From: Streptomyces triticirhizae
GTDB lineage: Bacteria > Actinomycetota > Actinomycetes > Streptomycetales > Streptomycetaceae
Assembly (NCBI RefSeq): GCF_003696235.1
Contig: NZ_RFFJ01000002.1
Coordinates: forward strand, 1-64,000
Direction: 5' to 3'
Length of the DNA: 64,000 nucleotides
Position 1 is the stretch's first letter. Each line of letters starts with the position of its first letter. The translations under genes and the position numbers were made by a program. Shown piece by piece: positions 1 through 64,000 of this stretch. The notes beneath the pieces were generated by a model, which ran no database searches, was not told where the DNA came from, and was given only the letters and a program-made list of their open reading frames with translations.

Positions 1-1
1 C

Positions 2-29
2 GGGGGGGGGGGGGGGGGGGTTGGGGGGG
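2..29. repeat. Poly-G tract at the window edge
   Basis: Nineteen consecutive G are followed by TT and seven more G. It sits just downstream of the binding-protein gene, whose stop codon is at 76. Such a run is rare even in streptomycete DNA. It may be a real slippery tract, a contig-end artefact, or part of a transcription terminator. No gene was seen in bases 1-75. Confidence 0.6.
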
Positions 30-75
30 CCCGGCCCTGGAGCGGCCGGCCCCGGCGCCCCGCCCGTTCACGGGG

Positions 76-1404
76 TCAGCGCTGTTCCAGCCACTCCGCC
101 TGCGCCTCGTTGAGCTGCTCGGCCAGGTCGTCGGCGAACTCCTGGGCGGTCATCTCGCCCAGCAACAGCCGCTGGAAGTTGGGCTCGCTGCCGGACTTGG
201 TGATGTCGTTCCAGTCGGGCAGGTAGTAGGGCAGCTGCACGATGGTGGTGTTCTCGTCGTTGAGCGCCTCGACCGCGGCCTGGGTGGGCGGCGCCTCGGC
301 GATCCACGGGTCGTCCAGCACGGCGGTGTTGGACGGTATCTGGCCGGCGGACTCGTTCCAGCGGCTGTTCATCTCGTGGGAGAGGGCGAACTCGATGAAG
401 GTCCAGGCCGCCTCCTTGTTGTCGCTGGAGCGGAAGAGGCCCAGGCCGTCCACCGGGTTGGAGACGAAGGTGCGGCCGCCGCCCTCCTCGGAGGTCGGCA
501 TCGGCAGCCCGTCGACGACGCCCTCACCGAAGGCGGCGGTGTGGTCGCCGTAGGAGCCCAGGTTGTGCTGGAGCATCCCGACGGTGCCGCCGGTGAACGT
601 GGCGACCATGTTGGTGAAGTCGCTGTTGAGGTCGGCCTCGGGCGTGACGCGGTTGTACAGGTCCACGTAGTTCTGCAACGCCTCGACGTTGGCCGGGTCG
701 TTGACCGTGGTCTGGTCGCCGTCCCAGAAGCTGTCGATGCCGGACTGGGCGTACATCATGTCCAGGGCCTGGGCGATGGAGCCCTCGCCGCCCCTGAGGG
801 TGAAGCCGAACGCGTTGTTGGCGCGGTCGGTCAGGGCCTCGGCGGCGGTGAAGAAGTTCTCCCAGGTGGTGGGGGGTTCCAGCCCGGCCTCGTCGAAGAG
901 GTCGGTGCGGAACCAGATCACGCCCTGGTTGGCGGAGGTCGGCACGGAGTACGCCTCCTCGCCGTCGCCGACGGTGGAGCGCACGCTCTGGAGCATGTTG
1001 GGGATGAGCTGCTCCTCAAGTCCGCTCTCGGCGAGGCGGTCGTCCACCGGGTCGAGGGCGCCCTGGGCGACGAGGTTGGCCAGGTAGGAGGTGGAGACGC
1101 CGCCCACGTCGGGCAGCCCGTCGCCGCCGCCCTGGATGGCGGCGTCGTACTTGGACTGGACGTCGGCGATCGGGACGCCCACGTACTGCACCTCGATGTC
1201 GGGGTGCTCCTCGTGGAAGGCGTCGATGATCTCGTTCCAGATCTCGGTGCGGGCGCCGCCGTTGTTGTCCCAGAAGACGATCTTTCCGGTGCCGTCGCCC
1301 TCGGCTCCGGAGGAGGTGCCGTCGTCCCCGCACGCGGTCGCGGTCAGGGCCAGGACAAGCCCGGTGGCGGCGACGATGGCGCCCCGGGTCCGCTGTGTTC
1401 TCAT
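76..1404 (-). CDS. Sugar ABC transporter substrate-binding lipoprotein
   Basis: This 442-residue extracellular solute-binding protein (family 1 type) should capture a sugar or sugar acid outside the cell and deliver it to the two permeases encoded upstream. The N-terminus MRTQRTRG is basic, followed by a hydrophobic stretch and the lipobox-like ATAC, so Cys24 is the probable lipid anchor. I chose the ATG at 1404 over an ATG 42 bases upstream because GAGGAG lies just before it. It is the last gene of the minus-strand transport cluster, 96 bases after the oxidoreductase stop. The substrate cannot be read from the sequence; the flanking sugar-acid dehydratase suggests a sugar acid or its parent sugar. 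Confidence 0.9.
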   Translation of the reverse strand: MRTQRTRGAIVAATGLVLALTATACGDDGTSSGAEGDGTGKIVFWDNNGGARTEIWNEIIDAFHEEHPDIEVQYVGVPIADVQSKYDAAIQGGGDGLPDVGGVSTSYLANLVAQGALDPVDDRLAESGLEEQLIPNMLQSVRSTVGDGEEAYSVPTSANQGVIWFRTDLFDEAGLEPPTTWENFFTAAEALTDRANNAFGFTLRGGEGSIAQALDMMYAQSGIDSFWDGDQTTVNDPANVEALQNYVDLYNRVTPEADLNSDFTNMVATFTGGTVGMLQHNLGSYGDHTAAFGEGVVDGLPMPTSEEGGGRTFVSNPVDGLGLFRSSDNKEAAWTFIEFALSHEMNSRWNESAGQIPSNTAVLDDPWIAEAPPTQAAVEALNDENTTIVQLPYYLPDWNDITKSGSEPNFQRLLLGEMTAQEFADDLAEQLNEAQAEWLEQR

Positions 1405-1500
1405 CGGTGCTCCTCGGTGAAGGTGGTTGCGTGTGCGGTTGTTCATGGGGGTGCTTGCGGGGGTCTGGCGGCGGCCGGGAGGCGGCGCGGGCCGTCGTCC

Positions 1501-2658
1501 TCAGGTGGGGCGCGGGCGGCCGGGGGCGGCGGCCCAGGGGGCGCCCAACTCGGAGTAGAGGGCGAGCCGCTCGGCGCCCTCGGCGGTCAGCCGGTCGATG
1601 CCGCGCAGCACCCGGCGGACGCCGGCGGCGGTGCGTTCCTCGTGCCAGTGCGCGGGCGAGAGGGCCACCGGGTCGGGCGCGGTGCGCACCGCCTCGACCA
1701 GCCGCATGAAGCCGCCGGTGCGCTCGGGCGGCACCAACAGCTCGGCGCCTTCGCGGAGATGGGCGACCAGGTTGGCCAGCAGGTCGGTGCGGGGGTGCTC
1801 GGTGACCACCGGGTCGCGGCCCGGGCGCTCCAGCCGCACCCGGTCCTCCTTGTACCAGAACGTGATCCGGCCGGCCTCGCCGTGCACCACCACATAGGGC
1901 TCGCCCGGCCGTTCGGCGCAGAGCGTCACGGCGGTGACCAGCTCGGTGCCGTCGGCGGTGCGCAGCCGGGCGCAGGAGGTGTCGTCGGCGTCGATGGCGT
2001 TGACCCGGTACAGCTCCAGGTCGATCGCGGCCAGGTCCTCGGCGCGGTCGGCGCCCGCGATGCGCAGGGCGGTGGCGACGGCGTGCGCCAGCGGGTTGGT
2101 CAGCACGCCGTCCACCACGTCGCGCCCGTCGAGCCGGCGCAGCCCGCCCCACGGCGCGCGCCCCCAGTACGCCTCGTCGCGCACCCACGCGCCGGCGGCG
2201 CCCAGTCCGGTGACCCGGCCGATGACGCCGTCCCGCACCAGCTGCCTGATGTGCTCGATGGCGCCCGAGCCCAGCGACTGGAAGCCGATCTGGCAGGCGG
2301 TGCCGGCCCGTTGGATGCCGTCGGTCAGCTGCCGGAACGCGGCCAGCGAGGGGGTGGGCGGCTTCTCCAGCAGCAGGTGGACGCCCCGGGCGGCGGCGGC
2401 CAGGCCCAGCTCGGCGTGGGTGTGGATGGGGGTGCAGACGATGGCGACCTCGGCGCCGGTGCGCTCCAGCAGGGCGGGCAGGTCGGGTGACTGCTCGGGC
2501 TTCCCGAGGCCGGCCAGTTCCTCGTCGGCCAGCGGGGTCAGCTCGCAGACGCCGACCAGCCGCACCAGGCCGGCCGCCGTGAGCCGGCGAAGGTTGGCCA
2601 GGTGCCAGTGGCCGTGTCCCCTGGCCCCGGCCAGCACCACCGTGACGGGCTCGTTCAT
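1501..2658 (-). CDS. Gfo/Idh/MocA family NAD(P)-dependent oxidoreductase
   Basis: The 385-residue product begins MNEPVTVVLAGARGHGHWH, a Rossmann nucleotide-binding start in which the glycine-rich motif is GARGHGH. It has the EKPPTPS stretch (about residue 100) that corresponds to the family EKP motif, whose Lys contacts cofactor and substrate. Members oxidise or epimerise sugars and inositols in the cytoplasm. Its ATG overlaps the preceding permease stop as ATGA (2655-2658), so the two are translationally coupled. In this context it probably oxidises the imported sugar or an intermediate feeding the dehydratase. The exact substrate is unknown. Confidence 0.85.
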   Translation of the reverse strand: MNEPVTVVLAGARGHGHWHLANLRRLTAAGLVRLVGVCELTPLADEELAGLGKPEQSPDLPALLERTGAEVAIVCTPIHTHAELGLAAAARGVHLLLEKPPTPSLAAFRQLTDGIQRAGTACQIGFQSLGSGAIEHIRQLVRDGVIGRVTGLGAAGAWVRDEAYWGRAPWGGLRRLDGRDVVDGVLTNPLAHAVATALRIAGADRAEDLAAIDLELYRVNAIDADDTSCARLRTADGTELVTAVTLCAERPGEPYVVVHGEAGRITFWYKEDRVRLERPGRDPVVTEHPRTDLLANLVAHLREGAELLVPPERTGGFMRLVEAVRTAPDPVALSPAHWHEERTAAGVRRVLRGIDRLTAEGAERLALYSELGAPWAAAPGRPRPT

Positions 2659-3548
2659 CCCTTGACCGCCCCCGCGCTGAAGCCGGTGATCAACCAGCGC
2701 TGGATGAACGCGAAGACGATCACCACCGGCACGGCGGCCACCACGCCGCCGGCCGCCAGCGCCCCCAGGTCCACGCTGTCGGAGCCGAGGAGGGTGTTGA
2801 GCCCGACCGGAATCGTCTGCCTGTCCTGGGAGTTGAGGAACATCAGCGCGAACAGGAAGTGGTTCCAGCTGTGCACGAAAGCGAACGAGCCGACGGCGAC
2901 CAGCCCGGGGCGCAGCAGCGGCAGCACCACGGCGAGGAACGCCCGCAGCCGGGTGCAGCCGTCCACCCACGCCTGTTCCTCCAGGCTGGGTGGCACGTTC
3001 CTGATGAACCCGCTGATCAGGATCATCGACAGCGGCAGCTGGAAGACGGTCTCGGCGAGGATCACGGACCACAGCGAGTTGAGCAGCTGGAGTTCCCGGA
3101 AGATCTCGAAGAGCGGCACCAGCATCAGCGCCCCGGGAATGAACTGCGAGCAGAGCAGCGCCAGCATGAACGGCATCTTCAGCCGGAACCTGAACCGGGC
3201 CAGCGCATAGCCGCCGGAGAGCGCGACCAGCAGCGTCATCAGCATCGAGGCGATGCCCACATACATGCTGTTGACGAAGTAGGTGTCGAAGCCGCGTTCG
3301 TTCCACACCTTGGCGAAGTGCTCGCCGGTGATCGGCCAGGGCACCAGGGAGTCGGAGCCCGGCTCGCGGAGCGCGAACAGCAGCATCCAGTAGAAGGGGA
3401 CCAGCGTGAACAGCAGGTACACGCCGAGCGGAACGTAGATCTGCCAGCGCGGCGGCTCGTCGTAGGAGCGGCGACGTTTCCTGGAGTCGCCGGGCGGTGC
3501 GGGGGGCGCGTCGAGCGCCGGCTGCGGCGTGGTGAGTGCGGCGGTCAC
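2655..3548 (-). CDS. Carbohydrate ABC transporter permease, MalG type
   Basis: This 297-residue inner-membrane permease has the binding-protein-dependent transport fold with about six membrane segments; the first is YVPLGVYLLFTLVPFYWML. The EAA-like loop that docks the ATPase reads EEQAWVDGCTRLRAF. The start is a GTG at 3548 overlapping the stop of the first permease as GTGA. The N-terminal 40 residues are cytoplasmic and rich in Pro and Arg. It forms a heterodimeric channel with the MalF-type protein upstream. No ATPase is encoded nearby, so a shared subunit such as MsiK is probably used (inference). Confidence 0.92.
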   Translation of the reverse strand: MTAALTTPQPALDAPPAPPGDSRKRRRSYDEPPRWQIYVPLGVYLLFTLVPFYWMLLFALREPGSDSLVPWPITGEHFAKVWNERGFDTYFVNSMYVGIASMLMTLLVALSGGYALARFRFRLKMPFMLALLCSQFIPGALMLVPLFEIFRELQLLNSLWSVILAETVFQLPLSMILISGFIRNVPPSLEEQAWVDGCTRLRAFLAVVLPLLRPGLVAVGSFAFVHSWNHFLFALMFLNSQDRQTIPVGLNTLLGSDSVDLGALAAGGVVAAVPVVIVFAFIQRWLITGFSAGAVKG

Positions 3549-4471
3549 TTGTCGTCGCCTCCGAACTTGCTCAGACGCAGATAGAGAATGGAGCAGAACA
3601 GCAGGATCACGAAGGCCACCGTGGTGAGCGCCGCCGCATAGCCGAACTCGTTTCCGTGGATTCCGGTCTGCGCGACATAGAGCGGCAGCGTGGTGGTCTG
3701 GCCGGCCGGGCCGCCGTTGGTCAACGTGTAGAGCAGGTCCACGTTGTTGAACTCCCAGACGGCGCGCAGCAGCGTGGAGAGCACGATGGCGTCGCGCAGG
3801 TGCGGCAGGGTGATGTGGAAGAACTGGCGCACCCGGCTGGCGCCGTCCACCGAGGCCGCCTCGTAGAGGTCCTTGGAGACGGACTGGAGGTCGGCGAGGA
3901 TCAGAATCGCGAAGAACGGCACGCCGCGCCAGAGTTCGGCGATCACCGCGCCCCAGAAGACGGTTCCGGTGTTGGACAGCACCGACGTTCCGTACTCGCC
4001 TATTCCGGCGTCCGCGAGATAGCGGCTCAGACCGGTCGAGGGGTTGTAGAGCAGAATCCAGATGGTGCTGGTGAGCACCCCGGAGACCGCCCAGGGCGAG
4101 AAGACCAACGCGCGGGCGGCGGCCCTGCCGACAAAGGTCTGGTTGATGATCAGCGCCAGTGCCAGTCCGAAGACCAGCTGGAGCGAGACCTCGACAAAGA
4201 CCCACTGGGCGCTGAAGGCCAGCGTCTCCCAGAAGAACGGGTCGTCGGTGAAGATCTCCCGGAAGTTCTCCAGGCCGGCGAAGCCGTTCCGCCAGGGTTT
4301 GGTGACGTTGTAGTCCTGGAGGCTGTAGTAGAGGACGCTGAACATGGGATACGCGATGAATCCCAGCATCAACAGCCCGGCGGGCGCGAGCAGCACATAG
4401 GGCAGCGAACGTGGGGAACGTCCGGCGCGGCGGCGCCTCGGCCGGGTCCGTTCCGTCGCGGCGTCGGCCAT
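3545..4471 (-). CDS. Carbohydrate ABC transporter permease, MalF type
   Basis: This 308-residue permease has six predicted membrane segments, the first being LPYVLLAPAGLLMLGFIAY. An EAA-type loop (YEAASVDGASRVRQFF, about residue 205) contacts the ATPase. I chose the ATG at 4471 because GGAGAA precedes it. An upstream in-frame ATG at 4588 would run through the 117-base gap behind the dehydratase. That gap also contains a LacI-type operator-like palindrome at 4510-4521, so the transport genes may have their own promoter. Confidence 0.92.
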   Translation of the reverse strand: MADAATERTRPRRRRAGRSPRSLPYVLLAPAGLLMLGFIAYPMFSVLYYSLQDYNVTKPWRNGFAGLENFREIFTDDPFFWETLAFSAQWVFVEVSLQLVFGLALALIINQTFVGRAAARALVFSPWAVSGVLTSTIWILLYNPSTGLSRYLADAGIGEYGTSVLSNTGTVFWGAVIAELWRGVPFFAILILADLQSVSKDLYEAASVDGASRVRQFFHITLPHLRDAIVLSTLLRAVWEFNNVDLLYTLTNGGPAGQTTTLPLYVAQTGIHGNEFGYAAALTTVAFVILLFCSILYLRLSKFGGDDK

Positions 4472-4509
4472 GACCGCTTCTCCGTTCTCGACGGGCGGGC
4501 GCGCGGTGT

Positions 4510-4521
4510 GGAAGCGCTCCC
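4510..4521. promoter_or_regulatory. LacI-type operator-like palindrome upstream of the transport genes
   Basis: On the minus strand this reads GGGAGC-GCTTCC, a dyad with one mismatch centred on AGCGCT, the core typical of LacI/GalR-family operators. It lies about 40 bases upstream of the MalF-type permease start, in the 117-base gap after the dehydratase. No LacI-family regulator is encoded in the window, so the link is inferred from the motif. Confidence 0.35.
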
Positions 4522-4588
4522 GCGAGGGGGTCGGTGGGACCCCTGGTCGGTTGGAAACTGGCGCGGATCGGGGCGATCCGGAGGCCAC

Positions 4589-6397
4589 TCAGCCCGCGTG
4601 GGGCTCGGGGACCTCTCCCTCGCGGGAGAGGAAGGCGAAGTCGCAGCCGGTGTCGGCCTGGGTGATGTGCTCCTGGTAGAGCGCGCCGAAGCCTCGGCCG
4701 TAGCGCGGCTCGGGCGGGCGCCAGGCGGCGCGGCGGCGTTCCAGCTCGGCGTCGTCGACCTCGAGGCGCAGGGTGCGCGCGGCGACGTCGAGGGTGATCA
4801 GGTCGCCGTCGTTGACCAGCGCGAGGGGGCCGCCGACATGGGACTCGGGGGCGATGTGCAGCACGCAGGCGCCGTAGCTGGTGCCGCTCATCCGGGCGTC
4901 GGAGAGCCGCACCATGTCCGTGACGCCCTGCTTCAACAGGTAGTCGGGGATGGGCAGCATCCCGTACTCGGGCATCCCGGGGCCGCCCAGCGGGCCGGCG
5001 CCGCGCAGCACCAGCACGCTGTCCGGGGTGATCTCCAGGGCCGGCTCGTTGATGGTGGCCTGCATGGTGCGGTAGTCGTCGAAGACCACGGCCGGGCCGG
5101 TGTGCTTGAGCAGCCTGGGCTCGGCCGAGATGTGCTTGATCACCGCGCCGTCGGGCGCCAGGTTGCCCCGCAGGACCGCCAACCCGCCCTGTTCGGCGAG
5201 GGGTTGGTCCAGGGTGCGGATGACCTCGGTGTCGTGGGTGGCCGCGCCGGCCAGCTGCTCGCGGAGCGTGGCGTGCGCCACGGTCGGCCGGTCCAGGTGG
5301 AGATGGTCCTCGCCGAGCCGGGCCAGCAGCGCGGGCAGGCCACCGGCGTAGTAGAAGTCCTCCATCAGGAACCGGCCGCCCGGCCTGATGTCGGCGAGCA
5401 CCGGCACCTCGCGGGCGATCCGGTCGAAGTCCGCCAGCTCCAGCGGCACCCGGGAGCGGCCGGCCATCGCGATCAGATGGATGACGGCGTTGGTCGAGCC
5501 GCCCAGCGCCAGCACGGTCGCCACCGCGTCCCGGTAGGCGTCGGCGGTCAGGAAGCGGGACAACCGGGCGTCGGTCCACACCAGTTCGACGATCCGCCGG
5601 CCGGCGGCGGCCGCCATCCTGCTGTGCGAGGAGTCCACGGCGGGGATGGCCGCCGCGCCCGGCATGGTCACGCCGAGCACCTCGGCCACCGAGGCCATGG
5701 TGGAGGCGGTGCCCATGGTCATGCAGGTGCCGGGGGAACGCGCCAGGCCGCACTCCAGTTCGGCCAGCTCCGCGTCGCCGATCCGTCCGGCGCGCCGCTC
5801 GTCCCAGTACTTCCACATGTCGGTGCCTGAGCCCAGGGTCTCCCCGCGCCAGTGGCCGCGCAGCATCGGCCCGGCCGGAACGAGGACCGCCGGCAGGTCG
5901 GCGCTGGCCGCGCCCATCAGCAGCGCCGGCGTCGTCTTGTCGCAGCCGCCCAACAGCACCGCGCCGTCCACCGGATAGGACCGCAGGAGTTCCTCGGTCT
6001 CCATCGACAGCAGGTTGCGGTAGAGCATCGGGGTCGGCTTCTGGAACGTCTCGGAGAGCGTCGCGACCGGGAACTCCAACGGGAAGCCGCCGGCCTGCCA
6101 CACCCCGCGCTTGACGGCCTCGGCCCGTTCGCGGAGGTGCTGGTGGCAGGGGTTGATATCGGACCAGGTGTTCACGATCGCGATCACCGGCTTGCCGAGG
6201 TGCTCCTCGGGGAGATAGCCGAGCTGCCGGGTGCGCGCCCGGTGGCTGAACGAGCGCAGGCCCTCGGTGCCCCACCAGCGGTGGCTGCGCAACTCCTCGC
6301 TCGTCAGCCGCCGTTCGGCCGTCCCGTCCTGGTCGGCCGCCCGGTCCCGCCCGGTGGTCGGCTCCGGCGCGGAGCCCGTCGGGTGTTTCTCGGTCAC
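4589..6397 (-). CDS. IlvD/Edd family dehydratase, probably a sugar-acid dehydratase
   Basis: The 602-residue enzyme belongs to the iron-sulfur dihydroxy-acid / sugar-acid dehydratase family. Cluster and metal ligands are visible as NTWSDINPCH, GGCDKTTPALLMGA and GTCMTMGTASTM. The family removes water from a 2,3-dihydroxy acid to give a 2-keto-3-deoxy acid. The neighbouring DHDPS-family enzyme, sugar transporter and oxidoreductase point to an aldonate (for example arabinonate, xylonate or galactonate) rather than isoleucine/valine precursors. I chose the GTG at 6397: it overlaps the preceding stop as GTGA and has GGGAG five bases upstream. An ATG at 6409 is the alternative. Confidence 0.87.
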   Translation of the reverse strand: MTEKHPTGSAPEPTTGRDRAADQDGTAERRLTSEELRSHRWWGTEGLRSFSHRARTRQLGYLPEEHLGKPVIAIVNTWSDINPCHQHLRERAEAVKRGVWQAGGFPLEFPVATLSETFQKPTPMLYRNLLSMETEELLRSYPVDGAVLLGGCDKTTPALLMGAASADLPAVLVPAGPMLRGHWRGETLGSGTDMWKYWDERRAGRIGDAELAELECGLARSPGTCMTMGTASTMASVAEVLGVTMPGAAAIPAVDSSHSRMAAAAGRRIVELVWTDARLSRFLTADAYRDAVATVLALGGSTNAVIHLIAMAGRSRVPLELADFDRIAREVPVLADIRPGGRFLMEDFYYAGGLPALLARLGEDHLHLDRPTVAHATLREQLAGAATHDTEVIRTLDQPLAEQGGLAVLRGNLAPDGAVIKHISAEPRLLKHTGPAVVFDDYRTMQATINEPALEITPDSVLVLRGAGPLGGPGMPEYGMLPIPDYLLKQGVTDMVRLSDARMSGTSYGACVLHIAPESHVGGPLALVNDGDLITLDVAARTLRLEVDDAELERRRAAWRPPEPRYGRGFGALYQEHITQADTGCDFAFLSREGEVPEPHAG

Positions 6398-7311
6398 GGC
6401 AGCTCCCATCCCTTCACCATCGTCGCGACGCGCTCCCGTTCGGCCGGCGGCAGCACCGTGCTGGGCGGGCGGATGTCGCGGCGGCACAGGCCCAGCGCGG
6501 CCAGCGCCTCCTTGACCACGGTCACGTTGTTGGCCGACTGCCGCTCGGCGCGCAGTTCCTCGAACGGGCGGATCAGCTCCCACACCCGCATCGCGGCCGG
6601 GTGGTCGCCGGCGCGCAGCGCGTCCCGCATGGCCAGGGAGACCTCGGGCGCCACGTTGACCAGCCCCGAGGTGAAGCCGGTGGCGCCCGAGGCGAAGTAG
6701 CTCGGCGCCCACAGCTCCGCCAGCCCGGCCACCCACACGAAGCGGTCGAGGCCGGCGTCCCTGGCCACGGAGGCGAAGCGCACGACGTCGGGCACCGCGT
6801 ACTTGACGCCGATCACATTGGGGCAGGCGGCGCCCAGCCGGGCGATGGCGGCGCCGTCGATCGCGGGATTCCGCAGATAGGGCACCACGCCCAGGTCGGG
6901 GACGGCCTCGGCGATCGCGCGGTGGTAGTCCACCCAGCCGTCCAACGACACATAGGGGTGGACCGGTTGGTGCACCATCACCATCCGCGCCCCGGCGGCG
7001 CGCGCCTCCAGCGCCGAGGCGACGGCCGACGGCACGTCCTGGCCGACCCCGACGAGGATCTGGGCGTCGGAGCCGGCGGCGCCGACCTCGGCGAGCGTCA
7101 ACTCGACCTCGATCCGCCGCTCCTCGGGGGTGAGGGCGTAGAACTCGCTGGTGTTGCCGTTGGGGGTAAGCGCTTGCACGCCGGACACGAGAAGACGACG
7201 GATCAGCGTGCGGTAACTCTCCTGATCCAGTTGGTCATTCTCGGTAAACGGGGTGACCGGAATCGCCACCACATCCGCCAACGCCGCTCGCTGCGGCGCG
7301 AAGTCGGTCAT
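6394..7311 (-). CDS. DHDPS-family class I aldolase/dehydratase
   Basis: This 305-residue TIM-barrel enzyme belongs to the dihydrodipicolinate synthase / N-acetylneuraminate lyase family. The Schiff-base lysine lies in GVKYAVPD (about residue 168) and the active-site tyrosine in VVPYLRNP. Instead of the DapA motif GTTGE it has NGNTSEFYAL, so lysine biosynthesis is unlikely. Family members with this type of context process 2-keto-3-deoxy sugar acids made by IlvD/Edd dehydratases, either by aldol cleavage or by dehydration/decarboxylation. The start at 7311 overlaps the regulator stop as ATGA, and its own stop overlaps the dehydratase start as GTGA. Confidence 0.87.
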   Translation of the reverse strand: MTDFAPQRAALADVVAIPVTPFTENDQLDQESYRTLIRRLLVSGVQALTPNGNTSEFYALTPEERRIEVELTLAEVGAAGSDAQILVGVGQDVPSAVASALEARAAGARMVMVHQPVHPYVSLDGWVDYHRAIAEAVPDLGVVPYLRNPAIDGAAIARLGAACPNVIGVKYAVPDVVRFASVARDAGLDRFVWVAGLAELWAPSYFASGATGFTSGLVNVAPEVSLAMRDALRAGDHPAAMRVWELIRPFEELRAERQSANNVTVVKEALAALGLCRRDIRPPSTVLPPAERERVATMVKGWELP

Positions 7312-8024
7312 GCCGACGCCTTCCTCTCGCCCGTGTCGGTGGTCTCGTCGCCGGTTTCCGCGCCCTCGACGGTCTCCCCCGCAGGGAACGCCCGCTCGAC
7401 GAAGCCCCTGATGTGCGCGGCCAGCAGCTCCCCCGCCCGGTCGGCCTCGCCGCCCTCGGCGGCGGCCAGGATCAGCCGGTGCTCCTCGGCCTCCCGCTCC
7501 CAGCTGGGCAGGGTCTGCCAGACGAACGACGACACCAGCGCGGCCTGGTCCCGCAGGTCGTCCAGCATCCGCACCAACAGCGGGTTGCCGCACGGCAGAT
7601 AGAGCGCGCGGTGGAAGTCCCGGTTCGCCAGGGAGCGTTCCGCGCTGTCCTCGGCCTCGTCGGCCCGGCCCAGCGCGGTGTGCGCGGCGGCCAGCGCGGC
7701 GCCGTCCCGCACGGTGCGCCGCAGCGCCTCCGGCTCCAGGAGCAGCCGCACGTCGTAGACGGCGCGCGCCATGTCGGCGTCCACGGCCCGGACGGCCGCG
7801 CCCCGGTACTCGCTCATCACCACCAGCCCACGACCGGCCAGCGTCTTGAGCGCCTCCCTCACCGGGGTCTTCGACACCCCGAACCGCGCGGCCAGTTCGG
7901 TCTCGACCAGCGCGGTCCCCGGCGCCAGCCCACCGGTCAGGATCGCGTGCGTCAGATGCTCCAGGACGAACTGCGTCCGGGAGGGAATGGGCACCGGGGC
8001 GGCGCCGGACAGTGGTGCTTTCAT
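7308..8024 (-). CDS. GntR-family transcriptional regulator (FadR/FCD subfamily)
   Basis: This 238-residue regulator has an N-terminal winged helix (residues about 15-80; FGVSKTPVREALKTLAGRGL is the recognition region) and a C-terminal all-helical FCD ligand domain. It is the first gene of the sugar-acid operon and probably represses it until a pathway acid binds. Two tandem palindromes (8075-8099) lie 50-75 bases upstream and are the likely operator. The start codon is ATG with CGAGGG upstream. Confidence 0.9.
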   Translation of the reverse strand: MKAPLSGAAPVPIPSRTQFVLEHLTHAILTGGLAPGTALVETELAARFGVSKTPVREALKTLAGRGLVVMSEYRGAAVRAVDADMARAVYDVRLLLEPEALRRTVRDGAALAAAHTALGRADEAEDSAERSLANRDFHRALYLPCGNPLLVRMLDDLRDQAALVSSFVWQTLPSWEREAEEHRLILAAAEGGEADRAGELLAAHIRGFVERAFPAGETVEGAETGDETTDTGERKASA

Positions 8025-8074
8025 GCGGGTTTGGCCCTCGGTTCTCGGGTCTCATCTCGGGGTTCGACGCTCGC

Positions 8075-8099
8075 ATATGGCATCTCGTATATGACATAT
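8075..8099. promoter_or_regulatory. Probable GntR-family tandem operator
   Basis: Two copies of the same dyad lie head to tail, starting 14 bases apart: ATATG-G-CATCT (8075-8085) and ATATG-A-CATAT (8089-8099). The second is a perfect 5-1-5 palindrome. They sit in a markedly AT-rich patch of the intergenic region between the GntR gene (minus) and the sigma factor gene (plus). The most economical reading is an autoregulatory operator for the GntR operon. Confidence 0.55.
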
Positions 8100-8241
8100 G
8101 GCGTACGACGCGCGGTCCGACGAACGGTAGGACCCGACCGGGCCGGCGTCAACGGATCGGACGGAACGAGGAGTTCGGAACCGGTTCCGGGTGCCGCCGG
8201 CGGGACGCCCAGGCGGGTCGGGCCGCCCTGTCGTCCCGGCG

Positions 8242-8268
8242 TGTCACATCGGGACGCCCCGGTGCGTC
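8242..8268 (+). promoter_or_regulatory. ECF41-type promoter of the sigma factor gene
   Basis: TGTCACA (8242-8248), a 16-base spacer and CGTC (8265-8268) reproduce the promoter published for ECF41 sigma factors (TGTCACA-N16-CGTC). It lies about 40 bases before the ATG of the sigma factor, so the gene is probably autoregulated. Confidence 0.75.
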
Positions 8269-8306
8269 ATCTCTGTGACCCCCGTCGAGCGAGAGAAAAG
8301 TCGCCC

Positions 8307-9188
8307 ATGAACGAACGCGAGTATCTGGCCGAGCGTTTCGAGGAGCACCGACCCCGACTGCGGGCCGTGGCCTACCGGATGTTGGGCTCCCTGAGCGAGG
8401 CGGACGACGCCGTGCAGGAGGCGTGGCTGAAGCTCAGCCGCACCGGGCGGGAGGGCGTGGACAACCTCGGCGGCTGGCTGACCACGGTCGTCGGGCGGGT
8501 CTGCCTCACCATGCTGCGCTCGCGGACGCGGCGCGGCGAGCAGCCGCTCGACGGCCATGTGCCGGACCCCGTGGTGGACGGGCCCGACGGGATGGGCACC
8601 GGCGATCCCGAGGAACGGGCGCTGCTGGCCGACTCGGTCAGCCTCGCCCTGATGGTCGTGCTGGAGACGCTCAACCCGGCCGAGCGGCTGGCGTTCGTCC
8701 TGCACGACCTGTTCTCGCTGCCCTTCGACGACATCGCCCCGCTCATCGGCCGCGGCGTTCCGGCGACCCGGCAGCTCGCCAGCCGGGCCAGGCGGCGGGT
8801 CCGGGGCGCCGCGCCGCCCTCGGACACCGACCTGCCCACCCAACGCCGCGTCGTGGACGCCTTTCTGACCGCCGCCGCCGGCGGGGACCTGGAGGGGCTG
8901 ATGGCGGTGTTGGACCCGGAGGTGGTGCTCAGGTCGGACGACGGCCCGGGGCGGCCCGGCACCGTGCTGCGCGGGGCGCGCGCGGTGGCCGGCGGGGCGT
9001 TGGCCTTCGCCCGGATGACCAGCGGCAGCCGTTCGCTGCTGGTCAACGGCGGCCCCGGCGCGATCGGCGTGACCGGGGGCCGGGTGACCTCCGTCGCGTC
9101 GTTCACCGTGTCCGGCGGCCGGATCGTGGCGATGACCGTCCTGGCCGACCCCGAGCGGATCGACGCCCTGGGACTGCGGCCGGTCTAG
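8307..9188 (+). CDS. ECF sigma factor with SnoaL-like C-terminal domain (ECF41/SigJ type)
   Basis: The 293-residue sigma factor carries region 2 (RAVAYRMLGSLSEADDAVQEAW), region 4 (LNPAERLAFVLHDLFSLPFD, then an HTH) and a C-terminal extension of about 110 residues with a SnoaL/NTF2-like fold. The linker GHVPDPVVD occupies the place of the family WLPEP motif, DGPGRPG that of DGGGK, and DPERID that of NPDKL. In ECF41 proteins the fused domain regulates sigma activity, so no separate anti-sigma factor is expected, and none is encoded beside it. The upstream ECF41-type promoter supports autoregulation. ECF41 genes usually sit next to an oxidoreductase or carboxymuconolactone decarboxylase target; neither is adjacent here. 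Confidence 0.92.
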   Translation: MNEREYLAERFEEHRPRLRAVAYRMLGSLSEADDAVQEAWLKLSRTGREGVDNLGGWLTTVVGRVCLTMLRSRTRRGEQPLDGHVPDPVVDGPDGMGTGDPEERALLADSVSLALMVVLETLNPAERLAFVLHDLFSLPFDDIAPLIGRGVPATRQLASRARRRVRGAAPPSDTDLPTQRRVVDAFLTAAAGGDLEGLMAVLDPEVVLRSDDGPGRPGTVLRGARAVAGGALAFARMTSGSRSLLVNGGPGAIGVTGGRVTSVASFTVSGGRIVAMTVLADPERIDALGLRPV

Positions 9189-9283
9189 GGTGGCGCGCGG
9201 AGGGACGGCGGGAGGAACGCGGGGCCGCGCCGGGACGCCTCCGGCGCTGGAGGCCCCGCCGCACCACGGCGTCCGCCGCCGCG

Positions 9284-10252
9284 TCACGCGGGGTGCCGGT
9301 GCTCGTCAACGACCGCCTCGATCACCCCCCTTGTGCCGGCGGCGGCGCGCTCGTCGCCCCCGGCGAGCGCCGAGGCGTGGTCGACGAGCGCCTTCCACAG
9401 GGCCCAGCCGCGCCCCCGCGCCCAGGCGCCCTCGGCGACGGCGCCCCCGAGCCGCGCGCGGAAGGCGGCGCGTGAGTCCCCGGAGAACAGGGTCCAGGCG
9501 ATCGCCAGATCGCAGGCCGGGTCCCCGACGCCGCAGGTGCCGAAGTCGATCACGCCGGCGAGCGCGCCGCCCTCCACCAGCAGGTTCCCCGGGGCGACAT
9601 CGCCGTGGAACCAGGCGGGCCGCCCGTCCCAGGCGGCGTCGAGCGCCGCCCGCCAGATCCGCTCCGCCTCCCCGACGTCCAACCACCCGCCGGTCGGCCG
9701 CCCCTCCAGGGCGCGGAGGGCGTCCCGCACCTGACCGTCGTAGGTGGTCAACGGGCCGCCCCGGAACCAGTTGTGCCGCCCCGGGGCCGGCCCTCCGGCC
9801 GGATCGACCTCGCGCAGCGCCGCCAGGAAGGCGGCGAGATCGACGGCGAACCGCGTCGGGTCCGCCGGCGCGGAGCGGCTCGCCGGCTCCCCCGGCAGCC
9901 AGCGGTAGACCGACCACGGGTGCGGATATCCCTCGCCAGGACCGCCCCCGGCGAGCGGGACGGGCACCGGCTGCGGCAGCCGTCGCGCCAGCACCGGCAG
10001 CCAGCGGTGCTCCTTGGCGACGGCGAGCGCATAGGGCGCGGCGCTCGGCAGCCGCACCACCAGCTCCTCACCCAGCCGGAACGTGCGGTTGTCCCAGCCC
10101 TCGTCCGCCACCCGGCGCACCGGCAGCGCCGCCCACGCGGGGAACTGGGCGGCCAGCAGCCGCCGCACCAGCCCCTCGTCGGCGGGGAAACGCTCGGGCA
10201 CCGGCCCGATCCCGGCCCCCTCGCCGCCCGCCCCGCCGTTCGTCCCGGTCAA
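9284..10252 (-). CDS. Aminoglycoside phosphotransferase (APH) family kinase
   Basis: The 322-residue protein has the APH kinase fold. Visible motifs are the catalytic loop WFHGDVAPGNLLV (HGD with Asn seven residues after His) and the metal-binding VIDFGTCGVGDP. The family phosphorylates small molecules (aminoglycosides, macrolides, choline, homoserine and others) with ATP; the substrate here is not evident, and its chromosomal position does not by itself imply resistance. I chose the TTG start at 10252 because GGAGGGGAG sits six bases upstream. An ATG at 10384 would add 44 low-complexity residues. It is convergent with the sigma factor gene. Confidence 0.8.
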   Translation of the reverse strand: MTGTNGGAGGEGAGIGPVPERFPADEGLVRRLLAAQFPAWAALPVRRVADEGWDNRTFRLGEELVVRLPSAAPYALAVAKEHRWLPVLARRLPQPVPVPLAGGGPGEGYPHPWSVYRWLPGEPASRSAPADPTRFAVDLAAFLAALREVDPAGGPAPGRHNWFRGGPLTTYDGQVRDALRALEGRPTGGWLDVGEAERIWRAALDAAWDGRPAWFHGDVAPGNLLVEGGALAGVIDFGTCGVGDPACDLAIAWTLFSGDSRAAFRARLGGAVAEGAWARGRGWALWKALVDHASALAGGDERAAAGTRGVIEAVVDEHRHPA

Positions 10253-10401
10253 CTGCCGCTCCCCTCCCTGTCGTTCCCGGCCGGACCGCCCGCCCGTCCG
10301 GCCCGCCCCCACCGTCAGCCCACACCCTAGAGGCCGCCACTGACAGACACCCTCCACGACTCTCGGCGCCCACTCGCCCGCCACCTCTCCCCTCGGTCAG
10401 G

Positions 10402-10447
10402 AAAGTTGAGCCGAGACTTGGCAACTTTGCTGCCGATCGGCTATATA
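10402..10447 (+). promoter_or_regulatory. hsp20 promoter with overlapping inverted repeat
   Basis: An inverted repeat AAAGTTG (10402-10408) / CAACTTT (10422-10428) overlaps a -35-like TTGGCA (10418-10423). An 18-base spacer then leads to TATATA (10442-10447). A repressor on the repeat would block the -35 element. It does not match the RheA (TGTCATC dyad) or HspR (CTTGAGT dyad) consensus sequences. Confidence 0.5.
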
Positions 10448-10492
10448 AGAAGAGACGCGACACACACCCTGTCGACACGGGAGGAGTGACCG

Positions 10493-10918
10493 ATGATGCT
10501 CATGCGTACCGATCCCTTCCGGGAGTTGGACCGGCTCACGCAGCAGGTGTTCGGGACGGCGGCCAAGCCGGCGGCGATGCCGATGGACGCGTACCGCGAC
10601 GGAGACACCTTCGTCGTCGAGCTGGACCTGCCGGGAGTCGAGCCGGAGTCCATCGACCTCGACATCGAGCGCAATGTGCTGACCGTCAGGGCCGAGCGGC
10701 GCCCCAGCGCCGGCGAGGGCACCGAGCCGGTGATCGCCGAGCGCCCGGTGGGCACGTTCAGCAGGCAGCTGTTCCTCGGCGAGACCCTGGACACCGACCG
10801 GATCGACGCCAGCTATGACAGCGGCGTGCTGCGCCTCCGCATCCCGGTGGCCGAGCAGGCCAAGCCCCGCAAGATCGCCATCTCCGGCGGGAAGCGCCCC
10901 AAGGCCCTGCGCGGCTGA
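10493..10918 (+). CDS. Small heat-shock protein, Hsp20/alpha-crystallin family
   Basis: This 141-residue ATP-independent chaperone should bind unfolding proteins in the cytoplasm. The alpha-crystallin domain spans about residues 33-130: it opens with [20 protein letters not shown] and includes [13 protein letters not shown], the conserved G-V-L motif. The short C-terminal tail contains RKIAIS, which serves as the I-x-I oligomerisation motif. The start at 10493 is fixed by AGGAG six bases upstream. A promoter with an overlapping inverted repeat precedes it and a GC-rich hairpin follows. Confidence 0.95.
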
Positions 10919-10927
10919 CCCCACACG

Positions 10928-10957
10928 GGCGGGCCGGCCCCCGGCGGCCGGCCCGCC
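10928..10957. terminator. GC-rich hairpin between convergent genes
   Basis: An 11-bp perfect stem (10928-10938 with 10947-10957) closes an 8-base loop. There is no U-tract, which is common for actinomycete terminators. It lies between hsp20 (plus) and the SRPBCC gene (minus) and can serve both strands. Confidence 0.65.
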
Positions 10958-11004
10958 GAGGCCCGGGACCGCGCCCGCCCAACGGGCCAGCGCAGCGGGC
11001 GCGT

Positions 11005-11643
11005 TCAGCCCTCCGGCGCGAAGAAGGCCGCCGTCGCCGCGGCGGCCCGCTCCGCCGCCTCGGCCGGCGCGCCCGAGGCGACATGCGCCGCGCGCCAACG
11101 CTGACTGACATCCGTCACAAAGCCTCGCCCCTCGGGCGCGGTGTGGAACTTCTCCTTGTCGGGCAGCGGCTCGCCGGCCAGATGGAGGGCGAGCCCCAGC
11201 AGGGACAGGTCCCAGCCGATGCCGGTGGCCCCGGGCCCGTACCGTTCCCAGAACTCCGGGTCGCCGACCGACGCGTGCTCCAGCGTCAGCCGGGTCGCCC
11301 CGTAGTCCTCGGCCGACAGTTTGAGGGTGACCTCGGAGACGTCGGCCTCCGTCACGTTCTCGCCGTAGACCCAGGTCACCCTGAGCAGGTGCGGGCGTTC
11401 GCAGGCGAGGATCTTGCCGCCGGCGTTCCCCTCCAGCTGGTAGCTGCCGCCCTCGCGGAGGTCCCCGGTGACCGGCGCCAGCCAGCGCGCCAGGCGTTCC
11501 GGGGTGGTGCAGGCGTTCCAGACGTCCTCCAGGGTGGCCTCGTAGCGGCGGCTGAGCACCACCGTGTGGCCGTCCCCGGCGGGGATGCGGCGCCGGCCCA
11601 CCTCGCGGTGGACGGCGTTGATGTCGTCAATGAAGTCCGCCAT
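11005..11643 (-). CDS. SRPBCC / AHSA1-type START-fold protein
   Basis: This 212-residue protein has the Aha1-C-terminal-type SRPBCC fold: RRYEATLEDVWNACTTPERLARWLAPV at residues about 30-55 is the characteristic opening. Members bind hydrophobic ligands; the precise function is unknown. Its start (ATG 11643) lies inside the end of the ArsR gene (stop 11627), a 17-base overlap. This ArsR-SRPBCC pairing is common in actinomycetes, and the regulator normally controls the pair. Confidence 0.85.
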   Translation of the reverse strand: MADFIDDINAVHREVGRRRIPAGDGHTVVLSRRYEATLEDVWNACTTPERLARWLAPVTGDLREGGSYQLEGNAGGKILACERPHLLRVTWVYGENVTEADVSEVTLKLSAEDYGATRLTLEHASVGDPEFWERYGPGATGIGWDLSLLGLALHLAGEPLPDKEKFHTAPEGRGFVTDVSQRWRAAHVASGAPAEAAERAAAATAAFFAPEG

Positions 11644-11980
11644 CGTCGGCCTTCCTTCTCGCGTCTCGCTTGCCTCGGGCCAGCTCGGTGCCCAGCGCGT
11701 CCAGCCGTTGCTCCCAGAACCGGCCGAAGCGTTCCAGCCAGGCGTCCACCTCGCGGAACCGGTCGGGCGCCACCGCGTAGAGCCGGCGCGCGCCCTCGGG
11801 GCGAACGGTGGCGAAGCCCGACTCGCGCAGGACGCGGAGGTGTTGGGAGACGGCCGGCTGGGAGATGCCGAACTCGGCCCGGACGACCTCGGTGACGGCG
11901 CCGGCGGGTCGCTCGCCCTCGGCGAGGAGTTCGAGTATCCGCCGCCGGACCGGGTCGCCCAGCACATCCAGAGCGTGCAT
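11627..11980 (-). CDS. ArsR/SmtB-family winged-helix repressor
   Basis: The 117-residue protein begins MHALDVLGDPVRRRILELL and has the recognition helix ISQPAVSQHLRVLRESGF followed by a beta-wing (VRPEGARRLYAV). It lacks the metal-binding ELCVCDL motif of metal sensors, so the inducer is probably not a simple metal. I prefer the ATG at 11980, with AGGGTGG upstream, over a GTG three codons earlier. A near-perfect 27-base palindrome (11995-12021) lies directly upstream. Confidence 0.88.
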   Translation of the reverse strand: MHALDVLGDPVRRRILELLAEGERPAGAVTEVVRAEFGISQPAVSQHLRVLRESGFATVRPEGARRLYAVAPDRFREVDAWLERFGRFWEQRLDALGTELARGKRDARRKADDGGLH

Positions 11981-11994
11981 GGCGACCACCCTAC

Positions 11995-12021
11995 AAGTTC
12001 TGCTTATATAAGCCAGAACTT
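11995..12021. promoter_or_regulatory. Probable ArsR operator
   Basis: The arms AAGTTCTG (11995-12002) and CAGAACTT (12014-12021) are perfectly complementary. They enclose CTTATATAAG (12003-12012), itself a 10-base palindrome. The element starts 15 bases upstream of the ArsR ATG, where a repressor would occlude the promoter. Confidence 0.7.
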
Positions 12022-12050
12022 AGGCGAGGTCGGAACGAGGACAGAGAGAA

Positions 12051-12080
12051 CGGGGCCGCCCCCGGCCGGGGGCGGCCCCG
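12051..12080. terminator. Perfect 30-base GC-rich palindrome
   Basis: The two 15-base halves (12051-12065 and 12066-12080) are exact reverse complements. It lies 21 bases beyond the stop of the small minus-strand gene at 12101-12295 and upstream of the ArsR promoter, so it fits a terminator for the small gene. Confidence 0.65.
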
Positions 12081-12100
12081 TGGGTCACCGCGCACGGGCC

Positions 12101-12295
12101 TCAGGCGTCAACCGAAGCGGCGACCTCACCACTCCGCTCGACCCGGGACGACGACACGGCCACCGACCCCGCGCCCGGGGCCGGCCGACCCCTGCCGGGC
12201 GACCGGGAGACACCGTGCCGGATGCCGTGCCCGGCGTGCACCCCCTCCGCGAAATCCCTGAACGACCTGGGCAGTTGCCCTATGACGCGACGCAT
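12101..12295 (-). CDS. Small Arg-rich protein of unknown function, divergent from TetR
   Basis: A 64-residue reading frame starts MRRVIGQLPRSFRDFAEG and continues as a Gly/Arg/Ser/Pro-rich, probably disordered tail. I do not recognise a family. Three things suggest it is expressed: GGAGGAGG lies five bases upstream of the ATG (12295), a perfect hairpin follows its stop, and twin TetR-type operators lie directly upstream. Residues 1-20 could form a short basic amphipathic helix. It has no signal peptide or membrane segment. It may be the gene controlled by the neighbouring TetR protein. Codon composition alone could also make this a chance frame. Confidence 0.5.
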   Translation of the reverse strand: MRRVIGQLPRSFRDFAEGVHAGHGIRHGVSRSPGRGRPAPGAGSVAVSSSRVERSGEVAASVDA

Positions 12296-12308
12296 CACGG
12301 CCTCCTCC

Positions 12309-12357
12309 TATACTGGTCTGTAAAGCTGGATCCAGAGTAGGTATACAGATCTGTAAA
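12309..12357. promoter_or_regulatory. Twin TetR-type operators around a third palindrome
   Basis: Two similar 16-base sites occur as direct repeats, 33 bases apart (about three helical turns): TATACTGGTCTGTAAA (12309-12324) and TATACAGATCTGTAAA (12342-12357). The second contains the perfect palindrome TACAGATCTGTA. Between them lies the perfect palindrome CTGGATCCAG (12326-12335). TATACA (12342-12347) can serve as a -10 element for the TetR gene, with TGTAAA (12319-12324) 17 bases upstream. Confidence 0.65.
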
Positions 12358-12376
12358 TGCAAGGGGATTACACGCC

Positions 12377-12991
12377 ATGCCGACGGACTCATCCGAGGTG
12401 GACCCGCTGGAGCTGACACCGGGCGCGCAGCGCATCCTGGAGGTGGCCTCCGAGCTGTTCTACCGGCGCGGAATCCACGCCGTCGGGGTGGACACCATCG
12501 CCGCCGAGTCGGGCGTCACCAAGCGCACGCTCTACAACCGCTTCGGCTCCAAGGACAACCTGCTGCGCATCTACCTGGAGACCAGGGACCGCCGATGGCG
12601 TGAACTCATCGCCGACCGCCTGGCCAAGGAGGACAAGGAGGAAGGGGACCCGCTGCGGCGGGTGTTGACGCCGTTCGCCGTCCTGCCCGAGTGGCTGACC
12701 GAGTCCGACCGGGGATGCAGCTTCGTGAACGCCTTCGCCGAGCTGCCCGAGCGCGACCACCCGGGGAACCAGGTGATCAGGACCGAGAAGAAGTGGCTGC
12801 GGGAGTTCTTCCACGACCGGATCGTCGAGGCCGGGATCGCCGAGCCGACCGCGCGGACGCTCTCCGTCCAGCTGCTGGCCCTCCACGAGGGCGCCATCGT
12901 CAGCAACGCCATCGCGGAGGAGTCGGGCGCGGCCCGGGCCGTGACGGAGGCGGCCAGCGCGCTGGTCGGCGCCGCGCTCCCGGCTCGGTAG
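12377..12991 (+). CDS. TetR/AcrR-family transcriptional regulator
   Basis: The 204-residue regulator has an N-terminal HTH (RILEVASELFYRRGIHAVGV, then ESGVTKRTLYNRFGSKDNLL, about residues 17-65) and a C-terminal helical ligand domain (CSFVNAFAELPERDHP, about residues 112-127). The start ATG at 12377 has AAGGGG about ten bases upstream. The twin operators upstream imply autoregulation and control of the divergent small gene. It is convergent with the MarR gene. The ligand is unknown. Confidence 0.9.
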   Translation: MPTDSSEVDPLELTPGAQRILEVASELFYRRGIHAVGVDTIAAESGVTKRTLYNRFGSKDNLLRIYLETRDRRWRELIADRLAKEDKEEGDPLRRVLTPFAVLPEWLTESDRGCSFVNAFAELPERDHPGNQVIRTEKKWLREFFHDRIVEAGIAEPTARTLSVQLLALHEGAIVSNAIAEESGAARAVTEAASALVGAALPAR

Positions 12992-13081
12992 CCGACGCTC
13001 CCGCTCGTAGCCGCGCCCCCGGCGCGCCGGCCCGAGAACGCGCCTGGCGCGCCACCTCCCGGCGCGCGCCCGGCGCGGGCT

Positions 13082-13516
13082 TCAGCGCGCCTCGTCGAGG
13101 CCGGCCACCACCCGGCCGAGCGACTCGTGGAGCGCCCGCCGTTCCTCCTCCGGCAGGGCGAGGACCGGCGCGATGCCGGACCGATAGCTCTCGCCCAGCT
13201 CGGCCCTGCGGCGGCAGCCCTCATCGGTCAGCGCCACCAGCTTGACCCTGCGGTCCTTCGGGGCGGCGCGCCGTTCGACCAGGCCGCGCCGCTCCAGGCC
13301 GTCCACGATCCCGGTCACATGGGAGGCGTCGCAGGACAGCACCTCGGCCAGCGAGCGCATCGGCGTCGGCTCCTCCAGCCTGGCCAGCAACGCCGCCTGG
13401 GCGACGGGCAGTTCGAGGCGGCCGGCGGCCCGCCGGAACTCGGCCCGCAGCCGGTCGGCGACCTGTAGAACCAGCCGCGCCAGCTCGGGCGTCAGCGGAT
13501 CGCTCTCCTGGCTCAT
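13082..13516 (-). CDS. MarR-family transcriptional regulator
   Basis: The 144-residue protein has the MarR winged helix: LPVAQAALLARLEEPTPMRSL, LSCDASHVTGIVDGLERRGL as recognition helix, and ERRAAPKDRRVKLVALTDEG as the wing. It probably represses the divergent F420-type nitroreductase gene and itself. The start at 13516 has GAGG five bases upstream. The intergenic region carries a CTCAAC/GTTGAG dyad. The inducer is unknown. Confidence 0.9.
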   Translation of the reverse strand: MSQESDPLTPELARLVLQVADRLRAEFRRAAGRLELPVAQAALLARLEEPTPMRSLAEVLSCDASHVTGIVDGLERRGLVERRAAPKDRRVKLVALTDEGCRRRAELGESYRSGIAPVLALPEEERRALHESLGRVVAGLDEAR

Positions 13517-13545
13517 GGCCTCATGCTAGCCCCTTACTTCACCAA

Positions 13546-13558
13546 CTCAACCGTTGAG
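13546..13558. promoter_or_regulatory. Probable MarR operator
   Basis: CTCAAC-C-GTTGAG (13546-13558) is a perfect 6-1-6 palindrome 30 bases upstream of the MarR start, between divergent genes. Related CTCAA half-sites recur further into the AT-richer spacer, for example CTCAAG from 13562, suggesting several binding sites. Confidence 0.55.
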
Positions 13559-13667
13559 GAACTCAAGCTTTTGATCTAGTCTCACCCCAACTACTTGACT
13601 CACTCAACCTTCGATAGTGCCAAGGGCCCGGGACGAGCACGGGCCCGAGCACCGAGGAGCGCGCACC

Positions 13668-14219
13668 ATGACCTCTGGACAGACCTCCGAACAGCACCCC
13701 GAGCGGACCTCCGAACGCCCCCTCGACCCCGCCGCCGAGCCGGTCAGCGACAGCCCCGTCGGCTGGGTCGCCAACCATGTGCGCGGCTATCTCGCCACGG
13801 ACGGCCGGAAGGGCCACCGTTACCAGGGCTGGAACACCCTGCTGCTGACCACCCGGGGTCGCCGCTCAAGCCTGCTGCGCAGGACCGCGCTGATCTACGG
13901 GGAGCACGAGGGCCGCTATCTGCTCGTCGCCTCCAACGGCGGCTCCCCCCGCCACCCCGCCTGGTACCTCAACCTCGTCGCCCACCCCGAGGTCGGCGTC
14001 CAGGTCGGCGCCGAACGCTTCACCGCCCTCGCGCGCACCGCCGACCGACGGGAGAAGGCCCCGCTCTGGGCGCTGATGACGGAGATCTTCCCGCTCTACG
14101 ACACCTACCAGAACGCCACCGAACGCCCGCTCCCGCTGGTCGTCCTGGAGCGCCGGGAACCCGGCGGGCTCAACGGGCTCAACGGGCTCGGCGAGACGGG
14201 CCCAGCTCCGGCTCCCTGA
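13668..14219 (+). CDS. F420-dependent (Ddn-type) nitroreductase family protein
   Basis: This 183-residue deazaflavin-dependent nitroreductase family protein has the core NTLLLTTRGRRSSLLRRTALIYG, LLVASNGGSPRHPAWYLNLVAHPEV and QVGAERFTALAR, typical of the split-beta-barrel Ddn family that uses F420H2. The start ATG at 13668 has GAGGAG eight bases upstream. The C-terminus ends in a tandem repeat (GLNGLNGLGE) that overlaps the 3' end of the convergent regulator by 41 bases. The divergent MarR gene probably controls it. A role in detoxifying quinones or nitro compounds is an inference. Confidence 0.88.
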   Translation: MTSGQTSEQHPERTSERPLDPAAEPVSDSPVGWVANHVRGYLATDGRKGHRYQGWNTLLLTTRGRRSSLLRRTALIYGEHEGRYLLVASNGGSPRHPAWYLNLVAHPEVGVQVGAERFTALARTADRREKAPLWALMTEIFPLYDTYQNATERPLPLVVLERREPGGLNGLNGLGETGPAPAP

Positions 14220-15194
14220 CCCAGCCGCGCTCGGCGAGCGCGGCGCCCATCGGCGTGCGGGTGTGGAACGCGGTGCGGCCGCGCCGCACGGTGCGCACCA
14301 GCCCCGCCCTGCGCAGCACGCCCAGGTGCTGGCTCGCCGACGAGGGCAACACCCCGACGCGGTGGGCCAGTTCGCCGGTCGTCCCGTTCACCTCCAGCGC
14401 CTGGAGCACGGCGGCCCTGGTGTGCCCGAGCAGCGCGGCCAGCGACACCCGGTGGCACTCCTCCTCGCCCTCCGGCACCGCGAGGTCGTCCGGCGGCCGG
14501 TGCTCCACCGGGTAGACCAGCGTCGGGGCGTGGTGCTCGTTCAGCAGCGTGATCCCGGTCTCCAGGCAGAAGAACGAGGGCACGAGCAGCAGCCCCCGGC
14601 CGCCCAACACCAGGTCCTGGTCGACCGGATAGTCCACCTCAAGGGCCGGCGGGCGCCAGCGCAGCGCGGGCGGCAGCGTGCGCAGCAGCCCCTCCACGCC
14701 GTCGGCGAGCAACGCCGAGGCCCGCCGGGAACGGTCGCCTGCCGTCTGCGCCTCGATCCGTTCCCAGGACGGGGCGATCGCCGCCGCGTGGTAGGCGGTC
14801 AGCGCGGTGCCGAGCCGTTCGGCGGCGCCGGGCGCGCCCCGCCAGAGCGCCTGCGCGAACGGCGCCCGCGCCCGGCGCGCGTCGAGCGGTTCGAGATCCC
14901 GCCGCAGCTCCCGGCGCGGCGTCCCGGCCACCCGCTCGACGGCCGCCCGGACGTCGCGGTCGGGAACGGAGGGGGTCAGGAAGTCGGGGAAGTACCCCCG
15001 GGGCGGCACCAGCGTCGCCAACAGCCGCCAGTCGGGCGGCAGTCGGCCCGCACCCGACGCCGCCACGAGCGCACCAACGGGCCGCCGTCCCGCCGTTGGA
15101 AGCGGTGGAGGCTCAACACCGTCTCCCACAGCGGCGACGCCTCGGCCAGGCGGGTCCGCCCCAGATCCTCGCCCGTGAAATGGACACGCAGCAC
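14179..15194 (-). pseudogene. ArsR-like HTH regulator with a frameshift
   Basis: The gene starts at a GTG (15194, with GGGGGTG upstream) reading VLRVHFTGEDLGRTRLAEA. It runs in that frame to about WRRRVRA near 15050, then continues in another frame as RLPPDWRLLATLVPPRGYF. One extra base within GGCCCG (15045-15050) would restore an uninterrupted protein of about 338 residues. The second part contains the winged helix near the C-terminus (TTGELAHRVGVLPSSASQHL). The intact family is a common actinomycete regulator with an N-terminal domain of unknown function. Either a genuine recent inactivation or a base-calling error in a GC run would explain it. Its 3' end overlaps the nitroreductase gene tail to tail. 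Confidence 0.75.
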
Positions 15195-15298
15195 TGCACA
15201 CCCCCCGATGCGCGACACTCACGGGCACCCAGTGAAGCACAAATCCGTCGATCCCCCCAGGGGCCGGACAGGCCCCCACCAGAGGGACCTTCCCCCCG

Positions 15299-15352
15299 GA
15301 ACGGCAACGGGAGCGGGCCGGCCGGAACGGGAACGGCGCGACGGGAACGGAC
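15299..15352. repeat. GGAACGG-rich low-complexity tract
   Basis: AACGG recurs five times within about 50 bases in the 166-base gap between the frameshifted regulator and the next gene. A similar GAACGG-rich patch lies on the other side of that gene (about 17139-17178). I see no gene here. Confidence 0.4.
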
Positions 15353-15360
15353 GCGGCGGC

Positions 15361-16959
15361 TCAGGCCCGGGAGCGCGCCTTGAACGCCGCCTTGCGGGCC
15401 TGCTTGGCCAGCTGCCGGTCCGGGTGCATCCGCCCCACGGCCTCCAACACCTCGGCGGTGGCCGGGTGTTCGGTGCGCCAGGCGCGGTCGAGGAAGGCGC
15501 TGTGCTGGTCCACCAGGCCGGTGACCAGCTCCCGCAGCTCCGGAACGCTCTCCTCGTCGGCCACGGTGCCGAGTTGGGCGGCGAGGGTGTCGATGGTCAG
15601 CCAGAAGACCATCTCCTCCGGCGGCGGCGGCACGTCCGCCGCGCTCCGCTCCACCAGCCAGACGCGGGCGAGGCCGCCCAACTCCGCGTCGTCCAGCACC
15701 TCGCGCAGCGCCGGCTCCGCCTCGGCGCCCAGCAGCGCCAAGGCCAGCTGGCAGCCGAGCCTGCGGGCCGGGCCCGCCGGGTCGTCGCCCCGCGCGGCCA
15801 CCAGCAACTCCCGTGCGGCGGCGACCGGTTCGCGCTCGCCCAGCCACAGCTGGGCCTCCTCGGTCGCGTCCGACGGCGCGCGTTCGGTGAGGGCGTCGAG
15901 CAGCGCGCCGGCCGGCGCCCCGGCCAGGTCGCCGACCGCCGGCACCGCGACGCCGGCCGCCGCCATCCGGCCGCGCACACCGTGGAAGCCCAGCGGGGTC
16001 AACCGCACCTGGCCGTAGCGGGCCAGGTCGTCCACGTCGGCGTCGCCGATGTCCTCGAAGCCCTCGGGCGCCCCGTCCTCCCCGTCGTCGCCCAGCACCT
16101 CGTCATCGATCGGCCGGTACTCCACGATCCCGGTCCCGGCCAGCACTGGGAACCACTCGTCCAGCCGGACGACCAGCGCGGAGACGTCGGCCAGCGCCTC
16201 GTCGGTCAACTCCTCGGTCTCGTCGGGCAACAGCACGGCGGCGGCCAGCATGGGCAGCGGCAACGGGGTGACGCCCTGGCCCTCCTCGTCGGTGACGCCC
16301 AGCAGATAGAGGTGGCCCAGCACGCTGTCCAGCAGCCCGGACTCGGCCTCCGCGTCCCACTCCAGGGCGTCCAGGTCGATGGCGTCGGGGGCGAGTTGGC
16401 CGTTCTCGTCGAAGAGCCCGGCGAGATCCTCGCCCAGCAGCTCCTCGAAGCTGGGCGTGGCCACGTCGGCGAGCACGGCCTCAAGGCCCTCGCCCCACAC
16501 GTCGAGGATCTCCTCGGGGTGGCCCTCGGCCAGGTCGGCCAACTCCGGGGCGCGCGCCGCGAGGCCGACGGCCGCGTCGTCCCCGATCGCCAGGGGCTCG
16601 TCGTCGTCGGCCTCGGCGCGGTCATCGGAGTCGGCCCCGCCGTCCTCGGCGAGTTCCTCGTCGTCCTCGGTCTCGGTGACGGTGACCAGGCCGGAGTCCA
16701 CCGCGAAGTTCCACGCCTCGACGGTCTCCGCCTCGCCCTCCGGGGCGTCGCCCAGGCCGAGTTCCTCGATCGCCTCGGCGAGGCGGGGGCTCAGCAACTC
16801 GCCGCCGGCGCCCACCGGAACGCCCTCGCCGGCCCAGCCGGCGAGCCGCAGGGCGCGGGAGAACAGCGGCGAGGCGAGCGCCTGCCGGGCCAACTCGGCC
16901 TCGGACGGCAGCCGTACGGGCGGCATCATGGGACGGTCGTCCTTGGGGTCGAGCGACAT
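15361..16959 (-). CDS. Conserved acidic protein of unknown function
   Basis: The 532-residue product starts MSLDPKDDRPMMPPVRLP; ATG 16959 is chosen, with GAGGAG about 11 bases upstream. It is strongly acidic in the middle (ETEDDEELAEDG and a run of D/E near residue 100). It contains a region resembling a winged helix (ARYGQVRLTPLGFHGVRGRM, about residue 325) and Ala/Leu-rich helical repeats towards the C-terminus, ending in a basic tail (KQARKAAFKARSRA). There is no signal peptide or membrane segment. I do not recognise a function. It is flanked by repetitive intergenic tracts and is probably a single-gene unit. Confidence 0.8.
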   Translation of the reverse strand: MSLDPKDDRPMMPPVRLPSEAELARQALASPLFSRALRLAGWAGEGVPVGAGGELLSPRLAEAIEELGLGDAPEGEAETVEAWNFAVDSGLVTVTETEDDEELAEDGGADSDDRAEADDDEPLAIGDDAAVGLAARAPELADLAEGHPEEILDVWGEGLEAVLADVATPSFEELLGEDLAGLFDENGQLAPDAIDLDALEWDAEAESGLLDSVLGHLYLLGVTDEEGQGVTPLPLPMLAAAVLLPDETEELTDEALADVSALVVRLDEWFPVLAGTGIVEYRPIDDEVLGDDGEDGAPEGFEDIGDADVDDLARYGQVRLTPLGFHGVRGRMAAAGVAVPAVGDLAGAPAGALLDALTERAPSDATEEAQLWLGEREPVAAARELLVAARGDDPAGPARRLGCQLALALLGAEAEPALREVLDDAELGGLARVWLVERSAADVPPPPEEMVFWLTIDTLAAQLGTVADEESVPELRELVTGLVDQHSAFLDRAWRTEHPATAEVLEAVGRMHPDRQLAKQARKAAFKARSRA

Positions 16960-17088
16960 GGTGAAACAGACTCCTCGGGCGGGTGGCTTCCCGCCGGCGG
17001 TCGGGGCGGTCGGGCAGGTCACCAGCGTAGACGGGATCGGCGGCCGGCCGTGGCGCATCCCGCGAGTTCCGCTCCTCGTGCCTCGCTC

Positions 17089-17136
17089 GTTCTCCCGGAC
17101 GTTCACCTGGACGTTCCCCCGCACGTTTCTCTCCGG
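17089..17136 (+). repeat. Four tandem 12-base repeats of GTTC type
   Basis: Successive units are GTTCTCCCGGAC, GTTCACCTGGAC, GTTCCCCCGCAC and GTTTCTCTCCGG. The second begins with GTTCACC, the exact core of the streptomycete PhoP unit, but the period is 12 rather than the usual 11 bases. It may be a regulator array between the divergent genes or a degenerate minisatellite. Confidence 0.55.
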
Positions 17137-17208
17137 CGCCGGAACGGAGCCGCTCGGCCACGCGAACGGGAACGGGGCGGGGCGTCGACGTCACCGTGCC
17201 GGCACCGT

Positions 17209-17238
17209 GCTCACCCGTGGGTTAACAGTTGGTTGACG
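17209..17238 (+). promoter_or_regulatory. Possible PHO box upstream of the secreted nuclease
   Basis: GTTAACA (17221-17227) and GTTGACG (17232-17238) are direct repeats with an 11-base period, each matching GTTCACC at five of seven positions. GCTCACC (17209-17215) precedes them at a 12-base interval. TTGACG also resembles a -35 element. Secreted nucleases are typical PhoRP targets, so phosphate control is plausible. Confidence 0.35.
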
Positions 17239-17372
17239 TGTGGCGGAAGCCCTGCCCAGCACGGCGTTACCCGCGTAGCGTTGGCGTGCCGCCGGGCCGC
17301 TCCCGGCCGTTGCGCGCCGCCGCCGCCCGTCCCGTCGCGGCGGCCCATGCCGTCTCCCCAGGAGGGTGTCCC

Positions 17373-19247
17373 GTGAAGTCCACTCGACCAGCCGACCGCG
17401 ACCGTCCGTTCCGCCAACCGCCGCGCGGGGCCGTCGTGTTGGCCGCCGCCGTGGCGGGCGGGCTGTGCGTTCCGCTGCTGGCCTGGCCGAGTTCGGCGGC
17501 CGGGTCCGACGGGGTGCGGGTGGCCGAGATCCAGGGCGACACCCGGCTCTCGCCGCTGGTCGGCGAGCGGGTCACCGGGGTGACGGGCGTGGTCACCGGG
17601 GTGCGGGCCTTCGGCTCGCGGGGCTTCTGGATACAGGACCCGGTGGGCGACGGCAACCCGGCGACCAGCGAGGGTCTCTTCGTCTACACCGGCGAGGCGC
17701 CGACGGTCGCGGTCGGCGACGCGGTGGAGGTCGCCGGCACCGTCGGCGAGTACTACCCGGGCGGCGCCGAACGCGGCGGGCAGTCGGTCACCCAGCTGAC
17801 CGGGCCCGAGGTGACGGTGGTCTCCTCGGGCAACGAGCTGCCGGCGCCGGTGGAGTTGACGGGCGACACGCTGCCGCGCCGCTATGCGCCGGCCGGTGAG
17901 GAGGCGGCCGGAGGCAGCATCGAGGGGCTGCCGCTGAACCCGCGCCGCCATGTGCTGGACCTCTACGAGTCGCTTGAGGGCATGGCGGTCTCGGTCGCCG
18001 ACGCGCCGGTCGTGGGCCCGAGCACCGCGTACGGCGAACTGTGGGTGACGCTGCGGCCGCAGGACCACCCGACGCCGCGCGGCGGCACCCGCTACGCCTC
18101 CTACGAGGCGCACAACCCGGGGCGCCTGAAGGTCGAGTCACTGATCCCGTTCGCCGAGCGGCCGTTCCCCGAGGCCAACGTGGGCGACCTGCTCGGCGGG
18201 CGCACCACGGGCCCGCTGGACTACGACGAGTTCGGCGGATACACCCTGGCCGCACGGGAGTTGGGCGAGGTCGTCGACGGCGGCCTGGAGCGGGAGTCGA
18301 CCAGGCCCCAGCGGCGCGGGGAGCTGGCGGTGGCGGCGTACAACGTCGAGAATCTCAACCCCGGTGACCCGGCCGAGAAGTTCGAGCGGCTGGCGACGGC
18401 CGTGGTCGACAACCTCGCGGCGCCCGACATCCTCGCCGTCGAGGAGATCCAGGACGACAGCGGGCCGACGGACGACGGGACGGTGTCCGCCGGGGAGACG
18501 CTGCGCCTGTTCACCGAGGCCGTGGTCGCCGCCGGCGGGCCGGCCTACGAGTGGCGCGGAATCGACCCCGTCGACGGCGCCGACGGCGGGCAGCCCGGCG
18601 GCAACATCCGCACGGTGCTGCTCTTCAACCCGGAACGGGTCTCCTTCGTCGACCGCCCGGGCGGGGACGCGACGACGGCGACCGAGGTGGTGGCGCGGCG
18701 CGGGGAGGCCACGTTGAGCCACTCCCCCGGGCGGATCGCGCCGGACGACGCGGCCTGGACGGACAGCCGCAAGCCGCTGGTCGGGGAGTTCACCTTCCGG
18801 GGCGAGACGGTGCTGGTGGTGGCCAACCACTTCGCGTCCAAGGGCGGCGATCAGCCGACGCACGGCCGTTTTCAGCCGCCGAACCGCAGTTCGGAGCGGC
18901 AGCGCGTGGCGCAGGCGCGGGCGGTCGCGGACTTCGTCCGGGAGACCCGCGACGCCCGGGGCGTGCGGCGGCCGGCGAACGTGGTGGTGCTGGGCGACCT
19001 CAACGACTTCACGTTCTCGGCGACGGCCGAGGCGCTGACCGCCGACGGGCTGCTGGAGAACGCGCTCAACTCGCTGCCGGCGCGGGAGCGTTACACCTAT
19101 GTCTTCGACGGGCAGTCGCAGGTGTTGGACCAGACGCTGGTCTCGCCGGCGATCCGCCGCTACGAGTTGGACATCGTGCACATCAACGCCGAGTTCGCCG
19201 ACCAGGCCAGCGACCACGACCCGCAGGTGCTGCGCTTCCGCCCCTGA
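17373..19247 (+). CDS. Secreted endonuclease/exonuclease/phosphatase-family nuclease
   Basis: This 624-residue ExeM/NucH-like extracellular nuclease starts at GTG 17373 with AGGAGGG upstream. A signal peptide runs from the basic start (VKSTRPADRDRPFRQ) through VVLAAAVAGGLCVPLLAW to a probable cleavage after SSAA. An N-terminal OB-fold-like domain (VRVAEIQGDTRLSPLVGERV) precedes the catalytic domain: AAYNVENLNP, VEEIQDD, ANHFASKGG, GDLNDF and the terminal SDHDPQVLRF give the metal and catalytic residues. It probably degrades extracellular DNA or other phosphodiesters for phosphate and carbon, consistent with the PHO-like repeat upstream. Confidence 0.9.
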   Translation: MKSTRPADRDRPFRQPPRGAVVLAAAVAGGLCVPLLAWPSSAAGSDGVRVAEIQGDTRLSPLVGERVTGVTGVVTGVRAFGSRGFWIQDPVGDGNPATSEGLFVYTGEAPTVAVGDAVEVAGTVGEYYPGGAERGGQSVTQLTGPEVTVVSSGNELPAPVELTGDTLPRRYAPAGEEAAGGSIEGLPLNPRRHVLDLYESLEGMAVSVADAPVVGPSTAYGELWVTLRPQDHPTPRGGTRYASYEAHNPGRLKVESLIPFAERPFPEANVGDLLGGRTTGPLDYDEFGGYTLAARELGEVVDGGLERESTRPQRRGELAVAAYNVENLNPGDPAEKFERLATAVVDNLAAPDILAVEEIQDDSGPTDDGTVSAGETLRLFTEAVVAAGGPAYEWRGIDPVDGADGGQPGGNIRTVLLFNPERVSFVDRPGGDATTATEVVARRGEATLSHSPGRIAPDDAAWTDSRKPLVGEFTFRGETVLVVANHFASKGGDQPTHGRFQPPNRSSERQRVAQARAVADFVRETRDARGVRRPANVVVLGDLNDFTFSATAEALTADGLLENALNSLPARERYTYVFDGQSQVLDQTLVSPAIRRYELDIVHINAEFADQASDHDPQVLRFRP

Positions 19248-19345
19248 GGCCGCCCGCCCCTCCGCCACCGGTAAGCAACGCTGAACGATGCCGCGCAGAA
19301 CATCGAAGTGGACCGGAGGGGCCCCGGGGGCTCAGACTCCGTGCC

Positions 19346-20242
19346 ATGCGTTCGGGACCCCTGGGCCGCTGTGCGGCGGCGATGATCACACCCTTCACCG
19401 AGGACGGCGCCCTCGACCCGGCGGGCGCCGAGAGGCTGGCCGCCCACCTGGTCCGCCGGGGCGGCTGCGACGCGCTGGTGGTCAACGGCACCACCGGCGA
19501 GTCGCCGACCACCAGCGACGCCGAGAAGGCGACCCTGCTCCGGGCGGTCAGGGGCGCGGTCGGCGGCGACGCGCTGGTGGTCGCCGGCGTCGGAACGGCC
19601 GACACCCGGCACACGATCGAACTGGCGCGCTCCGCCCAACAGGCCGGCGCGGACGGCCTGTTGGTGGTCACGCCCTACTACTCGCGGCCCACCCAGGAGG
19701 CGATCGCCCGGCATCTGCTGACCGTCGCCGACGCCACCGAGCTGCCGGTGATGCTCTACGACATCCCCGCGCGGACCGGCGAGGGCACCGCGTTGACCCT
19801 CGACACCCTGCGCCGGCTGGCCGAGCACCCCCGGATCGTCGCCGTCAAGGACTGCTCCTTCGACCTCCTCAAGGCCGGCCGGGCGCTCGCCGAGACGGAC
19901 CTCGCCTACTACGCGGGCAGCGACGAGCTGAACCTGCCGCTGCTGTCGATCGGCGCCAGCGGGGTGGTCAGCACGGCGGCCAACGTGGTGGGCACGCAGG
20001 TCAGGGCGGTGCTGGACGCGTGCGCCGCCGGCGAGTTGGAGACGGCCGGCCGCCGCCACCGGGCGCTGCTGCCGCTGGTCGCGGCGCTGACCGGGCACGG
20101 GCCCGGCACGGTCGCGGTCAAGGCCCTCTTCCGGGCCGCCGGCCTCCCCGGCGGCCCGGTCCGCCCCCCGCTGCTGCCGGCCGACCCCGCGTTGACCACC
20201 CTCCTGGCCGGCGCGCTCCGCGCGGCGGTCGCCGAGGAGTGA
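19346..20242 (+). CDS. dapA: 4-hydroxy-tetrahydrodipicolinate synthase (DapA)
   Basis: This 298-residue TIM-barrel enzyme condenses pyruvate with aspartate semialdehyde in lysine/diaminopimelate biosynthesis. The pyruvate-binding NGTTGESPT, the catalytic tyrosine in LYDIPARTGEG and the Schiff-base lysine in VAVKDCSFD are all present, unlike in the sugar-acid DHDPS relative at 6394-7311. The start ATG 19346 has no strong ribosome site. It stands alone and converges with the MerR/clamp gene 7 bases away. dapD lies 3 kb further on. Streptomycetes often carry more than one dapA-like gene, so it may be a paralogue. Confidence 0.85.
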   Translation: MRSGPLGRCAAAMITPFTEDGALDPAGAERLAAHLVRRGGCDALVVNGTTGESPTTSDAEKATLLRAVRGAVGGDALVVAGVGTADTRHTIELARSAQQAGADGLLVVTPYYSRPTQEAIARHLLTVADATELPVMLYDIPARTGEGTALTLDTLRRLAEHPRIVAVKDCSFDLLKAGRALAETDLAYYAGSDELNLPLLSIGASGVVSTAANVVGTQVRAVLDACAAGELETAGRRHRALLPLVAALTGHGPGTVAVKALFRAAGLPGGPVRPPLLPADPALTTLLAGALRAAVAEE

Positions 20243-20249
20243 CCCGGCG

Positions 20250-21374
20250 TCAGTCGAGGCCCTCCAACGCCACGGGCATCAACAGCGACATCCGCTCGGC
20301 GCGGCCGCCCCCCGGGCCCGTGCTTTCAGGGCGGAACGTCAGCGGCGCGCTGGGGCCCGCGATCTCCACCTCCGCCCGGTCCGAGGCCAGCGCGGCCAGC
20401 GCCTCGGTGAGGAACTCCCGGTCCACGGCTACCCGTTGCCCCTCGCCCTCGCCCGGCCGCAGCGCGCCGTCCGCCGTGAGGGTGAGCACGCTCACCGCGC
20501 GGCGCGCGCCGTCCGTTCCGCGCCGCTCCTCCCGCACCGGGCCGGCCGCCACCTCGGCGCGCAGCGCCGCCGCGTCCACGACCACCCTGCGGCCGGCGGC
20601 CCCGCCGACCAGCCGGCGGTAGTCGGGATACGTCTCGTCGACGGCGGGGCCCGACGCCACCCGGCCACCGACCTCCAGCGCGACATCCACGGGCCGCACC
20701 GTCAGCCGCGCCGGCCAGGCGGCCCCCGTGAGCAGCGCCCGCATCGCGTCCACCACCGGCGTCGCCACCAGCGCCCGCGCCCGGTCGCCGCGCGCCGACA
20801 GCGGCACCCCGGCCACGGCCAGCCGGTAGCGGTCGGTGGCGACCAGCCGCAGCGTGCCGTCCTCGACGTCGAACAACACCCCGGCGAGCGCCGGGAGTTC
20901 CGGGTCGTGCCCGACGGCGAACCGCACCGCGTCCAAGGCGGCGGCCAGTTCCGCCCCCGCCAGCGTCAGCGTCACCACTCGGGACTCACTCGTGGTCATG
21001 GCGTTCTCCTTCTTCCCGGTGTGCTCGTTCTTCTCGACGGTGCCGCGCAGTCGGGAGAGTTCGGACCTGGCCTCGGCCACGCCCCGTTCCAGGCGGCGGA
21101 CATGAGCCGCGAGCAGCCGCACCGGCAGCGTCGGGTCTCCACCGGCCCGGCCGGCCAGAGCCAGCCTGATGTCCGCCAGCGGCATCCCCACCCGGCGCAA
21201 CACCGCCACCAGCCGCGCCTCGGCCACCTGCTCCCGGTCGTAACGCCGGTAGCCGGTCCCCCGGTCGACCACCGCCGGCACCAACACGCCGGCCCCGTCG
21301 TAGAACCGCAGCGCGCTCACCGGCAACCCACTCGCCCTGGCGACCTCGCCGATGCCCAACCGTTCGCTCTCCAC
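20250..21374 (-). CDS. MerR-family HTH fused to DNA polymerase III beta-clamp domains
   Basis: Residues 1-75 are a MerR winged helix (RLGIGEVARASGLPVSALRF, TGYRRYDREQVAEARLVAVL) and residues about 85-120 a coiled coil. From about residue 125 to the end (374) the protein resembles sliding-clamp domains 2 and 3: LRLVATDRYRLAV, TYPDYRRL, FLTEALAAL and the terminal LLMPVALEGL are DnaN hallmarks. Clamp domain 1 is missing. I chose the GTG at 21374, which fits a MerR-type promoter with TTGACC (21412-21407) and a 19-base spacer, giving an almost leaderless message; GTG 21383 is the alternative. A strong internal ribosome site precedes Met126 (ATG 20999). The role is unknown: perhaps a regulator that contacts clamp partners or senses DNA. 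Confidence 0.85.
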   Translation of the reverse strand: MESERLGIGEVARASGLPVSALRFYDGAGVLVPAVVDRGTGYRRYDREQVAEARLVAVLRRVGMPLADIRLALAGRAGGDPTLPVRLLAAHVRRLERGVAEARSELSRLRGTVEKNEHTGKKENAMTTSESRVVTLTLAGAELAAALDAVRFAVGHDPELPALAGVLFDVEDGTLRLVATDRYRLAVAGVPLSARGDRARALVATPVVDAMRALLTGAAWPARLTVRPVDVALEVGGRVASGPAVDETYPDYRRLVGGAAGRRVVVDAAALRAEVAAGPVREERRGTDGARRAVSVLTLTADGALRPGEGEGQRVAVDREFLTEALAALASDRAEVEIAGPSAPLTFRPESTGPGGGRAERMSLLMPVALEGLD

Positions 21375-21483
21375 GCCGCTCACTCTGCGCCCTGAAGCAG
21401 GTCGAGGGTCAAGCCACAGCGCCCGGCGGGGACCGCCGCGCTTCGGGTAGGGTCCAGGCCGCCAGACGCGACGCGGGGGAACG

Positions 21484-22857
21484 GTGAACGTCATGCGGGG
21501 TGCGGAGTTCGGCGAGGTCGGCGAGCCGCTGGGGCCGGACGACCCGACGACGGTGGGCGGGTACCGGCTGGCCGCGCGGCTCGGCTCGGGCGGGATGGGG
21601 CGGGTGTACCTCTCCCACACGCCGGGCGGTCGGCCGGTGGCGGTCAAGGTGATCCGCGCGGAGTTCGCGGAGGACCCGGCGTTCCGGGCCCGGTTCCGGC
21701 ACGAGGTGGCGGCGGCCCGGCGCGTGCCGGCGCTGTGCACGGCGCCGGTCCTCGACGGCGACCCCGAGGCGGCGACGCCCTGGCTGGCGACGGCCTATGT
21801 CCCGGGTACCTCGCTGGCCGACGTTGTGAACCGACACGGCGGACTCCCGTTCCCCCCACTGCTGTTGCTGGTGGCCGGGGTGGCGGAGGCGCTGGGCGCG
21901 ATCCACGGCGCGGGGGTCGTGCACCGCGACCTCAAGCCGGCCAACGTCCTGCTGTCCGCCGACGGGCCCCGCGTCATCGACTTCGGGATCGCCAGGGCCG
22001 CCGACGCCACGGCGCTGACACGCGGCGGTTCGGTGGTCGGCACCCCCACCTTCATGGCGCCCGAACAGGCGTTGGGCAGGCCGGTGGTGGCGGCCAGCGA
22101 CATCTTCTCGCTCGGCCAGCTGACGGTCTTCGCGGCCACGGGGCGACCGGCGTTCGGGGAGGGCACCGCGCACGGGGTGCTCTACCGGATCGTTCACGAA
22201 CAGCCGTCCCTGGACGGCGTTCCCGAACCGCTGCTGCCCCTGGTCGAACGCTGCCTGGCCAAGGACCCGACGGCCCGCCCCACACCCGCCGAGGTCATCG
22301 CCGCCTGCCAGGAACTCGCGCCGGGAACGGGCCCCCTGAGCCGGAGCCCCGACTGGCTGCCACCGACCCCACCCACCCCGCGCCGCCCCCGCCGCCGCCA
22401 ACTCGCCCTGCTCGCCGGCGCGCTGGCCCTCCTCGCCTCGGGCGGCCACCTCCTCCTCCCGAACGACGAGCGGCCCCCGGCCGGCGAGGAGTACGGCACG
22501 ATCGAACTCCCCGCCGGCGACCACCTCTTCCTCGGCGAGGACCCCGTGACGCCCCGCGCGTCGAACGCCTCCAACGCGCACCAGATCGACCTGCGCTACT
22601 TCACCGGCGGCGAAGAGCCCCTGCTCCGCACCGCCGAGGGCAACGAACTGGTCCGACTCCCCGCGAACGCCGCCCCCACGGCGGAGTCCTGCCGCGCGCA
22701 GGACTCCCCCACGGTGGCGCTGCCGCTGAACTCCTTCACCCCAGGCGACCGCCTCTGCGTCCGCACCCGCGCCGGCCACGTGGCCCTCATCACCCTCACC
22801 CACCCCGCCCCCGGCCCCCACATCACCCTCACCCTGACCCTCTGGCGCGCCCCCTGA
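21484..22857 (+). CDS. Transmembrane Ser/Thr protein kinase (Hanks type)
   Basis: The 457-residue kinase has the glycine loop LGSGGMGRVYL, the ATP lysine VAVKVI, the catalytic loop HRDLKPANVLL, the metal-binding DFGIAR and the GTPTFMAPEQ activation segment (residues about 20-275). A Pro/Arg-rich juxtamembrane stretch precedes one membrane helix (QLALLAGALALLASGGHLLL, about residue 305). A C-terminal extracellular domain of about 130 residues has two cysteines that may pair. It lacks PASTA repeats, so it is not PknB itself. The start is GTG 21484 after GGGGGAAC. A 10-bp hairpin follows the stop. Confidence 0.93.
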   Translation: MNVMRGAEFGEVGEPLGPDDPTTVGGYRLAARLGSGGMGRVYLSHTPGGRPVAVKVIRAEFAEDPAFRARFRHEVAAARRVPALCTAPVLDGDPEAATPWLATAYVPGTSLADVVNRHGGLPFPPLLLLVAGVAEALGAIHGAGVVHRDLKPANVLLSADGPRVIDFGIARAADATALTRGGSVVGTPTFMAPEQALGRPVVAASDIFSLGQLTVFAATGRPAFGEGTAHGVLYRIVHEQPSLDGVPEPLLPLVERCLAKDPTARPTPAEVIAACQELAPGTGPLSRSPDWLPPTPPTPRRPRRRQLALLAGALALLASGGHLLLPNDERPPAGEEYGTIELPAGDHLFLGEDPVTPRASNASNAHQIDLRYFTGGEEPLLRTAEGNELVRLPANAAPTAESCRAQDSPTVALPLNSFTPGDRLCVRTRAGHVALITLTHPAPGPHITLTLTLWRAP

Positions 22858-22865
22858 CCACCGAA

Positions 22866-22891
22866 GCCGCTGGCCCTGGGGGGCCAGCGGC
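22866..22891 (+). terminator. Hairpin terminator after the kinase gene
   Basis: GCCGCTGGCC (22866-22875) pairs perfectly with GGCCAGCGGC (22882-22891) around a six-base loop, nine bases after the kinase stop codon. There is no U-tract. Confidence 0.7.
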
Positions 22892-23051
22892 AACGCCCCC
22901 CTGGCGGGTTCAGGCCGGACATCCCCTGCGGGCAGAACGGGTGGTACGCGGCAGCGCCACCCCCACGCGCAAAGCGAACCGAGGCCGGGGAGCGGCTTCG
23001 CTGGTGCGGGGTGCAAGCTGGGCGGCCGGAGCCGGACGAGCAGACCGTGGG

Positions 23052-23141
23052 GACATCCCCGCGCCCGCGGGGAGCAGCGCTTCTTGACGCTGGCGATGGC
23101 GCGCCAGCGGGGAACACCCCCGCGCCTGCGGGGACCACGGT
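23052..23141 (+). CRISPR. Two-repeat type I-E-like CRISPR relic
   Basis: Two 29-base units (23052-23080 and 23113-23141) share the core CCCCGCGCC(C/T)GCGGGGA, the hairpin core of type I-E repeats. They are exactly 61 bases apart, leaving a 32-base spacer (23081-23112), as expected for 29+32 type I-E arrays. The repeat ends differ (GACAT versus AACAC at the 5' side, GCAGCGC versus CCACGGT at the 3' side), so the array is degenerate. No cas gene lies in the window. Confidence 0.6.
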
Positions 23142-23329
23142 TCGTGACCTGCGGTTCTTTCAACGACCGAGCCGGATTTTCCTCACTTCGCCAGACTTGC
23201 CAGACACTCCCTCCTCCACCAACCCCCAACCCGCACCACCCCACCCCGCGCCCCGCGCCCCGCGCCCGGTGGGCGGCCCGGGCGGCGCCGCCACCCGGGC
23301 GCGGGGCGCCTCCGGAACCCAGCGGAGCG

Positions 23330-24319
23330 TCAGTTGTGGGAGTGCAGCGCCGCGTTCAACCCGCCCCAGCTGCCGGTGCGGGTCAGCGCCTGGACCGTGC
23401 CGGTCGTCGAGTGGCGCCGGAACAGCAGGTTGTGCGCGCCGGACAGTTCCAGCGCCTTGACCACGTCCCCGTCGGGCAGCGTGACCCGGGTGCCGGCCGT
23501 GAGGTACAGCCCCGCCTCCACGATGCAGTCGTTCCCCAACGAGATGCCGAGGCCGGCCTGCGCGCCCAGCAGGCAGCGTTCCCCGATGGAGATGGTCTGC
23601 TTGCCGCCGCCGGAGAGGGTGCCCATGATCGAGGCGCCACCGCCGATGTCGGAGCCGTCGCCGACGACGACGCCCGCGCTGATCCGGCCCTCCACCATGG
23701 AGGTGCCGAGGGTGCCGGCGTTGAAGTTGCAGAAGCCCTCGTGCATCACCGTGGTGCCGGCGGCCAGGTGGGCGCCGAGCCGCACCCGGTCGGCGTCGCC
23801 GATGCGGACCCCGGTGGGCACCACGTAGTCGGTCATCCGGGGGAACTTGTCGACGCTGGTCACGGAGAACGTCTGCCCGGCGGCCCGAGCGGCGAGCTGC
23901 GCGCGGCCGACCTCGGCGGCCGGGACCGGGCCGATGGTGGTCCAGGCGACGTTGGCCAACAGGGCGAAGATCCCGTCCAGGTTGAGGCCGTGCGGCCGGA
24001 CCAGCCGGTGGCTGAGCAGGTGGAGCCGCAGGTAGACGTCGTGGGCGTCGAGCGGCTTGTCGTCGATCGAGGAGATGACCGTGCGCACCGCGATCACCTC
24101 GACGTTCCGGCGCGGGTCGGGGCCCAGCGCCTCGGGGGTGTCGGGGCCGAGCAGCACGGCGGCGCGCTCGGGGGTGAGGCGTTCGGTGCCGGCGGGGCCG
24201 GGCTCCTCGGTCAGCTCGGGGTTGGGGAACCAGGTGTCGAGCACGGTGCCGTCGGCGGCCAGGGTGGCGAGCCCGGCGGCGACGGCGCCGGTTGCGGTGC
24301 GAGGGGTCTCGTCGGTCAT
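23330..24319 (-). CDS. dapD: Tetrahydrodipicolinate N-succinyltransferase (DapD)
   Basis: This 329-residue enzyme of the succinylase branch of meso-diaminopimelate/lysine synthesis transfers succinyl from succinyl-CoA to tetrahydrodipicolinate. It is the long actinobacterial type: an N-terminal alpha/beta domain, then a left-handed beta-helix of hexapeptide repeats ([55 protein letters not shown]). The active-site motif [14 protein letters not shown] is intact. ATG 24319 lies 10 bases after the tetR stop. A TAGCGT element six to seven bases before the ATG could also give a leaderless transcript. Confidence 0.95.
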
Positions 24320-24329
24320 GGTTCCGACG

Positions 24330-24923
24330 CTAACCGGTACCGGGGTCCGGCTGCGAACCCGTCTCGACCAGCAGGCGCGCGAGCGCGGCCCTGGTCTCCT
24401 CCGGGCGGTGTGGCCGGCCGGTGAGCAGCAGTTGGATGAGCAGCCCGTCGAGCAGCGCGACGGCCGCCCGCGCGGTGGCGGCGTCGCCGGTCAACGGCCG
24501 TGCCAGCCGCACCATTTCGTCGAGGCAGTGGGCGGCCAGCGGGCGGAGCACGGGGCGGTCGAGGCCGGCGAGGTAGAGCCCGTAGACGAGTTCGGTCACC
24601 GCCCTGCGGGGGCCGAGCCACTCGTCGACCAGTTCCACCACCCGGTCGCCGAGCGAGGCCGCCCCACCGCCCGAGCCGGACCCCGAGCCGGCCGACGCGA
24701 CCCAGTCCCGGAACGCGGCGAGCCACTGGTCGTTCACCCGCTCCAGCGCCGCGACCAGCAGCGCGTCCCCGCTGTCGAAGTGGTACGTCGTGGAGCCGAG
24801 CGGAACGTCGGCCTCGGCGGCCACGGCGCGGTGGGTCAGCCCGTTGACCCCGCGTCGTTCCAGCACCCGCACGGCGGCGGCCACGATCCGCTCCCGCCGC
24901 TCGGGGTCGTGGCGGCGCGCCAT
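24330..24923 (-). CDS. TetR-family regulator paired with SMR transporter
   Basis: The 197-residue regulator begins [20 protein letters not shown] and has the [23 protein letters not shown] followed by [14 protein letters not shown] flexible SGSGSGGG linker near residue 85 precedes the ligand domain. Its ATG overlaps the SMR stop by one base (TGATG), so regulator and efflux pump are co-translated. It probably represses this small operon and responds to a cationic compound exported by the pump. Confidence 0.9.
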
Positions 24924-25243
24924 CAGTGGGCCCCGCCGACGTTCAGCACCACCACGCCGGCGACCACCAGCAGCACCCCGGCGATCCTGGCGAGCGTCGG
25001 CGGCTCGTCGAGGAAGACCATGCCGATGGTCGCGACCAGCGCGGTCCCGACGCCGGCCCAGATCGCGTAGGCGGTGCCCACGTCGAGGGTCTTCAGCGCC
25101 TGGGCGAGCAGCGCGAACGCCAGGACGTAGCCGGTCAACGAGCCGACCGTGGGCCACAGCCTGGTGTAGCCGTCGCTGAGCTTCATCAGGGTGGTCGCCG
25201 CGATCTCCAGCAGGATCGCGCCGGCCAGGATCAGATAGGCCAT
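24923..25243 (-). CDS. Small multidrug resistance (SMR) efflux protein
   Basis: This 106-residue inner-membrane protein has four helices and the essential glutamate in helix 1 (MAYLILAGAILLEIAATTLMK, Glu13). AYAIWAGVGTALVATIG in helix 3 is the family signature. It works as an antiparallel dimer exchanging protons for cationic drugs or guanidinium. It resembles EmrE/QacE-type members more than GdmA-type, but the call is not firm. There is no ribosome site before the ATG; a promoter seven bases upstream suggests a leaderless message. Confidence 0.93.
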   Translation of the reverse strand: MAYLILAGAILLEIAATTLMKLSDGYTRLWPTVGSLTGYVLAFALLAQALKTLDVGTAYAIWAGVGTALVATIGMVFLDEPPTLARIAGVLLVVAGVVVLNVGGAH

Positions 25244-25250
25244 ATGGACG

Positions 25251-25280
25251 AGCGTACACAGCGTTCTGGACACCTGTACA
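25251..25280 (-). promoter_or_regulatory. SMR-tetR promoter with repeated GTGTAC
   Basis: On the minus strand TGTACA (25280-25275), an 18-base spacer and TACGCT (25256-25251) form a promoter ending seven bases before the SMR ATG. The string TGTGTAC occurs twice within it, once at each element, and is a candidate binding site for the operon's TetR protein. Confidence 0.5.
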
Positions 25281-25408
25281 CATCGGCGGGATCGACATCC
25301 GGCGGGCCCCTGGCCGGCTTCGAGCGGCTCCGGACGGGTGAGCCGGGCCGCCCGCCCGGGGAGCCGTGGGCCGCCGGGACGCCGCTGCGGCGAGGGTGAT
25401 CCGGACGG

Positions 25409-25421
25409 CTTGTCGGACAAG
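25409..25421. promoter_or_regulatory. Palindrome upstream of the Cys-rich gene
   Basis: CTTGTC-G-GACAAG is a perfect 6-1-6 dyad ending 17 bases before the ATG at 25439. It is too short to act as a terminator, so a protein-binding site is more likely. Confidence 0.4.
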
Positions 25422-25438
25422 CGAGAGGAAGCAACGAG

Positions 25439-25675
25439 ATGGCTCAGTGTGAGGTCTGCGGCAACGACTACCGCATGGCCTTCGAGGTGCGGGCCGCCGG
25501 CCAGGTTCACGTCTTCGACAGCCTGGAGTGCGCGGCCCAGCGCATGGCCCCGATCTGCGAGAACTGTCAGTGCCGCATCCTGGGCCACGGGCTGGAGACC
25601 GAGGAGGGCCAGTTCTACTGCTGCGCCCACTGCGCCCGCACCCAGGGGCACGCCCAACTGGTCGACCACGCCTGA
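25439..25675 (+). CDS. Small Cys-rich zinc-binding protein (metallothionein-like)
   Basis: The 78-residue protein carries about nine cysteines: CEVCGNDY at the start, then LECAAQ, ICENCQCRILGHG and FYCCAHCARTQGH. The pattern resembles prokaryotic metallothionein / treble-clef zinc ribbons. It probably binds zinc, but no activity is known to me. ATG 25439 has AGAGGAAG upstream. A perfect CTTGTC-G-GACAAG palindrome (25409-25421) just before the ribosome site could be an operator. Confidence 0.75.
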   Translation: MAQCEVCGNDYRMAFEVRAAGQVHVFDSLECAAQRMAPICENCQCRILGHGLETEEGQFYCCAHCARTQGHAQLVDHA

Positions 25676-25737
25676 CCGTTCACCGGCCACGGCGCGGCGA
25701 CCGTTCACCGAACCCTCGGGAAGGCGGACAGCGGAAA

Positions 25738-25762
25738 GGGGGCGCCCACACCGGGCGCCCCC
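25738..25762. terminator. Bidirectional terminator at the 3' end of the SUF operon
   Basis: GGGGGCGCCC (25738-25747) and GGGCGCCCCC (25753-25762) form a 10-bp stem with a five-base loop between the convergent Cys-rich gene and sufT. Confidence 0.75.
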
Positions 25763-25798
25763 TGCCACGGGACCGTCGGCCCCTCGCGACGGGAACCG

Positions 25799-26134
25799 TC
25801 AGACGTTGAACCCCAGCGCGCGCAGCTGGTCGCGCCCGTCGTCCGTGATCTTGTCGGGGCCCCACGGCGGCATCCAGACCCAGTTGATCTTCAGCTCGCT
25901 CACCAGCCCCTCGGTCGCCGACTTCGCCTGGTCCTCGATGACATCCGTCAGCGGGCAGGCCGCCGAGGTCAGCGTCATGTCGACGGTCGCCACATTGCTC
26001 TCGTCAACGTGCACGCCGTAGATCAGCCCCAGATTGACCACGTCGATCCCCAGCTCGGGGTCGACCACGTCCATCATGGCCTCGCGGATCTCCTCCTCGC
26101 TCGCCGGGCTGGCGACCGTCTCGGTCTCGCTCAT
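25799..26134 (-). CDS. sufT: SufT-type iron-sulfur assembly/maturation factor (MIP18/DUF59 family)
   Basis: The 111-residue protein has the MIP18 domain: VVDPELGIDVVNLGLIYGV (residues about 23-41) and the conserved cysteine in MTLTSAACPLTDVI. It helps mature iron-sulfur proteins and is the last gene of the SUF operon, ending just before a bidirectional terminator. The start ATG is 26134, 31 bases after sufU. Confidence 0.93.
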   Translation of the reverse strand: MSETETVASPASEEEIREAMMDVVDPELGIDVVNLGLIYGVHVDESNVATVDMTLTSAACPLTDVIEDQAKSATEGLVSELKINWVWMPPWGPDKITDDGRDQLRALGFNV

Positions 26135-26165
26135 GCGACAGCACCTCTCTCGTTCGCCTCGCCTG

Positions 26166-26636
26166 TCATGACTGCTCGCCCCGCGCCGTGGCCTCGTCGC
26201 CCAACGCCTGCGCCGTGGCGTCCTTCCACGCCATCCAGCTCAGCAGGGCGCACTTGACCCGCGCCGGGTACTTGGAGACGCCGGCGAACGCCACCGCGTC
26301 CTGGAGCAGCTCCTCCATCGCGTCGTCCGGGGTGATCTGGCCGCGCGACTGCATCAGCTCCAGGAAGGTCCGCTGGATCTCCAGGGCCTCGGGCAACTCC
26401 CTGTCCACCAGCAGCTCGTTGAGCACCGAGGCGCTGGCCTGGCTGATCGAGCAGCCCTGCCCCTCGTAGGAGACGTCCGCGATCCGCTCCCCGTCGTACC
26501 GCACCCGCAGGGTGATCTCGTCACCGCAGGTCGGATTGACGTGGTGGACCTCGGCGTCGCCCGCGCGCAGGCCGTGGCCGTGCGGGTTCTTGTAGTGGTC
26601 CAGGATCACTTCCTGGTACATCGATTGCAGCTGCAC
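26166..26636 (-). CDS. sufU: SufU iron-sulfur assembly / sulfur-relay protein
   Basis: The 156-residue protein retains the three cysteines and the aspartate of zinc-dependent SufU: PTCGDE, GQGCSISQ and RVKCALL. In Gram-positives and actinobacteria it accepts persulfide from SufS and passes sulfur to SufB. The start is probably GTG 26636, giving MQLQSMYQEVILDHYKNPHG; an ATG five codons later is possible. It lies between sufS and sufT. Confidence 0.94.
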   Translation of the reverse strand: MQLQSMYQEVILDHYKNPHGHGLRAGDAEVHHVNPTCGDEITLRVRYDGERIADVSYEGQGCSISQASASVLNELLVDRELPEALEIQRTFLELMQSRGQITPDDAMEELLQDAVAFAGVSKYPARVKCALLSWMAWKDATAQALGDEATARGEQS

Positions 26637-26684
26637 ACCCTCGTCCGTTCCGTCTCACCCGTCGCCGTCGTCATCCCCGGCCGG

Positions 26685-27968
26685 TCACCCGAAGAAGCCA
26701 CGCACGTACTCCAGCCCGTCGGCCAGGGCGTCCACCTCGGCCGGCGTGGAGTACAGATAGAACGACGCCCGCGTGGTCGCCGGAATTCCGTACCGCAGAC
26801 AGACCGGCCGCGCGCAGTGGTGGCCGACCCGGACCGCGATGCCCTGCTCGTCCAGCACCTGGCCCACGTCGTGCGGGTGTATGTCGCCGAGCGTGAACGA
26901 GATCGTCGCGCCCCGGTCCTCCGGGGTCACCGGGCCGATGATCCGCAGCCCCTCCACCCGGGAGAGCCGCTCCAGCGCATAGCCCGTGATCGCCCGCTCG
27001 TGGGCGGCGATCCGCTCCATGCCGATGGCGGTGAGATAGTCCACGGCCGCGCCGAGGCCGACCGCCTGGGCGATCGGCGGGGTGCCGGCCTCGAACTTGT
27101 GCGGGGCCGGCGCATAGGTGGACGAACTCATGGTGACGGTCTCGATCATCTCGCCACCGCCAAGGAACGGCGGGAGGTCCTCCAGCAGCTCCTGCCGGCC
27201 CCAGAGCACGCCGATCCCGGTCGGGCCGCACATCTTGTGGCCGGTGAACGCAACGAAGTCGGCCTGCAACGACTGCACGTCCATCGGCATGTGCGGCGCC
27301 GCCTGCGAGGCGTCGATCAGCACCAGCGCGCCGACCTCCTGGGCGCGGCGCACGATGGCCTCGACCGGGTTGTGCGTGCCGAGCACGTTGGAGACCAGGA
27401 CGAACGACACGATCTTGGTGCGCTCGGTGATCACCTCGTCGATCCGGGACAGGTCGAGCCGGCCCTCGTCGGTGAGCCCGAACCACTTCAGCTTCGCGCC
27501 GGTGCGCTGCGCCAGCAACTGCCAGGGCACGATGTTGGAGTGGTGCTCCATCTCCGTGATGACGATCTCGGTCCCGGAGTCCACCCGGTAGGGCTCGTCG
27601 GCCAGGCCCAGCATGTTGGCGACCAGGTTGAGCGACTCCGAGGCGTTCTTGGTGAAGACCACCTCGTCCCGGCTGGGCGCGTTGATGAACGCCGCGACCT
27701 TGTCCCTGGCGCCCTCGTAGAGCGCGGTGGCCTCCTCGGCCAGGACGTGGACGCCCCGGTGGACGTTGGCGTGGTGGCGCTCGTAGTAGTCGGCGAGCGC
27801 GTCCAGCACCTGCCGGGGCTTCTGCGAGCTGGCCGCGTTGTCCAGGTAGACCAGCGGCCTGCCCTCGTGGACGGTGCGGTCCAGGATCGGGAAGTCCTTG
27901 CGGATGGCTTCGGTGTCCAACAGGCCCGGCAGGCCGGACACGTCGGACACCGGGTGCCCTTCGGTCAT
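26685..27968 (-). CDS. sufS: SufS cysteine desulfurase
   Basis: This 427-residue PLP enzyme is a class II (group II NifS-like) desulfurase. The PLP lysine is in FTGHKMCGPTG, the substrate histidine in EMEHHSN and the catalytic cysteine in RVGHHCARPVC. It takes sulfur from cysteine for cluster assembly in the cytoplasm. ATG 27968 overlaps the sufC stop as ATGA, coupling the two. Confidence 0.96.
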   Translation of the reverse strand: MTEGHPVSDVSGLPGLLDTEAIRKDFPILDRTVHEGRPLVYLDNAASSQKPRQVLDALADYYERHHANVHRGVHVLAEEATALYEGARDKVAAFINAPSRDEVVFTKNASESLNLVANMLGLADEPYRVDSGTEIVITEMEHHSNIVPWQLLAQRTGAKLKWFGLTDEGRLDLSRIDEVITERTKIVSFVLVSNVLGTHNPVEAIVRRAQEVGALVLIDASQAAPHMPMDVQSLQADFVAFTGHKMCGPTGIGVLWGRQELLEDLPPFLGGGEMIETVTMSSSTYAPAPHKFEAGTPPIAQAVGLGAAVDYLTAIGMERIAAHERAITGYALERLSRVEGLRIIGPVTPEDRGATISFTLGDIHPHDVGQVLDEQGIAVRVGHHCARPVCLRYGIPATTRASFYLYSTPAEVDALADGLEYVRGFFG

Positions 27969-28726
27969 GAGGCAGCCCCCTTGGTGTACTGCTCGTAGCC
28001 CTCGGCCTCCAGCTTGTCGGCCAGCTCGGCGCCGCCGGACTCGACGATCCGGCCGCCGGCGAAGACATGCACGTGGTCGGGCTTGATGTAGCGCAGGATG
28101 CGCGTGTAGTGGGTGATCAGCAGGGTGCCGACCTCGCCGGTCTCCCGGACGCGGTTGACGCCGGAGGAGACGATCCGCAGCGCGTCGATGTCCAGGCCCG
28201 AGTCGGTCTCGTCGAGGATCGCGATCTTGGGGCGGAGCAGCTCCAGCTGGAGGATCTCGTGGCGCTTCTTCTCGCCGCCGGAGAAGCCCTCGTTGACGTT
28301 GCGGTCGGCGAAGGACGGGTCCATCTCCAGCCGTTCCATCGCCTCCTTGACCTCCTTGACCCAGGTACGCAGGCGCGGCGCCTCGCCCCTGATCGCGGTG
28401 GCCGAGGTGCGCAGGAAGTTGGAGACGGAGACGCCGGGGACCTCCACCGGGTACTGCATGGCGAGGAAGACGCCGGCCCTGGCCCGCTCGTCGACGGACA
28501 TCTCCAGGACGTCCTCGCCGTCGAGCGTCACGGTGCCGCCGGTGACGGTGTACTTGGGGTGGCCGGCGAGCGAGTAGGCGAGGGTGGACTTGCCGGAGCC
28601 GTTGGGGCCCATGATGGCGTGCGTCTCGCCCTGCTTCACGGTCAGGTCGACACCGCGCAGGATCTCGGTGGAGCCGGTCTCGGTCTCGACGGAGACGTGC
28701 AGGTCGTGGATCTCAAGCGTTGCCAT
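27965..28726 (-). CDS. sufC: SufC ATPase of the SufBCD scaffold
   Basis: This 253-residue ABC-type ATPase has Walker A GPNGSGKST, the variant signature FSGGEKKRHEILQ and Walker B PKIAILDETDSGLD. In the SUF pathway it drives conformational change of SufB-SufD rather than transport. The start is ATG 28726, nine bases after the ferredoxin stop. Confidence 0.97.
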   Translation of the reverse strand: MATLEIHDLHVSVETETGSTEILRGVDLTVKQGETHAIMGPNGSGKSTLAYSLAGHPKYTVTGGTVTLDGEDVLEMSVDERARAGVFLAMQYPVEVPGVSVSNFLRTSATAIRGEAPRLRTWVKEVKEAMERLEMDPSFADRNVNEGFSGGEKKRHEILQLELLRPKIAILDETDSGLDIDALRIVSSGVNRVRETGEVGTLLITHYTRILRYIKPDHVHVFAGGRIVESGGAELADKLEAEGYEQYTKGAAS

Positions 28727-28735
28727 GGGGATGCC

Positions 28736-29074
28736 TCAGGACTCCTGGGTGAGGGAGACGAGCACGGTCGCCGCCGGGCCCTCTCCTTCGATCTTGACGG
28801 GGTAGGTGGGGATGGGACGGGTGGCCGGCGGGCCCGAGGGCTTGCCGGTGCGCAGGTCGAAGCTGGAGCCGTGCAGCCAGCACTCGATCTGGCAGTTGTC
28901 GACCTCGCCCTCGGAGAGCGAGACGTTCGCGTGCGAGCAGATGTCGTTGACGGCGAACACCTCGCCCTCGGTGCGGACCACGGCGACCGGGGTGCCGTCG
29001 ATCTCGACCCGGTGCGGGGTGTCCTCGGACAGGTCGCCCAGCGTGCAGGCCGGCTGGTAGGTCGCGCCGCTCAT
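28736..29074 (-). CDS. Rieske-type [2Fe-2S] ferredoxin of the SUF operon
   Basis: The 112-residue protein has both Rieske ligand motifs, CSHANV (Cys-x-His) and CWLHGSSFD (Cys-x2-His). It is the NirD/bedB-like soluble subunit type commonly present in actinobacterial suf operons, probably as an electron donor. Its ATG overlaps the sufD stop as ATGA (29071-29074). Confidence 0.92.
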   Translation of the reverse strand: MSGATYQPACTLGDLSEDTPHRVEIDGTPVAVVRTEGEVFAVNDICSHANVSLSEGEVDNCQIECWLHGSSFDLRTGKPSGPPATRPIPTYPVKIEGEGPAATVLVSLTQES

Positions 29075-30252
29075 GCGATGGACTCCGCCAGCTCGGCCTC
29101 CAGCTTGGCCAGCAGCCGCTCCTCGACGTCCTTGACGCCGATCTGCTGGACCAGTTCGGCGAAGAAGCCGCGCACCACGAGGCGGCGGGCCTCCTCGGCC
29201 GGGATGCCCCTGGCCATCAGGTAGAACAGCTGCTCGTCCTCGAAGCGGCCGGTCGCCGAGGCGTGGCCGGCGCCCTGGATCTCGCCGGTCTCGATCTCCA
29301 GGTTCGGCACCGAGTGGACCCGGGCGCCATCGGTGAGGACCAGGTTCCGGTTCAGCTCGTAGGTGTCGGTCCCGGTGGCCTGGGCGCGGATCACCACGTC
29401 GCCGATCCACACCGCGCGGGCCGTCTCGCCCTGGAGCGCGCCCTTGTAGGCGACGTTGCTGCGGCAGTTGGGGGCGTTGTGGTCGACGAGCAGCCGGTGC
29501 TCGTGGTGCTGGCCCTCGTCGGTGAAGTACAGCCCGTACAGTTCGGCCTCGCCGCCGGGGCCCGCGTAGCTGACCCGGGGGTGCACGCGGACCACGTCGC
29601 CACCGAAGGTGACGACGATCGACTTGACCGAGGCGTCCCGGCCGACCAGCACGTTGTGCTGGGTGACATGGACGGCCGTGTCGTCCCAGTCCTGGACCGA
29701 GACCACGGTGAGCTTGGCGCCGTCGCCGACCAGGAACTCGACGTTGGCGCCCCGGACGGTGTCGCCGGTGTGGTCCAGCACGAGGACCGCCTCGGCGAAG
29801 GCGCCGATGTCGAAGATCGTGTGCCCGAAGGTGACGCCGCCCTCGCCGTGCAGGCTCAGCCGCACCGGCTCGGGCAGCACCGCGTCCCTGGGCACCGCGA
29901 CCACGGTGGCCTTCTCCACCGAGCTGAACGCCTGCGCCGCGACCCGGTCCACCGGCGTGCCGGCGCGGCCGACCCTGGGGTCGTCCAGGCCGACGGTCTC
30001 GACGGTGACGCCCTCGGGCGCGGACAGCTCGACCTTCATCGAGCCGTTCGCCGTCGCCGTGCCGTCGTGCAGGCCGCGCAGCCGGTCGAGCGGGGTGAAC
30101 CGCCACTCCTCCTCGCGGCCGTGCGGCACCGGGAAGTCCGCCACGTCGAACGACGGCGGGGCGCTGGTGCGGGTGACCACGGAGGACTCGACGGCCGCCG
30201 CGACCGCCTCCCCCGCACTGTCGGCGCCGGGCATACTCTGGGCCTCAGCCAT
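29071..30252 (-). CDS. sufD: SufD scaffold subunit
   Basis: The 393-residue protein has the SufBD beta-helix core (for example NVLVGRDASVKSIVVTFGGD) and a C-terminal helical part with RFEDEQLFYLMARGIPAEEA, shared with SufB. It pairs with SufB and SufC in the cluster-building complex. I chose ATG 30252 (MAEAQSMPG); an upstream ATG at 30312 would add 20 residues with no better ribosome site. Confidence 0.94.
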   Translation of the reverse strand: MAEAQSMPGADSAGEAVAAAVESSVVTRTSAPPSFDVADFPVPHGREEEWRFTPLDRLRGLHDGTATANGSMKVELSAPEGVTVETVGLDDPRVGRAGTPVDRVAAQAFSSVEKATVVAVPRDAVLPEPVRLSLHGEGGVTFGHTIFDIGAFAEAVLVLDHTGDTVRGANVEFLVGDGAKLTVVSVQDWDDTAVHVTQHNVLVGRDASVKSIVVTFGGDVVRVHPRVSYAGPGGEAELYGLYFTDEGQHHEHRLLVDHNAPNCRSNVAYKGALQGETARAVWIGDVVIRAQATGTDTYELNRNLVLTDGARVHSVPNLEIETGEIQGAGHASATGRFEDEQLFYLMARGIPAEEARRLVVRGFFAELVQQIGVKDVEERLLAKLEAELAESIA

Positions 30253-30348
30253 GGGTCTCGTCGTGCTCGCTCTCTTGGGTTCAGGGCCGGGGCCGTGGAA
30301 GACGCACGACACCAGGCCACGTCGGGTGGCTCGGTCGGGGGCGGGCGG

Positions 30349-31770
30349 TCAGCCGACCGCGCCCTCCATCTGAAGCTCGATCAGCCGGTTCAGCTCCAGG
30401 GCGTACTCCATCGGCAGCTCCTTGGCGATCGGCTCGACGAAGCCGCGCACGATCATCGCCATCGCCTCGTCCTCCGACAGGCCCCGGCTCATCAGGTAGA
30501 ACAGCTGGTCGTCGCTGACCTTGGAGACCGTCGCCTCGTGGCCCATGGTCACGTCGTCCTCGCGGACGTCCGTGTACGGGTAGGTGTCGGAACGGGAGAT
30601 CGTGTCGACGAGCAGCGCGTCGCACAGCACGTTGGACTTCGAGCCCTCGGCGCCCTCGGCGATCTCGATCAGGCCACGGTAGGAGGTCCGACCGCCGCCC
30701 CTGGCCACCGACTTGGAGACGATGTTGGACGAGGTCCTGGGCGCCATGTGCACCATCTTGGCGCCGGCGTCCTGGTGCTGGCCCTCGCCGGCGAAGGCGA
30801 TGGAGAGCGTCTCGCCCTTGGCGTGCTCGCCCATCAGGTAGATCGCCGGGTACTTCATGGTGACCTTGGAGCCGATGTTGCCGTCGACCCACTCCATGGT
30901 GGCGCCCTCGTGCGCGACGGCGCGCTTGGTCACCAGGTTGTACACGTTGTTCGACCAGTTCTGGATGGTCGTGTAGCGGCAGCGGCCGCCCTTCTTGACG
31001 ATGATCTCCACGACCGCCGAGTGCAGCGAGTCCGACTGGTAGATCGGCGCGGTGCAGCCCTCGACGTAGTGCACGTAGGCGTTCTCGTCGACGATGATCA
31101 GCGTCCGCTCGAACTGGCCCATGTTCTCCGTGTTGATCCGGAAGTAGGCCTGGAGCGGGATGTCGACGTGCACGCCCGGCGGGACGTAGATGAACGATCC
31201 GCCGGACCAGACGGCCGTGTTGAGCGCGGCGAACTTGTTGTCGCCGGCCGGGATCACGGTGCCGAAGTGCTCCTGGAAGATCTCCGGGTGCTCGCGCAGC
31301 GCGGTGTCCGTGTCCAGGAAGATCACGCCCTGCTTCTCCAGGTCCTCACGGATCTGGTGGTACACGACCTCCGACTCGTACTGCGCGGCCACGCCCGCGA
31401 CCAGCCGCTGCTTCTCCGCCTCGGGGATGCCCAGCTTGTCGTAGGTGTTCTTGATGTCCTCCGGCAGGTCCTCCCAGCTCTGGGCCTGCTTCTCGGTGGA
31501 GCGCACGAAGTACTTGATGTTGTCGAAGTCGATGCCGCTGAGGTCGGAGCCCCAGGTGGGCATGGGCTTCTTGCCGAAGAGCTTGAGCGCCTTCAGCCGC
31601 ATCCGCAGCATCCACTCGGGCTCGGACTTCTTGGCCGAGATGTCGCGGACGACCTCCTCGGACAGGCCACGCCTGGCGGCGGCGCCGGCGGCGTCCGGGT
31701 CGGCCCAGCCGTACTCGTAGGTGCCCAGGCCATCCAGCTCGGGGTGGGCGGTCTCCGTAGGGGACGTCAT
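30349..31770 (-). CDS. sufB: SufB scaffold protein
   Basis: The 473-residue protein is full length and highly conserved. [20 protein letters not shown] opens the N-terminus, and the beta-helix core contains [19 protein letters not shown], whose cysteine takes part in sulfur transfer. The C-terminal [20 protein letters not shown] matches SufD. Its ATG overlaps the sufR stop as ATGA, so regulator and scaffold are coupled. Confidence 0.97.
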
Positions 31771-32648
31771 GCGGGGTTCCTCCCGGCGGTGCGTGCGTGT
31801 GCGGTGGTCTTGGGGGGTGTGACGGTGCTGCGGTGGGTGCCGTCGGCCGGTGTGCCTCGGGGCCGGGGCCCGCCGGCCGGCCGCCGGCTCTCCGCCCCAC
31901 CGTCCGCCGGGGCGGCGGCCGAGGTGTCGGGGACGAAGGTGGTGCAGACGCCATCGCCGTGCGCGATGGTCGCCAGCCGCTGTACGTGGCTGCCCAGCAG
32001 CTCGGAGAAGACCTCGGTCTCCGCCTCGCAGAGCTGGGGAAAGGACGCCGCCGCGTGCGCGACCGGACAGTGGTGCTGGCAGAGCTGCTGCCCGGCGGGC
32101 GCCGCGACACCGCGCGTGGCGGCGGCGTAGCCGTCCCGCGACAGCGCCTCGGCCAGCGCCCTGGCCCGCTCCTCGGGGGGCACCCGCTCCACCAGCGAAC
32201 GATACCGCTCGGCCTGGGAGGCGGCCCGCGCCCTGGCGAAGGCCAGCACGGCGGCGGCGCCGCGCTCCCCGCCGCCGGCGGCGCGCTCGATCCAGCGCAG
32301 CGCCTCGACGGCCAGCTCGTCGTACGCCTGGTCGAAGGCGTCCCGGCCGAGGTCGGTGATCGCGAAGACCTTGGCGGGCCGGCCCCGGCCGCGCGAGCCA
32401 TAGACCCGCTTCTCGCGGGGCTCCACCAGCGCGTCGGCCACCAGCGCGTCCAGATGGCGCCGGACGGCGGCCTGCGTCAGGCCCAGCCGGTCGGCCAGCT
32501 GCGCGGCCGTGGAGGGGCCGTGGTCGAGGATGGAACGGGCGACCCGACGGCGCGTGTTCGACTGCTCGTCGGGGGCGTGCGGCAGGGCGGACACACCGGT
32601 GGCCCGATGGGCCGTCGGTGTCTCGTTCCGGTCGCTCCCGTTTTTCAC
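31767..32648 (-). CDS. sufR: SufR-type iron-sulfur-sensing repressor of the SUF operon
   Basis: The 293-residue DeoR/ArsR-like winged-helix protein has the [23 protein letters not shown] (residues about 43-62) and the wing [20 protein letters not shown]. The C-terminal cysteines LCQHHC...LC...VC are spaced C-x3-C-x12-C-x27-C, the arrangement of actinobacterial SufR that holds a [4Fe-4S] cluster. With the cluster bound it should repress sufBDCSU. The start is GTG 32648 (KNGSDRNET follows); no clear ribosome site precedes it. It is the first gene of the operon. Confidence 0.92.
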
Positions 32649-32715
32649 AACGTCATTGTTGCGTAATTCCGGCGAGCCGAGCAAGCCGCGTTCTGACCAG
32701 CCGGGATGCAGTACA

Positions 32716-32734
32716 TCACGTAAGGCGAACCTAA
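32716..32734. promoter_or_regulatory. Candidate iron box (IdeR/DmdR type) upstream of sufR
   Basis: On the minus strand the site reads TTAGGTT followed by CGCCTTACGTGA. By eye it matches about 13 of 19 positions of the IdeR/DmdR consensus TTAGGTTAGSCTAACCTAA. It is about 70-90 bases upstream of sufR, in the intergenic region shared with the plus-strand oxidoreductase. Confidence 0.4.
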
Positions 32735-32771
32735 CCTCGCGCCGGGGCTCCCGCTCGCGGCCGACCACCCC

Positions 32772-32826
32772 TTGACGCGCGTCAGGCGACGGGAAAGGGT
32801 GGACCAGGCGCCGGGGGTAAGCGCTT
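32772..32826 (+). promoter_or_regulatory. Promoter and operator-like palindromes before the oxidoreductase gene
   Basis: TTGACG (32772-32777), a 17-base spacer and AAGGGT (32795-32800) form a plausible promoter. The -35 lies in the perfect palindrome TGACGC-GCGTCA (32773-32784). AAGCGCTT (32819-32826), the core of LacI-family operators, follows about 18 bases beyond the -10. Confidence 0.45.
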
Positions 32827-32885
32827 TCTCTGAGCGGTGGTCCCGCGCGCCCGCACGGCCCCGCCCCCTCTCGGGAGAAGCTTCC

Positions 32886-34187
32886 ATGACACGCCGCTAC
32901 GCCCTGGTCGGCCTCGGCAGCCGCGCCCACCTCTACGCGGACGCGCTGCTCGGCGACTGGCGCGACGCAGGAGAGATCATCGCCCTCTGCGACACCAACC
33001 GGACCCGGATGAACCACCACAACGCGCGGATCGAGGCCGCCGGCCTGCCGCCCGTTCCCACCTTCCACCCGGACGCGTTCGACCGGGTGCTCGCGCTGGC
33101 CGACGCCGTGATCGTCACCACCGTGGACGCCACCCACGCCCGCTATGTGGTGGCCGCGCTCCAGGCCGGCCGCGACGTGGTGGTCGAGAAGCCGATGACC
33201 ACCGACGCCGCCGGCTGCGCCGCCATCGCCGAGGCCGCCGAGCGCGGCCCAGGACGGCTGGTCGTGACCTTCAACTACCGCTACTCGCCCCGCAACTCGG
33301 CCGTCCGCCGGGTGCTCGCCGAGGGCGCCATCGGGCGGGTGACCGCCGTGCACTTCGAGTGGGCGCTCGACACCCTGCACGGCGCCGACTACTTCCGCCG
33401 CTGGCACCGCGAGGCGCGCAACTCCGGCGGGCTGCTGGTCCACAAGTCCACCCACCACTTCGACCTGGTCAACTGGTGGCTGGACGCCGGCCCCGAGCTG
33501 GTCTTCGCCCAGCAGGGACTCCGCTTCTACGGGGACGCCAACCCGCCGGCCGCCGAACTCGGCCCCCGCCCGGAGCGCGGGCGGGGCGCGCCGGGCCTGG
33601 GCAGCGACCCGTTCCTGCTGGACCTGGCCGCCGACCCCACCCTCAAGGCGCTCTACCTGGACGCCGAGCACGAGGACGGCTACCTGCGGGACCGGGACGT
33701 CTTCGGCCCCGGCATCGACATCGCCGACACCATGTCGCTGCTGGTCCGCTACGACAACGGGGTCCAACTCACCTACGCGCTGCACGCCTACGCCCCCTGG
33801 GAGGGGTACCGGGTGGTCTTCAACGGCACCGGCGGGCGGCTGGAGCTGGCGGTGACCGAACGGGCCTGGGCGTCCAGGGAGGCGGCGATCGACCCCAGCG
33901 CCAAGGGACACGGCGACGACGACGGCTACGCGGAGCGCCTCACCCTGCACCGGCACTGGCAGCCGCCCGAGGATGTGCCCATCGAGCAGGGCACCGGCGG
34001 GCACGGCGGCGGCGACCGACTGCTGCTGGACGACGTCTTCCGGGGCGCGAGCGAGGACCCGCTGCGCCGGCAGGCCGGGTATCTGGCCGGCATCCGCAGC
34101 GTGCTGACCGGGGTCGCCGGCAACGAGTCGGCCCGCACCGGGCAGCCGGTGCGGCTCCTCGACGGGGGCACCAGGCTGGCCGACTGA
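32886..34187 (+). CDS. Gfo/Idh/MocA family oxidoreductase
   Basis: This 433-residue NAD(P)-dependent enzyme begins MTRRYALVGLGSRAHLYADA (GxGxxG-like Rossmann motif GLGSRA). It has the family motif VVEKPMTTD and HKSTHHFDLVNWW as the C-terminal catalytic region. The start ATG 32886 has GGGAGAAG six bases upstream. It is longer than typical family members (330-400). A promoter with LacI-type operator motifs suggests sugar-responsive control. It stands alone between the SUF operon and an ABC exporter. The substrate is unknown. Confidence 0.88.
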   Translation: MTRRYALVGLGSRAHLYADALLGDWRDAGEIIALCDTNRTRMNHHNARIEAAGLPPVPTFHPDAFDRVLALADAVIVTTVDATHARYVVAALQAGRDVVVEKPMTTDAAGCAAIAEAAERGPGRLVVTFNYRYSPRNSAVRRVLAEGAIGRVTAVHFEWALDTLHGADYFRRWHREARNSGGLLVHKSTHHFDLVNWWLDAGPELVFAQQGLRFYGDANPPAAELGPRPERGRGAPGLGSDPFLLDLAADPTLKALYLDAEHEDGYLRDRDVFGPGIDIADTMSLLVRYDNGVQLTYALHAYAPWEGYRVVFNGTGGRLELAVTERAWASREAAIDPSAKGHGDDDGYAERLTLHRHWQPPEDVPIEQGTGGHGGGDRLLLDDVFRGASEDPLRRQAGYLAGIRSVLTGVAGNESARTGQPVRLLDGGTRLAD

Positions 34188-34265
34188 ACGGGGCCGGGCC
34201 CGGGCGCGGGTCGGCCGGCGCACCCGGGCGGCGGCCCGGCGCGCCGGCCGACCTAGACTCGCCCC

Positions 34266-35201
34266 ATGCGCAGCGCGGGGGTTCCACCGGCGGTCGAGGC
34301 GGCCGGCCTGGTCAAGCGGTACGGCGAACGGATCGCCGTGGACAACCTCGACCTCACCGTTCCCGCGCACCAGGTGACCGCCGTGCTCGGGCCCAACGGC
34401 GCGGGCAAGACCACCACCATCGAGGCGTGCGAGGGCTACCGCCGGATGGACGCCGGGCGGCTTCGGGTGCTCGGGCTCGACCCGGTCGCGGACGGCCGAC
34501 GGCTCCGATCGCGGATCGGTGTGATGTTGCAGGAGGGGGGCGTGTACCCGGGCGCGCGCGCCGGGGAGATGCTCCGCCATGTCGCGAGCCTCTACGCGCA
34601 CCCCCTCGACGTGGCCGCGCTCGGCGAGCGGCTGGGGCTCGGCTCCTGCGGGCGGACGCCCTACCGGCGGCTCTCCGGCGGGCAGCGGCAGCGGCTGGCC
34701 CTCGCCATGGCCGTGGTGGGCCGGCCCGAGCTGGTCTTCCTCGACGAGCCGACCGCCGGGCTCGACCCACAGGCCCGCCAGGCGACCTGGGAACTGGTGC
34801 GGGAGCTGCGGAACGACGGGGTCACCGTCGTGCTGAGCACCCATCTGATGGACGAGGCCGAGGAGTTGGCGGACCGGGTCGCCATCCTGGACGGCGGTCG
34901 GGTGATCGCCGACGGCAGCCCGGCCGAGCTGTGCCGGGGCGGCGGGGCCGACGTGCTGCGCTTCGCCGGGCGGCCCGGGCTCGACCTGGCCTCGCTGCGC
35001 GCCGCGCTGCCCGCCGACGCCGAGGTCACGGAGCCGACGCCGGGGAACTACCGGATCACCGGCGACGTGGGCCCCAGGCTGCTGGCGACGGTGACCGCCT
35101 GGTGCGCCCAACACGGCGTGCTGGCCGACCGGATCACCACCCGGCGGCACACGCTGGAGGACGTCTTCCTCGAACTGACGGGCAGGGAACTTCGCGCATG
35201 A
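34266..35201 (+). CDS. ABC transporter ATPase (drug/antibiotic exporter type)
   Basis: The 311-residue ATPase has Walker A GPNGAGKTTT, Q-loop LQEGGVYPG, signature LSGGQRQRLALAM, Walker B LVFLDEPTAGLD and the switch histidine in STHLMDEAE. A C-terminal domain of about 90 residues resembles DrrA/CcmA-type exporters. TAGACT six bases before the ATG (34254-34259) and no ribosome site suggest a leaderless transcript. Its stop overlaps the permease start as ATGA. Confidence 0.93.
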   Translation: MRSAGVPPAVEAAGLVKRYGERIAVDNLDLTVPAHQVTAVLGPNGAGKTTTIEACEGYRRMDAGRLRVLGLDPVADGRRLRSRIGVMLQEGGVYPGARAGEMLRHVASLYAHPLDVAALGERLGLGSCGRTPYRRLSGGQRQRLALAMAVVGRPELVFLDEPTAGLDPQARQATWELVRELRNDGVTVVLSTHLMDEAEELADRVAILDGGRVIADGSPAELCRGGGADVLRFAGRPGLDLASLRAALPADAEVTEPTPGNYRITGDVGPRLLATVTAWCAQHGVLADRITTRRHTLEDVFLELTGRELRA

Positions 35202-35971
35202 CCGCCGCCACCGGCCGCTACTCCCCCGCCCCCGGCGCCGCCCCGCTGCCGCGTATGATCCTGGCGCAGACCGCGCTTGAGGCGCGGATGCTGTTGCGGC
35301 ACGGGGAGCAGCTGCTGCTCACCATGATCATCCCGGCGCTGCTGCTGGCCCTCTTCAGCTCGGTCGACCTGATCGACACCGGCCCGGGCGAGCGGGTCGA
35401 CTTCCTGGCGCCGGGAGTGCTGGCGCTGGCCGTGCTCTCCACCGCGTTCACCGGGCAGGCCATCGCCACCGGCTACGAGCGGCGGTACGGGGTGCTCAAG
35501 CGGCTGGGCGTCTCGCCGTTGCCACGCTGGGCGCTGCTGGTGGGGAAGACAGGCGCGGTGCTGGTCACGCTCGTGTTCCAGACCCTGCTGCTGGTGGTGG
35601 TCGCGCTGGCGCTGGGCTGGTCGCCGAGGGGGAACCCGCTCGCCGTCGCCGGGCTGATGCTGCTGGGCACGGCCGCGCTCTCCGGTCTCGGGCTGCTGAT
35701 GGCCGGCACCCTGCGGGCCGAGGCGACGCTGGCCGCCGCCAACCTGGTCTTCGTGCTGCTGCTGTTCTTCGGCGGGGTGATCGTGCCGCTGACCGAGTAT
35801 CCGGACGGGGTGCGCTCGGTGTTGGAGCTGCTGCCGGTGCCGGCCCTGGCGGACGGGCTGCGGGAGGTGCTGCGCGAGGGCGGCTGGCCGGCGGCCTCGG
35901 ACGTGGCGGTGCTGGCCGGCTGGTCGGTGGCGGGCCTGGGCCTGGCGGCGCGCTTCTTCCGCTGGGAGTGA
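35198..35971 (+). CDS. ABC-2 type exporter permease
   Basis: The 257-residue membrane protein has six predicted helices (for example LLLTMIIPALLLALFSSVD and LAAANLVFVLLLFFGGVIVPL) and the ABC-2 arrangement with AILSTAFTGQAIA-like segments. It forms an exporter with the preceding ATPase. The substrate is unknown; the pair adjoins the ctaA gene, and in streptomycetes I recall this exporter pair as a stable neighbour of ctaA, so a link to haem or respiration is possible. Confidence 0.9.
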   Translation: MTAATGRYSPAPGAAPLPRMILAQTALEARMLLRHGEQLLLTMIIPALLLALFSSVDLIDTGPGERVDFLAPGVLALAVLSTAFTGQAIATGYERRYGVLKRLGVSPLPRWALLVGKTGAVLVTLVFQTLLLVVVALALGWSPRGNPLAVAGLMLLGTAALSGLGLLMAGTLRAEATLAAANLVFVLLLFFGGVIVPLTEYPDGVRSVLELLPVPALADGLREVLREGGWPAASDVAVLAGWSVAGLGLAARFFRWE

Positions 35972-36057
35972 CGCGCTCCGCCGGGAGTGACGCGCCGCAC
36001 GGCCCGTCGGGCGGGGGCTCGTGAATCCGCGCACAAGCCGGGGCCTACGATGAGCGG

Positions 36058-37041
36058 GTGCTCAAGGAAGTCGTGCGAAACCCCCTCGCCTCCGTCGCCG
36101 CCCGCTGGACGCCCCGGCCCGAGACCGTGCGGCGCGCGGCGCTGGCCGCCCTGGTGATGAGCGTGGTCATCGTGGTGACCGGGGGCGCGGTCCGGCTGAC
36201 CGGCTCGGGCCTCGGCTGCGACACCTGGCCCAAGTGCAGCGACGAGAGCCTCGTCGCCACCACGGAGATGGGCTTCCACGGCGCCATAGAGTTCGGCAAC
36301 CGGCTGATGACCTATGTGGTCTCGGCGGCCGTCGGCTGGTTCATCGTCGCGGCCAGGTCGGCCAAGCCCCGGCGCCGCTCGCTGACCAGGCTGGGCTGGG
36401 CCCAGTTCTGGGTGATCGCCTTCAACGGGGTGCTCGGCGGGATCACCGTGCTCACCGAGCTGAACCCGTTCATCGTCGCCGCCCACTTCCTCGCCGCCAC
36501 GGCGCTGGTGACCGTGACCACGGTGAGCTGGGTGCGCGCCCGCGAAGGCGACGGGCCGCCCCGCCCGCTGGTGGGCGTCCCGGTCCGCCGCGCGGTCGCC
36601 GGGCTGACGGTGCTGGCCGCCGCGCTGGTGGTCGTGGGCACCGGGGTGACCGGCTCGGGCAAGCACGCGGGGGACGACAGCGAGATCGAGCGGATGCCGT
36701 TCGACTGGGACACCATCACCCGGGTCCACTCGGCCCTGGCCTGGCTGGTGGTGCTGGGCACCCTGGCCATCTGGCTGGGCCTGCGGGTGGTGGACGCCCC
36801 GCCGGCGGTGCTGGCCAGGGCGCGGGAGCTGCTGCTGGTGCTGCTCGCCCAGGGCGTGATCGGCTATGTCCAGTACTTCCTCGACGAGCCGGAACTCCTC
36901 GTCGGAATCCACCTGTTGGGCGCCACCCTGGTCTGGATCGCCACGCTGCGGCTGCTGCTGTCCACCCGCGAGCGCGAAGGCGCGCCCCCCACGGACGAGC
37001 CGCCGGCCCGCGCGACCCCGCCGCTGACCACGGTCTCCTGA
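36058..37041 (+). CDS. ctaA: Haem A synthase (COX15/CtaA)
   Basis: This 327-residue membrane protein has eight helices. The four conserved haem/catalytic histidines are in GFHGAIEFGNRL, AAHFLAATALV, RVHSALAWLVV and GIHLLGATLVW, and the paired cysteines of the first external loop in GLGCDTWPKC. It oxidises haem O to haem A for aa3-type cytochrome oxidase. The start is GTG 36058. TACGAT (36045-36050) lies seven bases upstream, so the message is probably leaderless. Confidence 0.95.
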   Translation: MLKEVVRNPLASVAARWTPRPETVRRAALAALVMSVVIVVTGGAVRLTGSGLGCDTWPKCSDESLVATTEMGFHGAIEFGNRLMTYVVSAAVGWFIVAARSAKPRRRSLTRLGWAQFWVIAFNGVLGGITVLTELNPFIVAAHFLAATALVTVTTVSWVRAREGDGPPRPLVGVPVRRAVAGLTVLAAALVVVGTGVTGSGKHAGDDSEIERMPFDWDTITRVHSALAWLVVLGTLAIWLGLRVVDAPPAVLARARELLLVLLAQGVIGYVQYFLDEPELLVGIHLLGATLVWIATLRLLLSTREREGAPPTDEPPARATPPLTTVS

Positions 37042-37238
37042 CCGGGCCAGCCCCGGCGCCCAGCCGTAGGCCGGCTCCCGAGGGGCGCCCGGCGACCTCC
37101 CGCACCGGCCGAGCCCGCCCGGTCTTCCGCCGATCCCGGCGGGCCGCCGCCCCGGAAGCCCTGCGGCTCGAAACTCCCGGCTCGCCCCGGGGAACGAGCG
37201 GCCCCGGACGCCCGGAGGTCCCTCGGGGAGACCCCCGG

Positions 37239-37619
37239 TCACGCCTGCGGGCGGGCTCCCTCCCCGGCCCCCTCGGAGAGGGCGTCCGATATCCGCAGGC
37301 GGTTGCCGTCGGGGTCGGTCAGCTCGATCTCCCGGCCCCAGGGCTCGTCCCTCGGCACGACCCCGAACTCCTCGGCCACCGCGTCCAGATCGGCCAGCCG
37401 CAGATACACCAGCCCGCCGGGGCGGGCGTCCCCCTCGTGCTCGGAGAGAAAGAGGCGCAGGGCACCCCGCGCGACCTCGGCGAAGACAGGGAAGCCCGGC
37501 TCGAAGCGGTGCTCCCAGCGCAGCCCGAACCCCAGCCGCAGGTACCAGCCGAGCGCGGCGGCCACCTCCCGCACCCGCAGGATCGGGATGGCCTCCTCGA
37601 CGGCGACGTTCTCGTTCAT
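37239..37619 (-). CDS. VOC-fold (glyoxalase/bleomycin-resistance) protein
   Basis: The 126-residue protein has the vicinal-oxygen-chelate fold in two beta-alpha-beta-beta-beta halves: EAIPILRVREVAAALGWYLRLGF at the start and EIELTDPDGNRLRIS at the end. VOC proteins of this size bind bleomycin-like drugs or act as small metalloenzymes; the function here is not evident. I chose the ATG at 37619; an ATG at 37637 would add six residues. The 197 bases between ctaA and this gene show no feature I can name. Confidence 0.85.
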   Translation of the reverse strand: MNENVAVEEAIPILRVREVAAALGWYLRLGFGLRWEHRFEPGFPVFAEVARGALRLFLSEHEGDARPGGLVYLRLADLDAVAEEFGVVPRDEPWGREIELTDPDGNRLRISDALSEGAGEGARPQA

Positions 37620-37665
37620 GCCCGCATGATGGCCCATGCCACTGACAGTCGGCCGAAGCCGCAGG

Positions 37666-38055
37666 TCAACGGCCGTTCGACGGGCCCCCGTTCGACGGGC
37701 CGCCGATCTGGAGGCCGGCCATCCGGGACCACTCGTAGGGCCCGGTGCGCACCCGGGCCGCCAACTCCCCGTCGAAGGACTCCCGCAGCGTGATCCCGGC
37801 CCGCTCCGCCGCCCGGACGAGGATCTCCCGCCCCGGCGCGACCTGGTCCCCGAAGGCGCCGTCCCGACCGACCAGCACCAGCCGGTAGCCGCGCTCCCCC
37901 AGATAGCTGATCTGCCCCTCGGTCTCCGCCCCGTGGCGGGCGACGAAGCCGCGCAGCCGACGGGTCACCCGCGCGGTCCGGCGCTCGGTCGCGCGGTCCG
38001 GGACGACTTCCTCGGGGACCGAGCCGTTCTCGGCGTTCTCTGCGGTGTCAGTCAT
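37666..38055 (-). CDS. Small conserved protein of unknown function next to ctaB
   Basis: The 129-residue product begins MTDTAENAENGSVPEEVVPD and is soluble. Its core is RGYRLVLVGRDGAFGDQVAPGREILVRAAERAGI. It ends in a tandem GGPSN repeat produced by a duplicated 17-base DNA unit near 37672-37705. I recognise no family function. It lies 74 bases downstream of ctaB on the same strand and may be cotranscribed. Confidence 0.75.
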   Translation of the reverse strand: MTDTAENAENGSVPEEVVPDRATERRTARVTRRLRGFVARHGAETEGQISYLGERGYRLVLVGRDGAFGDQVAPGREILVRAAERAGITLRESFDGELAARVRTGPYEWSRMAGLQIGGPSNGGPSNGR

Positions 38056-38129
38056 GCCCCGTATGCTACCCGCCGGTAAGCCTCGGAAGCCGGGAGAGCC
38101 GGCGGCCCGGGGAAGAGGCCCGGCGGGCC

Positions 38130-39071
38130 TCAGCGGAGGAAGGGATCGATGGCCACCGCGAGGAAGAGCAACGAGACATAGGTGATGGACCAGTGGAAGA
38201 GCCGCATCTCCTTCAGCTTGGCCCCGGTCACCCCGGCCCGGGCGCGCGCGTGCAGCGCGTGCGCCTCCCAGAGCCACCAGCCGCCGGCCAGCACGGCCAC
38301 CACGGGGTAGAACCAGCCGGTGTAGCCCAGCGGCCACAGCAGCAGCGAGATCGCGACCATCACCCAGCTGTAGACGACGATCTGCCGGGCCACCGCGCGG
38401 TTCCCCGCGACAACGGGCAGCATCGGCACGCCGACCCGGGCGTAGTCGTCCTTGACCTTCATCGACAGCGGCCAGTAGTGCGGCGGCGTCCAGAAGAACA
38501 TCACCAGGAAGAGGATCACGGCCGCCCAGGAGACCTCGCCCGTCACCGAGGACCAGCCGATCAGCACCGGCATACAGCCGGCGATGCCGCCCCAGACGAT
38601 GTTCTGCCTGGTCCGCCGCTTCAACAGCATCGTGTAGACCAGCACATAGAACAGCAGCGCCCCCAACGCCAGCCAGGCGGAGACCCAGTTGACGGTCACG
38701 CCGAGCCACGCGGTGGAGACCACGGCCAGCACCAGACCGAAGGTGAGGCACTCCCCCGGCGAGACGATCCCCGTCACCAGCGGGCGGTTGCGGGTGCGCT
38801 CCATCAGGGCGTCGATGTCCCGGTCGAACCACATGTTCAACGCGTTGGCGCCGCCGGCCGAGAGATACCCGCCAACGCAGGTCGCCAGGACCAGCCACAG
38901 GTCCGGCACGTCGCCGGCCGCGAGGAACATCACCGGGACCGTGGTGATCAGCAGCAGCTCGATGATGCGGGGCTTCGTCAGTGCGATGAACGCCTTGACC
39001 CGGTCTCCCGCCGACCAAGGGTCGGAGCCCGAAGCGGACCCTGCCACAGGGCGGGAATCAACGGCCGTCAC
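38130..39071 (-). CDS. ctaB: Protohaem IX farnesyltransferase (haem O synthase, CtaB)
   Basis: This 313-residue UbiA-type prenyltransferase has about nine membrane segments. The Asp-rich motifs [20 protein letters not shown] and [12 protein letters not shown] bind farnesyl diphosphate and magnesium. It makes haem O, the substrate of CtaA encoded 2 kb away. I chose GTG 39071 ([11 protein letters not shown]) with AGAGGTG five bases upstream. Confidence 0.94.
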
Positions 39072-39455
39072 GGGCACCTCTGGATGTGCGACATCAGCGA
39101 TCGAAGGGCGTCCGCCCACCCGTGGGGGCAGGTGGAGCCGGGGGCGGGCTGGGCGGACCCCGGTCGGCGTCGGGCCGGATGGTGAGGTCCGCACATACCC
39201 CGCCACTGTAGTCGCCCGTCTCCCGCCACCCGCCCCGGGGGGTGCCGTGTTGGCGCCGGCGCCCCTCCCGGCCCCGACGCGGGGCGCCCACGGCGGCGGC
39301 CCACGTCCAGAAGCTGTCAGTCGGATGCTGTCAGCGCCCGGAGGCGGCCCCTTGGCCAGAGGTAGGCTCGACTCGGCCGGGTGAGCCGACTCCGCCGCCA
39401 GGCGGAAACGTCATGTCACCAGCTACACATTGCCGGAGAGGAGCCCTGACGCAGG
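39072..39455. other. 384-base divergent promoter region of ctaB and tkt
   Basis: It holds the promoters of ctaB (minus) and the tkt operon (plus). CTGTCAG occurs twice, 14 bases apart (39314-39320 and 39328-39334). TAGGCT (39363-39368) could be a -10 for tkt, though I see no good -35. No gene is convincing. Confidence 0.5.
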
Positions 39456-41534
39456 GTGAGCAGCAAGCCGACGACCTCAGATCTCGAATGGACCGAACTG
39501 GACCAACGGGCCGTTGACACCGCCCGCGTCCTGGCCATGGACTCCGTGCAGAAGGTCGGCAACGGCCATCCCGGCACGGCCATGAGCCTGGCCCCCGCCG
39601 CCTATCTGCTCTTCCAGAAGCTGATGCGGCACGACCCGTCCACCCCCGACTGGGCCGGCAGGGACCGCTTCGTGCTGTCCGTCGGCCACTCCAGCCTGAC
39701 CCTCTACATCCAGCTGTACCTTGCCGGTTACGGGTTGGAGCTGGACGACCTGAAGGCGTTCCGCACCTGGGGCTCGCGCACCCCCGGCCACCCCGAGTAC
39801 GGGCACACGGTCGGCGTGGAGACCACCACCGGTCCGCTGGGCCAGGGCGTGGCGAATGCCGTGGGCATGGCGATGGCCGTCCGTTACGAGCGGGGCCTCT
39901 TCGACCCCGAGGCGGCCCCCGGCACCTCCCCGTTCGACCACACGATCTGGGCCATCGCCGGCGACGGCTGCCTCCAGGAGGGCGTGGCCGCCGAGGCCGC
40001 CTCGCTGGCCGGGCACCAGAAGCTGGGGAACCTGGTCCTGCTCTACGACGACAACCACATCTCCATCGAGGGCGACACCCAGACCGCGTTCTCCGAGGAC
40101 GTGCTGGCCCGCTTCGAGTCCTACGGCTGGCACGTCCAGCGGGTCGCGCCCCGGGAGAACGGCGACCTGGACCCGGCGGCGCTGCACGAGGCGTTCCTCG
40201 CGGCGCGGGCCGTCGCCGACCGGCCGTCGATCATCGCGGCCCGTTCGATCATCGCCTGGCCGGCGCCCAACGCGCAGAACACCGAGGCCGCGCACGGCTC
40301 GGCGCTCGGCGCCGACGAGGTCGCCGCCACGAAGAGGGTGCTGGGCTTCGACCCCGAGGCGCACTTCGCCGTGGAGCCCGAGGTGCTCGCCCACGCCAGG
40401 GCGGCCGTCGAGCGCGGTCAGACCGCGCGCGCCGACTGGGAGAAGCGGCTGGTCGACTGGCGCGAGGCCAACCCGGAGCGGGCCGCGCTCTTCGACCGGG
40501 TCAGCGCGGGCGAGCTGCCCGAGGGCTGGGAGGACGCGCTGCCCACCTTCGAGGCGGGCACCGACGTCGCCACCCGCAAGGCGTCCGGCCAGGTGCTCAA
40601 GCGCCTCGGCGGCGTGCTGCCCGAGCTGTGGGGCGGCTCCGCCGACCTGGCCGGCTCCAACAACACGACGATCGACGCCACCTCGTCGTTCCTGCCGGCG
40701 GACAACCCGCTGAGCGAGGCCCAACCCTACGGCCGCACCGTGCACTTCGGCATCCGCGAGCACGCGATGGGCTCGGCGATGAACGGTGTGGCGCTGCACG
40801 GCAACACCCGGATCTACGGCGGCACCTTCCTGGTCTTCTCGGACTACATGCGCCCGGCCGTGCGGCTGGCCGCCCTGATGAGGCTGCCCGTCACCTACGT
40901 CTGGACGCACGACTCGATCGGCCTGGGCGAGGACGGGCCGACCCACCAGCCGGTGGAGCACCTGGCGGCGCTGCGCGCCATCCCCGGGCTCAACATCGTG
41001 CGCCCGGCCGACGCCAACGAGACCAGCATCGCCTGGCGGGAGATCCTGCGCCGCCACGGCAGCGCGCCCGCGCCGCACGGCCTGGCCCTGACCCGGCAGA
41101 ACGTGCCGACCTACGCGCCCAACGAGGAGGCCGCCAGGGGCGGCTACGTCCACACCGAGGCCGAGGGCGGGGCGCCCCGGGTGATCCTGATCGCCACCGG
41201 CTCCGAGGTGCACCTCGCGGTCGCCGCCCGCGAGGCCCTCCAGGCCGAGGGGGTGCCCACTCGGGTGGTGTCGATGCCGTGCGCCGAGTGGTTCGAGGAG
41301 CAGGACCAGGCGTACCGGGATCATGTGCTGTTGCCCGGCGTGCACGCCAGGGTCGCGGTCGAGGCGGGTGTCGGCCTCACCTGGCACCGCTACGTCGGGC
41401 AGGCGGGCCGGGTGGTCTCACTTGAGCACTTCGGTGCCTCGGCCGACTACCAGACCCTCTACCGGGAGTTCGGCATCACCCCGGAGGCCGTCGCCCGGGC
41501 GGCCCGGGAATCCCTGGCCGCCGCCGAGCGCTGA
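39456..41534 (+). CDS. tkt: Transketolase
   Basis: This 692-residue ThDP enzyme of the non-oxidative pentose-phosphate pathway opens with [17 protein letters not shown] (sugar-binding). The ThDP/metal motif [19 protein letters not shown] has its companion Asn in YDDNHIS. The pyrimidine domain shows the conserved histidine in [14 protein letters not shown]. Full length. It starts at GTG 39456 and heads the operon tkt-tal-zwf-opcA-pgl. Confidence 0.97.
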
Positions 41535-41571
41535 CACCGACACACACGAAACGCAGGAGACGCGAAATTCC

Positions 41572-42690
41572 ATGACTGACGCACTGAAGCGCCTCTCCGA
41601 GGAGGGTGTCGCGATCTGGCTGGACGACCTGTCCCGCAAGCGGATCTCGTCCGGCGACCTCGCCGAGTTGCTCGACCAGCAGCATGTGGTGGGCGTGACG
41701 ACCAACCCGACCATCTTCCAGAAGGCCATCTCCCAGGGCGACGGCTACGAGGAGCAGTTGGCCGACCTGGCGGCCCGCCGGGTGACGGTCGAGGAGGCGG
41801 TGCGCATGATCACCACCGCCGACGTGCGGGACGCGGCCGACGTGCTGCGCCCGGTGCACGAGGCGACCGGCGGCCGGGACGGCCGGGTGTCGATCGAGGT
41901 GGACCCGCGCCTGGCGCACAACACCCGCGCGACCATCGCCGAGGCCAAGCAGCTGGCCTGGCTGGTCGACCGGCCCAACACGTTCATCAAGATCCCGGCG
42001 ACCAGGGCCGGGCTGCCGGCCATCACCGAGACGATCGGGCGGGGCATCAGCGTCAACGTGACGCTGATCTTCTCGCTGGAGCGCTACCGCGAGGTGATGG
42101 ACGCCTACCAGAAGGGTCTTGAGCAGGCGAAGGCCAGGGGCCTTGAGCTGGACAAGATCTACTCGGTGGCCTCGTTCTTCGTCTCCCGGGTGGACACCGA
42201 GATCGACAAGCGGCTGGACGCCATCGGCACCGACGAGGCCCGCGAGCTGCGCGGCAGGGCGGCTCTCGCCAACGCGCGGCTGGCGTTCCAGGCGTTCGAG
42301 GAGGTCATCGCCGCCGACCGCTGGCAGACGCTGGAGCGCGCCGGGGCCAATGTGCAGCGTCCGCTGTGGGCCTCGACCGGCGTGAAGGACCCGAACCTGC
42401 CGGACACGCTCTACGTCACCGAGCTGGTCGCCCCCGGCACCGTCAACACCATGCCGGAGGCCACCCTGAGGGCGACCGAGGACCACGGCGAGATCACCGG
42501 GAACACCGTCGCCGGCACCTACGAGCAGGCGCGCGCCGACCTGGACGCGCTGGCCAAGGTCGGCGTGGACTACGACGACGTCGTCCAGGTGCTGGAGGAC
42601 GAGGGCGTGGAGAAGTTCGAGACCGCCTGGGTCGGTCTTCTTGAGTCCACCAAGGCGGAGCTGGAGCGCCTGGTGGGCGAGGAGGGTTGA
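41572..42690 (+). CDS. tal: Transaldolase
   Basis: This 372-residue actinobacterial-type transaldolase has [15 protein letters not shown] near the N-terminus and the Schiff-base lysine in [13 protein letters not shown]. It exchanges three-carbon units between sedoheptulose-7-P and glyceraldehyde-3-P. It starts 37 bases after tkt. Confidence 0.97.
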
Positions 42691-42697
42691 GACCCCG

Positions 42698-44233
42698 GTG
42701 AGCGGTATCGGGAACCAGACAAACCCGCTACGCGACGCCCAGGACCGCCGGCTGCCCCGCATCGCGGGGCCGTCGGGCCTGGTCATCTTCGGGGTTACCG
42801 GCGACCTCTCCCGCAAGAAGCTGATGCCGGCCGTCTACGACCTGTCCAACCGCGGGCTGCTGCCGCCGGGTTTCTCCCTGGTGGGCTTCGCCCGCAGGGA
42901 CTGGGCGGACGAGGACTTCGCCCGGGTGGTGCACGACTCGGTCAAGCAGCACGCCAGGACGCCGTTCCGCGAGGAGGTCTGGCGGCAGCTGTCCGAGGGG
43001 ATGCGCTTCGTCCAGGGCACCTTCGACGACGATGACGCGTTCGTCCGACTGCGGGGCACCATCGATGAGTTGGACAAGGCGCGGGGCACCGGGGGGAACT
43101 TCGCGTTCTACCTGTCGGTGCCGCCGAAGTTCTTCCCCACCGTGGTGCGGCAGTTGAAGAAGCACCAGCTCTCCGAGGGCTCGGGCGACAGCTGGCGGCG
43201 GGCGGTGATCGAGAAGCCCTTCGGGCACGACCTGGCCTCGGCGCGCGAGCTGAACCGGGTGGTGCACGACGTCTTCCCGGCGCACGAGGTGTTCCGGATC
43301 GACCACTACCTGGGCAAGGAGACGGTCCAGAACATTCTGGCGCTGCGCTTCGCCAACACCATGTTCGAGCCGCTGTGGAACCGCTCGTTCGTGGACCATG
43401 TCCAGATCACGATGGCCGAGGACATCGGCATCGGCGGCCGGGCCGGGTACTACGACGGGATCGGCTCGGCCAGGGACGTCATCCAGAACCACCTGCTCCA
43501 ACTCCTCGCGCTGACGGCCATGGAGGAGCCCTCCTCGTTCGACGCCGACACCCTGGTCACCGAGAAGCTCAAGGTGTTGAACGCCGTGAAGCTGCCGGCC
43601 GACCTGGGCGCCCACACGGTGCGCGGGCAGTACGCGGCGGGCTGGCAGGGCGGCGAGAAGGTCGCCGGCTATCTGGAGGAGGACGGGATCGACCCGGCCT
43701 CGGTCACCGACACCTACGCGGCCATAAAGCTGGAGATCGACAACCGCCGCTGGGCCGGCGTCCCGTTCTACCTGCGGACCGGCAAGCGGCTCGGCCGGCG
43801 GGTCACGGAGATCGCGGTGGTCTTCCAGCGCGCCCCCTACTCGCCGTTCAACACCACGGACACCCAGGAGTTGGGCCACAACGCCCTGGTGATCCGGGTG
43901 CAGCCGGACGAGGGGATCACGGTCCGCTTCGGCTCCAAGGTGCCCGGCACCCAGATGGAGATCCGGGACGTGACGATGGACTTCGCCTACGGCGAGTCCT
44001 TCACGGAGTCCAGCCCGGAGGCGTACGAGCGGCTCCTGCTGGACCTGCTGCTCGGCGACGCCAACCTCTTCCCCCGGCACCAGGAGGTCGAGCGCTCCTG
44101 GGAGATCCTCGACCCGGTCGAGGAGTTCTGGGCGAGCCACGGCAAGCCGGAGCCGTACACCGCCGGCACCTGGGGCCCCAAGGCGGCGGACGACATGCTG
44201 GCGCGCGACGGACGGAGCTGGCGGCGGCCATGA
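42698..44233 (+). CDS. zwf: Glucose-6-phosphate 1-dehydrogenase
   Basis: This 511-residue enzyme makes the first NADPH of the oxidative pentose-phosphate pathway. The cofactor motif is [15 protein letters not shown], the substrate motif RIDHYLGKE with the catalytic histidine following Asp, and EKPFGHD is conserved. I chose GTG 42698, seven bases after tal, with GGAGGG inside the tal end. Its stop overlaps opcA as ATGA. Confidence 0.97.
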
Positions 44234-45252
44234 ACATCGATCTCACGGACACCACGTCGAGCCAGATCAACTCCACGCTGATCAGGGCCCGCAGGACCAC
44301 CGGCTCGCCGGCGGTCGGCATGGTGCTGACCATGGTCATCGTGACCGACGAGGGCAACCACTACGACGCGCTCAAGGCCGCCAACGAGGCGTCCAAGGAG
44401 CACCCCTCGCGCACCCTGGTCGTCATCGCGCGGCCGGGCCGTTCCCCGCGCGAGCGGGCCTCGGCCCGGCTGGACGCCGAGGTGCGGGTCGGCGGGGACA
44501 CCGGCATCGGGGAGACGGTGCTGCTGCGGCTGCACGGCGAGTTGGCCGGGCACGCGCACAGCGCGGTCCTGCCGCTGCTGCTCCCGGACGCCCCGGTGGT
44601 GGTGTGGTGGCCCGAGGAGGCGCCGGCGCACCCCTCGGACGACCCGCTGGGCGCGCTGGCGCAGCGGCGGATCACCGACGCGGCCGCCGCCGAGGACCCG
44701 ACGGCCGAGCTGGCCCGCCGCGCCAAGGTCTACTCGCCGGGCGACACGGACCTGGCCTGGACCAGGATCACGCCGTGGCGCAGCGTGCTGGCGGCGGCGC
44801 TGGACCAGAAGCACACGCCGATCACCGGCGCCGAGGTCGAGGGCGAGGAACACAACCCGAGCACCGAGCTGTTGGCGCTCTGGCTGGGCAGTCGGCTCGG
44901 CGTCCCCGTCACCCGGATCGCGACCCAGGGCCCGGGGATCACCGCCGTGCGGCTGACCGTCGAGGACGGGCAGATCTGCCTGGACCGGCCCGACGGCTCG
45001 CTGGCGACCCTGGCCGTGCCGGGCCAGCCCGACCGGCATGTGGCGCTCAACCGGCGCGCCACCTCGGAGCTGCTCGCCGAGGAGCTGCGCCGTCTCGACC
45101 CGGACGAGGCGTACGCGCAGGCCGTGCGCGCCCCGCGCGAGGCGGCCACCGCCGGGGAACGGGCCAACGCCGGCGCCTCGGAGGGGAGTTCGGGGAACGG
45201 GGGCCGGTCCAGGGGCAAGAAGGCGGGCGCTTCGGCCAAGGCCGCCTCGTGA
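44230..45252 (+). CDS. opcA: OpcA, glucose-6-phosphate dehydrogenase assembly/effector protein
   Basis: The 340-residue protein matches the OpcA family ([20 protein letters not shown] start; [11 protein letters not shown] centrally). OpcA activates and helps assemble Zwf, with which it is translationally coupled (ATGA overlap at 44230-44233). The last 40 residues are Ala/Gly/Lys-rich and probably disordered. Its stop overlaps pgl as GTGA. Confidence 0.95.
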
Positions 45253-45995
45253 CCGCGCCGAGGCTGCTGGTCCACCGGGACCAGCGGCTGATGGCCGAGG
45301 CCACGGCGGCGCGGCTGATCACCACGATCCAGGACGCCCAGGCCACCCGTGGCTCCGCGTCCGTGGTGCTGACCGGGGGGCGGAACGGCAACGGCCTGCT
45401 GGCCGCGCTGGCCGCCGCCCCGGCCAGGGAGGCCGTCGACTGGTCGCGGCTGGACCTGTGGTGGGGCGACGAGCGGTTCCTGCCGGCGGGCGACCCGGAC
45501 CGCAACCACACCCAGGCCGGCCAGGCCCTGCTGGACGCGGTGCCGGTCGAGCCGGGACGGGTCCATGTGATGCCGGCGTCCGACGGGCCCTACGGCGAGG
45601 ACGCGGAGGCGGCGGCCGAGGCGTACGCCGCCGAACTGGCCGGGGCCACCGACCCGTTCGACGTGGTGCTGCTGGGCGTCGGTCCTGACGGGCATGTGGC
45701 GTCGCTCTTCCCCGGGCTGCCGGGGGTGAGCGAGCGGTCGGCGACGGTGGTGGCGGTGCGCGAGGCACCCAAGCCGCCGCCCACCCGGCTGAGCCTGACC
45801 CTGCCCGCGATCAACGCGGCCCGCCAGGTCTGGCTGTTGGCGGCCGGCGCCGACAAGGCGAAGGCGGCGGCAGCCGCCCTGGCCGCCACCGACCCGGTCG
45901 AGACCCCGGCCGCCGGCGCCCGGGGCACCGACCGGACCCTGCTGCTCGTCGACCAGGCTGCCGCCGTCGAGCTGCCCCCGGCGGCGGCCGGCTGA
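45249..45995 (+). CDS. pgl: 6-phosphogluconolactonase
   Basis: This 248-residue DevB-type lactonase hydrolyses 6-phosphogluconolactone made by Zwf. Motifs are SVVLTGGRNGNGLL, LWWGDERFLP and GVGPDGHVASLFP. It starts at GTG 45249 overlapping opcA and ends the operon, 31 bases from the convergent pgi gene; I see no terminator in that gap. Confidence 0.95.
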   Translation: MTAPRLLVHRDQRLMAEATAARLITTIQDAQATRGSASVVLTGGRNGNGLLAALAAAPAREAVDWSRLDLWWGDERFLPAGDPDRNHTQAGQALLDAVPVEPGRVHVMPASDGPYGEDAEAAAEAYAAELAGATDPFDVVLLGVGPDGHVASLFPGLPGVSERSATVVAVREAPKPPPTRLSLTLPAINAARQVWLLAAGADKAKAAAAALAATDPVETPAAGARGTDRTLLLVDQAAAVELPPAAAG

Positions 45996-46026
45996 CGCAC
46001 GACCGAAGACCGCCGGGGGCCGTCGC

Positions 46027-47688
46027 TCACCTGCCGCGCAGCGCGCGGTAACGGGCGACCAGCCCGGCGGTCGAGGCGTCGAGACCCGGCACCTCGGCGC
46101 CCTCGGTCAGCGCCGGCTCGACCCGCTTGGCGAGCACCTTGCCCAGCTCGACGCCCCACTGGTCGAACGAGTCGATGTCCCACACGGCGCCCTGCACGAA
46201 GACCTTGTGCTCGTAGAGCGCCACCAGCTGGCCCAGCACGGACGGCGACAGCTCCTCGGCCAGGATGGTGGTCGTCGGCCGGTTCCCGGGGAACGTCCGG
46301 TGCGGCACCAGCTCCTCGGCGACGCCCTCGGCCCGCACCTCGTCCGGCGTCTTGCCGAACGCCAACGCCTGGCCCTGCGCGAACAGGTTGGCCATCAACA
46401 GGTCGTGCTGCTCGGCGAGTTCAGGCGCCAGCTCCGCCACCGGGCGGGCGAAGCCGATCAGGTCGGCCGGGATCAGCCTGGTGCCCTGGTGGAGCAGCTG
46501 GTAGTACGCGTGCTGCCCGTTGGTGCCGGGGGTGCCCCAGACCACCGGCCCGGTCTGCCAGGTGACGGGCACTCCGCTCCGGTCGACGCGCTTGCCGTTG
46601 GACTCCATGTCCAACTGCTGGAGGTAGGCGGTGAACTGCGAGAGGTAGTGGCTGTAGGGCAGCACCGCGTGCGCCTGGGCGTCGAAGAACGCGCCGTACC
46701 AGATGCCCAACAGGCCCAGCAGCAGGGGCGCGTTCTCCTCGGCGGGCGCCGTGCGGAAGTGCTCGTCCATCAACCGGAACCCGTCGAGCATCTCCCGGAA
46801 CCGCTCGGGTCCGATGGCGATCAGCAGCGAGAGGCCGATGGCCGAGTCGTAGGAGTACCGGCCGCCGACCCAGTCCCAGAACTCGAACATGTTGGCCGTG
46901 TCGATGCCGAAGGCCGCGACCTTCTCGGCGTTGGTCGACACGGCGACGAAGTGCCGGGCGACGGCCGAGGCGTCGCCGCCGAGCCCGTCGAGCAGCCACT
47001 TCCGGGCCGAGGTGGCGTTGGTGATGGTCTCGATGGTGGTGAACGTCTTGGAGGCGACGATGAACAGCGTCGTCGCCGGGTCCAGCCCGCGCAGCGCCTC
47101 GTGCAGGTCGGCGCCGTCCACGTTGGAGACGAAACGGAAGTCCAACTCCCGCGCGGTGTACGGCAGCAGTGCCTCGTACGCCATCGCGGGGCCCAGGTCG
47201 GAGCCGCCAATGCCGATGTTGACGACCGTCTCGATGCGCCGGCCCGTGTGCCCGCGCCAGTCGCCGGAGCGCACCCGCTCGGCGAAGTCCGACAGCCGCG
47301 CCAACACCGCGTGCACGGCCGGCACCACATTCTCGCGGACTTCGCCGTCCACCTCGATCACCGCGTCGGCCGGCGCCCGCAGCGCGGTGTGCAGCACCGC
47401 GCGGTCCTCGGTGACATTGATCCGCTTGCCCCCGAACATCGCGTCGCGCAGCCCGGCCACGTCCGTGGCGACGGCCAACTCCCGCAGCAGGCGGAGGGTT
47501 TCGTCGGTCACCAGCTGCTTGGAGTAGTCCAGGAAGAGCCCGCCCACGGTCAGCCCGAACCGTTCGGCCCGCTTCGGGTCCCCGTCGAACAGCTCCCGCA
47601 GGCTCACCTCGCCCAGTTCGGCGCGGTGCTGTGCCAGCGCCTTCCACTCGGGCAGTTGATCGAGCCTGACCCGGCCACCTTCAGTCAT
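46027..47688 (-). CDS. pgi: Glucose-6-phosphate isomerase
   Basis: This 553-residue enzyme interconverts glucose-6-P and fructose-6-[13 protein letters not shown], the catalytic glutamate region in [19 protein letters not shown] and the C-terminal lysine region [20 protein letters not shown] are all present. It is transcribed towards the pgl operon and separated from rbpA by a strong hairpin. Confidence 0.97.
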
Positions 47689-47779
47689 GTTCGCCTCGGC
47701 TATCCCTTGTGCTTGCGTCGAGGCACACGCTAGTCGATCAGCGATCGCGGCCCGGCCAGGGGCCGCACCCCGGACAGGC

Positions 47780-47822
47780 CACGGGCCCGGCCCCGGCCTG
47801 TTCGGCCGAGTCCGGGCCCGTG
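47780..47822. terminator. Hairpin between rbpA and pgi
   Basis: CACGGGCCCGG (47780-47790) pairs perfectly with CCGGGCCCGTG (47812-47822). The 21-base loop can form an inner CGGCC/GGCCG stem. It lies 43 bases beyond the rbpA stop and should end the upstream minus-strand transcript. Confidence 0.65.
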
Positions 47823-47864
47823 CACCGAGGGACCGTTCTCGCTGGGATGTACTCGGTTGTTCTC

Positions 47865-48200
47865 TCAGATCTCACCGCGCAGCTTGGCCAGCGCCTCGGC
47901 GAGGATGGCCTCGCCGTCCGCGTCGCTGCGCCGCTCACGCACATAGGCCAGATGCGTCTTGTAGGGCTCGGTGCGCGGTGGGTCGGGCGGATCGTCCCGC
48001 TCGGTGCCTGCCGGGAAACCACAACGAGGACAGTCCCAGGTCTCCGGGATCTGTGCGTCGCTGGCGAAGCTGGGCTGTGTCTCGTGCCCGTTCGCGCACC
48101 AGAAGGAGACCCTCAGCCGGGGCGCGGTCTCACCACGCTCGGCCTCACCCATGGGCCCCGCCCCGACCCGGCTGCCCCGGATCGCGTTGCCACCTGCCAC
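47865..48200 (-). CDS. rbpA: RNA polymerase-binding protein, RbpA family
   Basis: The 111-residue protein has the zinc-ribbon-like cysteines [10 protein letters not shown] and [11 protein letters not shown] and the C-terminal [20 protein letters not shown], resembling the RbpA sigma-interaction helix. RbpA stabilises HrdB-type sigma-RNA polymerase complexes. The sequence differs from the classical RbpA I know from Streptomyces coelicolor and is more likely the paralogue found beside secG. I chose GTG 48200, with GGGAG upstream, giving [15 protein letters not shown]. Confidence 0.85.
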
Positions 48201-48283
48201 GGTCGTTACTCCCTGCCTGCCATCCTGCGAAGTCCTCAGTCTATGCAAGGCTCAACGCACGTCCAGTGCTGGGAGTTACTGAC

Positions 48284-48514
48284 TTATGACTTCATCAGCA
48301 GACCGAGAACCACCACGATCCCGGCCCAGACCAGGCCCACGACGACGGTGATCCGGTCCAGGTTCCGCTCGGCGACGGACGAGCCGCCGACGGAGGACTG
48401 CATACCCCCGCCGAACATGTCGGAGAGGCCGCCGCCCTTGCCCTTGTGCATCAGCACGAGAAGCGCCAGCAGGGCGCTGAAGACGATCAGGGCGATCTGG
48501 AACGCCGTTTCCAC
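48284..48514 (-). CDS. secG: SecG preprotein translocase subunit
   Basis: This 76-residue membrane protein has two helices (FQIALIVFSALLALLVLMH and ITVVVGLVWAGIVVVLGLLM) around the conserved cytoplasmic loop GKGGGLSDMFGG. It assists SecYE protein export. I chose GTG 48514 because homologues start here; a TTG at 48535 is possible. The stop is TAA, unusual in this GC-rich window. Confidence 0.93.
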   Translation of the reverse strand: METAFQIALIVFSALLALLVLMHKGKGGGLSDMFGGGMQSSVGGSSVAERNLDRITVVVGLVWAGIVVVLGLLMKS

Positions 48515-48568
48515 GACTGGACCAACTCTCTGCAACGACGGACAACGGATGACATTCCGGGCGTGAAT

Positions 48569-48616
48569 CCGGGAGCCGACCCGCCCCGGCGCGAGGCGCC
48601 GGCGGCCGACTCCCGG
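48569..48616. terminator. Nested hairpin between tpiA and secG
   Basis: The outer arms CCGGGAG (48569-48575) and CTCCCGG (48610-48616) enclose a perfect 7-bp stem with a GAG loop (48586-48602). It could partly terminate or stabilise the message between tpiA and secG. Confidence 0.5.
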
Positions 48617-48653
48617 ACAGGGTACCGGCTGGGACCCCGGATGGCCCCAGGGC

Positions 48654-49430
<777 letters not shown>

Positions 49431-49514
49431 GCGCCCGCCCCTTTCCTGTCTGCTGTGGTGGCTGCGCCGGACGCGCGCTCGCGCCCGGGAGTGGTGTCGC
49501 GGCGCCGGGACATC

Positions 49515-50717
49515 TCAGTCCTCCAGCGCGGCCAAGCCCGGGAGGGTCTTGCCCTCCAGGTACTCCAGGCTGGCGCCGCCGCCGGTGGAGATGTGCCCGA
49601 AGCCGTTCTCGTCCAGGCCCAGGAGCCGGACGGCGGCCGCCGAGTCCCCACCGCCGACCACGGTGAAGGCGGGGCTGTCGATCAGGGCCTGGGCCACGGC
49701 CCGGGTGCCCTCGGCGAAGTCGGGGTGCTCGAAGACGCCCATCGGCCCGTTCCAGAAGACGGTCGCCGCGTCGGCGACCTTGGCCGCGAACAGCTCCTGG
49801 GTGCGCGGGCCGATGTCCAGGCCCTGGAGGCCGGCCGGGATGGCGTCGGCCGCGACCTCGACCGGGCCGGCCGGCGCCTTGGTGCGCAGGTCGGGGAACT
49901 CCTTGGCGGCGATCACGTCCACCGGGAGCACGAACTCCACGCCCTTCTCCTCGGCGCGGCGCAGGTACTCGCGCACGGCCGGGATCTGGTCGGACTGGAG
50001 CAGCGAGTCGCCGACCTCGTGGCCCTGGGCCGCGAGGAAGGTGTAGGCCATGCCGCCGCCGATCAGGATGCGGTCGGCGCGTTCCAGCAGGTGGTCGATG
50101 ACGCCCAGCTTGTCGGAGACCTTGGCGCCGCCGAGGACCACCGCGTAGGGGCGGGCGACGTCCTCGGTGAGCTGCTTCAGGACGCCGACCTCGGTGGCGA
50201 TCAACCCGCCGGCGGCGTGCGGCAGTCGGGCGGGCAGGTCGAAGACGGAGGCGTGCTTGCGGTGCACGGCGCCGAAGCCGTCGCCGACGTAGGCGTGGGC
50301 CAGGGCGGCCAGTTGGTCGGCGAACGCGCCGCGCTCGGCGTCGTCCTTGCTGGTCTCCCCCGCGTTGAACCGGAGGTTCTCCAGCAGCGCCAGCTGCCCG
50401 TCGGCCAGCCCGGCGACCGTCTCGCGGGCGCTGTCGCCCACGGTGTCGGCGGCGAACGCGACGTCCTGGCCGAGGAGTTCGCCGAGCCGGCGGGCGACGG
50501 GGGCCAGCGAGTACGCCGGGTCGGGCGCGCCCTTGGGGCGGCCGAGGTGCGAGGCGACGACGACCCGGGCGCCCGCGTCGAGCAGCCCGCGGATGGTCGG
50601 CACGGCGGCCCTGATGCGGCCGTCGTCGGTGATGGTCCCGTCGGCGAGCGGGACGTTGAGGTCGGCGCGGACGAACACCCGCCGCCCGGCGACCGTCAGA
50701 TCGTCAGTGGTCTTCAT
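49515..50717 (-). CDS. pgk: Phosphoglycerate kinase
   Basis: This 400-residue kinase carries the N-terminal signature [22 protein letters not shown], the ADP-binding [10 protein letters not shown] and the C-terminal [14 protein letters not shown] chose ATG 50717 ([14 protein letters not shown]); an upstream frame would add 41 unlikely residues. It makes ATP in lower glycolysis and sits between gap and tpiA. Confidence 0.97.
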
Positions 50718-50791
50718 GGTTGTCTGGACTCCTAGAGGCTCTCGGATGACCCGCTCCTGTCCGCGAGGCGAGGACGCGCCGGCCACGCGCG

Positions 50792-50828
50792 AGGGCCCGC
50801 CGAGCGCGGTGCGCGCTCCACGGGCCCT
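50792..50828. other. Intercistronic hairpin between gap and pgk
   Basis: AGGGCCC (50792-50798) and GGGCCCT (50822-50828) flank an inner GAGCGC/GCGCTC stem (50802-50807, 50813-50818). It lies in the 158-base gap between gap and pgk and may modulate read-through or mRNA stability. No T-tract follows on the transcribed minus strand. Confidence 0.45.
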
Positions 50829-50875
50829 TTGACCTGCCATTCCGGCGGCCGGTCGGCGCCGCGCTCAGCGGAGCG

Positions 50876-52012
<1,137 letters not shown>

Positions 52013-52042
52013 TCAACGGGCCCCGCCCGGGGGCGCGGGCGT

Positions 52043-53020
52043 TCAGCCGACCATCTCCTCGGTGAGGTTCGACTCCGTGCCGGGAATGCCCAGGTCCTGC
52101 GCCCGCTTGTCGGCCATCGCCAACAGCCGCCTGATGCGGCCGGCCACGGCGTCCTTGGTGAGCGGCGGGTCGGCGAGCGCGCCCAACTCCTCCAACGAGG
52201 CCTGCTTGTGCTCCATCCGGAGCCTCCCGGCCGCCGCCAGGTGGTCGGGGACCTCCTCGCCGAGGATCTCCAACGCGCGTTGCACGCGGGCGCCGGCGGC
52301 CACGGCGGCCCTGGCGGAGCGGCGGAGGTTGGCGTCGTCGAAGTTGGCCAGGCGGTTGGCGGTGGCCCGCACCTCGCGGCGCATCCGCCGCTCCTCCCAG
52401 GCCAGCACCGACTCGTGCGCGCCGAGACGCGTCAACAGCGCGCCGATCGCGTCACCGTCCCTGACCACGACCCGGTCAACGCTGCGCACCTCGCGCGCCT
52501 TGGCCCCGATCTGGAGCCGGCGGGCGGCGCCGACCAGGGCGAGGGCGGCCTCGGGGCCCGGGCACGTGACCTCCAGGGAGGAGGAACGTCCCGGCTCGGT
52601 GAGCGAGCCGTGCGCCAGGAACGCCCCGCGCCAGGCGGCCTCCGCGTCGCAGGTGGCCCCCGAGACCACCTGGGGCGGCAGGCCCCTGATGGGACGCCCC
52701 CGGCCGTCGACCAGCCCGGTCTGCCGGGCCAGCTGGTCACCGCCGGCGACCACCCTGACCACGTAGCGGCTGCCTCGGCGCAGCCCGCCGGGGGCCATCA
52801 CCACGAGGTCGGAGGAGTGCCCGAAGATCTCCAGAATGTCCCGGCGCAGCCGCCGGGCGGCGATGCCGGTGTCCAGCTCCGCCTCGATCACGATCCGCCC
52901 GCTGACCAGGTGGAGACCACCCGCGAAGCGCAGGATCGACGACACCTCCGACTTGCGGCAGCAGGTGCGGGTGACGGGAAGACGGGAGATCTCGTCCTTC
53001 ACCGCGGCCGTCATCGCCAT
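52043..53020 (-). CDS. whiA: WhiA sporulation regulator
   Basis: This 325-residue DNA-binding protein has a LAGLIDADG-homing-endonuclease-like N-terminal domain ([20 protein letters not shown]) and a C-terminal helix-turn-helix ([19 protein letters not shown]). With WhiB it directs the switch to sporulation in Streptomyces. It ends LTEEMVG, a few residues shorter than the S. coelicolor protein as I recall it. Its start overlaps the yvcK end by ten bases. Confidence 0.97.
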
Positions 53021-54093
53021 GGGCCGATCCTTCCATGCATCCGAAAAACACGGTCATACGCGGCGGCCAGAAGCTCGGGATCGTGCCGGGCCGAGCTGGC
53101 GCCGGGACCCGAACCACCGTTCGCGGCCACCGGGGCCAGCACCACCTCGGCCCCCAGTCGCTCGGCGGCGGCCCTGCTCAGGCTCTCTCCGTCCGGGACG
53201 GCGGCCCGATCGGCCAGCACCACGTCAAAGGCGAGTTTAGGGGCGTGTTGTACCAAAACCTCCACATGACGCTGCGGTGAGAAGCCATCAGTTTCGCCGG
53301 GTTGGGGCGCGAGGTTCAGCGACAGGACCCTGCGGGCCTTCGTGCTGACCAGGGCGTCGAGCAACTCGGGCACCAGCAGATGGGGGATGACGGAGGAGAA
53401 CCACGAACCCGGGCCCAGAACCACCCAGTCGGCGTCGAGCACGGCGGCCACCGCCTCCGGCACGGCCGGCGGGTCGCTGGGCACCAGCATCACCTCACGC
53501 ACCTCGCCCGGGGTCAACGCCACCGCCGCCTGCCCGCGCACCCGCGCCAACTCGCCCGGCCTGGCCGGGTCATGACCGAGCACCAGCGCCTCAAGGGCCA
53601 GCGGCACGGCGGACATCGGCAGCACCCTGCCGTGCGCGCCCAACAGCTTGCCCACCAGGTCGAGCGCGCCGACGTGGTCGCCCAACTGCTCCCAGAGCGC
53701 GACGATCAGGAGATTTCCCACGGCGTGGTCGTGGAGGGCGCCCTCGCTCTGGAAGCGGTGCTGGATCACCTCCGACCAGGTGCGCCCCCACTCGTCGTCG
53801 CCGCAGAGCGCGGCCAGCGCCTTGCGCAGGTCGCCGGGCGGCAGGACGCCCAACTCGTCGCGGAGCCGGCCGCTGGACCCCCCGTCGTCGGCGACGGTGA
53901 CGACGGCGGTGAGGTCGCCGGTGATCCGCCGCAGCGCGGTGAGCGAGGCGGACAGGCCCATGCCGCCGCCCAGCGCCACCACCTTCGGCTGCGCGCCCCG
54001 CCGGACGCCGCGCACCGTGCGGCCGACGCGGCGGCCCAGCACGGGGGACCCGCCGCCGGCCGCCCGCCGCTGTCTCGCACCCTTCCGTGGCAT
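53011..54093 (-). CDS. yvcK: YvcK/CofD-like protein, UDP-GlcNAc-binding family
   Basis: The 360-residue protein has the CofD-like nucleotide-sugar fold: [35 protein letters not shown] and [11 protein letters not shown]. YvcK binds UDP-N-acetylglucosamine and is linked to cell-wall precursor control. The basic N-terminal 35 residues are variable. It lies between rapZ and whiA in the conserved rapZ-yvcK-whiA operon. Confidence 0.94.
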
Positions 54094-54096
54094 CGG

Positions 54097-55017
54097 CTAC
54101 TCGCGTCCCATGTCCCGGTGGACGATCACGGTCTCCACTCCCTCCGCCGCCAGCCGGCGGGCCAGCCGCTCGGACATGGCCACGCTGCGGTGCTTGCCGC
54201 CGGTGCAGCCGACGGCGATGGTCACATAGCGCTTGCCCTCGCGCCGGTACCCGGCCGCCACCAGCTGGAGCAGCTCCGCGTACCGGTCGAGGAACTCCTT
54301 GGCGCCGGGCTGGTTGAAGACGTACCCGGCGACCTCGTCGCTGGTGCCCGTGTAGGGACGCAGCTCGGGCACCCAGTGCGGGTTGGGCAGGAAGCGGCAG
54401 TCCACGACGTGGTCGGCGTCCACCGGGAGCCCGTACTTGTAGCCGAAGGACATCACGGTGGCCCGCAGCTCCGGCTCGTCGCCTCCGGCGAACTGGGCGT
54501 CCATCTTGGCGCGCAGCTCGTGGACGTTGAGGTTGGAGGTGTCGATCACCAGGTCGGCGTCGCCGCGCAGCTCCCGCAGCAGGTCGCGTTCGGCGGCGAT
54601 GCCGTCCACGATCCGTCCGTCGCCCTGGAGCGGGTGCGGGCGGCGGACCGACTCGAACCGCTGGACCAGCGCGTTGTCCGACGCCTCCAGGAAGACGATG
54701 CGCCGGGTGACGCCCTTGGTCTCCAGATCGGTCAGGGACTCCCGCAGGTTGTCGAAGAAGCCGCGCCCGCGCACGTCGACCACCACGGCGATCCTGGCCA
54801 CGTTGCCCTGGGAGCGGGCGCCGAGGTCGACCATGGTGGGGATCAGGGCCGGGGGGAGGTTGTCCACCACGAACCAGCCGAGATCCTCCAGGCACTTGGC
54901 CGCCGTGGACCGGCCGGCGCCCGACATCCCGGAGATGATCACCAGCTCGGGAGTGGTCGCGGCCTCCTCCCCGCCGGGCGGGGTGGTCGGTTCCTCGTCT
55001 CTGCCGTGTTCGCTCAT
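54097..55017 (-). CDS. rapZ: RapZ family P-loop nucleotide-binding protein
   Basis: The 306-residue protein has the Walker motif IISGMSGAGRSTAAKCLE, VVDNLPPALIP and the C-terminal phosphate-binding GCTGGKHRSVAMSERLA. In E. coli RapZ controls glmS through small RNAs; in Gram-positives the role is unclear, but the link with yvcK suggests amino-sugar control. I chose ATG 55017, with GGGGGA nine bases upstream; TTG 55026 is an alternative. The 66-base gap to uvrC holds no gene. Confidence 0.94.
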   Translation of the reverse strand: MSEHGRDEEPTTPPGGEEAATTPELVIISGMSGAGRSTAAKCLEDLGWFVVDNLPPALIPTMVDLGARSQGNVARIAVVVDVRGRGFFDNLRESLTDLETKGVTRRIVFLEASDNALVQRFESVRRPHPLQGDGRIVDGIAAERDLLRELRGDADLVIDTSNLNVHELRAKMDAQFAGGDEPELRATVMSFGYKYGLPVDADHVVDCRFLPNPHWVPELRPYTGTSDEVAGYVFNQPGAKEFLDRYAELLQLVAAGYRREGKRYVTIAVGCTGGKHRSVAMSERLARRLAAEGVETVIVHRDMGRE

Positions 55018-55083
55018 CTCGCTCAATCCCCCGCCTGTCCTTCGGTGATGTGGGGCGTTGTCAGTGGCCTCTTCCGCGCTCGC

Positions 55084-57054
55084 TCAGTCCTCGACGATCT
55101 CGCCGGTGGCCGTGTTGACCGTGGGGGTGGTCGTGGCCTGACCGGAGAGGGCCGCCGCGACCGTCTCGGCGGTCCTGCGGCCTATGCCGGGCACCTCGCT
55201 GATCTCCTCGACGGTGGCCGCGCGGAGTCGCTTGACCGAGCCGAAGTGCTTGAGCAGCGCCTTCTTGCGGGTCTCCCCAAGGCCAGGGATGGCGTCGAGG
55301 GGACCCTTTCTTATCGATTGTGACCGCTTTCCGCGCTGATAGCGGATCGCGAAGCGGTGCGCCTCGTCCCGGACCCGCTGGAGCAGGTAGAGCCCCTCGC
55401 TGGTGCGCGGCAGGATCACCGGGTCGTCCTCGCCGGGGAGCCAGACCTCCTCCAGGCGTTTGGCCAGACCACACACGGCGACGTCGTCGATGCCCAGCTC
55501 GTCCATCGCCCGGCGGGCGGCGGCCACCTGTGGCTGGCCACCGTCCACCACGACCAGCTGCGGCGGGTAGGCGAACCGCTTCGGCCGGCCGTTCTCCTCG
55601 GTGGGGGCCGCGTACTCCTCGGTGCCCTCCTCGACCGCCCACTCGCCGGTGCGCTCGCGCTCCCGCAGATAGCGGCGGAAGCGGCGGGAGACCACCTCGT
55701 GCATGGCCCGCACATCGTCCTGGCCGGCGAAGCTCTTGATCTGGAAGCGGCGGTACTCGCTCTTCCTCGCGAGGCCGTCCTCGAAGACGACCATGGAGGC
55801 CACCACGTCGTCGCCCTGGAGATGGGAGATGTCGAAGCACTCGATGCGCAGCGGCGCCGAGTCCAGCCCGAGGTGCTCGGCGATCTCCTCCAGCGCGCGG
55901 GAGCGGGTGGTGAGGTCGGAGGCGCGTTTGGTCTTGTGCAGGGCCAGGGCCTGCTGCGCGTTCCGCTCGACGGTGGCCATCAGGTCCCGCTTGTCGCCGC
56001 GCTGGGGGACGCGCAGGCTGACCCGGGAGCCGCGCCGCTGCGTGAGCCAGTCGGTGACCGGCTCGGCGGGCTCGGGCAGCGCGGGGACCAGCACCTCGCG
56101 CGGAACGTTCTCGCCGGTCTCCTCGCCGTAGAGCTGCTGGAGGGCGCTCTCCACCAGGTCGCCCGTGGTGACGTTCGCCACCCGGTCGGTGACCCAGCCG
56201 CGCTGGCCACGGACCCGGCCGCCGCGCACGTGGAAGATCTGCACGGCCGCCTCCAGCTCGTCCTCGGCGAGGGCGATCAGGTCGGCGTCGGTGGCGTCGG
56301 CGAGGACCACCGCGTTCTTCTCCATGGCGCGGCGCAGCGCCTCGATGTCGTCCCGCAGCCGGCCGGCCCGCTCGTACTCCAGGGCCTCGGCGGCCTCGTG
56401 CATCTCCACCTCAAGACGCCGCAGGTAGGCGCCGGTGCGGCCGGCCATGAAGTCGCAGAACTCGTCGGCCAGGGCGCGGTGGTCCTCGGGGGTGATCCGG
56501 CCGGTGCAGGGGGCCGAGCACTTGTCGATGTAGCCCAGGAGGCAGGGGCGGCCGATGGCGGCGGCGCGCTTGAAGACGCCGGCCGAGCAGGTGCGGACGG
56601 GGAAGACCCGCAGCAGCAGGTCGACCGTCTCGCGGATGGCCCAGGCGTGGGCGTAGGGGCCGAAGTACCGCACGCCCCTGCGCTTGGCGCCACGCAGCAC
56701 CTGGACCCGGGGGAACTCCTCGTTCATCGTGACCGCGAGTGACGGATAGCTCTTGTCGTCGCGGTACTTGACGTTGAATCGGGGGTCGAACTCCTTGATC
56801 CAGGAGTACTCCAGCTGGAGCGCCTCGACCTCGGTGCCGACCACCGTCCACTCCACGGATGCGGCCGTGGTGACCATGGTGGCGGTGCGCGGGTGCAGCC
56901 CGGAGAGGTCCTGGAAGTACGAGGACAGGCGCTGACGCAGGCTTTTCGCCTTCCCGACGTAGATCACCCTGCGGTGTTCGTCGCGGAACCGGTAGACGCC
57001 GGGCGAGTCGGGGATCTCACCGGGCCTCGGGCGGTAGCTGGAGGGATCGGCCAT
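55084..57054 (-). CDS. uvrC: UvrABC system protein C (excinuclease subunit)
   Basis: The 656-residue nuclease has an N-terminal GIY-YIG domain ([21 protein letters not shown]), clustered cysteines [15 protein letters not shown] that can hold an iron-sulfur cluster, a UVR motif (residues about 210-245), an RNase H-like nuclease ([18 protein letters not shown]) and tandem helix-hairpin-helices ([26 protein letters not shown]). It makes the dual incisions of nucleotide excision repair. The start ATG 57054 has no ribosome site; a damage-type promoter seven bases upstream predicts a leaderless message. Confidence 0.97.
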
Positions 57055-57061
57055 GACGGCA

Positions 57062-57084
57062 ACCCTACTGCCGCCCACTGACAG
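57062..57084 (-). promoter_or_regulatory. RecA-independent damage promoter of uvrC
   Basis: On the minus strand CTGTCAGTG (57084-57076), eight bases, then TAGGGT (57067-57062) match the mycobacterial RecA-independent (PafBC-dependent) promoter TTGTCRGTG-N8-TANNNT, with only the first, weakly conserved T replaced. The -10 ends seven bases before the ATG. Confidence 0.7.
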
Positions 57085-57120
57085 TGAGCACACCACGCAG
57101 GGTGAGCGCGGGCGTTCCGG

Positions 57121-57777
57121 CTACCAACCGCGCTCGCGCCACTCGGGCAGGGCGGGTCGCTCGGCGCCGAGTGTGGTGTCCGCGCCGTGGCCCGGGTAGA
57201 CCCAGGTCTCGTCGGGGAGTTGGGCGAAGAGCTTGCTCTCGACGTCCCGCAGGAGGCTGGCGAACGCGTCCGGATCGCCGTGGGTGTTGCCCACGCCGCC
57301 GGGGAAGAGGCTGTCGCCGGTGAGGAGATGGGGGTGTCCTTCGGGGTCGTCGTAGACGAGGGCGATGGAGCCCGGGGTGTGGCCGACCAGGTGACGGGCG
57401 GTGAGTTCGCGGCGGCCGAAGGTGATGTGGTCCCCGTCGTCGACGAGCACGCGGGTCGGGACGGGGATGCCGTCGGCGTCGTGGCGGCCGGCGTGGGTGG
57501 GCGCCCCGGTCGCCTCGACCACCTCGGCCAGCGCGCCCCAGTGGTCGGCGTGGCGGTGGGTGGTGACGACGCCCACCAGGCCGTCGGCACCGACCAGTTC
57601 GAGCAGTCGGGGCGCCTCGGCCGCCGCGTCGACCAGCAGCTGCTCGCCGGTGGCGCGGCAGCGCAGCAGGTAGGCGTTGTTCTCCATGGGGCCCACGGCG
57701 ATCTTGGTGATGACCAGGTGGGCCAGCTCGTGCACGTCGGGGGGTCCGCCGACCCGTACGTCTCCGGTGTACGCCAT
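57121..57777 (-). CDS. Metallo-beta-lactamase-fold hydrolase (glyoxalase II-like)
   Basis: The 218-residue enzyme has the zinc motif THRHADHWG, the second histidine region HLVGHTPGSIALV, the bridging aspartate in LTGDSLFPGG and the last histidine in YPGHGADT. This is a glyoxalase II-type arrangement. It may cleave a thioester of mycothiol, the actinomycete thiol (inference). It starts at ATG 57777 and ends 66 bases before uvrC. Confidence 0.9.
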   Translation of the reverse strand: MAYTGDVRVGGPPDVHELAHLVITKIAVGPMENNAYLLRCRATGEQLLVDAAAEAPRLLELVGADGLVGVVTTHRHADHWGALAEVVEATGAPTHAGRHDADGIPVPTRVLVDDGDHITFGRRELTARHLVGHTPGSIALVYDDPEGHPHLLTGDSLFPGGVGNTHGDPDAFASLLRDVESKLFAQLPDETWVYPGHGADTTLGAERPALPEWRERGW

Positions 57778-57884
57778 GGGCGGCAGTCTCTCAGACGACC
57801 TCTCGGACGACCGGGGAAGGGACGGCGGGTCGGCGGCTCACGGACCACGGACCACGGGGCGGAAGGGTCGGTGGGGCGCCGGGG

Positions 57885-58574
57885 TCAGAGGGGTGGCGGC
57901 TCGGGCAGCGGCTCGTTTGAGGTCAGGCCGGAGCCGGACGTACGGCCGCTGAGCCAGCCGACCAGCGCGGCCGGGGTGCCGACGACCAGGCGCGGCTCGC
58001 CGGTCGAGGCGCCGGTGCGCCAGCTGCGGCCGTCCTCGGCGCGCAGTTCCAGGGCCGGCAGCCCGGGGTGGCCGGCGTAGCGGGCGGTGAGATACGCCAC
58101 GGCCGGGTCGAGGAAGGAGCCGGGCAGGTCGGCCACGGTCGGCCCGGCGTCGAGGTCGATCCGGTGCAGCTCGACCTCGACCCGGCGGCGGAACGGGAGG
58201 CTCGCGGCGCGGTCGGTGATGCCGTTGCGCAGGGTGACGCGGCGCTCCCAGTCGCCCTCGTCGAGGGCCGACGCGGCGGCCAGGAAGCGGGCCGAGCTGT
58301 CCCGCAGGTCGGCGAGGTGTGCGGCGAGCGGGCGGTCGGCGTCGCGGGCGATGTCGGCGTTCCTGGTGGTCTCGTCGGGGTACATCGGACGGCCTTCGAG
58401 CACGTTGACGAGGGCGTCGGCGTTGCGGGCGAGGTGGGCCAGCACATGGCCGCGCGTCCAGCCGGGGAGCCGGGACGGGCCGGCCACGGTCGCCTCGGTG
58501 AGGGTGGCGGCGGTGTCCAGGAGCCGGTCGGTGGCGTCCCTGAGGGCGGCGAGTTCGGTTGCGACTCGGGTCAT
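57885..58574 (-). CDS. Maleylpyruvate isomerase-family mycothiol-dependent enzyme
   Basis: This 229-residue DinB/MDMPI-fold protein has [20 protein letters not shown], which supplies one metal histidine, and [15 protein letters not shown], which supplies the others. The family uses mycothiol as cofactor in isomerisation or detoxification. The Pro/Glu-rich end is unusual but short. Next to another thiol-type hydrolase, it fits a detoxification pair. It starts at ATG 58574. Confidence 0.85.
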
Positions 58575-58672
58575 GGCCTCACGCTATGCCCTGCCCGCCG
58601 GCGGGACCACGCCACACCTTCGGGTGAATCGGAGGCTTCCGACCGGCCATCCTGCCGGGAAACGGTCCGCAA

Positions 58673-58688
58673 TCGAACGCACGTGCTA
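58673..58688. promoter_or_regulatory. LexA-like SOS box upstream of uvrA
   Basis: TCGAAC-GCAC-GTGCTA matches the actinobacterial LexA box TCGAAC-N4-GTTCGA perfectly in the left half and at four of six bases in the right. It overlaps CTATAG, a possible -10, about 120 bases before the uvrA start. Confidence 0.45.
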
Positions 58689-58725
58689 TAGGCTGCGGGG
58701 CAGCCTCTCCGGCACTCGGCGACGA

Positions 58726-58748
58726 TTGTCAGAGGTCCCCCATACCCT
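58726..58748 (+). promoter_or_regulatory. RecA-independent damage promoter of uvrA
   Basis: TTGTCAGAG (58726-58734), exactly eight bases, then TACCCT (58743-58748) match the PafBC-type consensus TTGTCRGTG-N8-TANNNT except for one base (A for T at position 8). Transcription would begin near 58755, leaving a leader of about 54 bases before the GTG at 58809. Confidence 0.65.
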
Positions 58749-58808
58749 GGGATGGGTCGCTCGCGAGGCGCGAGCTTCCCCCTCGACCAACGAAAGGTGC
58801 CATCCGGC

Positions 58809-61775
<2,967 letters not shown>

Positions 61776-61901
61776 GCTGTTCGACCACGCTGTTTCCCGG
61801 GAGTTCTTGGTCGACCCCTGGCACCCGGTCAACTCCCTTGGAACGCTGAGCCGCTGGGCGCACACCCGCGCCACCAGGCACGCGTTCTTGAGGGAGTTCC
61901 C

Positions 61902-64000
61902 TTGCCAGGATTCGCGGTGCGTCGATCACTTCGCGCACCTTCACTGATCGCGGCCGGAGCCGCGTTCGCCCTGACCAGCGGGCTGGTCTCGCCGGCGAAC
62001 GCCGCTCCGCCGCCCCCGCCAGCCGCCTCGCTCGCCCCCGCGCTCCCCACCGGGATCGTGGACCGCGACGGTCTTGAGCTGACCCGGACCGAGCAACCGC
62101 TCGCCCCGGGCGCCGAGCTGACCAGCTATCACCGTCTGGAGTCCGACAAGTGGTTGAGCGCCCACGCGCTCACCCTCGACCTCGACGCCGATCTGCGCGT
62201 CGACTACCTCGCCCCCGAACACGTCGCCGACGCGGCGCCGTTGAGCGATCTGGTCGCCGACCACGACCCGGGCGAGGGCCGGACCACGGTGGCGGCCATC
62301 AACGCCGACTTCTTCGACATCAACGCGACCAACGCCCCGCTGGGCCCCGGGATCTCCGAGGGCGAGCTGGTGCACGGCTCGTCCGGCGGCGCCACCTCGG
62401 CCGTCGGGATCTCCCCGGACGGCGCTGGCCGCATCCTCGACCTCTACTTCGACGGCACGGCCACCCTGCCGGACGGCGCGGTCGACCTGGCCGGCCTCAA
62501 CAGCCCGGATGTTCCGCCGGGCGGCGTCGGGGTCTTCACCCCGGGCTGGGGCGAGGCGGACCGAGCGCTGGTGGTGGCCGACGCCGGGGAGACCACCGAG
62601 GTGGTGATCAGCGACGGCGAGGTCGCCTCGGTCTCCGACAAGCCGGGCAGCGGACCGATCCCCGAGGACACCACGGTGCTGCTGGGCCGGGAGCGCGGGG
62701 CGTTGGCCCTGGACGGCCTCCGGGTGGGCGACCCGGTGTCGCTGGAGTACGCGCCGGTCACCGACGACGGCTCCGAGCTGCCGCGCACGGCGGTGGGCGG
62801 GCGCGGCCTGCTGGTGGTGGACGGCGAGCCGCAGAACTGGGAGGGCCTGCCCAACAACCCGACAGCGCCGCGCACCGCCGTCGGCTTCTCCCGCGACGGG
62901 CAGCGGATGTTCGTGCTGAGCGTGGAGGGGCGGCAGGCCCACTCCGGCGGCACCACGCTGACCGAGCTGGCCGTGATGATGGCCGACCTCGGCGCCCACA
63001 ACGCGCTCAACCTCGACGGCGGCGGCTCCAGCACCCTGCTGGCCAGGCTTCCCGGCGCGGCCGGGCCCGAGTTGGTCAACAGCCCCTCGGACGGCGCGGA
63101 GCGCGAGGTGCCCAACGGGCTGGCCATCACCACCCCGACCGGCAGCGGCGAGCTGTCCGGGCTGCGCGTGGCCACGGTCGCCGACCCGGCGCTGGCGCCC
63201 ACGGCCGACCCGGTGGCCGGCGGGCACCCCGAACGGGTCTTCCCCGGCCTGACCAGGGAGTTGACGGCCATCGGCCATGACGAGACCTATGGCCCGGCCG
63301 AGGCGAGGCCGCGCTGGCACTCCGACCGGGCCCGGGTCGGCACCGTGCGCGACGGCGTCTTCCGGGCCGGCGCTCCGGGAACGGTCGAGGTCAGCGCCCA
63401 GGAACGGCGCGCCGAGGGGACGACCGAACTGACCGTCGTCGGCGAGTTGACGGAGATCTCGACCAGCACCCGACGGCTGGGGCTGGCCGGCCCGGGGGCC
63501 GTCGGCACGTTCGGCGTCCTGGGGGTGGACGCGGCGGGCACCTCGGCGCCGATCGAGCCGACGGACGTGCGGCTCGACTACGACGCGTCGCTGTTCACCG
63601 TCGAACCGGACGCGGCCGGCGGCGGGTTCACGGTCACCGCCGGGGAGCATGAGTCGGCGTCCGGGCTGGTGACGGTCTCGGTCGGGGAGGTCACCACTCA
63701 ACTGGCCGTCACGGTGGGCCTGGACGACACCGCCGTCGCCGACTTCTCGGACGCCGACGAGTGGACCTTCGACCACGCCAGGGCCGACGGCTCGGTGGCG
63801 CCCGAGCCGGAGGGCCGGGAGGGGGCGGGGCTGCGGCTGTCCTACGACTTCTCGCTGTCCACCGCGACCAGGGCGGCCTATGTCCATCCCCCCGCCGCCC
63901 TCGAAGTCCCGGGCCAGCCCGCGCGGTTCACCCTGTGGGTGCGCGGCGACGGTCGGGGCGCCTGGCCCTCGCTCCAGCTGCGGGACGCCCGGGGCACCGA
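61902..64000 (+). CDS. Secreted phosphodiester glycosidase-family protein (3' end outside window)
   Basis: The frame is open for 699 codons to the window edge. TTG 61902 is the likely start because AGGGAG lies five bases upstream; GTG 61917 is in frame but too far from it. The signal peptide is RRSLRAPSLIAAGAAFALTS with cleavage near SPANA. NADFFDIN, TAVGFSRDGQRMFVLSVEGR and the hallmark NLDGGGSSTLLAR (about residue 370) identify the NAGPA/DUF2233 domain, which removes sugar from phosphodiesters or similar bonds. A C-terminal beta-rich extension follows. It is probably secreted and linked to wall or exopolysaccharide turnover (inference). Confidence 0.88.
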   Translation, partial: MPGFAVRRSLRAPSLIAAGAAFALTSGLVSPANAAPPPPPAASLAPALPTGIVDRDGLELTRTEQPLAPGAELTSYHRLESDKWLSAHALTLDLDADLRVDYLAPEHVADAAPLSDLVADHDPGEGRTTVAAINADFFDINATNAPLGPGISEGELVHGSSGGATSAVGISPDGAGRILDLYFDGTATLPDGAVDLAGLNSPDVPPGGVGVFTPGWGEADRALVVADAGETTEVVISDGEVASVSDKPGSGPIPEDTTVLLGRERGALALDGLRVGDPVSLEYAPVTDDGSELPRTAVGGRGLLVVDGEPQNWEGLPNNPTAPRTAVGFSRDGQRMFVLSVEGRQAHSGGTTLTELAVMMADLGAHNALNLDGGGSSTLLARLPGAAGPELVNSPSDGAEREVPNGLAITTPTGSGELSGLRVATVADPALAPTADPVAGGHPERVFPGLTRELTAIGHDETYGPAEARPRWHSDRARVGTVRDGVFRAGAPGTVEVSAQERRAEGTTELTVVGELTEISTSTRRLGLAGPGAVGTFGVLGVDAAGTSAPIEPTDVRLDYDASLFTVEPDAAGGGFTVTAGEHESASGLVTVSVGEVTTQLAVTVGLDDTAVADFSDADEWTFDHARADGSVAPEPEGREGAGLRLSYDFSLSTATRAAYVHPPAALEVPGQPARFTLWVRGDGRGAWPSLQLRDARGT

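Follow-up and report, generated by a model that had tools for sequence, protein, structure and literature searches.

A widespread actinobacterial MerR protein fused to sliding-clamp domains II and III, a putative autoregulated sensor of clamp-pocket ligands

The window, a stretch of 64,000 nt from Streptomyces triticirhizae (contig NZ_RFFJ01000002.1, positions 1 to 64,000), harbors on its minus strand a gene for a MerR-type regulator that continues into domains II and III of the sliding clamp DnaN. The following features were assigned to this locus:

21382 to 21412, minus strand: MerR-type promoter/operator of the leaderless type (TTGACC, 19-bp spacer, CAGAGT), followed after 7 nt by the start codon
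20250 to 21374, minus strand: MerR-clamp fusion gene, 374 aa, GTG start (reading of the ORF, Pfam, AlphaFold2)
21153 to 21353, minus strand: MerR winged-helix DNA-binding domain, residues 8-74 (Pfam MerR_1, E 8.3e-16)
21003 to 21131, minus strand: long helix of residues 82-124 in the AlphaFold2 model (DSSP), presumed to form a coiled coil for dimerisation
21006 to 21011, minus strand: internal Shine-Dalgarno sequence AAGGAG, 6 nt before an in-frame ATG (from the sequence; conserved in relatives)
20997 to 20999, minus strand: this ATG, codon 126, located where MerR and clamp parts join; a clamp-only form of 249 aa is predicted to start here
20622 to 20963, minus strand: clamp domain II, residues 138-251 (Pfam DNA_pol3_beta_2 and fold)
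20253 to 20621, minus strand: clamp domain III, residues 252-374, ending in LLMPVALEGLD (fold aligned to the E. coli clamp, up to residue 366)

The reading frame is uninterrupted from the GTG to the stop codon and encodes 374 residues. A first-pass annotation of the sequence had described a MerR regulator fused to clamp domains 2 and 3 and lacking domain 1, and this architecture was borne out by Pfam, AlphaFold2 and structural alignment. The profile search that it had suggested gave a MerR_1 match exceeding the cut-off and a DNA_pol3_beta_2 match to residues 138-251 with an E value of 4e-13. The DNA_pol3_beta_3 match at the C-terminus was weak (E 0.049, 13.9 bits versus a cut-off of 27), and domain III is backed by its fold, which is retained while the sequence has diverged. 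The AlphaFold2 model, calculated from 39 aligned sequences (the window protein and 38 relatives), had a mean pLDDT of 90.0 and a pTM of 0.66. It shows the helix 82-124, which by analogy to the MerR family presumably mediates dimerisation, followed by a low-confidence hinge (122-129) and the clamp part. A fold unrelated to the clamp had been named as the outcome that would speak against the assignment; residues 130-370 of the model aligned with residues 122-366 of the E. coli clamp (6fvl_D; VIA-align, Z 26.3, rmsd 2.2, 225 residues aligned), and the top Foldseek match was 4n96_A (E 2.1e-16). The aligned stretch comprises clamp domains II and III only, and the remainder of the protein is MerR and the long helix. 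Domain I, the third domain of a DnaN protein, was absent by Pfam and by structural alignment. The TipAS domain (PF07739) was not found by Pfam at E values up to 1, and no NCBIfam model reached its cut-off (TIGR00663 with 69.9 bits versus 137.65; the other 13 listed models were also below theirs).

The 80 best loci in named genomes belong to at least a dozen actinobacterial genera, and 79 of them showed the same fused order, which confirmed that the fusion is real and neither chance nor an annotation artefact. That two genes had been wrongly merged was ruled out by the frame, which is open across both parts in the parsed relatives. The genera among these best 80 loci are Streptomyces, Kitasatospora, Streptacidiphilus, Actinacidiphila, Micromonospora, Plantactinospora, Paractinoplanes, Winogradskya, Symbioplanes, Asanoa, Pseudonocardia, Blastococcus and Phytoactinopolyspora, together with one Corynebacteriales assembly; the closest is Streptomyces zhaozhouensis with 66%. 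The named collection gave 515 matches in all, some possibly MerR-only or clamp-only, of which the best 80 were used. In the bacterial family of the window, about 96 of 200 genomes had a clamp-part match far above that of housekeeping DnaN (E below 1e-12, counted by eye). The first-pass annotation knew of no function assigned to this architecture, and we found neither a function nor the fusion itself in the open full text of PMC, a collection that does not extend to subscription papers.

A second, diverged type of MerR-clamp protein without the junction start was found in L098, L100 and L139-L141. Its placement relative to the main family is not clear from the tree, and it may have arisen as an independent fusion.

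The gene neighbourhoods vary. Only the fusion cluster itself spans all 60 loci that were compared (L093 has a second dnaN in place of the fusion), and the next commonest gene cluster occurs in 14. Regulation of a conserved neighbour was therefore ruled out. In the window a Ser/Thr protein kinase gene (21484-22857, plus strand) diverges from the MerR-clamp promoter. It is not conserved as a neighbour within this set, as it clusters with a single gene in L064, located three genes from the fusion.

We compared the clamp part of the relatives with DnaN at the positions that matter for clamp function. Passages of PMC11139829 list 18 residues of the clamp pocket and describe this pocket as the common binding site of clamp partners. 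Among 123 distinct relatives, the residue of the actinobacterial DnaN consensus was present at these 18 positions with a mean frequency of 0.76. The mean was 0.22 at the 223 positions outside the pocket, and a value as high as that of the pocket did not occur in 20000 random sets of positions. When only positions invariant in DnaN were considered (invariance defined over 11 DnaN/DnaN2 sequences), the 11 pocket positions were retained at 0.86 and the 58 others at 0.33, again reached by none of 20000 random sets. Subsites I and II of the DnaN pocket are thus kept in the family. The window protein has D instead of N at position 320 and A instead of R at position 365, so its pocket affinity may differ.

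The ring interface gave the opposite picture. The DnaN consensus was kept at only 0.04 at the interface positions tested (E. coli numbering 269, 272, 273, 298, 300, 301, 303 and 304), the edge 301-305 that closes the ring was gapped in 132-133 of 135 relatives, and the basic clamp positions 198 and 205 were mostly Pro or Ala. The lists of channel and interface positions are in part what we take to be the accepted assignments, with 272, 273, 298 and 304 backed by passages of PMC11139829. Global charge was uninformative on a loss of DNA binding, with a family median of -11 versus -12 to -14 for housekeeping DnaN. The diverged loci L098 and L100 were excluded from the pocket, interface and charge counts. 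A kept pocket together with a lost ring is what would be expected if the domain had given up its clamp function and served to bind a ligand. The first-pass annotation had also considered a clamp anchored at a promoter; with the ring-closing edge deleted and domain I absent, a ring-forming version of this idea is disfavoured.

Many MerR effector domains are reused folds. It could consequently be argued that the protein is an ordinary MerR regulator with a C-terminal domain for some unrelated metabolite, in which the pocket residues persist only for folding. The retention of 0.86 in the pocket versus 0.33 at equally DnaN-invariant positions argues against this, and we regard it as the least probable of the explanations considered here.

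The first-pass annotation was silent on two further features of the locus, the second in-frame start with its Shine-Dalgarno sequence and the promoter with a 19-bp spacer. An in-frame ATG or GTG with a Shine-Dalgarno sequence within the 26 codons before the clamp part was present in 121 of 144 distinct relatives, versus 60 of 1558 control windows of equal size elsewhere in frame in the same ORFs. The 144 sequences derive from 158 parsed loci out of 217, a set in which many loci carry other genes. AGG, a rare Arg codon, made up 44 of 61 Arg codons within the six codons before the start and 72 of 2289 elsewhere in the ORFs (L067, L094 and L099, which lack the motif, and L093, which lacks MerR, were excluded; the script misplaced the junction in L088 and L095 and located none in L098 and L100). 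This excess of AGG suggests that the ribosome-binding site as such is under selection. With a conserved junction start and Shine-Dalgarno sequence, a clamp-only short protein is probably made from the internal ATG, as in TipA.

The junction test was failed by 23 of the 144 relatives, 20 of which belong to the Micromonosporaceae. L160 is a false miss, with start and Shine-Dalgarno sequence located further upstream, and in L215, L219, L233, L238 and L287 the junction Met is kept and the Shine-Dalgarno sequence is weaker or more distant. The junction start is lost in relatives from the genus g184 (L201, which is Plantactinospora, L321, L325, L328, L329 and L332). Operators before MFS or TPR-like genes are present in five of these six g184 genomes, and decoy and exporters may be alternative outputs.

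In one genome (G171, locus L137) the operator is followed by a gene for clamp domains II and III only, without MerR (2348-3103, minus strand), and after 35 nt by a second full-length dnaN (1170-2309, minus strand). The clamp-only gene sits within the MerR-clamp clade of the tree. Here the short form is encoded as a separate gene beside a spare clamp.

A promoter with an over-long spacer of 19-20 bp that holds a dyad is a hallmark of regulation by MerR proteins. Just before the gene, the relatives have TTGACC, a 19-base spacer with the dyad CTCGACC..GGTCGAG, and CAGAGT or a similar sequence. In the window the second half-site is imperfect (CTTCAG). Such an operator stands in front of the gene in 55 of 58 loci, and the start codon follows after 6-8 nt (7 bases in 53 of the 55). 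Of the three exceptions, one is located at the end of a contig (L073) and two (L098, L100) belong to the diverged type, in which the dyad differs (TTCA..TGAA) and the 19-bp spacing is the same. When up to three mismatches were allowed, the operator was found in 79 of 79 parsed named loci across families. The winged helix and the 19-bp spacer with its dyad place the protein in the MerR family as far as sequence can tell, and we infer that the regulator binds this operator. In the genome of the window only the self-operator was found, and a loose pattern gave 2 control matches.

We also searched for the operator before other genes. In 121 genomes of Micromonosporaceae, 79 operator matches were found versus 0 for the reversed pattern. 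The genes behind them were 40 MerR-clamp genes, 1 further gene of which only a clamp end was read, 15 TPR-like, 10 MFS, 6 YunG, 5 dnaN and 2 unassigned genes, with the classes assigned by short motifs and by the ORF and start choice of the script, and with Pfam run on six examples. Operators were present in 42 of 50 genomes with the regulator versus 0 of 71 without it. Considering sites before other genes only, the numbers were 28 of 50 versus 0 of 71 (Fisher 4e-14). The spacing of 6-8 nt between operator and start, as chosen by the script, was seen in only 10 of 31 MFS, YunG and TPR-like targets, and one MFS start is 807 nt away from the operator. YunG (PF24585) follows the operator in L295, L270, L298 and L308, and a TPR-like protein of about 150 aa in L300, L311 and L336, in each case with the start 6-8 nt after the -10 region. 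We know of no link of the TPR-like protein or YunG to drug resistance.

In the Streptomycetaceae the operator with up to two mismatches is almost confined to the MerR-clamp gene itself, as judged by eye from two lists. The exceptions, whose sequences were retrieved, were decayed copies in G100 and G052, the operon of clamp-only gene and second dnaN in G171, a second dnaN in G145 and an MFS gene in G012. Matches with three mismatches were discarded in this family, as the reversed control gave 26 matches. A class-wide search of 394 genomes gave 20 operator matches versus 4 for the reversed pattern. Eleven were outside the family of the window, eight of them before MerR-clamp genes (L242 is shortened by a stop codon and L243 runs into N); the other three precede a broken MerR start (L241), dnaN (L258) and nothing recognisable (L249).

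Second dnaN genes were also seen in other settings. In Streptacidiphilus, a genus assigned from G002/L179, a second full dnaN (L156, L157, L158) occupies the slot of the MerR-clamp gene (L047, L052, L063, L089), with genes for an SSB-like protein, an ABC-F ATPase and a thioesterase-like protein before it and shared genes after it. The operator was not found at the second dnaN of the Streptacidiphilus genomes G037, G078 and G046. A link of the second dnaN in G171 or G145 to an NRPS cluster was considered and dropped. No NRPS was noticed by eye among the ORF starts in the partial flanks, about 18 kb on each side in G171 and one side up to the contig end in G145.

The five dnaN operators of the Micromonosporaceae all belong to housekeeping dnaN and to a single genus, Micromonospora (by sequence match), in which five of eight sampled genomes have them. 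They are located between dnaA and oriC, 659-660 nt upstream of dnaN and across oriC. Because of this distance and the restriction to one genus, an effect of the operator on dnaN is uncertain. In L306, L307, L310, L259 and L280 the operator lies at the dnaA-side edge of oriC, and transcription from it would cross the origin.

Such operators bear on the idea of a homeostatic sensor of clamp supply, in which the pocket binds clamp motifs of polymerase or repair proteins that are freed by clamp shortage, and MerR then raises dnaN expression. Operators before dnaN and second dnaN genes exist, and the pocket is shared by clamp partners according to passages of PMC11139829. However, the operator before dnaN was found in one sampled genus only, ten operators precede MFS genes, and a gene present in only 50 of 121 Micromonosporaceae genomes fits poorly to housekeeping control. 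We consider this idea rather unlikely, but it fares better than the other alternatives. The position at the dnaA side of oriC together with the conserved pocket would also suit a promoter-bound dimer that brings polymerase or repair proteins to the DNA by its pockets or tunes transcription across oriC. A start codon 6-8 nt downstream, as found for 40 of 76 placed operators, is what plain promoters look like, and such a model, which we regard as highly improbable, would give no role to a conserved short form as a protein of its own.

The patchy distribution of the regulator and its many genomic contexts could also reflect a sensor that detects clamp-poisoning phage proteins and a short form that captures them as a decoy, thereby shielding replication during infection. 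Other inhibitors do target the clamp, and the complex of the clamp with Gp168 (7evp), which we take to be a phage protein, was among the structural matches. A protein toxin is hardly something that the exporters of the regulon could counter, though, and this reading appears very unlikely, only marginally less so than tethering of polymerase or repair proteins. Exporters and patchy distribution together favour a response to molecules from outside.

We lean, with moderate confidence, towards an autoregulated target-mimic sensor and decoy for ligands of the clamp pocket, most likely griselimycin-like antibiotics. The architecture, the retention of the pocket, the loss of the ring interface, the internal start, the promoter, the co-occurrence of operator and regulator and the identity of the targets are read directly from the sequences. 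The effector domain would be a retired sliding-clamp fragment that has lost ring closure and kept the peptide pocket between domains II and III. This pocket would bind a ligand that enters the cell, with DnaN-targeting natural products of the griselimycin/mycoplanecin type as the most likely candidates. The MerR dimer, presumably bound within the 19-bp spacer of its own promoter, would then turn transcription on. The transcript would be translated into the long sensor from the near-leaderless GTG and into a clamp-only short form from the internal start with its Shine-Dalgarno sequence, and this short form could soak up ligand. Some lineages would use this operator to raise dnaN or a second dnaN as well, which means overproduction or replacement of the target, and some would use it to raise MFS exporters.

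Self-expression with a decoy, dnaN or a spare dnaN, and exporters make up the regulon that one would design against molecules binding the clamp pocket. In passages of PMC10817943, griselimycin and mycoplanecin are described to bind this pocket, and griR and mypR are described as dnaN genes conferring self-resistance on the producers. Amplification or overexpression of dnaN is given as the route to laboratory resistance in passages of PMC8765428. Of the three roles suggested in the first-pass annotation (recruiter of clamp-binding proteins, clamp anchored at a promoter, sensor of replication state), the sensor comes closest to our data, but the evidence points to clamp-pocket ligands and not to replication state, since the pocket is conserved, the ring interface is not, and exporters stand beside dnaN in the inferred regulon of relatives.

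Whether actinobacteria run a dedicated response to clamp poisons, with a target-mimic MerR protein, a pocket decoy and control over dnaN or its spare copy, over exporters and over small uncharacterised proteins, seems to us evenly balanced. If they do, the breadth of the response would imply that inhibitors of the DnaN pocket are common and largely undiscovered natural weapons, and the promoter could serve directly as a biosensor or reporter to screen for clamp-directed antibiotics. A widespread actinobacterial gene would be explained, the sliding clamp would be linked to an inducible resistance circuit, and new clamp-directed antibiotics would come within reach of a search guided by it. Inhibitors of the clamp pocket are candidate tuberculosis drugs (stated in a part of PMC8765428), so it is useful to know how soil bacteria may sense and resist them.

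Among known systems TipA of Streptomyces lividans (TipAL/TipAS) comes closest. Passages of PMC7762955 describe it as a MerR protein whose tail binds the drug and whose gene has two start codons; the short form predominates and sequesters the drug, the protein controls its own promoter, and the system is termed a 'minimal autoregulated MDR system'. The fusion likewise has a MerR head and a putative ligand-binding tail, one gene with two in-frame starts, the second of which is predicted to give a short form, and a promoter that is apparently under the control of the regulator. In contrast to TipA, its effector is clamp domains II and III without TipAS, and its relatives have further operators before dnaN, second dnaN, MFS, YunG and TPR-like genes. 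While known drug sensors like TipA use a dedicated drug-binding domain, the sensor of the fusion is apparently a piece of the drug target. AlbA/AlbAS, the albicidin-binding transcription factor, is presumably also a MerR member, and we assume that its binding domain differs from the clamp. With GriR and MypR the fusion shares the derivation from the clamp and possibly a tie to clamp-binding antibiotics, and second dnaN genes stand behind a fusion-type operator in G171 and G145. GriR and MypR are encoded by self-resistance genes for DnaN in producers, according to passages of PMC10817943, and such a full-length second DnaN within the antibiotic cluster of the producer differs from the fusion, which lacks domain I and the ring-closing edge. 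With DnaN itself the fusion shares the fold of domains II and III and the partner-binding pocket, and it differs in the missing domain I, the deleted ring edge and mostly Pro or Ala instead of basic residues at 198 and 205. The fusion is thus neither a member of the TipA group nor a processivity clamp nor a clamp of the GriR type, but a MerR protein with a new type of effector that, judged by analogy, probably works like TipA.
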